57,376 bases of DNA from a virus. Shown one piece after another: positions 1 through 57,376 of this stretch. Below the pieces are notes generated by a model. It did not search any database, was not told the origin of the DNA, and was given only the letters and a program-made list of their open reading frames with translations. Positions within the stretch are counted from its first letter, which is position 1, and each line of letters begins with the position of its first letter. Where the stretch lies: the IMG/VR virus record IMGVR_UViG_3300034407_002847, positions 1-57,376 of that record. One strand, given 5' to 3'. Made by a program: the position numbers and the translations under genes.

Positions 1-1337
1 CCACTAGTAGTTGTATTTCCAGTAATGTATGCATCTTTATAAACCTCAAGATTACCGCTAGTGTTTATTGTACCACTAACACCGAGATTTTCAAAAAGCT
101 GGATGCTACCACCAGAAAAATGTAAATCATTTGCTATAAAAGCAGAGTCTGCATTAAAAATTAGATTGTCGTGCTTAGTATCACCAAAAGTCATCGTGTC
201 TGCTGTGACTTTAAAATCTGATACATGTGCATCTAATGTGCCGCGAACAGTTAAATTCCCATTAAAAATAGAATCGCCACTAGCATGGAAAATTCCACTG
301 ACAGTGAGATCTTTGTTTACTAAAAGATCGCTACCAAGAACAACATTGCCACTAGTGTTTAGTGTACCGCTAATTCCAGCAGTTCCATCTACATCTAGCG
401 TATGTGCTGGAGACAAATGATTCAACCCAAGACGGTTATTAGTCTTATCCCAAGTTAAATATGGATCATATTCGTAAACCCCACTGGTTCTATAGAAAGC
501 TATGTTGCCTGAAGCACCATCAGTATATTGTCTAGCATATTTTTGAGAAAGATCTGGTATATCCCCAGAAGCCAAATATCTAAATGTAGGATACTGCGGT
601 GAGCACTCTGCTGTAGAACAACCACTAGACGGACCAGCAAGTACAAAACCTTTGACCTGTTTCTGGAAAAGCAAGCCTTGGTTGACAATGCCGCTTAAAG
701 AAAATACGGCATCCGTGCCGGTTGTATCATCAAGAACTGTTCTTAAAAATGGTTCTGTTTGTCTCCCACCAGCAGAAGTTATACCGGAGAACATAATACC
801 AGAATCACCAATGATCATGCCAGATGATCGAATAGTTGAAGCATTATTATCACCACCACGTACATCAATTGCATACTGCGGATCGCGAGTTAGAACACCA
901 AGCTTGCTTTTACTGGTATTCCATGTTAGATCTGAACTATAATCTAATATCTGGCTACTACCCCAAAAAGCTAAACCGCTTACAACTGGTGTTTGATGTG
1001 TACTTAATCCACCAGCAGAAAAAACAGCATGTTTACCTGGGTATGTAACAAATACCTCTTTGACACCAGCACCAAAGTTAACTTTAGAATCATTGTTAGA
1101 ACTATCAAATGGAAACCGAGAGATAGCAGGGTTGCTACCATCTTGATGGTATACACCAGACCCAACTTCATAATCCGTACCATCAGTAATAGCATAAAAA
1201 ATAGCGTCATTATAAGTATAATTGCCACTTAATGCACTAAAGCCCGTGGCGGCACCTTCTAGTCTAAAGTTGCCAGTCCCGGTACTGTGACTTATCTCTT
1301 TTATTCTGTCTGATAGAATAATCTTATCAATAGCCAT
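1..1337 (-). CDS. Tail fibre/appendage protein, C-terminus outside window
   Basis: The frame opens at ATG 1337 (protein starts MAIDKIILSDRIKEISHS) and runs off the left edge, giving at least 445 residues. The first ~110 residues match the N-terminus of the fibre gene at 5108-6559: 'SDR(I/V)KE.S..TGTG', a Gly-rich turn, an 'EVG.G.Y' segment and a 'VFVTYPGKHAVF' segment. This is a module recurrent in phage tail proteins and probably attaches the fibre to the baseplate. The rest is Ser/Gly/Asn-rich with repeats such as 'DLTVSGIFHASGD', typical of a beta-structured trimeric shaft. It is the last gene seen of the leftward operon, 29 bp after the previous stop. Role in host adhesion is inferred from composition and context. 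Confidence 0.8.
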   Translation of the reverse strand, partial: MAIDKIILSDRIKEISHSTGTGNFRLEGAATGFSALSGNYTYNDAIFYAITDGTDYEVGSGVYHQDGSNPAISRFPFDSSNNDSKVNFGAGVKEVFVTYPGKHAVFSAGGLSTHQTPVVSGLAFWGSSQILDYSSDLTWNTSKSKLGVLTRDPQYAIDVRGGDNNASTIRSSGMIIGDSGIMFSGITSAGGRQTEPFLRTVLDDTTGTDAVFSLSGIVNQGLLFQKQVKGFVLAGPSSGCSTAECSPQYPTFRYLASGDIPDLSQKYARQYTDGASGNIAFYRTSGVYEYDPYLTWDKTNNRLGLNHLSPAHTLDVDGTAGISGTLNTSGNVVLGSDLLVNKDLTVSGIFHASGDSIFNGNLTVRGTLDAHVSDFKVTADTMTFGDTKHDNLIFNADSAFIANDLHFSGGSIQLFENLGVSGTINTSGNLEVYKDAYITGNTTTS

Positions 1338-1366
1338 TTATTTTATACCTTTATTATGGTTTATGA

Positions 1367-2308
1367 TTAACCACCGTAACCAACTACAGTAGGTACAGTT
1401 CCAGAGGTTGCATTTGGTTCATATCCATAAACTACAAAATCATTAAGTTTGCCATCGACATATTCACCCGCATCATTTTGAATTACAAAAGTGCAGGTTC
1501 TTAATGCTGAACCGTCATCACCAGTTCTAACAACACATGCTACGGTATTCACATCCATATCAGAAGCAGAACTAGAAGTAGTCGTTCCATTACTTGTTCC
1601 AAAAGCTACATAATTATTATTAGTGAATACACCGGAATTAAATGTAATAGTAAATTTACCAATAGCATTTTTTGTGACACCACTAACATTATACCAAGAA
1701 TGGACAACTGGTGAGCTTGTGCCAACACCAGAAGCATTAAAATGCAACCATGCTTTAGCAGCAGAAAAACCAGTGTTTATACGAGAATTATCACCAAACA
1801 CAAGATCACCAGAGGTAAGGATATCTTCACCCCCAGCACCGTTTGGTGCAAACTTGAATCCTATATTATCATTTCCAGAAGCACCAACCCAATTATTCCC
1901 GACAGCAAGATTGCCAGTCATTTCTCTATTAGATTTATATCCACTAATAGATACATATTGCGTGTGTGGATCTCCGGTAGTTAATCCGGCTAAACTATCA
2001 TGCTCAAGGTTTCTTATGCCAAGAAATGGCTCTGTCTGCCTCGAAGTACTAACTGGAGAATTTGGGAATATAATGCCCGATTCTGCATAGAATGTACCAC
2101 CATTTGATGATATCTTTTTTGCTCTAACATCATTGTAGAATGGATATTTTGTATCAGTATCGCCACTAGCAACTATACGATTTATAGAAAATACTGTATC
2201 TTCCATGTTATTACGAACATCAGCAGCAGAAATCAAACCTGCATTATTATCAGCTAAATTTGTAGCGATATTACTAAGTATATCACCAGAGCTTCTCATT
2301 GTTGCCAT
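1367..2308 (-). CDS. Tail fibre/adhesin-like protein
   Basis: A 313-aa protein rich in Ser, Gly, Asn and Thr. Its N-terminal segment 'ISAADVRNNMEDTVFSINRI' (about residues 26-45) parallels 'ISPADLRNSLTDLVDSVNSF' near the start of the 1399-aa fibre at 10224-14423, so both probably use one anchoring module. Residues ~75-115 contain 'SRQTEPFLGIRNLEHDSLAGLTTGDPHTQY'-like fibre sequence, here given in part: 'TEPFLG' also occurs as 'TEPFLR' in the neighbouring fibre at 1-1337, and 'DPHTQY' is common in phage tail fibres. The C-terminal ~130 residues look like a beta-rich tip. No enzyme motif is visible. Receptor binding is an inference. Confidence 0.75.
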   Translation of the reverse strand: MATMRSSGDILSNIATNLADNNAGLISAADVRNNMEDTVFSINRIVASGDTDTKYPFYNDVRAKKISSNGGTFYAESGIIFPNSPVSTSRQTEPFLGIRNLEHDSLAGLTTGDPHTQYVSISGYKSNREMTGNLAVGNNWVGASGNDNIGFKFAPNGAGGEDILTSGDLVFGDNSRINTGFSAAKAWLHFNASGVGTSSPVVHSWYNVSGVTKNAIGKFTITFNSGVFTNNNYVAFGTSNGTTTSSSASDMDVNTVACVVRTGDDGSALRTCTFVIQNDAGEYVDGKLNDFVVYGYEPNATSGTVPTVVGYGG

Positions 2309-2354
2309 TTTAACAAATCCCCTTTTATAAGTCTAACCACTTGAGTTATTAAAT

Positions 2355-2861
2355 TTAAAATATGTGCCCGGATCTACGATCATTATTTCTAACAAAATCA
2401 GACCCCGGACTATATGGGCCTAATATAGCATGTCCAGCAACAGCATTTCCGGCACGATAATCTAATAGTACACTTTCATACCTTTCACATAGATCCTTAT
2501 AGAGGACTGACAATGTACCAGTTACACCTCTAAGATCAATTGAGCTTGGACCGTCCTTGATAGATATAGCATTACCTGATTCACTTCTTATCTCACCACC
2601 AATTATCATACATGCGGCTTTTAAGCATACTAATGCTATAAACGCATTATCTTTTGTATCAGTATCTGTCGGATCTGGACTTAAACTGCAACCCTCGACA
2701 TTAATAGTATATTCATTAGCAAAATCTACATTAAAGGAAGATAACTGTGCCGACACTAAAATAGATGTTTCTATTCTAGTAGTAGAAAAAGAATAACTTG
2801 AGGAATCTACATCGTTAATGAGATACCTAACCATTGTACCCATTTCGCCTTGCCAACTCAT
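2355..2861 (-). CDS. Putative virion connector/neck-like protein
   Basis: A 168-aa soluble protein starting MSWQGEMGTMVRYLINDVD. The N-terminal 'VRYLINDVD...' followed by a central helical stretch ('NAFIALVCLKAACMIIGGEI') and 'LYKDLCERYESVLLDYR' resembles small head-tail connector or adaptor proteins of tailed phages, which often open with a '(V/I)R.LIND' segment. There is no signal peptide and no catalytic motif. It lies between an Ig-like tail protein and a fibre gene in the leftward structural operon, 10 bp from the upstream gene. The connector call rests on weak pattern resemblance; virion protein of unknown function is the safe statement. Confidence 0.6.
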   Translation of the reverse strand: MSWQGEMGTMVRYLINDVDSSSYSFSTTRIETSILVSAQLSSFNVDFANEYTINVEGCSLSPDPTDTDTKDNAFIALVCLKAACMIIGGEIRSESGNAISIKDGPSSIDLRGVTGTLSVLYKDLCERYESVLLDYRAGNAVAGHAILGPYSPGSDFVRNNDRRSGHIF

Positions 2862-2870
2862 AGGAAACCC

Positions 2871-3182
2871 TTATAGATTAGAATGAACTTTAAAAGTGTA
2901 GATGTCAGTATAAAATGTACCACTAGGAATGGTCACTTTACCCTGCATTTTATATACACCTACCGCGTCAAGATCGCCAGCGACAGTATCGTAATACATA
3001 ATCCCTGAAGATTCGCTACCTCCACCAAGTCCTGAAGCAGTTCTGTTCAATACAGAATCATCCGGTTTTCTAAAATTTAACTGTTTTAAGGTGGCACTGG
3101 TCAAATTTACAGCTACTCCATCGTCTTTAACGGTAACTAGAAAACGTGTACCTATGTCATCTTGATGTATTTCGCTAGCCAT
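2871..3182 (-). CDS. Small beta-sandwich baseplate-type protein (BppU-N-like)
   Basis: A 103-aa protein. The pattern 'IHQDDIGTRFLVTVKDDGVAVNL' followed by 'LNFRKPDDSVLNRTAS' and a terminal 'KMQGKVTIPSGTFYTDIYTFKV' is the alternating-strand layout of the Ig-like N-terminal domain of baseplate upper proteins and similar phage appendage domains. No other domain is present, so it may be a free-standing adaptor. It sits between the 46-aa gene at 3253-3393 and the connector-like gene. The fold call follows from the pattern; exact function is unknown. Confidence 0.65.
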   Translation of the reverse strand: MASEIHQDDIGTRFLVTVKDDGVAVNLTSATLKQLNFRKPDDSVLNRTASGLGGGSESSGIMYYDTVAGDLDAVGVYKMQGKVTIPSGTFYTDIYTFKVHSNL

Positions 3183-3252
3183 TTTGACTCACTAAAGTAT
3201 TAAAGTAACTGAAGTTGAAATATTTATGCTTAATGTGATTTCTATAACCATA

Positions 3253-3393
3253 TCATTTCTCGTATAGATTTAATGTAACATTAACCACTTGTTGAACCGA
3301 TATATCTATAGATATTACCTCGCCATTAGATGTTAGTACCATATGTCTAGTAGAAGACAGGGGGTATTCGCTAAAAACAGTACCAAATATCAT
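3253..3393 (-). CDS. Small 46-aa hypothetical protein behind a late-type promoter
   Basis: Reading the minus strand from ATG 3393 gives 46 residues beginning MIFGTVFSEYPLSSTRHMV and ending NLYEK. The alternating hydrophobic pattern '..TSNGEVISIDISVQQVV' suggests a small beta protein rather than random sequence. The start lies 14 bp downstream of an exact GTGTATAATA site at 3407-3416, which supports expression. The ribosome site is weak. A second 19-codon frame (3192-3251) follows at once and may or may not be translated. Function unknown. Confidence 0.5.
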   Translation of the reverse strand: MIFGTVFSEYPLSSTRHMVLTSNGEVISIDISVQQVVNVTLNLYEK

Positions 3394-3406
3394 AGTTAAT
3401 CCAGTA

Positions 3407-3416
3407 TATTATACAC
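3407..3416 (-). promoter_or_regulatory. Late-type promoter motif GTGTATAATA
   Basis: Exact 10-mer on the minus strand in the gap between 3393 and 3444, just upstream of the 46-aa gene. It has no recognisable -35 box. Five further exact intergenic copies are listed separately; together they suggest a phage-specific late promoter. Confidence 0.55.
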
Positions 3417-3443
3417 TAAAATAAAGATTTCACACAAAACAGA

Positions 3444-4385
3444 TTATACACCAACCAACGAGGGACGTAATAAAGCATTGGTTACGGACACAATAGAGGA
3501 TAGAGCCGGATTAACTACACCTGAAATTGTAAAGTTAAATGGGTCTTCATCGGCATCATTGTTTTCAATGCTAATCTGACCAGCTTTTGTGCCCACAGTA
3601 GAATTGTCCAATCGTACAGAAAATGTATCATTAGCTGAAGCAGATATAGTAGAGTCAAGACCTTCCGTGAGGGTAAATCCTGTGGGTAAGCTTGGAGTAC
3701 CTAAAGTTAAATCAGCATCACCAGTATTAGTAACTTTGAAAATTCTGGTAACTGTACTACCACCCGCAGTAATCGTTCCAAAAGCTGTGCCATCTGCGGT
3801 GCGAGGAGAGGTATCTCCGTCTGCAATGTTTTCATCGTCCAATCCAGTCATAACAATTTCTGGTGCCGCTGCAACATTATAGGTTATTTCTAATTGTATT
3901 TCAGAAAGAGTTAATTCACAATCATCTCCATCACCCGGCCCTTCATGAGTAACTTTTAATTGCACTCCGTGCCAAGTTGTTTTAGTAGTCGATCCGGTTC
4001 GAGTGAAACTTACAGTGTCGGTACGAAAGGAACTAGAGACTGCTGATCCATCGATTGCCAGCGATATTTTATCTGATAGAGCTGTTGTTCCATCTGCTGC
4101 AAATAGTTGGTATGAGACATCATCGTCATCGTTATTAAAACCCTTCTGACGCACCTTCATTGTTACCGCTGTAATTGCATCAAAATTGGCAGGCATATTT
4201 TCAAAGCCAAAGTATGCAGATTTAGCAGAACCGCCTTCAGATATGCTAGACCTAATAAAGTCGGTATCATCCGGCGAAGATGTACCATTATTAATAGCAC
4301 CAAATCTATCGGAAGGACCACCAGTTATTGCAAAATTAGTAGCCCCTGTTCCATCAGCATTTGGTTTTACTGTTACGGTTGCCAT
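3444..4385 (-). CDS. Two-domain virion/adhesin protein with choice-of-anchor-D-like domain
   Basis: A 313-aa protein. Residues 1-170 form a module also found at the N-terminus of the 861-aa gene at 7637-10222: 'DGTGATNFAITGGPSDRFGAINNG' parallels 'DGTGDFIAVGGPSVKFHTVNSG', followed by 'FIRSS' against 'FLRSS'. From about residue 178 there is an Ig-like domain with 'IADGDTSPRTADGTAFGTI', '.RIFKVTNTGDADLTL' and 'IENNDADEDPFNFTISG'. These are hallmarks of the choice-of-anchor D (ASH/Hydin-like) repeat, common in surface proteins of planctomycetes and related bacteria. The domain was probably acquired from a host and displayed on the tail. Confidence 0.75.
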   Translation of the reverse strand: MATVTVKPNADGTGATNFAITGGPSDRFGAINNGTSSPDDTDFIRSSISEGGSAKSAYFGFENMPANFDAITAVTMKVRQKGFNNDDDDVSYQLFAADGTTALSDKISLAIDGSAVSSSFRTDTVSFTRTGSTTKTTWHGVQLKVTHEGPGDGDDCELTLSEIQLEITYNVAAAPEIVMTGLDDENIADGDTSPRTADGTAFGTITAGGSTVTRIFKVTNTGDADLTLGTPSLPTGFTLTEGLDSTISASANDTFSVRLDNSTVGTKAGQISIENNDADEDPFNFTISGVVNPALSSIVSVTNALLRPSLVGV

Positions 4386-4406
4386 TACACTCTCCTAATA
4401 ATAAAC

Positions 4407-4799
4407 TTATACTTGTTGATTTTCCCATTCAGGCTTAAGACCTGTTAAAGTCAGATCTACACCAGCAGTACCTGCATAATCGTAGGGGTAAGCAAGGTAT
4501 CTTGGTGGCACAAGTGAATCATCATCACCAAATGCCTCTGGGTATGATGTCATCACAAATTCCAAAAATTCTCCAGCATCTGATAACATCGTACCGATTT
4601 CTACCTGATTTTGATCAATAGTAGCTTGTAGATCTGTTATTGAAATTGCCTTATCGCTATGAGTTCTTGGCGTTTGCCAAAAAGACTCATAAGCATCTTT
4701 CCATAATTTAATGATACCATCCCTAGTCACATTAGCTTGATCTACACGATCATTAAACGCTTTCTGACTATCGTAAGACAGTGTTATCTTCTGATACAT
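4407..4799 (-). CDS. Hypothetical protein in tail module
   Basis: A 130-aa protein of unrecognised family. Residues 1-80 are mostly helical and polar ('SQKAFNDRVDQANVTRDGIIKLWKD', read in part), with a Tyr/Pro-rich C-terminal half ('PPRYLAYPYDYAG'). No signal peptide, membrane segment or catalytic motif is visible. It starts at ATG 4799, 13 bp downstream of the coiled-coil gene at 4813-5097, so the two are probably cotranslated from one operon message. A structural or assembly role is only inferred from position. Confidence 0.6.
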   Translation of the reverse strand: MYQKITLSYDSQKAFNDRVDQANVTRDGIIKLWKDAYESFWQTPRTHSDKAISITDLQATIDQNQVEIGTMLSDAGEFLEFVMTSYPEAFGDDDSLVPPRYLAYPYDYAGTAGVDLTLTGLKPEWENQQV

Positions 4800-4812
4800 A
4801 ATAAAATACCTT

Positions 4813-5097
4813 TTATATTAATTCAGCTACTTTAGCTGATAATTCCTTTAAGTCTTCTCGTGCTTGCCTATGGCCTTCCATTAATCCTTCTAATTTTCCA
4901 ACTTTCTCTGACATTTCTACAGACCACTTGTCACGCTCTACATGTCTATCCTCGCAATCGTTTAGCTTTACAGATATACGTTTTTCAGTTTTTAGCATTT
5001 GATGATGCATTGCTCTCCATAATACCGCAATAGCACCAGAAAGAGACATTATTAATGGTAGAATAATTTTATATACAGTTTCTAAGCCTTCTGACAT
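4813..5097 (-). CDS. Small membrane protein with coiled coil, holin-like candidate
   Basis: A 94-aa protein with a single hydrophobic segment near the N-terminus (about residues 9-27, 'YKIILPLIMSLSGAIAVLW') followed by a charged heptad-type helix rich in Lys and Glu. One membrane segment plus a cytoplasmic or periplasmic coiled coil fits small phage holins or inner-membrane spanin subunits, but no family signature is decisive. It lies among tail-fibre genes, where lysis genes are sometimes found. No endolysin is recognisable beside it. Confidence 0.6.
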   Translation of the reverse strand: MSEGLETVYKIILPLIMSLSGAIAVLWRAMHHQMLKTEKRISVKLNDCEDRHVERDKWSVEMSEKVGKLEGLMEGHRQAREDLKELSAKVAELI

Positions 5098-5107
5098 GTC
5101 ATTCTTT

Positions 5108-6559
5108 CTATGCTGGATTGTTTGTAGAACAAGCTATCCAAGCTTTTACACCATTTATTTCGACTTGAATATGATGCGTAGTAGCACCAGTATTGGTTAA
5201 TGTAGAAATGGCGGATGTTGCATCCGCATCTGCCGATGCACGGAAATTAATCAATCCAGCATCTTCCGTGGTTTTGTCAACAACGACATCACCAGTAAAC
5301 TGTACAGCAGTAGGAAATTCAATATCTCTTACCGCACCTATACCATCAGCCTCTGCAGCAATTATAAAATTACTAGACAACCGACCATAAACACTTAATC
5401 TCTCATAACTGGAAGCAGTTATAAATTTATTATACACATTTAATTTAGATGGGCTTGAAGTTTGTCCCAAATGTAAATTACCATTTTTATCTACTAAAGA
5501 TAATACTGTACCCCCATCATTAGCCCATTCTTGTATAGACGCTGTATGAGAAGAGCCTCCGTCCACCGTTAATGCTGGATAAGAATTGGCCGATGAATCA
5601 ATATGAACACCCGTTACTGCATGTGCTTTTATAATATTGTCATTTTGATGCTGAACTACAAATCCATCAGGGTGAGATAACCTAAGCGAACTTGTGGAAT
5701 TTGCTACTAACCTTACGTCTCCATCTTTGCCATGCACATAAGCATGATCTGGGGCTTCTGAAGTATCATCAGGACTACTTTTAAGACCCAGCTTCCATGT
5801 TGGAGAAATTTCACCGTCATTATGTAAACTTACTGTTCTATCGTACACACTATCCACATAAGCATGAAATATATTACCCGGTTCCGATAATTTAAATGTT
5901 GTTACTTTTTTATTATAAGGTGTTAAATTAAGATTTCCACTAATCTGTACGTTATTAATTCCACCATTAATGTCTAAATTGTTTACACTAGCAGTTTCAT
6001 GAATAGTAACATCGCTATTAAATGTGGCACTATTATTGATCTCTGCGGTTCCACTTACGCCTATGTTTCCTGCTATAGACATGTCACCCGCTAGAGACAA
6101 ATCTTTATTAAATACCACATCGCCACTAGCATTAAAAATACCACTAATAGTAGTATTTCCAGTGATGTACATATCGTTAGAAACGATAACATTTCCAGAA
6201 CCAAGTTGAATGATAGATTTGGCAGGTACATCCAAGGCACCATCAGCATTTAAAAAAACCGCTTTGCTAGCTGGGTAAGTACAGAAAACAATAGACACGC
6301 CATTTAAATTAATACCTGAGCCTGCTCCAAGTGAACTACCAAAAACGGTATCTCTCGACAAAGTGTTCCCCGAGGCACTATATGTGCCTAGACCAACCTC
6401 CCATCTTGACTCGTTTTCTATGCCGTAATAGGTCTGGTTACCATCACCCACAGACGATCCAAAAGACTGGAATGCTCCGAAAGTTCCACCGAGAGATACC
6501 GTACCAGTACCGGTGGTAATGGACGTTTCTTTTACCCTATCTGAAATCACAAGAGACAT
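5108..6559 (-). CDS. Tail fibre protein
   Basis: A 483-aa protein. Residues 1-115 are the shared attachment module seen in the gene at 1-1337: 'SDRVKETSITTGTGTVSLGG', 'WEVGLGTYSASGNTLSRDTV', 'VFCTYPASKAVF'. A middle shaft follows with short repeats 'ISGIFNASGDVVFNKDLSLAGDMSIAGNIGVSG' (read as repeating NIxxSG units), then a long beta-rich region. The two genes are paralogues that have diverged mainly in their distal parts, as expected for adhesins under selection. It lies 3 bp from the upstream glycosyltransferase gene. Host binding is inferred. Confidence 0.8.
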   Translation of the reverse strand: MSLVISDRVKETSITTGTGTVSLGGTFGAFQSFGSSVGDGNQTYYGIENESRWEVGLGTYSASGNTLSRDTVFGSSLGAGSGINLNGVSIVFCTYPASKAVFLNADGALDVPAKSIIQLGSGNVIVSNDMYITGNTTISGIFNASGDVVFNKDLSLAGDMSIAGNIGVSGTAEINNSATFNSDVTIHETASVNNLDINGGINNVQISGNLNLTPYNKKVTTFKLSEPGNIFHAYVDSVYDRTVSLHNDGEISPTWKLGLKSSPDDTSEAPDHAYVHGKDGDVRLVANSTSSLRLSHPDGFVVQHQNDNIIKAHAVTGVHIDSSANSYPALTVDGGSSHTASIQEWANDGGTVLSLVDKNGNLHLGQTSSPSKLNVYNKFITASSYERLSVYGRLSSNFIIAAEADGIGAVRDIEFPTAVQFTGDVVVDKTTEDAGLINFRASADADATSAISTLTNTGATTHHIQVEINGVKAWIACSTNNPA

Positions 6560-6562
6560 AAT

Positions 6563-7600
6563 TTACCTATAATAAGAATTTGCTTCTTCTATGTATTTAT
6601 TTATTTTCTCAGATGGAAAATCTTTAAAATGATCCATTATTGGTTGTAAATCTAAACCAAGTTCTGTAAATTCCAAAATATAATTTCTTACTTTGTTATC
6701 TAATGAAAGTGTATAGTTAACACCGCTTGGCCTTTGAAATCTATGTAACCATCTTAAAAATGGAAGACATACAGCCTTTCTGCCATTTTGCCTATACTTA
6801 GTATGAATATATCCTTCTTCTCCACCAAATCCCATACTATGCTCATTGAAACCCAACCAAGATTCTTTTCTAACTAAAAATAAACCTAAACCTTGAGCAA
6901 AAATCTCAAAAGGTTCTGGATTATTATCACATGCTTCATATCCCCATTGTTGTTGTAATGTTCGTTTATGTTGGTTGGCATTAATTTCAGGTAAAGCTAA
7001 TCCACAAGAGGGACACTTATCTATATATTCCTGTTCGACCAATGAAACATATTTAACTGATTGGTCTTGGCCATTAGGAACGGGTGAAAATTTAAACTCA
7101 CAGTCTTTGCAAGAAAAAGCAGACCCCCATTGCCCCCACATTCCTCCTCCCCACACATTATTAAAATGCGTATAAGTGATCATCATACTGTCATGAACCA
7201 GAGGTCCGGAATATAAATGATCGGTTTCCTTGTTTTTGTCTAGAAAATTAAATAATGTAACTAAAGCACCTACCGTTGGACATAACATAACATGACAGTC
7301 CATTACTAATACAAAGTCACCTGTTGCTTCCGATATTACTTTATTCCTAGTAGCAGAAGTCCCAAAGGTATCCTCTTCTATGATATATTTTATGTTTGAC
7401 GTATCAGGTAAATTATTCTTAGAGAATTCTTTTAATACCTCTCCGTGTTTACTTGTTGGATTATTATCTAATATAACAAATTCTATTTCGTTTAATAAAT
7501 GCCCATAGTTATTGAATATTAACTCTTTCCTAATATCCTGAATTGTAAAATAAGCACCATCAAAATCATCATAATGTGCCATTCCTATTGTTAATTTCAT
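6563..7600 (-). CDS. Glycosyltransferase family 2-like protein with inserted zinc-binding segment
   Basis: A 345-aa protein. It starts 'MKLTIGMAHYDDFDGAYFTI', continues with 'EFVILDNNPTSKHG' (the nucleotide-sugar binding Rossmann segment) and 'TSATRNKVISEATGDFVLVMDCH' in which 'MDCH' sits where GT2 enzymes carry the DxD-type metal site. Between residues ~165 and 205 two Cys pairs ('CKDCEF' and 'CPSCG') form a probable zinc-binding insertion, unusual for GT2. 'GFNEHSMGFGGEEGYIHTKYRQNG' then matches the acceptor-side GT2 motif. The gene is embedded in the tail-fibre cluster, so it may glycosylate fibres or change host surface glycans; the substrate is unknown. Confidence 0.8.
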   Translation of the reverse strand: MKLTIGMAHYDDFDGAYFTIQDIRKELIFNNYGHLLNEIEFVILDNNPTSKHGEVLKEFSKNNLPDTSNIKYIIEEDTFGTSATRNKVISEATGDFVLVMDCHVMLCPTVGALVTLFNFLDKNKETDHLYSGPLVHDSMMITYTHFNNVWGGGMWGQWGSAFSCKDCEFKFSPVPNGQDQSVKYVSLVEQEYIDKCPSCGLALPEINANQHKRTLQQQWGYEACDNNPEPFEIFAQGLGLFLVRKESWLGFNEHSMGFGGEEGYIHTKYRQNGRKAVCLPFLRWLHRFQRPSGVNYTLSLDNKVRNYILEFTELGLDLQPIMDHFKDFPSEKINKYIEEANSYYR

Positions 7601-7636
7601 AATTTGTCCTTCTTTAATTTTCCTTATTAATTTTTT

Positions 7637-10222
7637 TTAACAGATCCAGTTTGAACAAGTGTTTGAATCAAAAGCAAAGAAAAAGGATGGTGGACTCCCA
7701 CATAGTGGCGGTTTTTGTATTCCGGTAATACGAAAATTCTCAAAACAAGGCATACTAAGAATGTCAACAGTCCATTTATTGGCTTCATCTATCTTTTTAT
7801 CTTTGTTGCAAGTGGTTTTAAGATGAAATGCATCACCATTTACATTACCATCAAACTCATATACGAACTCAGATATTTTCGTCAGAGTAACCGTCATCTG
7901 ATAACATGGTTGTTGGTCAGTCAGGTGTTCAAGATTTTCACCAAAAGGACCACCGCCTTCGTAAAACACAAAGTTAGCAACGCCATCCCAGTCGCAACAA
8001 CCTGCATCGAATAGACAACATTCACAATCTTTGGTGTCAGCCCATGTACCAGTAAAGATAGGAGGTTGATCACAGGATTGACTATCTGCAGCAAGACCAG
8101 TTCCTACTGGGTATATTGGAGTAGCACAGGGGCGTTCAAGTTTTTCTAGTGACCATTTGTTGGTATTTCCCGCATGTAAATTTGTGTCACAACTTACTTC
8201 TATACTTACCTCGTCACCACAATCAAGCGGACCATTATATTCCCAATTGTTTGCACCACTTTTTGTAAATTGTATCTCCTGAACAAAACGACAATATGGA
8301 CATTTTGGGTCAGCGTCTGAACAATTATAATGCACCTCAACATATGCAGCTTGGACCGCAGTGTCACCGCCGTCTTGACCTGCATTGGGTCCATTTATAA
8401 TTTCCATTTGAATATTAGATACGCCATTTGACAAGTCGTCAGTAACATCCCAAGTGTATTTTTCCCATTCACAACATATCCCCGTTTCTTTTTCAGCATG
8501 TATTTTTTTACCTAGCCAAGCACCGTCCCACATAAGATTCACTCCAGATCCCTCAGTCTGGCTAGTATATACAAAAAGACTAACCGCAGTAGAAGTAGCT
8601 GGAGTTGGCGGAACATTTTCAACACCAAATATAATACTGTCTCCATCATTTGTAGAATAAATCTCACCATAAGAACCCGGAAATGCATGAAAAGGGTATC
8701 GAGATCCTTTAGCAACTACTTTTGTATAATCATCATCTATACTCCATCCAATTTTCGATACATCAGAATTTGGATCAAGAAATAATCCTGAAGGCCCAGC
8801 AAACGATATTCTACCAACGCCATTCCAATCACAACATCCCTCACAGCACAAGCAAGAATCCGCGTCAGTTAACTCAAAAAAGAAAGTTGGTGCTTCTTGA
8901 CAGACACCTACTGTGCCTGGATCTTGACCAGTAAATGTCATAGAAGTGGCACAAGGCATATTATTACTAATTACCGACCATTTATCTAATGAACCAAGAT
9001 CTTCTGTAGTATCACATGCAAGAGACATTTGTAATATATCTCCACAATCCGTTAAACCATTAAAAGTCCAAGTATGTTCGGGACTTTCTGTAAAGCTACC
9101 GTTAATACTAAAATCGCATATGCCGGTAACTGTTATTGTTCCATTGCCATCCCAGTCGCAACATTCTGGAGCTATTGTTGTAGTCGTTGTAGTTGTAGTT
9201 GTAGTACAACCTAATGTACACGCTTCTACAGTTGAATATGTACCATCTACAGCTTGGGAACATGATGTATCTGTTGGTAAATTACATTTATAATACCAAC
9301 AACCTGATTGACATCCTGATAAACTACTATAAGTACCACCTCCATCGGGATCTTCGACACATTCATTATCTATACAATTCCAACTAGGCACACAAGCTTC
9401 TAAACATTGTTCTTGACTACCATAAGCTCCTCCAAACTCTTCAACGCACCTGTCAGATGTTGTACCATTTGGATCTAAGCAACTCCAACGTGGCTCTAGA
9501 GGTTCAGGGCAAACAACATCGACACCAGAACTTGGAGCACCAGATGTCCAAATGGCAAAAGGATATTGCGACAAACAATCTGCTTGAGTCAACCACGAAA
9601 GAACTTTCGAACTTCCATCTTCATAATAACAACATGCACCGCTTGCCCCTAAATGCTCAGGACAATTAACACATGAATCACCAGAAGTATGATGTACATT
9701 AACTTGTATTTCTGATATATCAAGAGGACTTGTAGTTTCCTCACAAGTCACTGTCATTTTAAGTAGTGCATCTTCCCAGTTGCCAGGACAAGGACCGCCT
9801 CTTTCACCACCAGGTTTGAAGTCAAAATTAAATACATGATTTTGAAATGTACCTTGGCTAGATTGGAAGACACCACCAGTAGAATGAGACTTACCACTAG
9901 GATAAGTTAATGCGGTACTTCCATTTGATTCAAAAAATTGCAAATCAAGAGTATAATCGTCCTCTTGGCTATTAACCCGTAATCTTACAATACCAGAGAT
10001 AGATTGAATAATATTAGTATAGCTAGGAAGATCTTCTAACCCAAGAAACTGAACTTGTCCACCAGCTTGGTCTACTTCAACTCCGGAACTTCGTAGAAAT
10101 GTAGCATCAAATGCTTGAACAATTCCGCTATTAACGGTGTGAAACTTTACTGAAGGCCCACCTACAGCTATAAAGTCTCCCGTTCCGTCACCGCTAGGGA
10201 AAAGTATAGTCTCTATTGGCAT
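7637..10222 (-). CDS. Large Cys-rich modular adhesin-like virion protein
   Basis: An 861-aa protein. Residues ~1-180 are the module shared with 3444-4385. Residues ~190-240 hold a 'GACCYYEDGS...DC' unit of a kind frequent in planctomycete extracellular proteins. Three small Cys modules follow ('WSCLDPNG', 'WNCIDNEC', 'YKCNLPTD', each ending C...C), then a run of nine Thr residues (coded at about 9171-9205). The C-terminal ~500 residues contain three modules that each begin CCDW(D/N)G. More than 50 Cys imply a disulphide-bonded extracellular object. The start at 10222 has a good upstream site. Probable receptor-binding tail protein with host-derived parts. Confidence 0.8.
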   Translation of the reverse strand: MPIETILFPSGDGTGDFIAVGGPSVKFHTVNSGIVQAFDATFLRSSGVEVDQAGGQVQFLGLEDLPSYTNIIQSISGIVRLRVNSQEDDYTLDLQFFESNGSTALTYPSGKSHSTGGVFQSSQGTFQNHVFNFDFKPGGERGGPCPGNWEDALLKMTVTCEETTSPLDISEIQVNVHHTSGDSCVNCPEHLGASGACCYYEDGSSKVLSWLTQADCLSQYPFAIWTSGAPSSGVDVVCPEPLEPRWSCLDPNGTTSDRCVEEFGGAYGSQEQCLEACVPSWNCIDNECVEDPDGGGTYSSLSGCQSGCWYYKCNLPTDTSCSQAVDGTYSTVEACTLGCTTTTTTTTTTIAPECCDWDGNGTITVTGICDFSINGSFTESPEHTWTFNGLTDCGDILQMSLACDTTEDLGSLDKWSVISNNMPCATSMTFTGQDPGTVGVCQEAPTFFFELTDADSCLCCEGCCDWNGVGRISFAGPSGLFLDPNSDVSKIGWSIDDDYTKVVAKGSRYPFHAFPGSYGEIYSTNDGDSIIFGVENVPPTPATSTAVSLFVYTSQTEGSGVNLMWDGAWLGKKIHAEKETGICCEWEKYTWDVTDDLSNGVSNIQMEIINGPNAGQDGGDTAVQAAYVEVHYNCSDADPKCPYCRFVQEIQFTKSGANNWEYNGPLDCGDEVSIEVSCDTNLHAGNTNKWSLEKLERPCATPIYPVGTGLAADSQSCDQPPIFTGTWADTKDCECCLFDAGCCDWDGVANFVFYEGGGPFGENLEHLTDQQPCYQMTVTLTKISEFVYEFDGNVNGDAFHLKTTCNKDKKIDEANKWTVDILSMPCFENFRITGIQKPPLCGSPPSFFFAFDSNTCSNWIC

Positions 10223-10223
10223 G

Positions 10224-13200
10224 TTATGCTCCTGAACAACTTACGGATATTGGTCTAAATTCCCCATTGACTCTTGCCGCAACAACAAAAGCACCACTAC
10301 CTATAGACATTGAATGATCTCTATTTACAATAGGTACATTTAAATCGTCAATAAAATTAGCCCCTTTAGTTTTCAATATCCCACTTGTTGGTGACTGATA
10401 TGCATCTGGACACGGTATTGCTTCCATTAGAAAACCTTCAATAATATTGCCTATTACTCCGGAAACACCAGAAGCAGTAGTCTCAAGATTTCCATCGCAT
10501 GTTAACTGAGCAACTTTTACATCATCACAATACCAAGTTTGAACATTATGAATGCCACTATGACCAGATATAGCATGGTCAAGCCTAACAGACAATGGAG
10601 CATCTGGAGTTATTACCGCATCTCCAATAGAAAGTCTTCTTCTGTCAGTATCGCCCGCCATGGTGTTTTGAATATTAAGTTTGCCCGTTAAATGCCCTCT
10701 TTCGTACAATAATCTCTCATTGTCAAGAAGACCAGCAACAATTTCTATGTTCCTTTTGCCACCTTCGCTACTACCAAGCGTACCACGTAAAGCATGTTCT
10801 CCAATACCGATTGAATCATCCATAGTATTATTAGTACCAGCACTTTGCCCGATAAATATACTACCATCAGAATTTTTAGCTAAGTAACCAGCATTAGTAC
10901 CGATGAATATTGAGTTAGATACATTGTCTGCATCTCTACCTGCACGATAGCCGAGAAATACCGCCGGGGTATCTGTTGCAAGATTCACATTTGGAGTGGT
11001 AGCATTCATGCCAGCTTCACTACCAATCATCACAGAATTTTTCCATCCAGTAGCACTAGCACCCGTTCCGCAGCCAATAATCACAACTCCGCTATTGCCA
11101 CCAAGACTTATATCACTATTTGTAAATACATGATTACAATTGGTTGCTACTGTTGCGGTTCCAGAAGTAGATATATAAGTCGTTAGTTCTTGTATCGACA
11201 TCTTACCAACAAGATCACTTGTGCCAGAAGCAACACTTACTGCAACGTATGATTCGCCAGTAAGTACAGTTGGAGTTAATGATTCTGCATTTTGCAGATT
11301 GATATATTCTAAATGCATCACATTGCCATAACTAGCAGACGCTAATCTCAAACCTGTTCCGGCAAAGTTAGATTGAGCATTGGCCGAGTCCATGTATGTA
11401 CCATCGGCAAACTTAACACAACCTCTAAGCAGCATGTCACCTTCAAGCTTCACAAATGGTCGCGGGCTAGCCGTAGTAGGACCAACGTAAGAAGGAGTAT
11501 TACTCATTCCTGCAGCAGTATGGTCAAATTCCACTAACTGTCTTGTGTCACCATCAGAATCTGTAAATCTCAGAGCAAGAGCACCAGAAACAGCAGCACC
11601 ATTAACATTATCTTTCAAGTCAACTACAGTGATTTCTCTTACACCAGAAACACCATGGCTTATTGATAGAACATGTCGATCACCGGAATTACCTATAGAC
11701 AAACTTCCATCTTTAATATCAAAACTTCTACTGCTCAAGCTACCATAAACAAGAGGAGCGGTTCCATGACCAATAGCAAGTGTATGATTTACAATAGTAT
11801 CATGAACATTATCTTTTATTCCCGTTCCGATAATAATGCATCCGGTTGGACTAGATGCTGAATGTCTAAGATTACCATGCCCTAAGACTACGTTCCCTTC
11901 CGCATCGGTTCCAGAACCAACATTGAAAGTACCAACAATAGTGTTGTCGTTAGGTGCAACAGCTTTGAATAAAGATCCACCACCCACCACTGTGTTTTCA
12001 GAACCTGTTGTTGTATACTGTAAAGCACCACTACCAATAGCTATATTACCAGAAGCTGTAGTTGCAGCATTTAATGCATAATAACCAAGCGTAGTGTTAT
12101 GATGTGCAGAAGCGGTAGGTCTTGAAGCTGGCGAAGATGTACCAGCATATGTATTTGCTCTTATGTCTCCATAAACACCATCTTCCACTTCATTCCGGAC
12201 TATATTAAATTCATTACCACCGTCATCACGGAAATATAGTGACTGAGTTTGACCAGTAAGAACTTTTGGTTTAACATAAATTTTACCAAAGTCTGCTGTA
12301 GCAGATGGAGTCGTTGCCTGCTCTCTAATAGCAATTGTTCCACTATTAGATACGCCGGAATGACTAATTACTAATGGTTCAAACGGAACTATATTCCTGC
12401 TGCCAGCTCTACTCAACTCACCAATGCCGACATACCCAGCGTTTGTAACAGATATAAAGCTAGATAGTTCCCCGTTATGTCCACTTGATTTTATTAATGA
12501 GAAATCAACAATCTTACTTGTTGGGCTATAGGCAATTTGCACTCCAGAACCACGAGTATTCCCATTGGCTATAAGATCCAAAGAAGAAGACTGAAGACCG
12601 CTGCTAGAGAATCTTACATTACAGTTATCGCCAGCTTGCACATGAAGCACAGTACCACTAGCTGCCACAATAGGTGCAGCACCAGCAGCAACAGAAATAT
12701 TGGTAATACCAACTGAACCATTACTTCTTAAGACACTCAGAGGCTCAAGAATTGTACTAGTATTGTTGTGTACTTTTACAGAAAACCTATCAGTATCTGT
12801 ATTGACATCATCATAATTCGCAAGGCCAAACCCAACCATATCGCCAGATATTCGTGTGGCAAAATCAACACCAACACTAACACCAGAATCAACTGAGCCT
12901 ACAGATAAGTAATAGTCGCCAGTACCTGATGTTCCAATTAAATTGACAGACTGATGATAACTATATGCGTCAACATGATCCTGAGTTCCAAGATATGTAA
13001 TATTCCCAGAGGCATTGTTCAACTGCCTAAAGAATAAACCATGGCAACCACTTTGAGTAACTAAGGATAGTCTTCTATCACCAAGAACTCTTTGTGTTTG
13101 TACGTGTTGACCTTCTGTAACTTCAAGAGATATATTTGATTGCCATCTAGACCGTGCATAGTTACTGTCGCCTTCAAGACAAGCAATACTTTGATCTGGC

Positions 13201-14423
13201 TCTTTAAAGATGAATCTATAATCTCTAATGTAGTCAGAGCCGCTAGAATGTACTTCAAATCCAGCACCATCAAGAGAGCCATCGCTTAGATATCCACAAA
13301 GAGCACCACCAGTAAGTCCATCGGTGCCTGGGTCACAAAAGCCACTTGTAGCAAGATGTAATGTTTTACAATCATAAATACATTCATTAATGGTATTATA
13401 CTGAAGATCATTAATAGTAGCATTGCCGCTTACAATGATATCATTAAACCATCCATCCCACTTTAAGCTAGGACTACCCAAAGCATAAACATTGTTTTTA
13501 TGAGGAACAATACTCCCAGCAACTGTAACAGCACCTTCGTTGCCGGATGGAGTCTCTGTATGAATTCCAATATTTCCACCACTATCGATAATGAAAAAAG
13601 TGGAAACGTCATATTGATCTGGATAAGCCTCTCCTTTAGGAATATGTCTCTTAATAGAGAATGAACCAGACTCAGGATAAGATATACTGGATAAAAACGC
13701 TGTTTTCCAATTATACGAACCGTGCCCAAGATTAAAACCATCATTATGAGAAGGAGATATATCACCAGAAGACTGTATAGCACCAAAACTATGTAGGGTA
13801 TTTACACCTACGCCAAGTTTTTTATTAAGTAAATCACCAAACAATAATGGGATATTGCCAGAAGATACTTCTATATCACATAGATCATCATGATCAACGG
13901 CATGAGCACCAACATAGAAATTATAACTAGAATCTTCGCCAACGTAACTACCAGCACCATGACCAATAGCTATATTAAAGTCACCTTTTTTATTGCTCTG
14001 AAGACTAAAGTTACCAACGCCAACATTACCTGAACCAGTAGTATTTCCCGCAAGAGCATTGAATCCCACTCCCACATTCTGACTACCATAAAGATTGCAA
14101 CTTAATGCGGCAGCACCTATTGCAGTATTTTTTATACCGTCATAGTTACCATTGAGAGCATAATAACCAAAAGCAGAGTTGTCTTGGTTTGATCTACCAA
14201 TTAGATCCCTTTTTGCGATAGCTCCGTCACCAACGAGAGTGGTTCTAGTTTCAACACTAGCGACATTTTTAGCTACAACAGTCTCATTATCAAGAAAGGA
14301 ATTAACTGAGTCAACTAGATCAGTTAGACTATTTCTTAAATCTGCTGGCGATATCTGTTGAGTAGAGTTGTCTGGCAACAACAACCCTATAGAGGTAATA
14401 TACCCCTCTTTGGTGAGAATCAT
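10224..14423 (-). CDS. Very large tail fibre with YadA-like head repeats
   Basis: A 1399-aa protein, the largest in the window. Residues ~20-45 carry the 'ISPADLRNSLTDLVDSVNSF' anchor shared with 1367-2308. Residues ~85-180, ~790-860 and ~1130-1230 contain arrays of ~14-residue units such as 'NTAIGAAAL', 'NVGVGFNAL', 'NIAIGHGAG', 'SIFIGTNAG' and 'SIGIGEHAL', the signature of left-handed beta-roll heads of trimeric autotransporter adhesins (YadA/Hia type). The intervening parts are Ser/Gly-rich shafts. It starts at ATG 14423, 18 bp downstream of the 154-aa gene. Long receptor-binding fibre is the likely role. Confidence 0.85.
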   Translation of the reverse strand: MILTKEGYITSIGLLLPDNSTQQISPADLRNSLTDLVDSVNSFLDNETVVAKNVASVETRTTLVGDGAIAKRDLIGRSNQDNSAFGYYALNGNYDGIKNTAIGAAALSCNLYGSQNVGVGFNALAGNTTGSGNVGVGNFSLQSNKKGDFNIAIGHGAGSYVGEDSSYNFYVGAHAVDHDDLCDIEVSSGNIPLLFGDLLNKKLGVGVNTLHSFGAIQSSGDISPSHNDGFNLGHGSYNWKTAFLSSISYPESGSFSIKRHIPKGEAYPDQYDVSTFFIIDSGGNIGIHTETPSGNEGAVTVAGSIVPHKNNVYALGSPSLKWDGWFNDIIVSGNATINDLQYNTINECIYDCKTLHLATSGFCDPGTDGLTGGALCGYLSDGSLDGAGFEVHSSGSDYIRDYRFIFKEPDQSIACLEGDSNYARSRWQSNISLEVTEGQHVQTQRVLGDRRLSLVTQSGCHGLFFRQLNNASGNITYLGTQDHVDAYSYHQSVNLIGTSGTGDYYLSVGSVDSGVSVGVDFATRISGDMVGFGLANYDDVNTDTDRFSVKVHNNTSTILEPLSVLRSNGSVGITNISVAAGAAPIVAASGTVLHVQAGDNCNVRFSSSGLQSSSLDLIANGNTRGSGVQIAYSPTSKIVDFSLIKSSGHNGELSSFISVTNAGYVGIGELSRAGSRNIVPFEPLVISHSGVSNSGTIAIREQATTPSATADFGKIYVKPKVLTGQTQSLYFRDDGGNEFNIVRNEVEDGVYGDIRANTYAGTSSPASRPTASAHHNTTLGYYALNAATTASGNIAIGSGALQYTTTGSENTVVGGGSLFKAVAPNDNTIVGTFNVGSGTDAEGNVVLGHGNLRHSASSPTGCIIIGTGIKDNVHDTIVNHTLAIGHGTAPLVYGSLSSRSFDIKDGSLSIGNSGDRHVLSISHGVSGVREITVVDLKDNVNGAAVSGALALRFTDSDGDTRQLVEFDHTAAGMSNTPSYVGPTTASPRPFVKLEGDMLLRGCVKFADGTYMDSANAQSNFAGTGLRLASASYGNVMHLEYINLQNAESLTPTVLTGESYVAVSVASGTSDLVGKMSIQELTTYISTSGTATVATNCNHVFTNSDISLGGNSGVVIIGCGTGASATGWKNSVMIGSEAGMNATTPNVNLATDTPAVFLGYRAGRDADNVSNSIFIGTNAGYLAKNSDGSIFIGQSAGTNNTMDDSIGIGEHALRGTLGSSEGGKRNIEIVAGLLDNERLLYERGHLTGKLNIQNTMAGDTDRRRLSIGDAVITPDAPLSVRLDHAISGHSGIHNVQTWYCDDVKVAQLTCDGNLETTASGVSGVIGNIIEGFLMEAIPCPDAYQSPTSGILKTKGANFIDDLNVPIVNRDHSMSIGSGAFVVAARVNGEFRPISVSCSGA

Positions 14424-14441
14424 CTAATTACCCTCTCTCTA

Positions 14442-14906
14442 CTACTTAAAGCTTATTTGGAGCGTATCTGTATCAAATTTAACACTATCTCCCGTGTAGA
14501 TTATACGAGGATTGTCTAACTGTGCGTACATTAGTAAATTCCCAGAAGCATGATTAGCTGTGTCACATATAGCAATACCAGACACGGCTCCCCAATCTAC
14601 CAAAGCTGTGTCAAAGATATAAGAACTAGCATTTCCAATAACTCCACTACCAACAGCGTTATCTGCTAATGTATAGGTCCAATAGCCATTCCCGCTTTCT
14701 GATGGATTTCCAAGGTTTATTCTAGAATAACCAGTATCAACTCCACCTATGCCAGATGGTATTTCCGGTATAGTAGAGCCAGTATCTGATTCAACAGGTA
14801 CTCCGCTTGTTAATGCAATTCCAATACCGGAGGGTTTATTAAAAATGTCACCACGAAACATGTGATGCAATAAGCCAGATTCTAAATAATCTGAAAGTGC
14901 TGCCAT
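14442..14906 (-). CDS. Phage tail-fibre-family protein
   Basis: A 154-aa protein starting MAALSDYLESGLLHHMFRGD. The 'LSDYLES.LL.H.FRG' opening, 'YSRINLG' and the terminal 'GDSVKFDTDTLQISFK' match a common family of small phage tail proteins that begin '(D)YLE..LL.H.FR' and end with an 'aGD.v.f....L.i.l' strand. It is the first gene after the terminator at 14963-15001 and has its own GTGTATAATA site 47 bp upstream, so the whole fibre cluster from here leftwards may be one late transcript. Ribosome site 'TTGGAGAA' precedes the ATG. Confidence 0.75.
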   Translation of the reverse strand: MAALSDYLESGLLHHMFRGDIFNKPSGIGIALTSGVPVESDTGSTIPEIPSGIGGVDTGYSRINLGNPSESGNGYWTYTLADNAVGSGVIGNASSYIFDTALVDWGAVSGIAICDTANHASGNLLMYAQLDNPRIIYTGDSVKFDTDTLQISFK

Positions 14907-14952
14907 GACTTAATTCTCCAATTAAAATTCCTGAATATATTGATATGTACTG

Positions 14953-14962
14953 TATTATACAC
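14953..14962 (-). promoter_or_regulatory. Late-type promoter motif GTGTATAATA
   Basis: Exact copy on the minus strand, 47 bp before ATG 14906 and directly after a transcription terminator. Its placement between a terminator and a gene is what a promoter should show. Confidence 0.6.
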
Positions 14963-15001
14963 GAAAAAAGGGGTATCACCATTAATTGATGAATACCCCT
15001 T
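14963..15001 (-). terminator. Intrinsic terminator after the 226-aa gene
   Basis: On the minus strand the arms AAGGGGTAT and ATACCCCTT pair perfectly around a 14-nt loop, followed by six T. It lies 26 bp past the stop of 15027-15707 and insulates the tail-fibre cluster from the protease/lipase segment. Confidence 0.85.
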
Positions 15002-15004
15002 GAT

Positions 15005-15031
15005 TACCCCTTAAGGCCGTAACGACTTACG
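15005..15031. repeat. Single CGTAAGTCGTTA...AAGGGGTA repeat unit
   Basis: One unit of the interspersed repeat found in pairs at 32-39 kb (plus-strand form ACCCCTT-N7-TAACGACTTACG). It overlaps the stop codon (TAA) of the leftward gene at 15027-15707, as the paired copies do for rightward genes. Confidence 0.6.
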
Positions 15032-15707
15032 AATCTTGATTCTGTAATGAACTACCAAATGACACTGCAGGATTTCCAATCCTATTAGGTGCCGGATTAT
15101 TAGTTGGCTCATCTGTAGCCAGAGGCTGGGCTATATCCATTTGGTTATCATGACCCAAGAATCTGTCACAAAGATCACGGAATGTTTGCATCATACTATA
15201 CATTCGCAAAGAATCATTAACCGTAATCAAATAACTACGATTTCTAGATTCCAATCTTGTGTACTGGACTAAGATCTGAGATGCTGCTGAATAAAGCATT
15301 CCGCCAATACCATTGCGAAACTGCAAACTACTCCAAGTAGGAATATTTACATCTGAACCATCGAACATCCATGGAAGCTCGATTAGTGGAGTACTGGACA
15401 TTTGAATATTATCCAAATTGATAGGACGTAAGCTTTCGCTAAGTTCTATATCAGCATCTAGAACAGACATAATATCAACATCTTCTGGATTATAAGTGAT
15501 AACACGCCTTGTGCGATCACACATGCCAACGAGTTGAATCATATGTTCCTTAGTTGAATCATCAGTACCTACGCGGTTATTAAATTCATCATTACCAACG
15601 ATTTCATGCAACAGATCAACACATGGTCTCATACCAAGAAGGATGCTCTGGTTCTTAAATCTGGTAATCATTCCTGTGAAATTACCTACTGCTATTTGTT
15701 CTGTCAT
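15027..15707 (-). CDS. Hypothetical virion-associated protein
   Basis: A 226-aa protein starting MTEQIAVGNFTGMITRFKNQ. It is mainly helical, with no signal peptide, membrane segment or catalytic motif. The last ~35 residues are low-complexity and rich in Pro, Asn and Ser ('TDEPTNNPAPNRIGNPAV'). It is preceded by 'AGGAGATTAAT' and followed at once by a terminator, so it ends the transcript that begins with the protease or capsid genes. I do not recognise the family; a structural role is inferred from position. Confidence 0.65.
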   Translation of the reverse strand: MTEQIAVGNFTGMITRFKNQSILLGMRPCVDLLHEIVGNDEFNNRVGTDDSTKEHMIQLVGMCDRTRRVITYNPEDVDIMSVLDADIELSESLRPINLDNIQMSSTPLIELPWMFDGSDVNIPTWSSLQFRNGIGGMLYSAASQILVQYTRLESRNRSYLITVNDSLRMYSMMQTFRDLCDRFLGHDNQMDIAQPLATDEPTNNPAPNRIGNPAVSFGSSLQNQDS

Positions 15708-15735
15708 AATTAATCTCCTGTGAAAAATTGTGGAA

Positions 15736-17316
15736 TTACTCAGTGTCTACTCTGGTGTGTTGCGTTGCGACCGGTGCGATTTGGTTAAATTTAGCATTGA
15801 CGGTTGCAAAAGCTTCCTCGAACGATTGGTTAGGGTTGGCATTAAATTCATCCTCGAAAAGGATTCCTCGCATTGTGTCAAATATTGGTTCGCGTTGTTC
15901 TGATTGGCGAAGACCAATGATTTGTTCGGCTTCTGTAACGTCTCTGCGAAACAAAGGTGGAATAGTATCATCCCCCGCCTCCTTACGACGCTTTCTTCGT
16001 CTAACTAAAGACAAGATACCTTGAACACCAAGCCAACCCAAGGCACCGCCCGGAACAGAAACACCTAAAATTGGTAATATCCAACCAGACTTACTGATTA
16101 AATTTCCTAAAATGCCCACGTTTTCTTTTTCCTTTGGTCCAGATGGACTAGGATTCACCAGTGGTGGCTCTGGTGATGATTCCGGAACTATCTCCGGAGT
16201 CGGTTCTACTGGTGGCTCTACTGGCGGTTCCGGAACAACCGGAGGAACCACAGAATTCTCTTTAGAATTGATCTCCTTTATAACACTTATTATTTCTTCT
16301 TTTAGTTTTTTGATTTCTTGGTCTATATACGCACGATCTTCTTCCTCCACTTCTTTTTGTTCTAACTTAAGAGGCTCTTCTGTACTAGGTGCCTCGTTAG
16401 ACTCTTGCAATGGAGGTAATGGTGTAGAATCGACAGGATCTTCCTGTATAGGACTATCTTGATCCGGTGGTTCTGGTGCTCCATCGTTAGGGGGTGTTGA
16501 GACTCTATCATCAGGAGCGTTATTCCTGTTTACTCTACATGCACAATCTTGGTCGCAATCACAACTTGGCTCACATGGACATTCACCCGTGTTACAACCC
16601 TCACAACCTTCACATCCGCAATCACATTTGTCATGATGGTGGTCATCATCTTGGTCGTGCAGTCCTATTCTGTTTTCATCATTCTGAGAACGCGGAATAA
16701 GAAATGGATAATTCTCGTTAATAGTACTGGCAAATAGTGCTATATTACTATGAACTCCCTCTCGACCTTTAGATTGTGCGAATCCATGAATAATACCAGC
16801 TAGTCTTCCATTATCATACACAACAAGTCCACCAGAAGCACCAAAGCTTAAATAATCCCTAGTAAGAAACTGGTCCCCTATTAACTGTGTTACATATGTT
16901 TTTTTAGATTGAAATCTACCACTAGGGTATCCCAATAACCAAACTTTATCGCCTACTTTAGGTTGTCTATTTGGCTCCATTAAGTAAGTACTAAGACGAT
17001 CCTGCGGAATTTTTCTTACAGTACGTAGAATTGTCAGGCCATCGGGAATTAATCCATTAGTGCGAAAATTATCCATGACACGAACAGGATACTTATCACC
17101 CTGTATTGTTACTGAACATGATCCGTCCTTAATAACATGAGTAGCCGTAATAAACCAGCCGTATTTTTTGTAAACACGTAGACCAGCCGCAGTACCTTGG
17201 GCTTTTATAAGACCAGACCCAGCATTGATTATATATGCCGGTGGTGCATTTTCCGTATCTGCACACAAGCCGGAATGAATACACAAAAACATTAACAACG
17301 ATAAAATGTATTTCAT
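15736..17316 (-). CDS. Secreted, membrane-anchored trypsin-like serine protease
   Basis: A 526-aa protein. Residues 1-19 form a signal peptide ending 'SGLCAD'. Residues ~30-210 are a chymotrypsin-fold protease with all three catalytic residues visible: His60 in 'FITATHV', Asp92 in 'PDGLTIL' and Ser161 in 'SFGASGGLV'. A His/Asp/Cys-rich segment ('DDDHHHDKCDCGCEGC', ~residues 220-260) probably binds metal. It is followed by a Pro-rich linker, a Glu/Lys coiled coil, another Pro-rich stretch and one membrane segment near residues 405-440 ending in 'RRRKRRKE'. Start overlaps the lipase stop by 4 bp. Such a multidomain protease is unusual in a capsid-gene neighbourhood; host-envelope or virion processing are possible roles. 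Confidence 0.85.
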   Translation of the reverse strand: MKYILSLLMFLCIHSGLCADTENAPPAYIINAGSGLIKAQGTAAGLRVYKKYGWFITATHVIKDGSCSVTIQGDKYPVRVMDNFRTNGLIPDGLTILRTVRKIPQDRLSTYLMEPNRQPKVGDKVWLLGYPSGRFQSKKTYVTQLIGDQFLTRDYLSFGASGGLVVYDNGRLAGIIHGFAQSKGREGVHSNIALFASTINENYPFLIPRSQNDENRIGLHDQDDDHHHDKCDCGCEGCEGCNTGECPCEPSCDCDQDCACRVNRNNAPDDRVSTPPNDGAPEPPDQDSPIQEDPVDSTPLPPLQESNEAPSTEEPLKLEQKEVEEEDRAYIDQEIKKLKEEIISVIKEINSKENSVVPPVVPEPPVEPPVEPTPEIVPESSPEPPLVNPSPSGPKEKENVGILGNLISKSGWILPILGVSVPGGALGWLGVQGILSLVRRRKRRKEAGDDTIPPLFRRDVTEAEQIIGLRQSEQREPIFDTMRGILFEDEFNANPNQSFEEAFATVNAKFNQIAPVATQHTRVDTE

Positions 17317-18152
17317 AATACGTCCTTTAAGGAATGATTTATGACAACCGTAGCGGTATATCCATCGACAGAATGATGATTGACTACTGCACTTAATGAT
17401 TTACCCAACCACAAAGAACCAAAATATTTTTTAATAAACATTATTGGACGATACCAAGGAAGGTGATCTAATAGTTCAAAGTGCGGTGCGATATATCTTA
17501 CTAAGCCGAAATGTTCAAAACCGGGTAACGGCCCTCTCCAAGTGAGAGGTGTACACGGAACAATATCGTAAATTTCTTGAAATCTCAGTCTTTCGCAGGG
17601 AAAGATGTCTATAGGCTGGCCATCTTTTAGATATCTTGGTGATCCAAAATCGACAATGACCTGGTCACAAGCAAGACCTTCTCCGTAATAAGCGTCGGCC
17701 TCAAAAAACTTAAAAGCCATTATACCAGCCACTGCTCCACCAGCACTGTGACCACAATGAACAACTTTTTTAATACTGTTGTCTTTTATAAGATTAAAGA
17801 TGTAGTTATCTTTAACAAGAACTGTTTCAACTTCTTCGGCAAGGCTCAAAAATCCATCATGAAGACCTATGCCATTAAAATAGCGAACATCTGTATCGGC
17901 ATTGTACAACCAAAATTCAATATCTTGCGTGCCAGAATAAGCAAGGTACAATGTCTGGTCTTCTATTGTATGCCCTACTTTGATTACGCCATCATTACCT
18001 ATCAAGTTTCTTTTTAATGAAATCCTTTTCGACCAAAAAGTCGTTTTATGCCATTTGTTTTCATTAGACCATTCTTCGGTCTCGTTAACATTGTATATTA
18101 CATTTGATAGTATGGCTGCACGAGATATGTTATGTTCGTTGATTTTAGACAT
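17313..18152 (-). CDS. Class 3 lipase-like hydrolase
   Basis: A 279-aa alpha/beta-hydrolase. The nucleophile elbow 'CGHSAGGAVAG' (Ser136) is preceded by an 'AYSGTQD' oxyanion region, as in lipase class 3. 'IYDIVPCTPL' supplies Asp196 and 'NHHSVDGY' supplies the catalytic His (259 or 260), so the triad is complete. There is no signal peptide, so export would need lysis or virion packaging. It is translationally coupled (ATGA overlap) to the secreted protease downstream and lies behind the capsid terminator. It may attack host lipids or esters at entry or exit; the substrate is not deducible. Confidence 0.85.
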   Translation of the reverse strand: MSKINEHNISRAAILSNVIYNVNETEEWSNENKWHKTTFWSKRISLKRNLIGNDGVIKVGHTIEDQTLYLAYSGTQDIEFWLYNADTDVRYFNGIGLHDGFLSLAEEVETVLVKDNYIFNLIKDNSIKKVVHCGHSAGGAVAGIMAFKFFEADAYYGEGLACDQVIVDFGSPRYLKDGQPIDIFPCERLRFQEIYDIVPCTPLTWRGPLPGFEHFGLVRYIAPHFELLDHLPWYRPIMFIKKYFGSLWLGKSLSAVVNHHSVDGYTATVVINHSLKDVL

Positions 18153-18222
18153 ATTTGCTCACCATTTAAGTGTCGTTGTTGTATCCTTACATATACTTCC
18201 TGTTTTTCATGGTTATTACATA

Positions 18223-18261
18223 GAAAAACTAGGCTCAATCCATGACAGAAAGAGCCTAGTT
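18223..18261 (-). terminator. Intrinsic terminator after the major capsid gene
   Basis: On the minus strand AACTAGGCTC pairs with GAGCCTAGTT around a 19-nt loop and is followed by a short T run. It lies 21 bp past the major capsid stop, as expected for the most abundant late message. Confidence 0.8.
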
Positions 18262-18281
18262 CGTTATATACAAATTAACTC

Positions 18282-19286
18282 TTAGAAGGAGCCGAGAAGG
18301 ATGCGTCTGTTGTCCAGAACGCCAAATCCAATTTCTGCCCAACCATAGAATCCAGCTCGTTGATGCCGATGCAATGCAGGATCTTCATAGACCTCCAAAG
18401 CTGCCTTAACTGGCATAACAAAACTGTCATTAGATGACTGATCCAAACCAACTACCAATTCAAGGTCAGAGGTCTGAACAGCACCAGAGAGACTATCTGT
18501 AAAGAATGTCTGATACTCTTGACCTTCGCCAAGCTCATCAATGTCATGAAGGTTAACACCAAACACGCGAGTAATTGGAGCACCGTCTTCAGATGCAACA
18601 TAAATTTCTCGACGGCTTACTTCATCGATCTGATCCAGACCCCAGTTACGAATGTCTTCCAGAGCTTCTGGAGAGACATAGAGGTCAGTCAAACGACCAC
18701 GACCGGTAGTACCGGTGTTGCCGCCAGCATTTCGACGCATAACGGTCTGCATGAGAGAAATCAATCTCTTGCTAAACATACCAGCAGTTGCATCACCATC
18801 GTAAACGAGGATGTTGCGGTCAACGCCAGCAGCGAGCAGTGTATGCCAACCATCGTCATTCATCTTCTTGACAAAAGAAGCTTCCAGAACCTGCATAGCA
18901 CGAGAAACAATGTCCCACCGTGCTTCACGAGCATATCGCAGCAGCCAGTCAATTGAACTGGTAATGCCGTAAGTCGGAATGGTCACATAGTCACCTTCGA
19001 CGGCTCGTTCTGGAATTCTACCATTTCCAGGATTCGTGTAAGCAATGTGCTCACCTTCAAGACCTGGAGAAATCAAGTCGAGTGGATACTCAGTACCAGC
19101 ACCAGGCTCAACCGTAATAGTTTCGAAAATATTACCAAGAATATCGCCACTCAAAACACCTTTACGTAAAGGCAATTCGAGAGCTTTAGCAAATTCTCGT
19201 TGTGCAGCTACGGCAACATTCATATCAGAATCGCCTGTGCTTTTCAGAAGCGAAATAACTTCTTCGCTTGGTCTATCATAAGACAT
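18282..19286 (-). CDS. Major capsid protein
   Basis: A 334-aa protein in the canonical place after portal, protease/scaffold and decoration-like genes. 'LPLRKGVLSGDILGNIFETI', 'YVTIPTYGITSSIDWLLRYA', 'RRNAGGNTGTTGRGRLTDLYVSPEALEDI' (read in part) and the late 'AALEVYEDPALHRHQRAGFYGW' fit HK97-fold capsid proteins of large phages, with the long central helix and P-domain-like segment. The ribosome site AAGGAGATCTAAAT before ATG 19286 is strong and almost identical to the internal scaffold site at ~20525. The gene is followed by a dedicated terminator. The name is secure from order and pattern. Confidence 0.9.
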   Translation of the reverse strand: MSYDRPSEEVISLLKSTGDSDMNVAVAAQREFAKALELPLRKGVLSGDILGNIFETITVEPGAGTEYPLDLISPGLEGEHIAYTNPGNGRIPERAVEGDYVTIPTYGITSSIDWLLRYAREARWDIVSRAMQVLEASFVKKMNDDGWHTLLAAGVDRNILVYDGDATAGMFSKRLISLMQTVMRRNAGGNTGTTGRGRLTDLYVSPEALEDIRNWGLDQIDEVSRREIYVASEDGAPITRVFGVNLHDIDELGEGQEYQTFFTDSLSGAVQTSDLELVVGLDQSSNDSFVMPVKAALEVYEDPALHRHQRAGFYGWAEIGFGVLDNRRILLGSF

Positions 19287-19328
19287 ATTTAGATCTCCTT
19301 TATAAATTATAAATAATGTTGTGATTAA

Positions 19329-19835
19329 TTAGTCGATAAACGGATCGTTACCACCAAAGTTCGGAAGATTAACAGATACCTTAGCATAACCATCAGCATC
19401 TTTACGACTCATCCAACGACCAACAGCAAGGTTACCAGAAGCGGCACCTATAGTAGCTGATGTACCGAGTGTTCCAGTTGTGCTAGCATAAGCTACAGCC
19501 CCAGGAGTCGGTGTGCCTGTGATCATGTTGGTTACAACAGTACCACGAGTCATAATGGTGACTTTGCCACCCTTTTGAACTTCATCTTTGTGTTCGTTGA
19601 GATGAGTTCGTGTCAGGTCTTTGTTCACAACATCGTTTAAAAGGATACCAACAGGAACATCTGTAGCACCAGGTGTTGCATACTTAACGAGGTTAGCACC
19701 TTGGTCCAATGCTGCACCAGACGCTGTATTCTGTGAAAGATCATAAATAGCGATACCACCACGAGTGGCAGTACCTGCATTGTAGAAAAATGAAATATCA
19801 GTAGTTTCTACGTGTCTATCTGCTTTAAGAGCCAT
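19329..19835 (-). CDS. Capsid decoration/head-stabilisation-like protein
   Basis: A 168-aa beta-rich protein starting MALKADRHVETTDISFFYN. Segments 'ATRGGIAIYDLSQNTASG', 'DVPVGILLNDVVNKDL', 'VQKGGKVTIMTRGTVVTNMI' and 'GRWMSRKDADGYAKVSVNLP' match the layout of small capsid proteins (DUF2190-like or equivalents) that coat large phage heads. It lies between the scaffold and the major capsid gene, where decoration proteins are usually coded. Function is inferred from fold pattern and order. Confidence 0.75.
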   Translation of the reverse strand: MALKADRHVETTDISFFYNAGTATRGGIAIYDLSQNTASGAALDQGANLVKYATPGATDVPVGILLNDVVNKDLTRTHLNEHKDEVQKGGKVTIMTRGTVVTNMITGTPTPGAVAYASTTGTLGTSATIGAASGNLAVGRWMSRKDADGYAKVSVNLPNFGGNDPFID

Positions 19836-19870
19836 GTTTTATTTCTCCTATGTAAGAAAAATGATTATTA

Positions 19871-20515
19871 TTACTTATTGAGTCTACCTGAAATCCAGTC
19901 AGACAGTTCTGCTCTAGCCGACATAGCTTCTGCAGCTTCGTCTTTTTCAGCAACAACCAAAGTAGCATCTTCAGACACAACATCTTCAAATACTTCTTCG
20001 GGTGTTTCGATTGCTTCTTCGACTTCTTCTGATGCCTGTGCTTCATCTGTGGCTTCTTCACTTATTACTTCTTCAGCAACAGTAGAACTTTTAGCAGCAT
20101 ACAGACTAACTACAGATTCAAAAGCTTCGTCATCTAATGCTTCAAATGAAGCAAGATTTGCTTCCGCATCACTGGATTCCATACCAGCTTCGACAAGTGC
20201 GGCTTTTCTCTTTTCTTCTTTTTGCTTTTTCTTCATATCATACATTTCAGATTTGTTAGCGGCCAATTCTGTCTCAGATACTTCAAGAGAAGCAGTAAGT
20301 TCACTTACCTGAGCTTCAGACGCACTAACTTTTTCTTCTAAACTAGCGATAATCTCTTCTTTTTCCTTAACAGAAGCTTGAAGAGTTTCAATGTCAGAAG
20401 ATAATGCTTCAGCCTTAGCGGCTTCTGCTTTCAATTCTTCGATTGTCTCATTAGCTTGAGTAAGCTCAGATTTGATTTCACTAATTTGTTCTTCCAATAC
20501 CTTGGAATCGGACAT
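19871..20515 (-). CDS. Nested scaffold protein from an internal start
   Basis: Within the protease-scaffold frame, residue Met265 (ATG 20515-20513) is preceded by AGGAGATCTAAAA, almost the same ribosome site and spacing as that of the major capsid gene. Translation from here would give a 214-aa scaffold starting MSDSKVLEEQISEIK, exactly at the boundary between protease and coiled coil. This is the arrangement of lambda C/Nu3. The case rests on the site and boundary; expression is not shown. Confidence 0.65.
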   Translation of the reverse strand: MSDSKVLEEQISEIKSELTQANETIEELKAEAAKAEALSSDIETLQASVKEKEEIIASLEEKVSASEAQVSELTASLEVSETELAANKSEMYDMKKKQKEEKRKAALVEAGMESSDAEANLASFEALDDEAFESVVSLYAAKSSTVAEEVISEEATDEAQASEEVEEAIETPEEVFEDVVSEDATLVVAEKDEAAEAMSARAELSDWISGRLNK

Positions 20516-21307
20516 TTTTAGATCTCCTATTAAACTAGATGAGTCCACACTAAAAGCTACACTTTTAGAGTTTAAAATTATACTTCTTGGGTTAGCTGGG
20601 TTTGAGACCAGACCCTTTCCTGAAAATGAAATATCACGTAGAGCACGGCCTATTTTGTACCCTTCGTATTCTCCCGTACCACCATAAGCTCTCAAATGTT
20701 TAGTAAGAAATGCTGATTCGTTATCTCTGGTTACTAAACTTTGGTTGCCTAAATCGTCTATAACAGAATAATCAAAGCCAGCAAAAGAACACTCCATGGA
20801 AACAAACCATTTGTCTTCTTTAATTTCAGCAATGATATTTTCCATCCTGACCCTGTTTTCTGGATCTGTCCAAGTATTATATAAAACAGCTTTGGTTATG
20901 ATGTCGAAACTATTTGGAGCTTCAGTTATATCGGAAGAAATGCTATTGCCTTCTGCGTCAATAACACGGCTACCTATAATATGCCCGATGATATCGTTTT
21001 CATCATGCATAAAATTAAACTGTTTGTCTACTGGCGTATCTCTTGCTGCCCATGTGGCATCAGCCAGAAAAACATCATCATTACCATTCCAGTTTGTTGA
21101 TACCAGAACTGACTCAAGATAATAGAGATCAGTACTTTCTGCTATACCGTCTGAATCGTTAGCAGCTATAATAGTAGCTAAAGAAAGATCTGTATCTTCT
21201 TTTTGAAGAAGAAGCACAGGACTGCAGTATGCAATCGAAGCTTGACTACTAACTGAATCAGAAATTCCGTCTTGTATTTCTCTGTCAAATATTTGTATTT
21301 TTTTCAT
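19871..21307 (-). CDS. Capsid maturation protease fused to scaffold
   Basis: A 478-aa protein. Residues 1-~260 look like a prohead protease: 'FNFMHDENDIIGHIIGSRVID' with candidate catalytic His, then 'KWFVSMECSFAGFDYSV' with a candidate Ser in 'VSMEC', and 'LRDISFSGKGLVSNPANPRSI' as in phage proteases. Residues ~265-410 are a long Glu/Ala/Lys coiled coil, the usual scaffold composition, ending in an acidic Glu/Ala tail and 'LSDWISGRLNK'. Self-cleavage and removal of the scaffold from the prohead are expected. A second start inside the frame would make scaffold alone. It lies between portal and decoration genes, and a GTGTATAC variant of the late motif precedes it. Confidence 0.8.
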   Translation of the reverse strand: MKKIQIFDREIQDGISDSVSSQASIAYCSPVLLLQKEDTDLSLATIIAANDSDGIAESTDLYYLESVLVSTNWNGNDDVFLADATWAARDTPVDKQFNFMHDENDIIGHIIGSRVIDAEGNSISSDITEAPNSFDIITKAVLYNTWTDPENRVRMENIIAEIKEDKWFVSMECSFAGFDYSVIDDLGNQSLVTRDNESAFLTKHLRAYGGTGEYEGYKIGRALRDISFSGKGLVSNPANPRSIILNSKSVAFSVDSSSLIGDLKMSDSKVLEEQISEIKSELTQANETIEELKAEAAKAEALSSDIETLQASVKEKEEIIASLEEKVSASEAQVSELTASLEVSETELAANKSEMYDMKKKQKEEKRKAALVEAGMESSDAEANLASFEALDDEAFESVVSLYAAKSSTVAEEVISEEATDEAQASEEVEEAIETPEEVFEDVVSEDATLVVAEKDEAAEAMSARAELSDWISGRLNK

Positions 21308-21367
21308 AGTTATTACCTCTACATAAAGTATACACGAAAAACTGTTTTTATTTAGAAATACCTCCCT

Positions 21368-23368
21368 TTAAGCCAAGACATACTCTACGTACAAAGCAAT
21401 AACCGCCTTTTTATACTCATCGGCATTCATGCTTTTTACGTTAACATCATTGCTTTTTAACATATGATCGAACGTTTTAGGGATTGTTTCCTTAGCACCA
21501 AGTGCTATATTTATAGACTCATTAGTAATTTCTGACATAACTTCTAAGTTAGTAAATGCATGAAGCTTGATTGGTTCTAACTGTATAATATCTGCCTTTG
21601 TTAAATGCCTTGCATCTTTTTTGCCTTTCACACCTAACTGTGCAGAATTAATAAGATCAGAAACTCTGTCAAAAGCATTGTTAGCCCATATAAAGAGATC
21701 AGCTACTCCGGGTATAGTCTTAGGTTTATCACGACGGGGTTTTCTTTTGATCTCATCCTTTTTGAATTTAGGACGACCATTCTTATTATCCTCTGGCTGC
21801 TGATTTTGTATATCATCTTCTTTAGGCGGATGATACGGCCCTACTTTATCTGGACTACGATCATTATCTCTACCCTTGACTTCCCTCTTGAGACGCATTT
21901 TTTCGACAGCAGGGATTTCCTTGAATCTTTGTAAGATGGTTTCATGACTAATAATATCTCTGTCAGCAAGCTCTAATAGTAGCTTTTTCTCTGACGCCTC
22001 GTCAGCTAGACTCATCTGATCAAAAATTATATGAGCTGATTTTCTGAAACCCATAGATCTTCGAACGATATCAAATTCCTTTTCCCAAAATTTCACAAGC
22101 TGATCTCTACCATACTGTAGTCGTTCAACAAGCGTCTTAAGAGAAATGAAATTATTAGTAAATCCACCAGATTGACCAGCAATACCAGTCAAAGTAGGAG
22201 GAACACCAAGACCCGCATAGATAGAGTTTAGCACAGAGACATACTTTTCAGAACCAAGAAACTTGTGTACTTGACTATTCGATTCTGTATATTTTAACTC
22301 TGGACCCCAGATAAGTTCCATAGTACCACCACCAGTATCTGACGCTAAAACATTTTTAAGCTTGTCAACACCAGCCTTGGTTGGTAAAATCTTGTGTTCT
22401 AGATCTCCTAAAGTCCATAATCTAATATTGGATATAGCACCATCCAACGCTGATAAATCTGCCAAACGCATTTTTTCAAGCATGATAATATCATCAAGAA
22501 TAGCATAGACAAGAGGATTTGCCCACTGTTGCCAATCATCCTTCTTGTAGTAAAAAACAGATAGCTTATTGTTATCCAAAGGTATTCTCTTATCTTTTCT
22601 TTTTATAGCCTGTTTTATATTTGAAGGTAAAGTGTTGTATGTAACCATTGAAGACATATCTTTACTGAAATTATCTAGAAAGGCCGGAGTTTCTATTTCG
22701 TAAGAAGTTCTGCCCATCATCATATTGATATCTCCGTCCTTGACTTCAATATTTATAGGGTTTAGGAAATTATACTTCCAAGGCAATATACCCCTTTTAG
22801 TATTAGGAGTTCTAACTGTTATATCATTAGCCATAGTTTTAACATGTTTGATTATTTTGGGAGTAACTTTAGCGTCACTTTTGTATATAAAGACTTGACC
22901 AGTTCTATACAAATTATTCAAGAATCTTTCAGATCTTTCTTTTCCATCAACCTTTTTAAACCAAGCTTGGAAAAATTTTTCCACACTAGGATTCTCGTGG
23001 ACAACATTAATACCTTGACTACCAAAGTCTCCCATCAAATCAATAATATTTCTAATGATGCCGACTTTATCATATGCTTGCATACACATGCCGATGGCTC
23101 TTTTCTTTTCAGTCGGCACTTGTTCATGCGACCTAAAAGCATAATAATCACTGCGATTAAATCCGGATCGTACAGACTTATTTGGTTCGATATCAAGGAA
23201 ATCTCTATGACTCCCTTTAGTTTTCTCAAGAAAACTTCTGCGGTTACCTTTAGGCACAGCGTGATAGCTATCCATGGCTTGTGAAAACTCTGCCATAGCA
23301 TTTTCCTTGCTAGCACTGTCATTTTCACTCCAAGTAACCACAGATGGTATCTTATCTTGATCTTTCAT
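21368..23368 (-). CDS. Portal protein
   Basis: A 666-aa protein directly downstream of TerL. Features: 'AYDKVGIIRNIIDLMGDFGSQGINVVHENP' (read in part) with 'FFQAWFKKVDG', a wing/stem segment, 'LADLSALDGAISNIRLWTLGD', and 'SIYAGLGVPPTLTGIAGQSGG' followed by 'KTLVERLQYGRDQLVKFWEKEF'. The last two are the characteristic late-portal motifs of many large phages. The C-terminal third is Lys/Pro-rich and then helical. It forms the dodecameric DNA channel at the head vertex. Start at ATG 23368; the GTGTATAATA site at 23447-23456 lies 79 bp upstream. Confidence 0.9.
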   Translation of the reverse strand: MKDQDKIPSVVTWSENDSASKENAMAEFSQAMDSYHAVPKGNRRSFLEKTKGSHRDFLDIEPNKSVRSGFNRSDYYAFRSHEQVPTEKKRAIGMCMQAYDKVGIIRNIIDLMGDFGSQGINVVHENPSVEKFFQAWFKKVDGKERSERFLNNLYRTGQVFIYKSDAKVTPKIIKHVKTMANDITVRTPNTKRGILPWKYNFLNPINIEVKDGDINMMMGRTSYEIETPAFLDNFSKDMSSMVTYNTLPSNIKQAIKRKDKRIPLDNNKLSVFYYKKDDWQQWANPLVYAILDDIIMLEKMRLADLSALDGAISNIRLWTLGDLEHKILPTKAGVDKLKNVLASDTGGGTMELIWGPELKYTESNSQVHKFLGSEKYVSVLNSIYAGLGVPPTLTGIAGQSGGFTNNFISLKTLVERLQYGRDQLVKFWEKEFDIVRRSMGFRKSAHIIFDQMSLADEASEKKLLLELADRDIISHETILQRFKEIPAVEKMRLKREVKGRDNDRSPDKVGPYHPPKEDDIQNQQPEDNKNGRPKFKKDEIKRKPRRDKPKTIPGVADLFIWANNAFDRVSDLINSAQLGVKGKKDARHLTKADIIQLEPIKLHAFTNLEVMSEITNESINIALGAKETIPKTFDHMLKSNDVNVKSMNADEYKKAVIALYVEYVLA

Positions 23369-23446
23369 TTATACGTCCTTTGTTATACAAATAACATCAA
23401 TCGAATTGTTTTTAAATCAATTGAATTGGAATTTAATTGGCTGACA

Positions 23447-23456
23447 TATTATACAC
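23447..23456 (-). promoter_or_regulatory. Late-type promoter motif GTGTATAATA
   Basis: Exact minus-strand copy in the 94-bp gap between TerL and portal, preceded by TTTTT. It could start a capsid-gene transcript independently of the operon promoter. Confidence 0.6.
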
Positions 23457-23462
23457 AAAAAC

Positions 23463-25442
23463 CTAATATACATCCTTCATACCGTCTGTAAACCAACTTG
23501 GACCAGTAAACATCTCGCCTGTAGGCTTGGCATCCGTAAATGCAGCAAAACCTCCGTAGAATGCATAATCAGGAGCTTCAGGTGTCCTATCTATCTTTCG
23601 TGCTGCCATATTAGCCATAATCAAGGAAGAGTAACGGTCTTTACGGATTTTACTTTTCTTACCCGCAGCTACAATAATTTCTGGAGTATCCCATCTAGCA
23701 CGGCCAGCTTGAGTTTCTGTCATCTGTATCATAGCTAACTCATCTTTAAGCTCTTCTATTTCTACAACGCATTCTTCCAAAGTATCATACTGTCTACCTT
23801 TTAACTCATCTTCTACATTAGACAATCCGACACTAATAGCGTCGTAACGTGGAAAAAGCACAACTTTATCTTCGAAGTCTTTCCTTAAGCCATGATTAGC
23901 TTCTTCCAACCATTCATATCTAGCAAACTGACACATCTCTAGAATATGCAATCCACGTTCACCATCGGTGTCTTGTTCTTTATTTGGATCTATTATCGGC
24001 CAAATTGCAACTTCGCCCTCTCTAATCTTGTCTTTATCATGTAAAGACTCCATAACAGCAATGCCGCCACCCTGAGCATCCATAGCAACATGTATACATG
24101 GAAACAATCTCATTAGATCACGTATTTTTCTTGCACAATAAGAATAAAAATCATTATCGGAAACAAAACCCCTTTTAACCTTTTCTTTGTGGTCAGCACG
24201 AGTAGTTGTCCAACAATGAACAATTCTTCTATGGTCGCCATTTAGTTCAATAACAACAATACTAAAATTATCAACTTCGGAGGCAGGGTCAACGCCGAAA
24301 ACATATTTCTTATCTGGGTCTCCCATTAATTTTGCTTCGAATAGAATATCTTGCCCGTTACTATTTTTGATAGGCTCTAAATCAGAACTGACACATGATT
24401 CTATGAGAGTACGCTTAAAGAAGCCCTGAGAGTCCCTAGTAAAGCACGCACCGTACTCCATCATATAAATGCCCGCATGTACCGTAGCTTTTGATCGAGC
24501 GACGTGAGCGGCATCCATGAAGCCGTCAGGGAGTAATTCAAATGGTATACGTATAATAGAATATTGAGTCCAGTCAAATTCTTTTGGCGGATCGTCTCCA
24601 CCGAATAATTCTCGTAGCTTGTTTGGTTTGCCACGGCTAGAAATTATGCCCTTCCATTTTTTCCAATAGCTAGCAAAATGATTAAAATCATAATAAGCAG
24701 TTCCAGAAAGCACAATTTGGTTATCTTTGTTATCTAGGTACTCATCTTCAGTTTCTAATTCAATCCCCAACTCTTTAGCTTTTTTTCTCGCTGCTATCCG
24801 TTGTACATTATCAATCGGTTCCGCCTTAACGACACCGAACCCGGCTACAACGGTTTCGAAGATATCACGAGGAATAGAAGCGAATTCATCAGCAAGAATA
24901 TCGTTTGCACGTTGACCACGGATCTTCTGACCATCACCAAGTGGTAAACAAGTTACTCGGCTACCATTAAGACGCATAACACAACGATCCGTCTCTCTTC
25001 TTGGTCCACTATTAACATCGCAAATACTTCTTAGTATAGGTGAATTATTCCATATGGTTTCCATATACTCAAAAAGAACTTTAGATTGCCTAAAGGCGGC
25101 ACCAACAACTACAACCTTACGATTTGGCAATAATATACATCTTAAAATAGCGTACAAAGATAAGATGAATGATTTACCAAACCCACGAGAAGCAATTAAC
25201 ATAGGGAATTTTCGGTTCCACATTTCATGCAGCATCAATGCTTGAGAAGGCAAAATCTTAATATTGAAGATGTGATAACACATAAAAGAAAAGTATTCTG
25301 GTTTTGACAATAACCAAGTTACCTTTAAATGAAAGTCTTCATCATCAGGAGACAAAATAGACATAGGATTAAATATATCTCTTTCAGATACATCCAACCC
25401 TAGCCAAGCGTCATTTATTTCAATTAATTTACTTTCCTTCAT
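23463..25442 (-). CDS. Terminase large subunit
   Basis: A 659-aa packaging motor. The ATPase half has Walker A 'ASRGFGKS' (residues 84-91), the adenine-side 'VVVGAAFRQS' and Walker B 'DILADEF' (181-187, with the catalytic Glu). 'VLSGTAYYDFN' is the coupling motif. The nuclease half begins with 'FGVDPASEVDN' (382-392, metal-binding Asp) and has 'AMDAQGGG' later, as in T4 gp17-type RNase H-fold nucleases. It cuts and pumps DNA at the portal. Its start overlaps the end of the ClpP-like gene by 14 bp. The family call is secure. Confidence 0.93.
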   Translation of the reverse strand: MKESKLIEINDAWLGLDVSERDIFNPMSILSPDDEDFHLKVTWLLSKPEYFSFMCYHIFNIKILPSQALMLHEMWNRKFPMLIASRGFGKSFILSLYAILRCILLPNRKVVVVGAAFRQSKVLFEYMETIWNNSPILRSICDVNSGPRRETDRCVMRLNGSRVTCLPLGDGQKIRGQRANDILADEFASIPRDIFETVVAGFGVVKAEPIDNVQRIAARKKAKELGIELETEDEYLDNKDNQIVLSGTAYYDFNHFASYWKKWKGIISSRGKPNKLRELFGGDDPPKEFDWTQYSIIRIPFELLPDGFMDAAHVARSKATVHAGIYMMEYGACFTRDSQGFFKRTLIESCVSSDLEPIKNSNGQDILFEAKLMGDPDKKYVFGVDPASEVDNFSIVVIELNGDHRRIVHCWTTTRADHKEKVKRGFVSDNDFYSYCARKIRDLMRLFPCIHVAMDAQGGGIAVMESLHDKDKIREGEVAIWPIIDPNKEQDTDGERGLHILEMCQFARYEWLEEANHGLRKDFEDKVVLFPRYDAISVGLSNVEDELKGRQYDTLEECVVEIEELKDELAMIQMTETQAGRARWDTPEIIVAAGKKSKIRKDRYSSLIMANMAARKIDRTPEAPDYAFYGGFAAFTDAKPTGEMFTGPSWFTDGMKDVY

Positions 25443-26085
25443 TTTTCACACTATCTAAGTCATACCTATTACCAAGTATATGATCTGCAAAACCGTGTTC
25501 CACAGCACCACGAGCAGTTAAATACCAATCTCCGTTTTTCATTTTTCTCATTATGTAATTTCTGGCTTTTTCTATTGTTCCACCTTTGTAACTCTCTTTA
25601 AAAATTTTAGATTTTACAAAAACATTTGAGTATATTTCTAGCATTACATCGCAACAATATTTATCGTACTTGTTAGCTGCCTGTGTGTCAAGATAGTTGC
25701 CTTCATAACCACCATTACCATAGTGCGACATAAAGTAAGAATGGGAAGTCATAACACGATTATCCGCCGCTTGTAGTATAATACTACTCATAGATTCGGC
25801 TTGGCCATAAACAACAATAGACACAAAAGATTTGCACATTGTTATTGCGTCATATATAGCCATGCCGCTTTGCCAGTCACCTCCAACGCTAAACATGTGT
25901 ACCACAATAGGTCTACTATTGACACTATCAAGTGTTCTTATATTCTTGATAAATTTTGCAGCCATTTTGTATTCGACACCGGGATCTTCTTCCTCGTTAC
26001 CAATGTGACTATGAAGATATATCTCGCGAGATTTAATATTTATATTGTAGGAGTGTATATCGCCTATGACATCCGTAGTCTCCAT
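25429..26085 (-). CDS. ClpP/S14-like serine protease
   Basis: A 218-aa protein. The motif 'VYGQAESMSSIILQAADNR' contains the expected Ser98 (ClpP has GQA.SM), and 'TSHSYFMSHYG' supplies His121. 'FSVGGDWQSGMAIYDAI' corresponds to the ClpP 'N(S/P)GG....G.aIyD' motif. Length is close to ClpP. Phage S14-family proteases can mature capsids, but here a better maturation protease lies at 19871-21307, so this one may process another virion protein or host targets. It sits between the ERCC4 nuclease (1-bp overlap) and TerL. Confidence 0.8.
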   Translation of the reverse strand: METTDVIGDIHSYNINIKSREIYLHSHIGNEEEDPGVEYKMAAKFIKNIRTLDSVNSRPIVVHMFSVGGDWQSGMAIYDAITMCKSFVSIVVYGQAESMSSIILQAADNRVMTSHSYFMSHYGNGGYEGNYLDTQAANKYDKYCCDVMLEIYSNVFVKSKIFKESYKGGTIEKARNYIMRKMKNGDWYLTARGAVEHGFADHILGNRYDLDSVKNEGK

Positions 26086-26567
26086 TATTGCTTCCTTTCA
26101 TACTTACTATTTATTCTTTTGAATAAGCTATTAGCATACAAAAAAGCATTGTGCTTATCGCCACAAAAAACGACATGTACATCATCGTTTACTTGGAATT
26201 CCATTAATGTTCGTAAAATATATTTTCCAGTTATCTTGACGCTACTCTTATTTGGTATCCTCGTATCTTGTGGAAACTTCATGAGATCTTCTAAGGTAAA
26301 TTCTAAAAGTATAAACCTATGAGGAAACTCTTTCATTCTTTCGACCTCTGCAAGGAACTGTTTTTTCTTCTTACCAAAGTTTATAGCAACCTCTTCGACA
26401 CAGCCCTTTCTTTCTATACAGATTTTATCTTCTAATCCCACTAAGCTATAATCACCGGTATCTAACTTGCGTACCACCATCCCTAGACATTTATCAAATT
26501 TACTAAAATGATAGCCTTCCCTTTCTCTAGTGTCGCGTATAACCGTATAATCTGGAGCCTTAGTCAT
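26085..26567 (-). CDS. ERCC4/XPF-type nuclease
   Basis: A 160-aa single-domain nuclease. The family's catalytic pattern is clear: 'VIRDTRERE', 'LDTGDYSLVGL' and 'ICIERKG', equivalent to the XPF GDX(n)ERKX3D site. 'FILLEFTLEDLMKFP' is a typical later strand. It lacks the helicase and HhH domains of eukaryotic XPF, as phage versions do. It could trim flaps or branched DNA during replication, recombination or packaging. It overlaps the HNH gene by 8 bp and the ClpP-like gene by 1 bp, so all are cotranslated. Confidence 0.85.
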   Translation of the reverse strand: MTKAPDYTVIRDTREREGYHFSKFDKCLGMVVRKLDTGDYSLVGLEDKICIERKGCVEEVAINFGKKKKQFLAEVERMKEFPHRFILLEFTLEDLMKFPQDTRIPNKSSVKITGKYILRTLMEFQVNDDVHVVFCGDKHNAFLYANSLFKRINSKYERKQ

Positions 26568-26829
26568 CTTTTCTCCATCTTATTATATCTATAAACAATG
26601 ATTCATACATTTCTTCATGTTTAGTAACACTTTTATGACAGGAGCTGCATAAAGTAATACCGTTATCAACATCATATCTAAGATTTGAAGCTGACGACCA
26701 TTTTCTAATATGGTGGGCATTCAATCGTTTTTTACGACCACAAGAGGGCATTTGACAAGTAAATCCATCTCTTTTGAAAACTCGAATTCTCCACTCTTTA
26801 TATACAGGGTCGTTATAATCCCTTTTCAT
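26560..26829 (-). CDS. HNH endonuclease
   Basis: An 89-aa compact nuclease. 'VFKRDGFTCQMPSCG' and 'CSSCH' give the two zinc-binding Cys pairs; 'LNAHHIRKWS' and 'DVDNGITLC' give the beta-beta-alpha metal site. Stand-alone HNH proteins next to terminase genes assist cohesive-end cutting in several tailed phages, so a packaging role is plausible, but a free-standing homing nuclease cannot be excluded. It overlaps both neighbours by a few bases. Confidence 0.88.
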   Translation of the reverse strand: MKRDYNDPVYKEWRIRVFKRDGFTCQMPSCGRKKRLNAHHIRKWSSASNLRYDVDNGITLCSSCHKSVTKHEEMYESLFIDIIRWRKDD

Positions 26830-27079
26830 TGCACTCCTCTACACGTTTAATTTTGATATCTTCTAATATCTCTCTAACAAAATTTAAAGCTTTCTTGTTT
26901 TTCTTTTTTTGCTTTAAGAGAATCTTAGCTAACTTAGAGCTAGCCTTAAAACATGCATCATCAGGATCATTAGCAATAACAGATATCACGGGGTCTACTG
27001 TATTAAACTCATAAAGCTTATATTCATTGATTCTACCCATCACTATCTCTAGACACATATAAACTTTATATAATTTCAT
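26813..27079 (-). CDS. Small hypothetical protein
   Basis: An 88-aa protein starting MKLYKVYMCLEIVMGRINEY. A beta-rich N-terminal half is followed by a Lys-rich helix ('KILLKQKKKNKKALNFV') that could contact nucleic acid. The end overlaps the HNH start by 17 bp, indicating coupling in the packaging/nuclease operon. No family is recognised. Confidence 0.6.
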   Translation of the reverse strand: MKLYKVYMCLEIVMGRINEYKLYEFNTVDPVISVIANDPDDACFKASSKLAKILLKQKKKNKKALNFVREILEDIKIKRVEECNEKGL

Positions 27080-27105
27080 GAACTAATCTCTACTAGAGAA
27101 AAAAA

Positions 27106-28254
27106 CTATTTTACATTTTCAGTAATTACATAAGAAGATACACTAGTGCATGACTTATCGATATCATAATCGACCATTCTAGTTACTAGATTTTCAAATG
27201 AATTACTTGGAGTCCATTTTAGAATGTTACGTGCCTTAAAATTCTCTCCTTTGAGGAAATCAACTTCTGCGGGCCTATAAAACTCAGGATCTATAAATAC
27301 ATAACGTGACCAATCTCCCAGCCCGGCATGGTCAAATGCTATTTCTAAAAATTCTCGAACATTATGGGTTTCGCCAGTACAAATTACATAATCGTCTGGT
27401 TCTTCTTGTTGCAGCATCATCCACATGGCTTCGACATAATCTCCAGCAAAACCCCAGTCTCTGAATGCTTCTAAGTTGCCAAGCCTTAATTTTGGGAAAT
27501 TATGGTTCCAAGGCTCTTCTTGGTTCGAGCAGAACAAGGTGTCAATGTCTTCCTTAAAACAAGAGCTGGAAAGATTTTTTAAAGATATATTATTAAAAGA
27601 AATCCATTCTACGAATTCACCAATCCACTTGGTTATTTTTCGAGTCACAAAGTTTTCGCCTCTACGTGGAGACTCATGGTTGAACAAAATTCCACAGCTT
27701 CCATGTAAATTATAAGCCTGTCTATACAGTCTCACAGCTTGATGAGCAGCTACTTTAGCAACGGCATACGGTGATTGGGGTGTAAAGCGGGTCATCTCGT
27801 CTTGGTATTTATCCTCATAAACTTCTCCGTTAGATTTTTTTGGAAGTCGGATGTCGTAGCTGTCACCAAACATCTCACTAGAACTTGCTTGATAAAACCG
27901 TGCATCTAATCCAACATCTACGATACTCTGCAGAATATTCAAACATCCTTTCCCGGTGATATCCCATGTGGTTCCGGGTTGCTTAAAAGAGACTCCAACA
28001 TGAGACTGAGCGGCCAGATTGTATATTTCGTTTACATCGGGGTTTTCCAGTAAAATATTTGTAATACTAGATACATCTGTTACGTCGCCGGTCACGAGAT
28101 CAAACCCCTCGATATCCAGCAGATGCCTGATACGCTCGGCATTGTTCACGCTGGATCGTCGGTAAACACCAATTACTTGATATTCTTTTTCTAATAGTAA
28201 CTCTGCAAGATAACTACCATCTTGCCCTGTCACTCCGAATATAATCGCTTTCAT
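27106..28254 (-). CDS. gmd: GDP-mannose 4,6-dehydratase
   Basis: A 382-aa short-chain dehydrogenase. 'MKAIIFGVTGQDGSYLAELL' is the NADP-binding GxxGxxG start, 'YNLAAQSHVGVSF' and 'YQASSSEMFG' carry the Gmd substrate and catalytic Ser/Thr region, and 'PQSPYAVAKVAAH' holds the YxxxK pair. I chose ATG 28254 because GGAGG lies 8 bp upstream; a TTG five codons earlier would bury that site. It converts GDP-mannose to GDP-4-keto-6-deoxymannose, precursor of GDP-fucose, rhamnose or perosamine. With the glycosyltransferase and mannose-phosphate cupin in this window, it suggests sugar supply for virion or host-surface decoration. Confidence 0.9.
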   Translation of the reverse strand: MKAIIFGVTGQDGSYLAELLLEKEYQVIGVYRRSSVNNAERIRHLLDIEGFDLVTGDVTDVSSITNILLENPDVNEIYNLAAQSHVGVSFKQPGTTWDITGKGCLNILQSIVDVGLDARFYQASSSEMFGDSYDIRLPKKSNGEVYEDKYQDEMTRFTPQSPYAVAKVAAHQAVRLYRQAYNLHGSCGILFNHESPRRGENFVTRKITKWIGEFVEWISFNNISLKNLSSSCFKEDIDTLFCSNQEEPWNHNFPKLRLGNLEAFRDWGFAGDYVEAMWMMLQQEEPDDYVICTGETHNVREFLEIAFDHAGLGDWSRYVFIDPEFYRPAEVDFLKGENFKARNILKWTPSNSFENLVTRMVDYDIDKSCTSVSSYVITENVK

Positions 28255-28275
28255 TGTCCGTTCCTCCAAATACCT

Positions 28276-29094
28276 TTATGTATCAGTTGACTGAATATTG
28301 CTGTCTTGTTCGTCGTAAAAAACCGTTTCATGATTCAAAAATGGTCGATCCACATCTCCATCTTCATATTTATGAAAAGCACCAAGTCGCCGCTTTTCTT
28401 TTTCCATTGATAATCGCATCTTTTCCATCTCTAACCCATAATCTCGCATCTTTTCCGGATTACTGATAAGAAACGAAAGCCATCCAGTAAAGCTTTGGTT
28501 ACTATCTTCAAGTCGCTTAACCCGTTGTTCCCTAGTGGCTTTCATTTCCTTCAGCATCTTGTTCTTCTTGTCCTGTAGATCCCGATAATCCCTACCAAGT
28601 GCTTCTGTAGAAGCCTTAAGAGATGCCGCCTGCCTTTCCATGTTGAAAAGCTGGTCTCTATCCTGATCCTCCGCCCTATTCCTTTCCTGTGTTATTAGAA
28701 CTTCTAAGGCCCGTACTTGTTCTAAGTTATCCTTACTCGCAGACAATGAACGATTCATTAATAGATCCAGCTTGATAAGGTCTACCACCTGGACTTCTTC
28801 GGTTGGAATTACATCATCTTTAAATTGAGAAATTATCCTTGACCAATGATACCTAAAAAGTTCTAATTCTTCCTCCGTAAACTGCTCCTTGATATTAGAC
28901 CAGTACGGACGATCCTCTAATTGATATGCCGCCTCTTCTTCGCCGGACAAACCGATTTTAAATTTTCGCTTTATGAACTGTTGTATACTATCGGGATCTC
29001 TATCAAGCTTCTCCGCAATCTGAATATGAGACATTAGAGACAAGTTATCCTGTATATACTGTTCTTCTGTTTTGGATATCCTACCTTTCTTCAT
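28276..29094 (-). CDS. Helix-turn-helix and coiled-coil protein, candidate small terminase
   Basis: A 272-aa protein. Residues ~5-45 ('ISKTEEQYIQDNLSLMSH' then 'IQIAEKLDRDPDSIQQFIKR') form a helix-turn-helix, and residues ~110-230 form a long charged coiled coil. DNA-binding head plus oligomerising helix is the design of small terminase subunits, and no other candidate lies near TerL. It overlaps the sigma-factor gene by 14 bp. The assignment is an inference; a transcription or replication accessory protein is the alternative. Confidence 0.6.
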   Translation of the reverse strand: MKKGRISKTEEQYIQDNLSLMSHIQIAEKLDRDPDSIQQFIKRKFKIGLSGEEEAAYQLEDRPYWSNIKEQFTEEELELFRYHWSRIISQFKDDVIPTEEVQVVDLIKLDLLMNRSLSASKDNLEQVRALEVLITQERNRAEDQDRDQLFNMERQAASLKASTEALGRDYRDLQDKKNKMLKEMKATREQRVKRLEDSNQSFTGWLSFLISNPEKMRDYGLEMEKMRLSMEKEKRRLGAFHKYEDGDVDRPFLNHETVFYDEQDSNIQSTDT

Positions 29095-29590
29095 AAAAAC
29101 CGTTATCCTCTAATATAGTTTTAATTGTTTCTTTAATATCCTGCTTGCGAGAAATCGGAACATATACCTCACTCATCATTTTAAGATAGTCCATACGCAT
29201 AGATGGAGGCAAATCGCGATTGATAATACCGATCATATCTTTCGTGTCAATATTATAACCCTCATCATCCACAAATGTTTCTTCCAGACTATCCTCGTTT
29301 TCAAGCTGTGCCGGTTTAAGAATATTAATACGTTGAGGAGAATCATTTGTAGTAAAATGGTTATCTCTTACAAAATTCTTTAGGCGATTCGAAAGGTTAA
29401 CCGATAAGAAATTTTCCAGTTTCCTTGTACTATCATAACGGTGAAGTGCGTCCATGCAGATAATAAATGACTCTTGTTTAATATCATCGACCGTATAACC
29501 GTAAAAGGTATAACGAGGTGCAATACGATTAACCACAATCATAATCTGGTCAACCACTTGTTGCTCTGTCATACCTTTTGGAACCTTCAA
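29081..29590 (-). CDS. T4 gp55-like late transcription sigma factor
   Basis: A 169-aa protein. Residues ~15-80 hold 'VNRIAPRYTFYGYTVDDIKQ' and 'ESFIICMDALHRYDSTRKLE' followed by 'NFLSVNLSNRLKNFVRDN', a sigma70 region 2 layout with the aromatic-rich core that binds the -10 strand. Regions 3-4 are missing, as in gp55-type phage sigma factors, which recognise an extended -10-like late promoter without a -35 box. It would direct host RNA polymerase to late promoters; the GTGTATAATA sites in this window are the obvious candidates. Confidence 0.8.
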   Translation of the reverse strand: MKVPKGMTEQQVVDQIMIVVNRIAPRYTFYGYTVDDIKQESFIICMDALHRYDSTRKLENFLSVNLSNRLKNFVRDNHFTTNDSPQRINILKPAQLENEDSLEETFVDDEGYNIDTKDMIGIINRDLPPSMRMDYLKMMSEVYVPISRKQDIKETIKTILEDNGFYEER

Positions 29591-29617
29591 AATAACCGTC
29601 CTATTCTATTTAGCTAG

Positions 29618-30382
29618 CTAGTTGGGAGTAGTGGTGACACTAGCCCAACCTTGCGACGTAAAGACTTCCAGACAGTCAAGCTCATCATTATAATATAAAA
29701 AACCTTTCTGTGGATGCTCTGGTCTAGAATCAGATCGCAGATGTATGTGCCCACAAGTTAAGCGGTTTTCTAATTCCAGTCTGCTAGTAGCAAGAATTAA
29801 CGGTTTTTCCGATTCCTTAACGGCGGAAACAATACGGTCATCGGTTAAAATTATCCGCAACTCCGCCCCGTCAATAGACTGGATCGTATTGTTAAGTCTG
29901 CCGAGAACAGTGTTGTCCTCAAGCTCAACGGGCGTTGGATCGAATCTGTCAACACTACACAGGACGGAGTTGGGAGTAACCATTGCTTCAAGATAATTTT
30001 CGGGAACATATGTACGTACCACGAAATAATCCGCTTCTAGATTTAATTCTACGGGCCTTCCATTGGTGTTATAGAATGTACCCCGACTATCAGTTGTTCT
30101 AAATGCATACTGCCGTTTGAAAGCTTTTTTGCTGTCACCATATGAATAAACTTCTCCTATACCATACTCTGACTGAATTTCTTGTCCATCATCATAAGAT
30201 GTAATAAGATAAAAGAAATTCTCTTTTTCTGGCAGTTTACCCATACAGCAGTCATTATCGCATATGGGAAGTTCAGAAGCGGTTTTCTCATACTCACGAC
30301 AGTCTAGAATTTCGAAATCGTCACTGTGCGGAATCCTCCTGCATGGAGATATGTAACCCGGCTTACTCATGACGCTAATCAC
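29618..30382 (-). CDS. Virion-associated hypothetical protein with fibre-type C-terminus
   Basis: A 254-aa protein. The last ~40 residues, 'PEHPQKGFLYYNDELDCLEV' plus 'FTSQGWASV', match the short motif that ends many phage tail or fibre proteins (G..yYN...~.l.vf....W..v). The N-terminal part has a Cys cluster ('ICDNDCCMGKLPEK'). I use the GTG at 30382, whose first G is shared with the preceding TAG stop and which has GAGGTG 8 bp upstream; ATG 30370 is the alternative. Structural role inferred. Confidence 0.65.
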   Translation of the reverse strand: MISVMSKPGYISPCRRIPHSDDFEILDCREYEKTASELPICDNDCCMGKLPEKENFFYLITSYDDGQEIQSEYGIGEVYSYGDSKKAFKRQYAFRTTDSRGTFYNTNGRPVELNLEADYFVVRTYVPENYLEAMVTPNSVLCSVDRFDPTPVELEDNTVLGRLNNTIQSIDGAELRIILTDDRIVSAVKESEKPLILATSRLELENRLTCGHIHLRSDSRPEHPQKGFLYYNDELDCLEVFTSQGWASVTTTPN

Positions 30383-30615
30383 TAGTTTTCACCTCGATTA
30401 TCAGATTCTTTGTCTTCCTGTTCATCATCACGACCAAGACCAGTACCACCACCACCACCACCACCAATGCTCAAAACGGAGGCTATGGAACGATCTTGCT
30501 CCTTAAGCTCATCAAGAATCTCATCGTTTAACGCAGCAGTTGCCCTAGTTACCATCGTAGTCTCGCACACAAAAGGAGCGGCTTCGCTACCATCTGCAAA
30601 TTCAGTACTTTTCAT
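30382..30615 (-). CDS. First gene of the leftward operon, Gly-tract small protein
   Basis: A 77-aa protein starting MKSTEFADGSEAAPFVCETT. A helical middle ('AALNDEILDELKEQDRSIAS') is followed by eight consecutive Gly residues and an acidic, disordered tail. It has a good ribosome site (GAGAGGTG) and is the first cistron after the structured leader. The next gene starts on its stop codon. The end-of-helix plus Gly linker suggests an adaptor or attachment peptide, but no family is recognised. Confidence 0.65.
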   Translation of the reverse strand: MKSTEFADGSEAAPFVCETTMVTRATAALNDEILDELKEQDRSIASVLSIGGGGGGGTGLGRDDEQEDKESDNRGEN

Positions 30616-30637
30616 ATTGACACCTCTCGTTATATTG

Positions 30638-30697
30638 AAAAAAAATGGGATGAAGTGCTGAATCCTAATCTAGTCAGGATGACTGCATGAATCCCAT
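30638..30697 (-). ncRNA. Structured element copy B with terminator
   Basis: On the minus strand: outer arms ATGGGAT and ATCCCAT; internal strands TCATGCAGTC and TCAGCACTTC; inner helix ATCCTGA/TTAGGAT with loop CTAGA; eight T follow. It lies in the 5' leader of the late operon, downstream of copy F, and could act as an attenuator. One of six copies of a covarying motif. Confidence 0.75.
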
Positions 30698-30699
30698 AA

Positions 30700-30764
30700 G
30701 ATTCTATGAAATAAGGAGTTGAATTCTATTTGTATAGAATAACCAGTTGAATCTCATTAGAATC
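30700..30764 (-). ncRNA. Structured element copy F
   Basis: On the minus strand: outer arms ATGAGAT and ATTTCAT (one G-U), extended by GATTC/GAATC; internal strands TCAACTGGTT and TCAACTCCTT; inner helix ATTCTAT/ATAGAAT with a 4-nt loop ACAA instead of the pentaloop. It is directly followed by copy B. Confidence 0.7.
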
Positions 30765-30771
30765 TATTTAT

Positions 30772-30792
30772 GTAGGAAGTATAACTTCCTAC
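30772..30792 (-). promoter_or_regulatory. Hairpin at the 5' end of the late-operon leader
   Basis: GTAGGAAG and CTTCCTAC pair perfectly over a 5-nt loop at the predicted transcript start. It could stabilise the message or serve as an operator. Confidence 0.55.
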
Positions 30793-30796
30793 TAGT

Positions 30797-30824
30797 AATA
30801 TACACCAGAAGCGGTTTTTGTCAA
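30797..30824 (-). promoter_or_regulatory. Sigma70-like promoter of the leftward operon
   Basis: Minus-strand TTGACA, 16-bp spacer, TATATT. It points into the leader with hairpin, copies F and B, then the first gene at 30615. It is the only consensus-like promoter seen ahead of the 30-kb leftward gene set. Confidence 0.65.
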
Positions 30825-31145
30825 ATAAATTTCTCGTTTTTAAGAAAATAGTTCAAAAAAAATACAGAACAGGGGCAAATGAGTAACTATTAGGGGCTGA
30901 TAGGGGTGGTTTCGATAGTACATTTACATTGAGGCGTTTGAAAAGTGTGTAGACCACCCCTCCTAAATTACCCAACCAGCCTACCTTGCCAAAAGCCACT
31001 AAAACCCCCGCCTTACCTAGACTACCAAGCTTACCAAAGGTAACTTCTCAATATTGGTAACGTTATTCTTAGCGATAAGAACAGCAACGACAATTGAGAC
31101 TGAGTCTCAATAGGGATGATCTTAAGAATCTGGCGAATTGTTATC
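30825..31145. other. Divergent intergenic region, no gene seen
   Basis: This stretch separates leftward late genes from rightward early genes. It has a long-range inverted pair (GGGGTGGT near 30902 with ACCACCCC near 30953) and a strongly C-rich plus strand from about 30950 to 31040 with repeated 'CC(A/T)N' steps. I find no open frame with a ribosome site. It may hold regulatory or replication signals. Confidence 0.5.
31093..31111. promoter_or_regulatory. Perfect palindrome, candidate operator
   Basis: ATTGAGACT-G-AGTCTCAAT, a 9-bp perfect inverted repeat about one base, 35 bp upstream of the -35 box at 31146. Shape and position fit a dimeric regulator site. Confidence 0.55.
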
Positions 31146-31175
31146 TTGCAATCAGTGGCAGAATGTCGATAATAA
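31146..31175 (+). promoter_or_regulatory. Early promoter, copy 1
   Basis: TTGCAA, 18-bp spacer, TAATAA. Flanking sequence (GGCGAATTGTTATC before, AATACAGAC after) recurs around the promoter at 32840, so the two are duplicated promoters. Confidence 0.6.
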
Positions 31176-31218
31176 ATACAGACGCAAGACAACAACAACT
31201 CAAACGGGAGCAACACTC

Positions 31219-31416
31219 ATGACAGTAGCAAGCCAAGCAATTACATTCTTCAACAACGAAACCGAAACAAATATCACTCTGAAACGTAGTGATACCATCG
31301 CACTGGAAGACGGTACGCAAGTGATCATCGAAGCTCTGGATAGCTCTGGTCATGTCTGGTTTACACTGGACGATACTTTCCAGTGTGTCGATTTTAAGAC
31401 TATCACCAAACTGTAG
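31219..31416 (+). CDS. Small hypothetical early protein
   Basis: A 65-aa protein starting MTVASQAITFFNNETETNIT, mostly beta-strands ('LKRSDTIALEDGTQVIIEAL', 'HVWFTLDDTFQCVDF'). I chose ATG 31219 because GGGAGCAACACTC precedes it, the ribosome-site style used across this early region. It is followed by a strong hairpin at 31431-31453. Possibly a small inhibitor or accessory factor; no family recognised. Confidence 0.65.
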   Translation: MTVASQAITFFNNETETNITLKRSDTIALEDGTQVIIEALDSSGHVWFTLDDTFQCVDFKTITKL

Positions 31417-31430
31417 ACCGTCACAATCTA

Positions 31431-31453
31431 AGGGGCTGGAACATCCAGCCCCT
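31431..31453 (+). terminator. Hairpin between early genes
   Basis: AGGGGCTGG and CCAGCCCCT pair perfectly over a 5-nt loop, without a T run. It lies between the stop at 31416 and the HNH gene. It may reduce read-through or protect the message 3' end. Confidence 0.5.
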
Positions 31454-31476
31454 ACACTTTCAACCAGGAAGCAACA

Positions 31477-31920
31477 ATGGCAATCAGTGAACAAACCAGA
31501 CAGGCAGTATTGATCCGGGACAACTGCCGTTGTCGTGCCTGTGGATTCTCGGACACGTTGACAATGGAAATCGACCATGTTAAGCCGCGTAGTTTGGGCG
31601 GTCTGGACGATCTGGACAATCTGCAAGCTTTGTGCTCGTTCTGTAACAATACGAAGAAGAACGTGATTATCGAAGGCCTGGCAATTCAGGCACCTTGCGA
31701 GGGATTCGGGAACCAGGGGCACGTTACCGCCAAGCGTATTGCATTCCGGCAGTATGTCGCACAATCGCGAGCCAGGCAAGTTGAGGAACTGACAAACCAG
31801 GCACGAGCCTGGAAGGCAGAAGGAACCAGGGGATTGACAATCAGGAAACGCCTGGAGAATAAAACGACATCCGGAATCGTCGAAGATATCCTCAAGAATA
31901 TCCTGTCAGCTAGTCGATAG
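31477..31920 (+). CDS. HNH endonuclease
   Basis: A 147-aa protein. 'VLIRDNCRCRACGFSD', 'MEIDHVKPRSLGGLDDLDNL' and 'ALCSFCNNTKKN' give the classic HNH/beta-beta-alpha-metal site with two Cys pairs. The C-terminal half is helical and basic. Unlike the HNH next to TerL, it stands in the early region, so it may be a homing-type nuclease or cut host DNA. Ribosome site AGGAAGCAACA. Confidence 0.88.
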   Translation: MAISEQTRQAVLIRDNCRCRACGFSDTLTMEIDHVKPRSLGGLDDLDNLQALCSFCNNTKKNVIIEGLAIQAPCEGFGNQGHVTAKRIAFRQYVAQSRARQVEELTNQARAWKAEGTRGLTIRKRLENKTTSGIVEDILKNILSASR

Positions 31921-31990
31921 GATTGACATAACAACTCACCATAGAGTAGAATCTACTCTCACACTTCACACCCAACAGGAAGCAACAACC

Positions 31991-32395
31991 ATGAAAATTT
32001 ACATCGACCAGAACCAAGCAACACGCAACAACGTGTCATACTTTGACGCCGGGGAATTGTCAGTACGTGCCGATAAGCTACTCAACAGCAGGATTGACGG
32101 ATACGACGCCGAACACACTGCACTGCTCACCGGATACGGACAGGCTACACTTGTCCTAACACGCGACGACAACGACGACCCAGGCTGGTGGACAATCAAA
32201 CAGGCTGGCACAACCATGGAAGCTGGCGAGTCTGTATCGTTTACGTACAACGGGAAAGCAAGGCAGGGCAAGGTGATCGACGCACCTTGGAAAGCCAAGA
32301 CAGGATACACAGTTTGCCGCGTTGAGTGTGTTGGGGAAGAATATCCAAAGACGTTCAATGTTGACAGAATGGGGAGTCTGCAGAATGTTGGTTGA
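31991..32395 (+). CDS. Hypothetical early protein
   Basis: A 134-aa protein starting MKIYIDQNQATRNNVSYFDA. The C-terminal half ('AGESVSFTYNGKARQGKVID' and 'KTGYTVCRVEC') resembles a small beta-barrel of SH3 type. Ribosome site ACAGGAAGCAACAACC. A 25-codon hydrophobic frame (32385-32462) overlaps its end. Function unknown. Confidence 0.65.
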   Translation: MKIYIDQNQATRNNVSYFDAGELSVRADKLLNSRIDGYDAEHTALLTGYGQATLVLTRDDNDDPGWWTIKQAGTTMEAGESVSFTYNGKARQGKVIDAPWKAKTGYTVCRVECVGEEYPKTFNVDRMGSLQNVG

Positions 32396-32462
32396 TTTCA
32401 TAATTGCCATTTGCGGGATCGGATTTCCATTATTGGGAATCTACCCGCTTTGCCGGAAATAG
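32385..32462 (+). CDS. Tiny membrane peptide
   Basis: A 25-aa frame overlapping the preceding gene: MLVDFIIAICGIGFPLLGIY then PLCRK. Almost all residues are hydrophobic, consistent with one membrane segment. GGGGAGTCTGCAGA lies upstream. Real small membrane peptides are common in this window, but this one is short and not certain. Confidence 0.35.
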   Translation: MLVDFIIAICGIGFPLLGIYPLCRK

Positions 32463-32495
32463 CCTTGACAAGGGAAGGGCAAGACACGGAGTGTC

Positions 32496-32516
32496 TTACC
32501 CGACCCTGTCGGGTAA
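32496..32516 (+). repeat. Hairpin member of the TAATGT...AGTCAGC repeat
   Basis: TTACCCGAC and GTCGGGTAA pair perfectly over CCT, followed by TGTTGTAGCCAGTCAGC. Two further members with a different hairpin but the same tail lie at 34380-34407 and 35651-35678. Confidence 0.55.
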
Positions 32517-32551
32517 TGTTGTAGCCAGTCAGCCAGCCAGAAAGTGAGAAA

Positions 32552-32659
32552 ATGAGAAGATTTGCCGATTTTAGCCTTGCATTGTTGGAAGTAGTCGTTC
32601 CGTGTGTTGCCATGATGGGACTGATTCAACTCGTAGTGTATTTGCTATTGAATTATTGA
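32552..32659 (+). CDS. Small membrane protein
   Basis: A 35-aa protein starting MRRFADFSLALLEVVVPCVA with a single hydrophobic helix to the end. The stop codon abuts the first base of the paired repeat at 32660. Preceded by GTGAGAAA rather than a strong ribosome site. Function unknown. Confidence 0.45.
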   Translation: MRRFADFSLALLEVVVPCVAMMGLIQLVVYLLLNY

Positions 32660-32741
32660 CGTAAACCCTTGCCACATAACGACTTACGACGTGAAAACCG
32701 GCCCCGTGAACATAAACCCTTGTACGGCAACGACTTACGGC
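32660..32741. repeat. Paired repeat R1
   Basis: Two copies of a ~25-bp unit of form CGTAAACCCTT-N6-AACGACTTACG separated by a GC-rich spacer containing CCGGCCCCGTG. The ends CGTAA and TTACG are inverted. One of five such pairs at 32-39 kb. Confidence 0.75.
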
Positions 32742-32839
32742 AAAAACCAAATTTCTTAAAAATAGGGAATGTTTATTTTCTTGGTAATGACGGCGGCATT
32801 CTCATCAATGGGATCTTAAAAACTTGGCGGATTGTTGTA

Positions 32840-32869
32840 TTGCAATCCGTTCTGAAATGACGATACTAC
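32840..32869 (+). promoter_or_regulatory. Early promoter, copy 2
   Basis: TTGCAA, 18-bp spacer, TACTAC, with the same flanks (GGCGGATTGTTGTA, CTTACAGACACG) as the promoter at 31146. It serves the gene at 32905. Confidence 0.55.
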
Positions 32870-32904
32870 TTACAGACACGAAACAAAACAAAGGGAGCAA
32901 CACA

Positions 32905-33144
32905 ATGTGGAAGATCATCAGACAACACCGGGTAGCATACGACGCAGTTTATAACGGGGCTGATCTTATGGATTACCCTGCGTTCTTTCAGGCTCTTTAC
33001 AACTACTTCGTTTTCGGTGGCGAAATGCCTTACGGGGTCGCCAAGGCACGATTCGGAGATCCTGCCGAATGGATCATGGATCGTTCAGAAGTATGGCACG
33101 GACCCTCATCATCATGGGACGCATGTGAATCATACGAGGGATAG
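32905..33144 (+). CDS. Small hypothetical early protein
   Basis: A 79-aa protein starting MWKIIRQHRVAYDAVYNGAD. Aromatic-rich ('FFQALYNYFVFGGEMPYG') and acidic at the end. Start chosen for AAAGGGAGCAACACA before ATG 32905. Own promoter at 32840 and a terminator hairpin at 33160 frame it as a single-gene unit. No family recognised. Confidence 0.6.
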   Translation: MWKIIRQHRVAYDAVYNGADLMDYPAFFQALYNYFVFGGEMPYGVAKARFGDPAEWIMDRSEVWHGPSSSWDACESYEG

Positions 33145-33159
33145 AATTGGACGCTACTA

Positions 33160-33182
33160 GGGAGCCGGATTTTCCGGCTCCC
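33160..33182 (+). terminator. Hairpin between early genes
   Basis: GGGAGCCGG and CCGGCTCCC pair perfectly over a 5-nt A/T loop; no long T run. Located 16 bp after a stop, like the hairpin at 31431. Confidence 0.5.
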
Positions 33183-33207
33183 GTCACTCTCAACAGGAAG
33201 CAACAAG

Positions 33208-33483
33208 ATGAAATTCACACCAGAAGCCGACATTCAACACGAAATCACTCAGACCGTTTTGGAATTTGAGAACAACGACGGCAAACTGTACAATGATGCA
33301 ATGAGAACACTCAGCACACACTACAAAGAAGCTTGGAACGCTTTAGATGCCGAAGCGTTAATCTTTATCCAATTCTACAAAAGCGAATTGCAGCACAAAA
33401 ATATTAAAGTAAAACTTGCGGCGGCGACTGAAATTGTAAATGGTGCCGTTGCTGAATTTGAACTTGGGAACTTTTGGGAGTAA
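33208..33483 (+). CDS. Hypothetical early protein
   Basis: A 91-aa, almost fully helical protein starting MKFTPEADIQHEITQTVLEF. Ribosome site CAGGAAGCAACAAG. It ends 5 bp before the next start. Function unknown. Confidence 0.6.
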   Translation: MKFTPEADIQHEITQTVLEFENNDGKLYNDAMRTLSTHYKEAWNALDAEALIFIQFYKSELQHKNIKVKLAAATEIVNGAVAEFELGNFWE

Positions 33484-33487
33484 GAAA

Positions 33488-33685
33488 ATGCAAACGAGCG
33501 AACTGGTAACATTGAACGGATGGGAATTCGATCTCTCAGCCTACGAAAACCGGGATCATTTCACTCACACGGTCTGGCAAGAAACTTTCGGACATTATGA
33601 CCAAATTGACACCACGGTTTACGCTGTTGCCGTAGCGAATCGCGTGGAATCCGCCGCAAAAGTTTTATGGGATATCAACCAATGA
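33488..33685 (+). CDS. Hypothetical early protein
   Basis: A 65-aa protein starting MQTSELVTLNGWEFDLSAYE. ATG 33488 follows TGGGAGTAAGAAA, giving a usable ribosome site and tight coupling to the gene before. Its stop overlaps the next ATG (ATGA). Function unknown. Confidence 0.55.
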   Translation: MQTSELVTLNGWEFDLSAYENRDHFTHTVWQETFGHYDQIDTTVYAVAVANRVESAAKVLWDINQ

Positions 33686-33783
33686 TTACGGTTTTCTCAA
33701 TTGTAGGAATCTTTCTGTTTGCTCTTGTGTTCTCTTGGGCAATGGCGGAAACCATCGCAATATTGACGGATATTTTTACCTAA
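33682..33783 (+). CDS. Small membrane protein ending in repeat R2
   Basis: A 33-aa protein (MITVFSIVGIFLFALVFSWA and on) that is one membrane helix with a short polar end. It starts by ATGA overlap with the previous stop. Its own stop TAA is the first three bases of repeat R2, showing that the repeat defines the gene end. Confidence 0.5.
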   Translation: MITVFSIVGIFLFALVFSWAMAETIAILTDIFT

Positions 33784-33860
33784 ACCCTTGGTGGCAAACG
33801 ACTTATGTCGCCAAGCCCCGCCGCGTCGTCGTAACCTGTTAAGTGCCAACGACTTACGGC
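33781..33860. repeat. Paired repeat R2
   Basis: TAAACCCTTGGTGGCAAACG and the rest of unit one, spacer CCCCGCCGCGTCG, then unit two ending CAACGACTTACGGC. Unit one supplies the stop codon of 33682-33783. Confidence 0.75.
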
Positions 33861-33897
33861 AATAGCTTAAACTTGCCATAAACTTGGGGAATAACTA

Positions 33898-33926
33898 TTG
33901 ACCACGGAATAGAATGCCGATAATAT
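33898..33926 (+). promoter_or_regulatory. Early promoter, copy 3
   Basis: TTGACC, 17-bp spacer, TAATAT, with 'GAATGCCGATAATATAC' matching 'GAATGTCGATAATAAATAC' of the promoter at 31146. It precedes the gene at 33969. Confidence 0.65.
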
Positions 33927-33968
33927 ACGTATCGGGTTACAATTCACTTTCTTTAAAGGTTTGACACG

Positions 33969-34145
33969 ATGAACAGTTTTGATGAGATTCAATGCGAAGA
34001 AACCCCAGACCACCAGTGGAACAGCATACTGGAAGAAACCACTTACTTTCACGAATGGATGGAATTTCAGGATCGTAAAACACAAGACGACTGGGATTGC
34101 AAGCTTTCTGATCTAAACGCAGAACTTCAGACCGTTGCCGCCTAA
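33969..34145 (+). CDS. Small acidic hypothetical protein
   Basis: A 58-aa protein starting MNSFDEIQCEETPDHQWNSI, rich in Asp, Glu and Trp. Own promoter at 33898 and terminator at 34159 frame it as a single-gene transcription unit. Small acidic early proteins of phages often bind host regulators or mimic DNA, but no family is recognised. Confidence 0.55.
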   Translation: MNSFDEIQCEETPDHQWNSILEETTYFHEWMEFQDRKTQDDWDCKLSDLNAELQTVAA

Positions 34146-34158
34146 CATCCCACCACCA

Positions 34159-34181
34159 GCCGCCCTACGGGGCGGCATTTT
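34159..34181 (+). terminator. Terminator after the 58-aa gene
   Basis: GCCGCCC and GGGCGGC pair over a 4-nt loop and are followed by ATTTTC. Confidence 0.65.
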
Positions 34182-34194
34182 CAGGGGTTTGAAA

Positions 34195-34368
34195 ATGTCC
34201 GAATTCAAAACATGGGATTCTTACACGGAAGTTGAGAAACTTCAATGTGTGGTCAGTGATACTTACAAGGACCACTTCAACGTGCGGCCACGTCACTACA
34301 CTCCAGAACAGTGGAGCAACAAAGAATTCTTAAAGAAAGAACTTGACTGGCTTTACGATAAAGGTTAA
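34195..34368 (+). CDS. Small hypothetical protein
   Basis: A 57-aa protein starting MSEFKTWDSYTEVEKLQCVV; 'VRPRHYTPEQWSNKEFLKKE' gives a helix-loop-helix look. AGGGG lies 8 bp before ATG 34195. Members with 'R.....w....l..e...L' patterns occur widely in phages, but I cannot name one. Confidence 0.5.
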   Translation: MSEFKTWDSYTEVEKLQCVVSDTYKDHFNVRPRHYTPEQWSNKEFLKKELDWLYDKG

Positions 34369-34379
34369 ATAACGGCAGG

Positions 34380-34407
34380 TGTCCAATCGGACCTTGTCCG
34401 ATAATGT
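34380..34407 (+). repeat. 28-bp repeat with hairpin, copy 1
   Basis: Identical over 28 bp to 35651-35678. It contains CGGAC-CTT-GTCCG followed by ATAATGT, and downstream an AGTCAGC(G) tail. It lies upstream of the two-helix membrane gene at 34458. Confidence 0.7.
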
Positions 34408-34457
34408 CTGCAGTCAGCGGGCCAGCAGTCACCGAGAATTTTATAAGGGAGAAAATA

Positions 34458-34637
34458 ATGGTTGAAGCGATAATACAGCTTTTAGTAATGCTAGCAATTT
34501 TGTATGGCTGTGTATTTCACAGTTCAGGGACTACTCTGGCTTATGTACTTTGTGCGGCTTGGATGTTGACAATTATGGGTTCATTGCGTATATTTACAAG
34601 TGCGATCAAAGACATTATTGGATATCACGAGGATTGA
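34458..34637 (+). CDS. Two-helix membrane protein
   Basis: A 59-aa protein starting MVEAIIQLLVMLAILYGCVF with two membrane segments (about 4-21 and 28-47) and a short charged tail 'IKDIIGYHED'. Start chosen for AAGGGAGAAAATA. Holin-like in size, but no lysis genes are adjacent. Function unknown. Confidence 0.55.
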   Translation: MVEAIIQLLVMLAILYGCVFHSSGTTLAYVLCAAWMLTIMGSLRIFTSAIKDIIGYHED

Positions 34638-34641
34638 TCAA

Positions 34642-34926
34642 ATGACATTTCAGGGTTCTGTTGACGTTCTGCAAGACTACAAAAACGGCAAGAAATTAGA
34701 CCATTTTGCTTGGCCAGGCGGATATCAGATGTTCTATTATGTTTACGCGGATAATGAGCATATGCACTGCTGTCCAGACTGCACGAACAAAAAAGACTTT
34801 TATGAAGAATTCGAAGATGTAAACCGCGTCGAAGCGTTTATTAACTTGGAGGATCAAAATCTCACTTGCGATGTGTGTGAACAAAATATCCCAGCATCTT
34901 ACGGCGAAAACCAGCCTATAAATTGA
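34642..34926 (+). CDS. Small zinc-ribbon-like protein
   Basis: A 94-aa protein starting MTFQGSVDVLQDYKNGKKLD. Two Cys pairs, 'CCPDC' and 'CDVC', separated by ~40 residues, suggest one bound zinc. The aromatic middle ('YQMFYYVYAD') would form strands. It starts 4 bp after the membrane-protein gene. Possibly nucleic-acid or protein binding; no family is recognised. Confidence 0.6.
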   Translation: MTFQGSVDVLQDYKNGKKLDHFAWPGGYQMFYYVYADNEHMHCCPDCTNKKDFYEEFEDVNRVEAFINLEDQNLTCDVCEQNIPASYGENQPIN

Positions 34927-35051
34927 TATAAGACCCGGCCCCCTTGCTGTCTCAGTGTCTGTTGGTCTATTCGAATGCAAAAAAGACCGGGTGGGAGTCA
35001 CACCCACCAAAATACAGATGTTGAAGGGTATAAAAGCCGGGTAGGATCTCG

Positions 35052-35112
35052 CAGTCCTTTGTGTTTACGTGTTGCGTTGCTTCCTCACGTAGCACAAGGG
35101 ACTGGTTTTTTT
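35052..35112 (+). terminator. Long branched terminator
   Basis: Outer arms CAGTCCTTTGTG and CACAAGGGACTG enclose an inner ACGTG/CACGT helix, followed by GTTTTTTT. It ends the 34.4-34.9 kb transcript. The sequence 34927-35051 before it contains GGGTG/CACCC and other inverted pairs but no gene, so a small RNA from this stretch is possible. Confidence 0.75.
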
Positions 35113-35123
35113 ATGGAAAAATA

Positions 35124-35312
35124 ATGAAAACTAAAATATTGTGCAAACTAATGCGTCCAAGCACTGACAGTTATCTTAAAGTGGAAATTCCTCAAGAAAT
35201 TGGTCCCCACGAAGAAGACTGGAAGAATTGGATCTTGCAAGAATTCAATGCGACGTTTATCCTAATGGACTTTTACCTTAGTGACGCCAACGGCGACAGG
35301 GAGTTGAAATGA
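35124..35312 (+). CDS. Small hypothetical protein
   Basis: A 62-aa protein starting MKTKILCKLMRPSTDSYLKV. It begins just after the terminator and overlaps the next gene by 4 bp (ATGA). No strong ribosome site is seen. Function unknown. Confidence 0.5.
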   Translation: MKTKILCKLMRPSTDSYLKVEIPQEIGPHEEDWKNWILQEFNATFILMDFYLSDANGDRELK

Positions 35313-35515
35313 GCACTGAACTGATGGCAGCAACAAACGACAGCGGAACAATTACTATGACCGGACTGTACCGAGATGGACAACCACGTTACCAGATCAC
35401 AGTAATGAGCAAAACTGGACTTTGCCGACCAGATGCTGTTTATCTGGAAGTTGACGCCGAGACCATTGCAAACATGCAAAGATGTGTTAATAACTACGAA
35501 ACTCCGGAGGTGTAA
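35309..35515 (+). CDS. Small hypothetical protein
   Basis: A 68-aa beta-rich protein starting MSTELMAATNDSGTITMTGL. GGGAGTTGAA precedes the overlapping ATG, giving a good site. It ends 33 bp before the terminator at 35548. Function unknown. Confidence 0.6.
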   Translation: MSTELMAATNDSGTITMTGLYRDGQPRYQITVMSKTGLCRPDAVYLEVDAETIANMQRCVNNYETPEV

Positions 35516-35547
35516 AAGGGTTGGCAATAATCGTCCTAAGTCTTAGC

Positions 35548-35586
35548 CCCGCAAGGGGTTAGGGCCAAGGGGCCGGTTTTTTTGAC
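35548..35586 (+). terminator. Intrinsic terminator
   Basis: AGCCCC-GCAA-GGGGTT then GGCC-AAGG-GGCC, followed by seven T. Confidence 0.7.
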
Positions 35587-35616
35587 GTAAGTTGTTGGTG
35601 TATATAGACTTACGTC
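35583..35616. repeat. Inverted repeat GACGTAAG...CTTACGTC
   Basis: Perfect 8-bp arms around ~18 bp, sharing the CGTAAG/CTTACG ends of the paired repeats R1-R5 but not their interior. Probably a related or decayed unit. Confidence 0.45.
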
Positions 35617-35623
35617 GATTTTT

Positions 35624-35633
35624 GTGTATAATA
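35624..35633 (+). promoter_or_regulatory. Late-type promoter motif GTGTATAATA
   Basis: Exact plus-strand copy preceded by ATTTTT, in the gap after a terminator and before the genes at 35742 onward. Confidence 0.5.
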
Positions 35634-35650
35634 GTAGGTTGATGGACAAG

Positions 35651-35678
35651 TGTCCAATCGGACCTTGTCCGATAATGT
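35651..35678 (+). repeat. 28-bp repeat with hairpin, copy 2
   Basis: Identical to 34380-34407, preceded by GGACAAGTGTCC (a second inverted repeat) and followed by TATAGCCAGTAGTCAGC. Confidence 0.7.
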
Positions 35679-35701
35679 TTATAGCCAGTAGTCAGCAGTT
35701 G

Positions 35702-35730
35702 TTGACATGGTTTCATGTTTTTGTTATAAT
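35702..35730 (+). promoter_or_regulatory. Perfect-consensus sigma70 promoter
   Basis: TTGACA, 17 bp, TATAAT. The -10 box ends only 11 bp before ATG 35742, so a transcript from here would start almost at the start codon and leave the GGAGGTG site outside the message. Confidence 0.75.
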
Positions 35731-35741
35731 GGAGGTGTAGG

Positions 35742-35933
35742 ATGAGGAGTAGATTAGAAGGAAGTCAACAGAAGGCAGACATTTTTGTTGGTTCTGAACT
35801 AAGTATTGGAAAAGTTGTCAAGATTCGTCACGAGGGTGTCGATGTTAAGAATAATGGCAACGAGTTTTTTGTTTCTAGGACAGCTATAGAAAAGGTTTTT
35901 GCAGATGATCAAAACACACAAACGAACAGGTAG
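35742..35933 (+). CDS. Small hypothetical protein
   Basis: A 63-aa protein starting MRSRLEGSQQKADIFVGSEL. 'IGKVVKIRHEGVDVKNNGNE' looks like a small beta-barrel. GGAGGTG lies 4 bp before the ATG. Its end overlaps the next gene by 29 bp. Function unknown. Confidence 0.55.
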   Translation: MRSRLEGSQQKADIFVGSELSIGKVVKIRHEGVDVKNNGNEFFVSRTAIEKVFADDQNTQTNR

Positions 35934-36099
35934 CCAAGTAAGTTTCATGTATCCAGCACGGGGAAAGGGAAATATCCTGCGACGTGTCAAGGGTGTAGTT
36001 GAAGAAAAGGGTAACGGACCAAACGGACCATTCCTTAGAGTTCTTGAGTCTAATGGCGAATACAGAACTTTCAGCACTAAGAAAATTGTGGATATGTAA
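35905..36099 (+). CDS. Small basic beta-barrel-like protein
   Basis: A 64-aa basic protein starting MIKTHKRTGSQVSFMYPARG, with 'ILRRVKGVVEEKGNGPNGPF' and 'YRTFSTKKIVDM' as SH3-like strands. It probably binds nucleic acid or ribosomes, judging by charge alone. Its stop overlaps the next start (TAATG). Confidence 0.6.
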   Translation: MIKTHKRTGSQVSFMYPARGKGNILRRVKGVVEEKGNGPNGPFLRVLESNGEYRTFSTKKIVDM

Positions 36100-36512
36100 T
36101 GAAACCGTTCATTCGTAATTGTTCAACCGACAGTAAAGTGTCGGAACTTATCGATCCAACAAAGCCGGTGGAGGTTTACAAAAATCTCCATCGGGGCTGT
36201 TGGTCGGTTCGACAAAGCGGCATTGTTAGATTTCACACCTATGCAATAGCATTAGAACAGTGCCAATTCAAAGTGAGCGAATCAGGACGGCAGAGAGTTC
36301 TGAGAGAAAAACGGAAAAACGTTCACGCCTTTATTAAGGGCATCTTTATAACAAAAGGTGATCTTGTGAAAGGTGACAAGGTGACATACAATCCGTACAA
36401 AATGTCTTCGTTTAGACATCTCGGAGGACCGTGTCATAACATGAACGCTGTGATATTAAATACAGTAGGTGTTTACGAACTTCTTCCTCACCCTTATCTT
36501 GTGGAGAATTGA
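36099..36512 (+). CDS. Conserved-type hypothetical phage protein
   Basis: A 137-aa basic protein starting MKPFIRNCSTDSKVSELIDP. 'VEVYKNLHRGCWSVRQSGIV', 'FHTYAIALEQCQFKVSESGR' and 'RQRVLREKRKNVHAFIKGI' resemble a small family of phage proteins with 'V.vYrNLhk~~~Svr..g.V~~ha..v.l~~~~F~V.~~Gr.rVlrEkrKNVHAyv.G'. The function of that family is not known to me. Confidence 0.7.
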   Translation: MKPFIRNCSTDSKVSELIDPTKPVEVYKNLHRGCWSVRQSGIVRFHTYAIALEQCQFKVSESGRQRVLREKRKNVHAFIKGIFITKGDLVKGDKVTYNPYKMSSFRHLGGPCHNMNAVILNTVGVYELLPHPYLVEN

Positions 36513-36513
36513 G

Positions 36514-36648
36514 ATGAGAATCTTAATAATTGCTAGTCTACTATTATTGCCGGGCTGTAAAGTTGTAAGCTCATTTGCAGTAGATCATAGTTTTCACAAA
36601 GAAGCGACACAAGCTAGAGCCAAAATTCAGTTTGAACATTGTTTCTAA
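36514..36648 (+). CDS. Small lipoprotein
   Basis: A 44-aa protein starting MRILIIASLLLLPGCKVVSS. 'LLPGC' is a clear lipobox, so the mature protein would be a ~30-aa lipid-anchored peptide. Size and lipidation resemble outer-membrane spanins (Rz1), but it is not Pro-rich and no inner spanin adjoins. Superinfection exclusion lipoprotein is an alternative. The stop TAA is the first part of repeat R3. Confidence 0.6.
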   Translation: MRILIIASLLLLPGCKVVSSFAVDHSFHKEATQARAKIQFEHCF

Positions 36649-36726
36649 ACCCTTATGCCGTCTCGACTTACGACGGCAGGGCGGGCCGCGTCGGCCTAAA
36701 CCCTTTGCTGGTAACGACTTAGGTCG
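36646..36726. repeat. Paired repeat R3
   Basis: TAAACCCTTATGCCG...CGACTTACGAC, spacer GGGCGGGCCGCGTCGG, then TAAACCCTTTGCTGGTAACG ending ACTTAGGTCG. Supplies the stop of the lipoprotein gene. Confidence 0.75.
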
Positions 36727-36769
36727 AATACCTCATTTTGTGCATAAATGGTCTTGAGTATTTCAGGGG

Positions 36770-37585
36770 ATGCCCTACAATGGGAAGTTACAAGCGGAAA
36801 GTTGGAAAAAACTCAAAATAGGTGAGAATATGTTCTCGAAAGCCAACGTAAAAATCCAAGAACTCGCAAAACATCCTGACCTACAAACATTTTTAGAAAA
36901 TCGTCGCAAAATTTACTCTTTCGACTTGATTTCTGGACACTCCTGCCCATTTGCTGATAAATGCCTGTCAAAGGTTATTATTGTTGACGGGCGACGTAAA
37001 ATTGTAGATGGTCGCAATACAGAATACCGATGTTTCTCAGCGTCTCAAGAAGCATTGTTGACAAACGTTTATAACAAGCGATCAAACAATTTTGAAGCAT
37101 TGAGACAAAAGACCACCAATGAGATGGTCGCGATAATTTCCGACATGATGCCAAACAATCTCGGAATATGCAGGATTCATGTTGCCGGTGATTTCTTTAA
37201 TAGGAAATATTTTCGGGCATGGCTACAAGTTGCCGAATCGAATCCTGACCGCCTGTTTTATGCCTACACCAAAAGTCTACCGTACTGGCTGGATAACCTG
37301 GGAAACATCCCAGACAATATGATTCTAACGGCTTCTTACGGTGGGCGGTGTGACCGGCTTATCCATCAGCTCAACCTACGATCTGCCACTGTAGTGTTAT
37401 CATATGAAAGGGCGGAAGAACTAGGTTTAGAAGTTGACCATGACGATTCCCATGCTGCAAATCCATTGACTAAAGACCAGGATTTTGCTCTAATGATTCA
37501 CGGACCACAACCGGCAGGCAGCGAAGCATCGGCAGCGACTTCTGAACTCAAGAAACAAGGAAGGAAGTTTTCTTACTCTAGATAG
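36770..37585 (+). CDS. Gp88-family phage protein
   Basis: A 271-aa protein. 'SGHSCPFADKCLSK' with a later 'YRCFSASQEALL', 'MMPNNLGICRIHVAGDFFNRKYFRAW' (read in part), 'FYAYTKSLPYW' and 'ILTASYGGRCDRLI' are the signatures of the actinophage 'gene product 88' family, whose biochemical role is not established; the clustered Cys could bind a metal or Fe-S centre. ATG 36770 keeps the N-terminal 'KIGENMFSKANVKI' that the family tends to have; ATG 36830 has the better ribosome site (AGGTGAGAAT). Confidence 0.8.
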   Translation: MPYNGKLQAESWKKLKIGENMFSKANVKIQELAKHPDLQTFLENRRKIYSFDLISGHSCPFADKCLSKVIIVDGRRKIVDGRNTEYRCFSASQEALLTNVYNKRSNNFEALRQKTTNEMVAIISDMMPNNLGICRIHVAGDFFNRKYFRAWLQVAESNPDRLFYAYTKSLPYWLDNLGNIPDNMILTASYGGRCDRLIHQLNLRSATVVLSYERAEELGLEVDHDDSHAANPLTKDQDFALMIHGPQPAGSEASAATSELKKQGRKFSYSR

Positions 37586-37670
37586 AAAGGCATCGGATGG
37601 CCGCTTTATTTTGCTTGACAGTCTATGTCGTGTTGACACACTGGCTGGAATAGCTTAGGGAAGAAAACGG

Positions 37671-37699
37671 GGCGGGAGTGTAAAAGCTCCCGCCTTTTT
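37671..37699 (+). terminator. Intrinsic terminator after the Gp88-like gene
   Basis: GGCGGGAG and CTCCCGCC pair over ~8 nt and are followed by TTTTT. Confidence 0.85.
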
Positions 37700-37722
37700 C
37701 AAAATTTAACCGGAGAACTTAG

Positions 37723-37944
37723 ATGATTGCAAGAACTGCTGAAGAATTGGTTGAGAATTATCCGAGACTGCATGTATCTAGTGCGACTGAGATTATGCGA
37801 GAGCATAGTTTGGAACCATATGTGATCTGGGGCAAGGAAACAGGCGAATTGTTGGTTGATATGATTAGTCAAGAAGTTATCTGTCGTGTGGGCGATAATG
37901 GTTGTATTGATACCAAAACTTTGACAGACTGGATCGGATACTAA
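37723..37944 (+). CDS. Small hypothetical protein
   Basis: A 73-aa protein starting MIARTAEELVENYPRLHVSS. CCGGAGAACTTAG precedes the ATG. It is directly abutted by the next gene (stop 37944, start 37945). Function unknown. Confidence 0.6.
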   Translation: MIARTAEELVENYPRLHVSSATEIMREHSLEPYVIWGKETGELLVDMISQEVICRVGDNGCIDTKTLTDWIGY

Positions 37945-38148
37945 ATGACCGCTTTAATAGACATAACCGGGCAAACGTTTGGCAAGTGGAAAGTCATTAA
38001 AAGATCCGACCAACCCAACGTATACACTCTATGGCAATGTCAATGCAAATGTGGGAAAGTTAAAAATGTCGCAAGTCAACATCTTAGATATGGCAACTCT
38101 AAACAATGTTTAAGTTGTGCAAACGTGACACGAAAAAAATCGACGTAA
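37945..38148 (+). CDS. Zinc-finger fragment as in phage HNH/AP2 proteins
   Basis: A 67-aa protein: 'DITGQTFGKWKVIKRS', 'LWQCQCKCGKVKNVASQHLR' and 'CLSCANV'. This is the N-terminal zinc-binding module that precedes AP2 and HNH domains in many phage endonucleases ('D.tGq.fG.w~Vi.r...W.C.C.CG....v....L..G.s.sC'). The nuclease part is absent, so it is either a stand-alone DNA-binding protein or a truncated homing enzyme. Its stop TAA is part of repeat R4, which may mark the truncation. Confidence 0.7.
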   Translation: MTALIDITGQTFGKWKVIKRSDQPNVYTLWQCQCKCGKVKNVASQHLRYGNSKQCLSCANVTRKKST

Positions 38149-38223
38149 ACCCCTTGAGGGTAACGGGTTATGACGACCCGGCCCGCCGCGTGACCCTAAG
38201 TCCTTTGATGCCAACGACTTACA
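38142..38223. repeat. Paired repeat R4
   Basis: CGTAAACCCCTTGAGGGTAA, spacer CCCGGCCCGCCGCGTG, then CCTAAGTCCTTTGATGCCAA ending CGACTTACAAC. Supplies the stop of 37945-38148. Confidence 0.75.
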
Positions 38224-38358
38224 ACTATTTTTGTAAATCCGGCCAAATTGTTATTTTGAAGCAATTATTAGTTACAATCTACGCCGATATAAACTACAAT
38301 GGGATTTCGCCGGGAACATGTGTTTCCAGCACTTAAAACCTTTTGGAGAATTTGAGCT
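38224..38358 (+). promoter_or_regulatory. Intergenic region with weak early-type promoter
   Basis: Contains GGCCAAATTGTTATTTTGAA, like the upstream flank of the promoters at 31146 and 32840, and a weak TTATTA-17 bp-TATAAA pair. It precedes the DUF932-like gene. Confidence 0.4.
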
Positions 38359-39261
38359 ATGCACACTACAGCAAACGAAGCCGTTGAGACCGTCAAAGCA
38401 AAATTTGATTTCAGCGTTGACAAGTTTCCACTGTTCGGACCTGATCATATGCCGACCGACCAATACGGTTTGTTTCATTCAAAGGATGGATATTTGAAGG
38501 GTGTAAAATCCGTTTCCCCGCGTTATGTGCCGCATACTACTGAGCAGGTAGTCGCACTGACTGAAGCGGCTGCAGAAGTGTTCGACGGTCAAATTTCTGT
38601 TAAATGTCATTTCAACAATGGACACTATGTCCAAATGAAACCGACTGACGATGACCGTAGAAACATGTTCAGCGTTACCAATGGCGACAACGTGTTTCCT
38701 CGTTTTATGGTTCGCGGTGGTTTCGACGGTACTGGTTTTAAGGCTTCCATCGGATACTATCGGGACTTATGCGACAATCTGTCAATGATGAGATCCGTTA
38801 GTTCATTCTCACAGTCGATTCGTCACACTTCCGGATTGTTACCCGCAATGGACGAACTGATTGGAACTTTCTCACAGTTGAAAGAATCGTGGTTCACTCT
38901 GACCGATATGATCGCTCAGATGCAACAGCGAACAGTCGATATGGAAGAGTTCTTAGAAAAAATCTACGACGTACCTAAAGACGACGCGGGTCGTCGTGAG
39001 ATGACGATGCACAAGAACAGGAGTACATTAATCATGAATAGGCTGTGGGAAGAACTCCGGAAGACCGGGCAAATGAAGGCAAACAGCGACAATACTTCTA
39101 GTGTTCCGGCGTGGTTCGCTTACAATGCTGTGCAGGGTTTTGAGCAGCACGACGCTATTCGTCGCAACATGCCCGATACCAACCGGAAATTTGAACGGAT
39201 TATACGTTCCCAAAAATGCGGTTTTGTTTTGGACGCGGAAAGACTAGCCCTCACGGCATAG
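38359..39261 (+). CDS. DUF932-type phage/plasmid protein
   Basis: A 300-aa protein. 'DHMPTDQYGLFHSKDGYLKG', 'SPRYVPHTTEQVVALTEAAA', 'RFMVRGGFDGTGFKASIGYY' and 'RDLCDNLSMMRS' follow the DUF932 (LGT/TIGR03299-type) pattern found in many phages and plasmids. Function of the family is unknown; it is often expressed early and in high amount. TTTTGGAGAATTTGAGCT precedes the ATG, and a strong terminator follows at 39280. Confidence 0.75.
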   Translation: MHTTANEAVETVKAKFDFSVDKFPLFGPDHMPTDQYGLFHSKDGYLKGVKSVSPRYVPHTTEQVVALTEAAAEVFDGQISVKCHFNNGHYVQMKPTDDDRRNMFSVTNGDNVFPRFMVRGGFDGTGFKASIGYYRDLCDNLSMMRSVSSFSQSIRHTSGLLPAMDELIGTFSQLKESWFTLTDMIAQMQQRTVDMEEFLEKIYDVPKDDAGRREMTMHKNRSTLIMNRLWEELRKTGQMKANSDNTSSVPAWFAYNAVQGFEQHDAIRRNMPDTNRKFERIIRSQKCGFVLDAERLALTA

Positions 39262-39279
39262 GCTGGGATGCCTAAGTCA

Positions 39280-39313
39280 AGACCCGTTCGGAGAAATCCG
39301 GGCGGGTTTTTTT
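39280..39313 (+). terminator. Intrinsic terminator after DUF932-like gene
   Basis: ACCCG/CGGGT outer and CGGA/TCCG inner pairing, followed by seven T. Confidence 0.88.
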
Positions 39314-39316
39314 ATT

Positions 39317-39400
39317 GCCGTAAACCCTTACCACCAAACGAGTTAAATCGGCCCGGCCCGCCGCGTCGTCGTAAACCCTGTTATACCAACGACTTAGGGC
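39317..39400. repeat. Paired repeat R5
   Basis: GCCGTAAACCCTTACCACC..., spacer CGGCCCGGCCCGCCGCGTCG, then CGTAAACCCTGTTATACCAA ending CGACTTAGGGC. It follows a terminator and is not fused to a stop codon. Confidence 0.75.
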
Positions 39401-39437
39401 AATTGTTCTAAAAATTCTTGACATGCGTTGATTGGCC

Positions 39438-39466
39438 TTGTCGGTTTTAATGGGATAGCGTAGAAT
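39438..39466 (+). promoter_or_regulatory. Promoter of the tRNA unit
   Basis: TTGTCG, 17 bp, TAGAAT. It points to the structured segment at 39505-39583 and the tRNA genes behind it. Confidence 0.55.
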
Positions 39467-39504
39467 GGATAGCTGGTGTGTATATGGTGCAAGGAGGAAC
39501 CACT

Positions 39505-39583
39505 ACCCGGTTATTCATTCATAGTTATTCACTCGGTGAACTATTAGTTCATTGTGAATGTTGGATGGCCGGGTATTTTTTTT
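39505..39583 (+). terminator. Branched hairpin with T8 before the tRNA genes
   Basis: Outer arms ACCCGG and CCGGGT enclose ATTCAC/GTGAAT and further small hairpins, followed by eight T ending where tRNA-Leu begins. It has terminator form, so either a short RNA is made from 39.47 kb or tRNA expression is attenuated. AAGGAGG at ~39491 has no start codon behind it. Confidence 0.6.
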
Positions 39584-39668
39584 GGCCGGGTGGTGGAATA
39601 GGCAGACACTCAGGACTTAAAATCCTGTGCCCGTAATGGGCGTGCGGGTTCAAGTCCCGTCCCGGCTA
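39584..39668 (+). tRNA. tRNA-Leu (anticodon UAA)
   Basis: An 85-nt class II cloverleaf: acceptor arms GGCCGGG/CCCGGCT (one G-U), anticodon loop CTTAAAA, long variable arm CCCGTAATGGGCG, T-arm GCGGG-TTCAAGT-CCCGT. It reads UUA/UUG, frequent codons in this AT-rich genome. CCA is not encoded. Confidence 0.93.
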
Positions 39669-39674
39669 ACAACA

Positions 39675-39747
39675 GGGTCTATAGCTCAACGGTTAGAGCA
39701 GCGAACTCATAATTCGTTGGCTGTAGGTTCGAATCCTACTAGACCCA
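39675..39747 (+). tRNA. tRNA-Met or tRNA-Ile2 (anticodon CAU)
   Basis: A 73-nt cloverleaf with acceptor GGGTCTA/TAGACCC, anticodon loop CTCATAA and T-loop TTCGAAT. Only 6 bp after tRNA-Leu, so likely cotranscribed. A CAU anticodon cannot distinguish elongator Met from lysidine-modified Ile. Confidence 0.93.
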
Positions 39748-39879
39748 ATCCTTCCTCCCGGTTACCCGCAAGCTCCCCGTTTGCATCATGGGTGACCGGG
39801 TTTTTTTGTGCCCTGATTTGTCTTACCGCATCCCTGCGGATACGCGACTTGTTTAACTGCCAGCGGAAAATGGGCAAAA

Positions 39880-39953
39880 TAGGGATGGTGGGACTTGAAC
39901 CCACGACCACCGCTTTATAAGAACGACACTCTTACCAACTGAGTTACATCCCT
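39880..39953 (-). tRNA. tRNA-Ile (anticodon UAU)
   Basis: Minus-strand 74-nt cloverleaf: acceptor AGGGATG/CATCCCT, D-stem ACTC/GAGT, anticodon loop CTTATAA, T-arm GTGGG-TTCAAGT-CCCAC. A UAU anticodon would read AUA directly. It faces the other two tRNAs from the opposite strand. Confidence 0.85.
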
Positions 39954-40428
39954 GTGGACTGCCTGAACCCATCGGATCGCAATTTGTTCAACAGTCAGCG
40001 ACATTATAGCATTTACTTGTTTACGTGTCAAGCCCAATCCGTCACAATCGCAAATTGTTTAATAGTCAGCGATAGAGTAGTATATTATTTCAGACTAAAT
40101 TGGAAAAGTTGATATTTTGTGGTTGGAGAAAGGGCTTCTCGTGGCTACTATAGATATAGCTTATACAAATATTTATTCTGAGCGACTAGCGAAGGATAAA
40201 CTTGTGTTTAAGTGAACCCCAAAGGTGAACGGTATCTCGACCGAAGGGAGTTATCGAACGGAGTGAGATCTATAAAGCTTCAGGGGAGGGTCTATCAAAA
40301 ATTGATCTATTGTTTTATATTGATACAGTGTGCAGCAAGACCAGACAGTCAATCGCAATATTTTATATTAAAAGGGAAGGGGTTAGTGTATAATATTGTA
40401 TGACTTTAACCTTATAAGGAGTTATACA
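39954..40428. other. Intergenic region with short repeats, no secure gene
   Basis: Contains repeated 'AATCGCAA.TTGTT.AA.AGTCAGCGA' blocks near 39976 and 40045, with a third relative near 40907. Two weak overlapping frames (GTG 40139, 24 codons; GTG 40212, 63 codons) joined by GTGA have poor ribosome sites and no recognisable product. An exact GTGTATAATA lies at 40386-40395. Confidence 0.5.
40386..40395 (+). promoter_or_regulatory. Late-type promoter motif GTGTATAATA
   Basis: Exact plus-strand copy 33 bp upstream of ATG 40429. Confidence 0.6.
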
Positions 40429-40905
40429 ATGAATGTATTCAAAAACAGTATTAAAAAATCTGCTAAATCCTTTATTATTTGGGGTTTAGGATGTGCTTTT
40501 GGGTTGCTTGCGTCACCGATGTCGTATAACATATACAGCTCATTAGTTGCAACGCCCGGTAACGTTGTAGCACTGAACACTGACACTATTAATAAAATAG
40601 CAACAGCATGTGACCTATTACATCGTAATTCTGATATGATGGGCAGGTATAGTCATTACCTTTCACCTCACCCGATAGATGCAGAAATTCCATTTTGTAT
40701 GGAGTGTTCTGGTGCAGAATTTAAAGAAGAGGATCTTGACTTAGGAAAACCTACAGACGACTTCTATGTAAGACTTTCCCAAGTTTACGATGACTCGCGA
40801 GAAATTAATAGATCCTTGGGCAGTATGATTAATGCTTTAGCTGTACAAAATGAAACCCTAAATAATGCCTTACGAAGATTGAGAGATCAGTCTTACCCTA
40901 AGTAA
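40429..40905 (+). CDS. Membrane-anchored hypothetical protein
   Basis: A 158-aa protein with one N-terminal membrane helix (about residues 14-33, 'FIIWGLGCAFGLLASPM') and a soluble rest, including 'CMECS' and a C-terminal helix 'NETLNNALRRLRDQSYPK'. Start chosen for AAGGAGTTATACA. It sits directly behind a late-type promoter, followed by a secreted protein gene; a role in envelope or lysis is possible but not shown. Confidence 0.65.
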   Translation: MNVFKNSIKKSAKSFIIWGLGCAFGLLASPMSYNIYSSLVATPGNVVALNTDTINKIATACDLLHRNSDMMGRYSHYLSPHPIDAEIPFCMECSGAEFKEEDLDLGKPTDDFYVRLSQVYDDSREINRSLGSMINALAVQNETLNNALRRLRDQSYPK

Positions 40906-40952
40906 ACCAATCGCACCATATGTAATAGTCAGCGACAAAGGAGTCAGTTGTT

Positions 40953-41279
40953 GTGAAGAAGTTTTTATTTATAATGATGTGTTTGTTGCCCTTGAATGTC
41001 ATGGGTGATGACGCTAAACCTGAACCTTTAACGGCTCAACAAGTTGCTCAAGTTCGTGCCGACTATATGGCAAAGTATAACTATCGAGGCCATCCCCCTT
41101 TCAATATTCCTAATAACCGTTTATGGCGAGTTTCTAGGTTTGAGGGTGCCGGATGGTCTAGAGCAAATGCAAACCCCAAAAGGATAGGCACTTGCATTCC
41201 TCGTTATAGAATGACGCTTGTAGCTGATGCTTGGGCCAAAAGTAAATACGGTACATATCGTATTAGATTGTGGAGATAA
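40953..41279 (+). CDS. Small secreted protein of planctomycete type
   Basis: A 108-aa protein from a GTG start. Residues 1-18 form a signal peptide ending 'LNVMGDD'. 'YMAKYNYRGHPPF', 'WRVSRFEGAGWSRANANPKR' and 'TCIPRYRMTLVADAWAKSKY' give a layout ('..HM....GH......G.FEG.GW.......TC.P......ADA') that I associate with small secreted proteins of planctomycetes. Function unknown. The match is from memory and should be tested by search. Confidence 0.65.
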   Translation: MKKFLFIMMCLLPLNVMGDDAKPEPLTAQQVAQVRADYMAKYNYRGHPPFNIPNNRLWRVSRFEGAGWSRANANPKRIGTCIPRYRMTLVADAWAKSKYGTYRIRLWR

Positions 41280-41351
41280 ATGAACCTAACCGCCGTTTTC
41301 CTCGTGATGATCTCGCCTGTATTCCTTCCCTCCTCCGGTTTAATAGCTTAA
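41280..41351 (+). CDS. Tiny hydrophobic peptide
   Basis: A 23-codon frame starting right after the preceding stop: MNLTAVFLVMISPVFLPSSG then LIA. It looks like a bare signal or membrane peptide. GGAGATAA lies immediately upstream. Could be real or chance. Confidence 0.3.
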   Translation: MNLTAVFLVMISPVFLPSSGLIA

Positions 41352-41908
41352 AAACTCCAAAAACACTGGGTTTATCTAAAAAGGTCTACTTTTCTACCTA
41401 GTGAAAACACTTTTTAACGCTATAAAAATCCAAATAACCTATTTTTAGTCAAAAAACGACTCCATTTTTGGTATATATCAGAATTCAGTGGATTATTGTA
41501 ACTAGATTACGATTCAACATCTCATTCTGTTTATACCAACTATGGGGCTGTTTCACCACTATGCTATTCACATAACCAGCAAAAATATTGACTTTTTGAT
41601 GCTTTGGGCGTGATCCCCATGTGTGAAAATTTTTATTGCCTGTACCCCACCCTAAATTCTCACATTTGAGAAAACTCTACATATTTCGGTTACTTGTATT
41701 GCCTTATACTTATAGTAGTATTAGTATTGTGTATAGAGTAATAAATTGATTGATGAAGTTGCATTTTCGTAGATGTTGGACTTTTGAGAAAATCAAGCAC
41801 GTTTAAGTTGTTATAAGTGTAATCTCTCTCTATATTGTGTATCTTAAGTTCATAGTAAAAGAGAGAAAACTGCACAAAAAAACCTTTCTAGAGAAAAACT
41901 GAGATGAA
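41352..41908. other. Long AT-rich intergenic region holding element C
   Basis: About 560 bp without a credible gene. It contains structured element C, a long-range pair TTTCAC/GTGAAA followed by ATTTTTATT near 41556-41640, and GTGTAT-type sequences near 41728 and 41836. It is the largest non-coding stretch in the right half and may hold regulatory RNA or a replication signal. Confidence 0.55.
41470..41537 (+). ncRNA. Structured element copy C
   Basis: Outer arms CAGAAT/ATTCTG extended by GGTATA/TATACC; internal strands TCAGTGGATT and TCAACATCTC; inner helix ATTGTAA/TTACGAT with loop CTAGA. Stand-alone copy in a gene-free region. Confidence 0.75.
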
Positions 41909-42424
41909 ATGATAAATAAAAGAATAACTTTAAATGATATCGAACAAGACACCTGCCGTAATATTGCCACTCAAAGATTTAACAACAATAGAAAAGAATG
42001 TGTTAATAACGCAAAAATAGGCAAACAGTCTAATAACTTCACCGACCTTGAGGGAATAGGATCAGAATTTGCGTTTTGTAAACTGTTTAATGTTTTTCCA
42101 GATCTTTCTATCGAGATAAGATCTTCTCAAAAAGAAGAGGACAATGGAGACGCTATTCTTCACAACGGAGCTAAGGTTGATGTCAAGTCAACTAAATATA
42201 AAAATGGGAAATTATTAGCTGTTCCGTGGAAAAAGCCAGATGTTGAATTTTTTGCCTTAATGATTGGTCAGTTTCCATCATATGTCTTTAAGGGATTTAT
42301 GAAACAAGAAGAATTATGTCAACCAAATAGACTTGGCTCACTGGGATATGGTGAAACATATATTGCTCAACAACAAGAACTAAAAGAACTTGAAGATTTA
42401 CTTCCTGTAGGAGTTGACAAATGA
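41909..42424 (+). CDS. PD-(D/E)XK-type nuclease-like protein
   Basis: A 171-aa protein. 'GIGSEFAFCKLF' supplies an early Glu, 'DNGDAILHNGAKVDVKSTKY' gives Asp followed at the right distance by 'DVKST', and 'FFALMIGQFPSYVFKGF' is a typical later strand. This is the PD-(D/E)XK layout seen in many phage-encoded nucleases of unknown substrate. It ends on the GGAGTTGACAA-ATGA junction with the next gene. Confidence 0.75.
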   Translation: MINKRITLNDIEQDTCRNIATQRFNNNRKECVNNAKIGKQSNNFTDLEGIGSEFAFCKLFNVFPDLSIEIRSSQKEEDNGDAILHNGAKVDVKSTKYKNGKLLAVPWKKPDVEFFALMIGQFPSYVFKGFMKQEELCQPNRLGSLGYGETYIAQQQELKELEDLLPVGVDK

Positions 42425-42795
42425 AACTTATATCTGTTCCACCTGAAACATACTTTATGTCATCAGAGCCTTCACCATTTCACGGCAATGATAATTGTTT
42501 AAGTATTGACTATCATCGTGCAGCTATACAAGTTTGGGATAAGCTAAACGATCTTGGTTATACTCCGGCATGTATTATTAACTGTGATATATTTATCCGG
42601 CTTTCTGATTTTAAGGATTTAATGATAGACCTTGGTGGTGAATGCTCAATAATGGAGCGTCAAGGTTATCGCTATTCGTGTACATGGATGGACTGTAATG
42701 ATAACAATCTACCTATAAAGGTTATGTACAGAGAACGCATTGACCAAGAAAGTGGAGATTGGGAATCGATTAATAACTGGAAACCTTTACGTTAA
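42421..42795 (+). CDS. Hypothetical protein
   Basis: A 124-aa protein starting MKLISVPPETYFMSSEPSPF. Mixed alpha/beta, with Cys near residues 52, 56, 76, 86 and 91 that might bind metal. It starts by ATGA overlap behind a GGAGTTGACAA junction. No family recognised. Confidence 0.6.
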   Translation: MKLISVPPETYFMSSEPSPFHGNDNCLSIDYHRAAIQVWDKLNDLGYTPACIINCDIFIRLSDFKDLMIDLGGECSIMERQGYRYSCTWMDCNDNNLPIKVMYRERIDQESGDWESINNWKPLR

Positions 42796-42809
42796 GAGGA
42801 GTTATATAA

Positions 42810-42992
42810 ATGGGTAAAATTACTAAAATAGCCATGTGTTTAATGTTCGTTGCTCTTTCTGTTTTATTTACCATCGCTGTTATTGAGAATGGTAAAAAGA
42901 GCAGGATTGAAGATCTTAAAGAGATGGGGTTTGAAGACAACCTTATTCTTGCTATTGACAACTATCACACCTACCAAGATTTAGGAGATTAA
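42810..42992 (+). CDS. Small membrane protein
   Basis: A 60-aa protein starting MGKITKIAMCLMFVALSVLF with one N-terminal membrane helix and a charged soluble end. AGAGGAGTTATATAA precedes the ATG. Function unknown. Confidence 0.6.
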   Translation: MGKITKIAMCLMFVALSVLFTIAVIENGKKSRIEDLKEMGFEDNLILAIDNYHTYQDLGD

Positions 42993-42993
42993 A

Positions 42994-43080
42994 ATGATTA
43001 GCGGTTTACTTTCTTTGTTGACAAAAAGCTTGACTTTTCTAAGGATATGTTTTGCTTCACACATACCAGAAGATTTTTAG
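42994..43080 (+). CDS. Tiny hydrophobic peptide
   Basis: A 28-aa frame starting MISGLLSLLTKSLTFLRICF, one base after the previous stop with AGGAGATTAAA upstream. The good site and tight spacing favour translation. Confidence 0.4.
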   Translation: MISGLLSLLTKSLTFLRICFASHIPEDF

Positions 43081-43092
43081 GGGAGGTTAGCT

Positions 43093-43458
43093 ATGGACGA
43101 TAAACAAGTTTGGAAACCTTGGGGTCACTACATTGATATTCATCGACCAGATGATAAAAATATTGTTTTAAAACAAATTGTTGTTGATCCAGACGGTCAG
43201 TTGTCTAATCAGTATCATAAAAATCGTACAGAGTTTTGGTATATTGTAAGTGGTGAAGGCGTTATCACTGTAGAAAATTTTGACTTATATGTTACTGATG
43301 GTGATCACCTAACAATCAAGCCTATGGAAAAACATATGGTTAAGAATATTGGTGTAGAACCTCTGGTTATTTACGAAACACAAGTTGGTCAGTGTGAGGA
43401 AGATGATATAATTCGATTGTCCGATAAATATGGAAGGGGATATATAACAGATGAGTAA
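43093..43458 (+). CDS. Mannose-6-phosphate isomerase type II-like cupin
   Basis: A 121-aa single cupin. 'QVWKPWGHYIDIHR' (PWG.Y), 'LSNQYHKNRTEFWYIVSGEG' (metal-binding H...E), 'HLTIKPMEKHMVKN' and 'VIYETQVGQCEEDDIIRLSD' with 'KYGR' match the isomerase domain of bifunctional ManC-type enzymes. The pyrophosphorylase half is absent. It would interconvert fructose- and mannose-6-phosphate, feeding GDP-mannose for the Gmd coded at 27106-28254. GGGGAGG precedes the ATG. Confidence 0.85.
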   Translation: MDDKQVWKPWGHYIDIHRPDDKNIVLKQIVVDPDGQLSNQYHKNRTEFWYIVSGEGVITVENFDLYVTDGDHLTIKPMEKHMVKNIGVEPLVIYETQVGQCEEDDIIRLSDKYGRGYITDE

Positions 43459-43675
43459 TTACCGCGAAACAGCATTAGATTCTTTATACCATCAAGCAGT
43501 CACCGATAAGGTCAAGGCTGAAGCAAGTTTACAAATTTTACTTGATCATCCTGCTGGCATTGGTGATCATAGTACAGAGGATTTACACAATAATTTAAAC
43601 CAAGCATTGTCTAGTTTAGCTGATGCTGAAGATAGATTAGAATCTCTTGAAAAATTTAGATCTAAAAACACATAG
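43451..43675 (+). CDS. Small coiled-coil protein
   Basis: A 74-aa helical protein starting MSNYRETALDSLYHQAVTDK with heptad-like Leu/Ala spacing ('LHNNLNQALSSLADAEDRLE'). It overlaps the cupin gene by 8 bp. Function unknown. Confidence 0.6.
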   Translation: MSNYRETALDSLYHQAVTDKVKAEASLQILLDHPAGIGDHSTEDLHNNLNQALSSLADAEDRLESLEKFRSKNT

Positions 43676-43719
43676 AGCTAAGGTAAATTGGATTTACCTA
43701 CTAGTATTACGGAGATAGA

Positions 43720-43977
43720 ATGTATTGTATAGGTAATTGTTATTGCTGGGCATTAATAATGAAATGCTTTTACGGAGGAGAAGTATTCACCATGGGTTCA
43801 GAAGTTGGCGAGAAGGGTCGCGAAGTTGAACACTACATGCTGAAAGACAGGAATGGTAGAGTGAGACATTTCAAAAGAGTTTTCGATTTTCTTCCTGAAC
43901 CCTTGTGTTACTTCTGTTTCATTGGTAAGATCGAAAGATCTGGTAAAAAGGTTGAGTCAAGCTATCGTAGGAGTTGA
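43720..43977 (+). CDS. Small Cys-rich hypothetical protein
   Basis: An 85-aa frame with ACGGAGATAGA before ATG 43720; ATG 43792 (MGSEVGEKGREV) has ACGGAGGAG ~10 bp upstream and is the alternative. Cys pairs 'CYC' and 'CYFCF' and a basic end are visible. A hairpin GGTAAA/TTTACC lies upstream at about 43681-43697. Function unknown. Confidence 0.5.
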   Translation: MYCIGNCYCWALIMKCFYGGEVFTMGSEVGEKGREVEHYMLKDRNGRVRHFKRVFDFLPEPLCYFCFIGKIERSGKKVESSYRRS

Positions 43978-43979
43978 AG

Positions 43980-44120
43980 ATGACTGATGACAAAGTCCGA
44001 GGACTAATTGAATTGATTGATTGGTTTCATGGAAATCAACTAAAGGACAGAGAAGATTCTCATATCCAATTAGAAGTTGATGTTATCAAATCATACCTCA
44101 AGGAGTTGACAAATGAGTAA
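43980..44120 (+). CDS. Small hypothetical protein
   Basis: A 46-aa helical, acidic protein starting MTDDKVRGLIELIDWFHGNQ. GGAGTTGAAG precedes the ATG. Its last codons form the GGAGTTGACAA-ATGAG junction with the next gene, overlapping it by 8 bp. Confidence 0.6.
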   Translation: MTDDKVRGLIELIDWFHGNQLKDREDSHIQLEVDVIKSYLKELTNE

Positions 44121-44334
44121 GACAATCAATTACGATTTCGAAGTCATGAGTATGGTTTCTGTTAAGGCTCCGTATGGAACGAATCCTGAAACATTGCATG
44201 AAGAAGCCATGATTAAGCTTATGGAAAGAGTAAGAGAGAATGACATAGAACTCTATTGCGAGACTATGTTTGATAGTGAAACAGGATCTTACGAAGAGGT
44301 TCCTGAAGAATGGTATGATGGAGATGACAAATGA
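44113..44334 (+). CDS. Small acidic hypothetical protein
   Basis: A 73-aa protein starting MSKTINYDFEVMSMVSVKAP; 'MVSVKAPYGTNPETLHEEAM' has the pattern of a small alpha/beta domain seen in many phage gene products ('v...V.A.y.~dp..l..~A...~~e'). It overlaps both neighbours at ATGA-type junctions. Function unknown. Confidence 0.6.
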   Translation: MSKTINYDFEVMSMVSVKAPYGTNPETLHEEAMIKLMERVRENDIELYCETMFDSETGSYEEVPEEWYDGDDK

Positions 44335-44651
44335 GTAAAGTTGCTTACGGTAGAAAGCCTTTAGGTTGGTTTGTTCGTCGAACTGACAATGGCATGTTGA
44401 AATGTACCGATGGTCAGTGGCGGCACAATGCTGGTGCTATTGAGAACATTAAGATTTGGAAGCACTCTACAAACGCATTGAAGTATGGTGAACGTGGAGT
44501 ACCAGATCAGGGTGAATTAGGTGGAGTTTCTTTCGCGAAAGTTACAGCATATGCTGTATATGAGGACCAACCTATGAATTGTTATGGTAATTTTGATATG
44601 TCATTTTGGGGTGCAGAACACTTTACAACAGAGGAATTGACAAATGACTGA
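44331..44651 (+). CDS. Hypothetical protein
   Basis: A 106-aa basic protein starting MSKVAYGRKPLGWFVRRTDN. 'FVRRTDNGMLKCTDGQWRHN' reads like a short beta-rich domain. It starts on GGAGATGACAAATGA and ends on GGAATTGACAAATGA, both variants of the recurrent junction. Confidence 0.6.
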   Translation: MSKVAYGRKPLGWFVRRTDNGMLKCTDGQWRHNAGAIENIKIWKHSTNALKYGERGVPDQGELGGVSFAKVTAYAVYEDQPMNCYGNFDMSFWGAEHFTTEELTND

Positions 44652-44769
44652 TAGTGAATTTAAAACACAGGTAGTTCTTAACTTAAGAAGCATTGATCGA
44701 TGTATGATATTGCTTGTCGCTATTGCGGGTTCAGCGTGGTTGTTCTGGCTCCTTGGACTTGACAAATGA
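44644..44769 (+). CDS. Small membrane protein
   Basis: A 41-aa protein starting MTDSEFKTQVVLNLRSIDRC with one membrane helix (about residues 21-38). Its end forms another ...TTGACAAATGAG junction, behind which a 14-codon frame (44766-44810) may or may not be translated. Confidence 0.55.
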   Translation: MTDSEFKTQVVLNLRSIDRCMILLVAIAGSAWLFWLLGLDK

Positions 44770-44818
44770 GTTCTGACGAACATAATAAAGCAATCAATGA
44801 ACTTAACTGAAGGTTACC

Positions 44819-45796
44819 ATGTATAACTTATGTTGTATTAGCAACGAACTAAAAGACCAAGGCTACAAGTTTCAAACCATGACTTGGAAGCGTTACAATC
44901 AATTAGTAGATTCAGAGGGTCAGCAGTTTGCTTTAAACGAGTTGGGCAGTCGCTGGCTCAACAATGTAATCGTTACTCGTTTGTGTATAGAACACTGTCA
45001 CAGAGAAGGTTGGGGATACCGTGTATCTTCTTCGTTGTTCCCTGTTCTGACTCATCCAGATTTTGAGTACACTATAAAAGATGTGCCGCAGTACGAGCAG
45101 ATCATGGAGGAATTTCGTAACATTGTGTGTTGCAACGAGACTTGGAACGTGCGTTTGTCTACGCATCCTGACCAGTTCAACGTGCTTGCCAGCGAAAACC
45201 AGTCAGCAGTAGACAAGACTATCGCAGAACTTAACCATCATGGTTGGGTTATGGACAAGCTAGGTTGCGAACGTAGTTACCAAAATCCTATCAACATTCA
45301 TGTCAATAATACCAAGGGCGATCTTGACGACATCGCTGCTCGCTTTATGTCTAACCTAAACAAGACTGATCAGAGCGTACAGTCTCGTCTAGTGATTGAG
45401 AACGAGGATAAAGGTTGTTGGAATGTAGATAATCTTCTCCTTCACTTTTTTGACAATTACGGCATTCCAATTACTTATGACAATTTACATGACAAATGTA
45501 ATAATTCTGTTGTAGGTAATATGTCAGACTGTGCTGACACTTGGCCTTGTAAACCACTGTTTCACTACAGCGAGTCAGCACTAGGCTCGACCAATCCACG
45601 CAAGCACGCGGATATGCCTACAGATTGTCCTGTTGAGATTTTATACGATTGGGATATTGAACTCAAATCTAAAGATGCAGCGGTTCGTGCTTGTATTGAG
45701 TTGCAACCACTCAAGATTGGTGAAACACTTGCCGAGCCTTTGCGACATGGACTAAACATTAAAGATTGTTTTATCTATGAAGGAGTTGACAAATGA
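44819..45796 (+). CDS. uvsE: UV damage endonuclease (UvdE/UvsE)
   Basis: A 325-aa TIM-barrel repair enzyme. 'YNLCCISNELKDQGYKFQTM', 'NVRLSTHPDQFNVLASENQS' (metal-binding His), 'NPINIHVNNTKGDLDDIAAR', 'RLVIENEDKGCWNVDNLLLH' (catalytic Glu) and 'PITYDNLHDKCN' follow the UVDE family in order and length. It nicks DNA 5' of UV photoproducts, a useful function for a phage of sunlit water. ATG 44819 follows GAAGGTTACC. Its end forms a GGAGTTGACAA-ATGA junction. Confidence 0.9.
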   Translation: MYNLCCISNELKDQGYKFQTMTWKRYNQLVDSEGQQFALNELGSRWLNNVIVTRLCIEHCHREGWGYRVSSSLFPVLTHPDFEYTIKDVPQYEQIMEEFRNIVCCNETWNVRLSTHPDQFNVLASENQSAVDKTIAELNHHGWVMDKLGCERSYQNPINIHVNNTKGDLDDIAARFMSNLNKTDQSVQSRLVIENEDKGCWNVDNLLLHFFDNYGIPITYDNLHDKCNNSVVGNMSDCADTWPCKPLFHYSESALGSTNPRKHADMPTDCPVEILYDWDIELKSKDAAVRACIELQPLKIGETLAEPLRHGLNIKDCFIYEGVDK

Positions 45797-46029
45797 AAGA
45801 TGGTAAAGATTTAATTAGTGCAATGCAAAAACAGTTTGGCCGAAAGTTTTGGTCTACTGATCATTTAATTAAATTTCTGCATGAAAAAGAAATAGGCAGG
45901 ACTATCATCACAACTGACCCTAAAGAAAATGAACAATGCATTGAACTAAACGGAAGATTTTCTATTGCAGAGTTAGATGCTCTAGTTATGGCACAAGCCA
46001 ATGAAAGTAAAGGGGAGTCAAAATGTTAA
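45793..46029 (+). CDS. Small hypothetical protein
   Basis: A 78-aa protein starting MKDGKDLISAMQKQFGRKFW. Helical N-terminal half ('STDHLIKFLHEKEIGRTIIT') of possible DNA-binding type. It is coupled at both ends by short overlaps. Function unknown. Confidence 0.6.
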   Translation: MKDGKDLISAMQKQFGRKFWSTDHLIKFLHEKEIGRTIITTDPKENEQCIELNGRFSIAELDALVMAQANESKGESKC

Positions 46030-46232
46030 CTTGGTACACAACAACAGAGTGGATTGCTCTACAGTTTAATGGGAAACACTTAGAAGAATTAAATGAAAAT
46101 GAAACGAATATAGCAAAAAGACTAATGGATGAAGGTTATTTAGTTTCTCATCAAATTAGTGTAGGTGATGGTTCGCAGAAAGTTAGCGTTACTAAGCTAT
46201 GCTATACTCATAGACCAGAAGTTAGTGATTAA
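46023..46232 (+). CDS. Small hypothetical protein
   Basis: A 69-aa protein starting MLTWYTTTEWIALQFNGKHL. 'ETNIAKRLMDEGYLVSHQIS' resembles a small winged-helix segment. GGGGAGTCAAA precedes the ATG. Function unknown. Confidence 0.6.
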   Translation: MLTWYTTTEWIALQFNGKHLEELNENETNIAKRLMDEGYLVSHQISVGDGSQKVSVTKLCYTHRPEVSD

Positions 46233-46251
46233 TAACCTTGGAGATGAAGTT

Positions 46252-46830
46252 ATGATAACTAAAAATGAGTTGCGTCGAACTGCTCATGATAACCGCAATA
46301 AACAAGAAAACAAAGACGAACTAAGTGAATGGATTGTAGGGGCGTTCATGTCCTTGCCTGAATATACTGCTGCATCAACTGTTATGTTTTATATTGATGT
46401 CAGGAGTGAGGTCAGGACTCGCCATGTTTTACCAGAGTCACTTAACTCTGGCAAGAAGATAGTAGTGCCTTGGTGTAATCATGATGGAGAGTTAGAGCTT
46501 TTCCATCTTCAAAGTATGCATGAATTAGAAACTGGTATGTATGGTATTCTAGAACCTTCTCAAGAATTCCGTCTTCTTCCACGGAAGCAGGTTCAATTAA
46601 AAGAATTAGATCTCATAATGGTTCCGGGCGTAGGGTTTGATTCTCGTGGTGCAAGAATGGGTCATGGTAAAGGATACTATGATAAGTTGCTGGAAAATGC
46701 TCGACCTGACACATCATTGGTGGCATTAGCATTTGAATGTCAAATGTTTCAAGAGATTCCAGTAGCACCTCATGATGTATTTATGGATAAGATCATCACA
46801 GAGAAAAAATGCTATGACAACATTGCATAG
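46252..46830 (+). CDS. 5-formyltetrahydrofolate cyclo-ligase
   Basis: A 192-aa enzyme. 'MITKNELRRTAHDNRNK', 'VMFYIDVRSEVRTRHVL', 'GKKIVVPWCNHDGELELF', 'YGILEPSQEF' and the hallmark 'VPGVGFDSRGARMGHGKGYY' then 'D' give the family's folate and ATP loops. It makes methenyl-THF from 5-formyl-THF and would support one-carbon supply for thymidylate and purines during phage replication. ATG 46252 has TTGGAGATGAAGTT upstream; the longer frame has no site. Confidence 0.9.
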   Translation: MITKNELRRTAHDNRNKQENKDELSEWIVGAFMSLPEYTAASTVMFYIDVRSEVRTRHVLPESLNSGKKIVVPWCNHDGELELFHLQSMHELETGMYGILEPSQEFRLLPRKQVQLKELDLIMVPGVGFDSRGARMGHGKGYYDKLLENARPDTSLVALAFECQMFQEIPVAPHDVFMDKIITEKKCYDNIA

Positions 46831-46966
46831 TTATATTGATAGAATTAAGTTTTTAATAGTTACAAATTTTGATGAAACAAAAGATACAATAGTGCTAATC
46901 CTTGTTTCACTTTGCATTGTTGCCTTGATAAATATATTCTTTTTTGCTAAATACGATGATGAATAA
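46814..46966 (+). CDS. Small membrane protein
   Basis: A 50-aa protein starting MTTLHSYIDRIKFLIVTNFD with one C-terminal membrane helix ('TIVLILVSLCIVALINIFFF'). It overlaps the cyclo-ligase end by 17 bp. Function unknown. Confidence 0.5.
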   Translation: MTTLHSYIDRIKFLIVTNFDETKDTIVLILVSLCIVALINIFFFAKYDDE

Positions 46967-46976
46967 GGAGTTGACA

Positions 46977-47177
46977 ATGTGGCTTGATCATATTGAATAT
47001 GGAGAAGTTTGTGACGCATTAGCTCGCGATCTGAATGAAGGCTTCTGTATTAATCCAAAGTGTGGCGACCAGACTCTCGGTGTAGAGCCAGACGCTTTTG
47101 AGAATAAATGTTTAGTTTGTGGCGAATTTACCCTTTGTGGAGCAGAAATTGTTTTATCGATGTTGGAGGGTAAATAA
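46977..47177 (+). CDS. Small zinc-ribbon protein
   Basis: A 66-aa protein starting MWLDHIEYGEVCDALARDLN. 'CINPKC' and 'CLVCG' form a four-Cys zinc ribbon. ATG 46977 is preceded by the junction AAGGAGTTGACA. Possibly nucleic-acid binding. Confidence 0.65.
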   Translation: MWLDHIEYGEVCDALARDLNEGFCINPKCGDQTLGVEPDAFENKCLVCGEFTLCGAEIVLSMLEGK

Positions 47178-47182
47178 TAACT

Positions 47183-47536
47183 TTGAAAAAGTCGATGCTT
47201 GCATATGGGGTCAGCACTCTTGATCCTAAAATTAAAATAACAGACATAACTACTACTAAAAATAATATTAAAACAAATGTAGACAAGAAGGTTGTAGCTA
47301 GACTTCAAGAACTTAAAGATGAGTTTAATAAATTGTCTGAATTATTTGATGTAAATAAAAAAGTTTTAGAGGCTGAGTTTAGGTTCAAACCTATAATTGG
47401 TGAAACATATCATTTGTATCAAAATAAAAAAGGCATAGACTTCTTGTCTATGATCGCTCCAGATGAGTGGAATGAAAAATTTATATTTTCCGTAAGATTT
47501 AACAGTGATTTAATTTGGGAGCTGGTGAATGATTGA
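47183..47536 (+). CDS. Hypothetical conserved-looking protein
   Basis: A 117-aa protein with TTG start (GGAGGG 12 bp upstream) giving MKKSMLAYGVSTLDPKI. 'LQELKDEFNKLSELFDVNKK' is helical and 'FKPIIGETYHLYQNKKGIDF' and 'LSMIAPDEWN' match a common phage/bacterial family of small 'DUF2452/IGETYHLY..~.G..~LS~i.p.eW' type. Its end overlaps the transporter start by 8 bp, so the two may work together or simply be coupled. Confidence 0.65.
   Translation: MKKSMLAYGVSTLDPKIKITDITTTKNNIKTNVDKKVVARLQELKDEFNKLSELFDVNKKVLEAEFRFKPIIGETYHLYQNKKGIDFLSMIAPDEWNEKFIFSVRFNSDLIWELVND

Positions 47537-57376: not shown

Follow-up and report, generated by a model that had tools for sequence, protein, structure and literature searches.

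Intercistronic hairpins are known from the polycistronic transcripts of phage T7, where RNase III sites such as R1.1 are stems about 50 nt long that bear symmetric boxes, to which the two enzyme monomers correspond, and are tied to mRNA maturation and protection (PMC8708148). The pan RNA motif (RF01749) is a simple stem with two conserved interruptions, found mostly in tandem, which suggests that it is a dimeric protein site (PMC2864571). The put RNA of phage HK022, about 70 nt long and made of two stem-loops, is confined to sites downstream of PL and PR, and its target is RNA polymerase (PMC9378689), on which it acts directly through the beta' zinc-binding domain. The locus described here lies in a virus record of IMG/VR (IMGVR_UViG_3300034407_002847), and the whole stretch of 57,376 nucleotides that was analysed is referred to as the window. 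It carries, in the leader of a long operon, an adjacent pair of hairpins (elements F and B) that belong to a larger RNA family. The family resembles the T7 sites in being an intercistronic hairpin of symmetric layout, but it has a fixed internal loop of 10+10 nt, in each strand of which U, C and A are invariant, forms tandem arrays and directly abuts tRNAs. Its placement and symmetric arms would fit an RNase III processing site, for which about two turns of near-continuous helix in a twofold layout are expected. With pan it shares a twofold-looking stem and tandem copies, whereas pan has two bulged A residues and lies before bacterial pantothenate genes. The likeness to put is that of a structured phage RNA near a promoter, with F-B as an adjacent hairpin pair; nonetheless, identity with put was ruled out, since the unit is a single 58-nt hairpin that is often solitary and also occupies intergenic and 3' sites.

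The leader of the leftward operon

The first-pass annotation had proposed, at 30616-30824, a late-operon leader in which a promoter is followed by a 5' hairpin, F, B, eight U and the first gene, and every part of this anatomy was indeed found, on the minus strand. The sigma-70-type promoter of the leftward (late) operon (30797..30824, minus strand; TTGACA-16-TATATT, an 11/12 match) has its boxes at 30824-30819 and 30802-30797; it is kept in the relative G001 and is weaker in the relative G012, where TTTACC stands with an unchanged TATATT. The 5' hairpin at 30772..30792 (minus strand; GTAGGAAGTTATACTTCCTAC) folds into 9 bp with the loop UAU, and its counterpart in G001 and G012, GTAGGGAGcaaGCTCCCTAC, differs from it by a compensatory change. 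Since these compensatory changes are seen in relatives that are devoid of F-B, the 5' hairpin is a separate conserved part of the leader. Element F (30703..30760, minus strand), a family copy with no U-tract, scored 62.0 bits in R1 and 54.6 bits in R2, and element B (30642..30700, minus strand) scored 75.6 and 64.9 bits, respectively. With short flanks F folded at z = -3.1, and B alone reached -17.2 kcal/mol (z = -2.8), while the fold of the whole leader (-47.1 kcal/mol, z = -6.4) was equalled by none of 200 shuffles.

The 7-bp stem of B is directly followed, 3' of its outer helix P1, by eight U (30638..30645, minus strand; from the sequence and the tail count), such that B ends in the manner of an intrinsic terminator, as had been claimed. 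A simple terminator scan missed B because it allowed loops of at most 8 nt. No promoter was seen between B and the first gene, an ORF of 77 aa at 30382..30615 (minus strand, ATG at 30615) that had no match in PHROGs. The gene set of about 30 kb attributed to this leader was also borne out, as the leftward ORFs form an uninterrupted series between 30615 and about position 3, in which a head protease and a terminase are encoded. Downstream of B, a second promoter-like site (11/12) is located at 29250-29223. As separate observations in this region, a sigma-factor-like protein of 169 aa, conserved in the window's relatives, is encoded at 29081-29590 (minus strand), its gene being the third after the leader's first gene set, and a perfect 17-bp palindrome at 31094-31110 (TTGAGACTGAGTCTCAA), possibly an operator, lies between the divergent operons and is also present in G001.

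A family of pseudo-twofold hairpins

F and B represent one and the same element, of which the window has four more copies, A, C, D and E; three of these emerged from a repeat search as related plus-strand stretches of 51 nt, and a pattern scan added the fourth. Element A (41475..41533, plus strand; R1 71.9 bits, fold z -3.7), with the outer stem TTGGTATA/TATACCAA, lies in an intergenic region of 630 nt. Element C (49247..49305, plus strand; R1 68.7 bits, fold z -4.7) is placed between a DNA methyltransferase gene and an ORF of 629 aa, the product of which found no matches when used as query for relatives. Element D (51230..51288, plus strand; R1 67.2 bits), whose P1 contains the stop codon of the preceding gene, stands in tandem with element E (51301..51359, plus strand; R1 71.0 bits, fold z -4.5). 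The 12-bp P1 of E is followed by the terminator-like TATTTTT, and after it a promoter-like site, TTGAAA-18-TATAAT, can be read from the sequence at 51369..51398 (plus strand). All window copies are oriented with the genes, leftward in the case of F and B and rightward in that of the other four.

The family unit of about 58 nt consists of P1 (7 bp), an internal loop with two central pairs, a second helix P2 (5 bp), and a terminal loop. The internal loop is pseudo-twofold, with AUUCA-N5-UYAU on both strands, and the arms on its two sides are of similar length (7-8 bp in P1, 5-7 bp in P2). In the alignment of the six window copies, 98.8% of cells were paired and 10 of the 14 pairs showed double changes, a result not approached in any of 500 shuffles or six slid controls. 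Extension to 73 distinct rows retained 98.2% pairing, with 372 double-change cells against 102 in the shuffled alignment, and slid controls reached at most 44%. In 70 distinct copies each strand of the internal loop measured exactly 10 nt, and the two central pairs were the only ones in the loop to covary (99-100% paired; MI 1.7 and 1.4). A central helix of 4 bp was rejected, as no more than about 56-61% of copies form its two outer pairs, and side-by-side local hairpins were also ruled out, as P1, the central pairs and P2 covary in nested form. It is to be noted that the search patterns required AUUCA and UYAU, which accounts in part for those letters being invariant; the window copies, however, were found without the search pattern, and their loop conservation is not imposed by it. 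Nor does the search pattern account for the covariation, since the paired letters, with the exception of the closing A-U pairs, were left free. These results leave virtually no doubt that the copies constitute one real structured RNA family with a strongly conserved hairpin, and thereby confirm the claim that F and B are structured elements in tandem.

A pseudo-twofold layout, with unpaired stretches that oppose each other on either side of a short central helix, is also characteristic of the bulge-helix-bulge (BHB) motif of the archaeal tRNA splicing endonuclease, in which 3-nt bulges surround a 4-bp helix to give 7 nt per strand. A canonical BHB was nonetheless ruled out, because the family loop has 10 nt per strand and strictly keeps only two central pairs. 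Moreover, in contrast to the archaeal setting of BHB, the member contigs carry bacterial-type features, e.g., tmRNA, DNA polymerase III alpha and DnaB.

Members were collected from IMG/VR contigs by loop-based DNA patterns and then by a covariance model, the E-values of which came from a short calibration. More than 70 distinct copies were obtained in about 35 contigs of uncultivated phages. Matches in L440, L444, L448 and L452 were left uncounted, as they look like one locus; the two examined lie inside an ORF of 139 aa. The family was previously unlisted and is absent from Rfam 15: only tRNAs passed the gathering threshold in the window and five member loci, no family including the riboswitches and pan scored above it, and permissive Rfam searches returned weak matches at chance level. 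The absence of similarity to put sites or riboswitches, noted at first pass, was upheld. No description of the motif was found in literature searches outside subscription papers. Bacterial genomes, scanned with the pattern over 257 Gb, contained no convincing member (98 pattern matches, of which five were weak model matches with E of 0.002-0.07). Nor were copies found in eight isolate phages that share some proteins, in about 1.15 Mb of the window's relatives, or in four large relatives of 136-174 kb; isolate phages had no DNA similarity to the window. The copy-free relatives carry the core genes of the member phages. The spread of the family is patchy within one phage clade. Separately, a diverged copy of 28 bits was noticed upstream of the DNA polymerase gene in G039 (L373, 864-921), with closing pairs GU/AC instead of AU/AU, which suggests that more distant members exist.

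Placement of the copies, and their gain and loss

The copies sit between co-oriented genes, on the coding strand and often in tandem, and among the copies listed none had an upstream neighbour on the opposite strand. Typically, a copy directly follows a stop codon, which P1 sometimes includes, or precedes a start codon by 17-33 nt. Arrays of 3-6 copies are common, and about ten copies are packed in 1.2 kb of L465. In two cases, the tRNA pairs of G038 (6163-6371) and G031 (13427-13637), a copy exactly fills the place between the two tRNAs; another three copies abut a tRNA, and in L476 a five-copy array precedes tRNA-Arg. When copies were placed at random in the intergenic space of the same loci, 0.35 were expected within 6 nt of a tRNA, compared to the five observed, a number that was reached in none of 5000 random placements. 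Four copies (G025, G030, G033, G039) follow the last gene of an operon and are themselves followed by a terminator-like hairpin, beyond which lies a convergent gene. The neighbour genes are functionally mixed, and include those for DNA polymerase, RIIB, PhoH, ribonucleotide reductase, UvdE and others. A strong U-tract, defined as 6 or more T in the 8 nt after P1, was present in 6 of 71 copies (~8%) and at 3% of control positions, and the mean number of T in these 8 nt was 2.9 in the family and 2.8 in controls. As the T content after P1 equals that of controls, the family as a whole was rejected as intrinsic terminators; individually, B and E do have a G+C-rich stem directly followed by a U-tract, and are two of the six strong-tract copies.

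Comparison of relatives documented that the copies are gained and lost in a cassette-like manner. In the two closest relatives, G001 and G012, the promoter, the 5' hairpin and the first gene are kept, but the F-B segment (30638..30762, minus strand, by alignment), of 123-125 nt, is missing; G012 is also devoid of element A at the matching site. In another branch, the phoH and Zn-ribbon genes overlap in G017, the phoH gene of which is 92% identical to that of the members, whereas in members three copies stand between the two genes and a new ribosome-binding site has been gained there as well. Similarly, two copies precede the DNA polymerase gene in members, as opposed to a 12-nt gap in G017; away from the leader, arrays stand between genes that abut in relatives.

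Proposed role and competing explanations

F and B are not a control built specially for the late operon. Considering all positions together, we favour, with roughly even odds of being correct, the reading that the copies are intercistronic RNA processing or end-protecting elements, read by a symmetric and probably host factor, e.g., RNase III. Processing or end protection is favoured because it fits all positions, whereas leader regulation does not fit the tRNA-flanked and 3' copies. Each hairpin would act in cis in the transcript as intercistronic punctuation; a symmetric, dimeric factor, for which host RNase III or another host endoribonuclease or RNA-binding protein is the candidate, would bind the pseudo-twofold loop flanked by similar arms, and a cut or protection at the hairpin would separate and stabilise the flanking mRNAs and tRNAs. 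In the window, the probable task of F-B is to process the late mRNA at its 5' leader or to stabilise that leader, B possibly serving also as a leaky terminator, and D-E would delimit the transcript of the 629-aa gene on its 3' side, with E as its terminator before the promoter-like site.

We infer recognition by a dimer, cleavage or protection, and the host origin of the factor. A dimeric protein is suggested because two half-sites and similar arms are arranged about the central pairs, and RNase III is the obvious candidate since stems of this kind are acted on by its dimer (T7 R1.1, PMC8708148). No RNase III domain was detected in 28 phage records (21 member records, the window and six non-members), and a BLASTP search of the incomplete contigs found no protein family that is restricted to members and shared by every large one, although one family of 366 aa is limited to seven of them. 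The lack of a member-only protein common to all large members suggests that any trans-acting factor is encoded by the host, within the limits of the incomplete contigs and of BLASTP sensitivity. On the other hand, the loop strongly conserves its U, C and A, letters on which ordinary RNase III of the host does not depend, so that a more specific factor may be required. A further, more tentative possibility, which we consider somewhat doubtful, is an undescribed class of phage RNA, consisting of transferable, array-forming pseudo-twofold hairpins that are inserted among the genes and tRNAs of large uncultivated phages and serve as universal processing marks for a sequence-specific dimeric factor not encoded by the phage.

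A dimeric RNA-binding protein could also occupy the hairpins without cutting, and govern translation or mRNA stability as proposed for the tandem pan motif. The pseudo-twofold loop, the tandem copies and the many copies 17-33 nt before start codons would agree with this; however, copies between tRNAs, or between a last gene and its terminator, govern no start codon, the neighbour genes are functionally mixed, and no phage protein tracks the element, which together make this explanation unlikely. The first-pass annotation had instead favoured attenuation or antitermination. In such a leader, transcripts begun at the late promoter would end at B until F or some factor permits read-through, which would time the expression of the late genes. 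This draws on the U8 after the 7-bp stem of B with no promoter before the first gene, on the stable fold of the leader, and on E as a good terminator look-alike ahead of a new promoter. Against it, the closest relatives dispense with F-B while keeping the promoter and the 5' hairpin, about 92% of the copies have no strong U-tract, many stand at 3' ends, in 3' arrays or between tRNAs, and the second promoter-like site lies downstream of B. Since the closest relatives are devoid of F-B and arrays stand between genes that abut in relatives, attenuation is not the function of the family, and read-through control as the purpose of this leader is quite improbable, even though B could act here as a leaky terminator.

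The least probable account, to which we give little credence, is that of a selfish or mobile intergenic repeat that multiplies and spreads between co-oriented genes with little function for the phage. Presence and absence between close relatives, the tandem array of L465 and the patchy spread in one clade are what such a repeat would produce, but the strict coding-strand orientation and the strong covariation, loop pairs included, indicate selection on RNA, and no mobility gene or target-site signature was identified. Returning to processing or end protection, this reading on its own leaves the place of B between promoter and operon unexplained.

Overall, the family is a well-supported structured RNA, new with respect to Rfam 15, and is added to the scarce list from uncultivated phages. 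The two copies exactly between tRNAs offer precise sites at which to study the cutting and balancing of long transcripts in such phages, and the gains and losses between close relatives amount to natural comparisons with and without the element.

Other repeats were observed in the window. One of 83 nt, TAAACCCTTG...AACGACTTA, itself two-part, has five plus-strand copies in the rightward early region (32662-32744, 33781-33863, 36646-36728, 38146-38228 and 39321-39403); these copies revealed no consensus RNA structure with compensatory changes, and are perhaps DNA-level sites. The stretches 34376-34417 and 35647-35688 are 88% identical copies that include the hairpin ATCGGACCTTGTCCGAT. Lastly, the motif GGAGTTGACAAATGA, which joins a ribosome-binding site, a TTGACA-like string and ATG, is repeated on the plus strand at 44102, 44320, 44633, 44755 and 45782, several of these being at gene starts.
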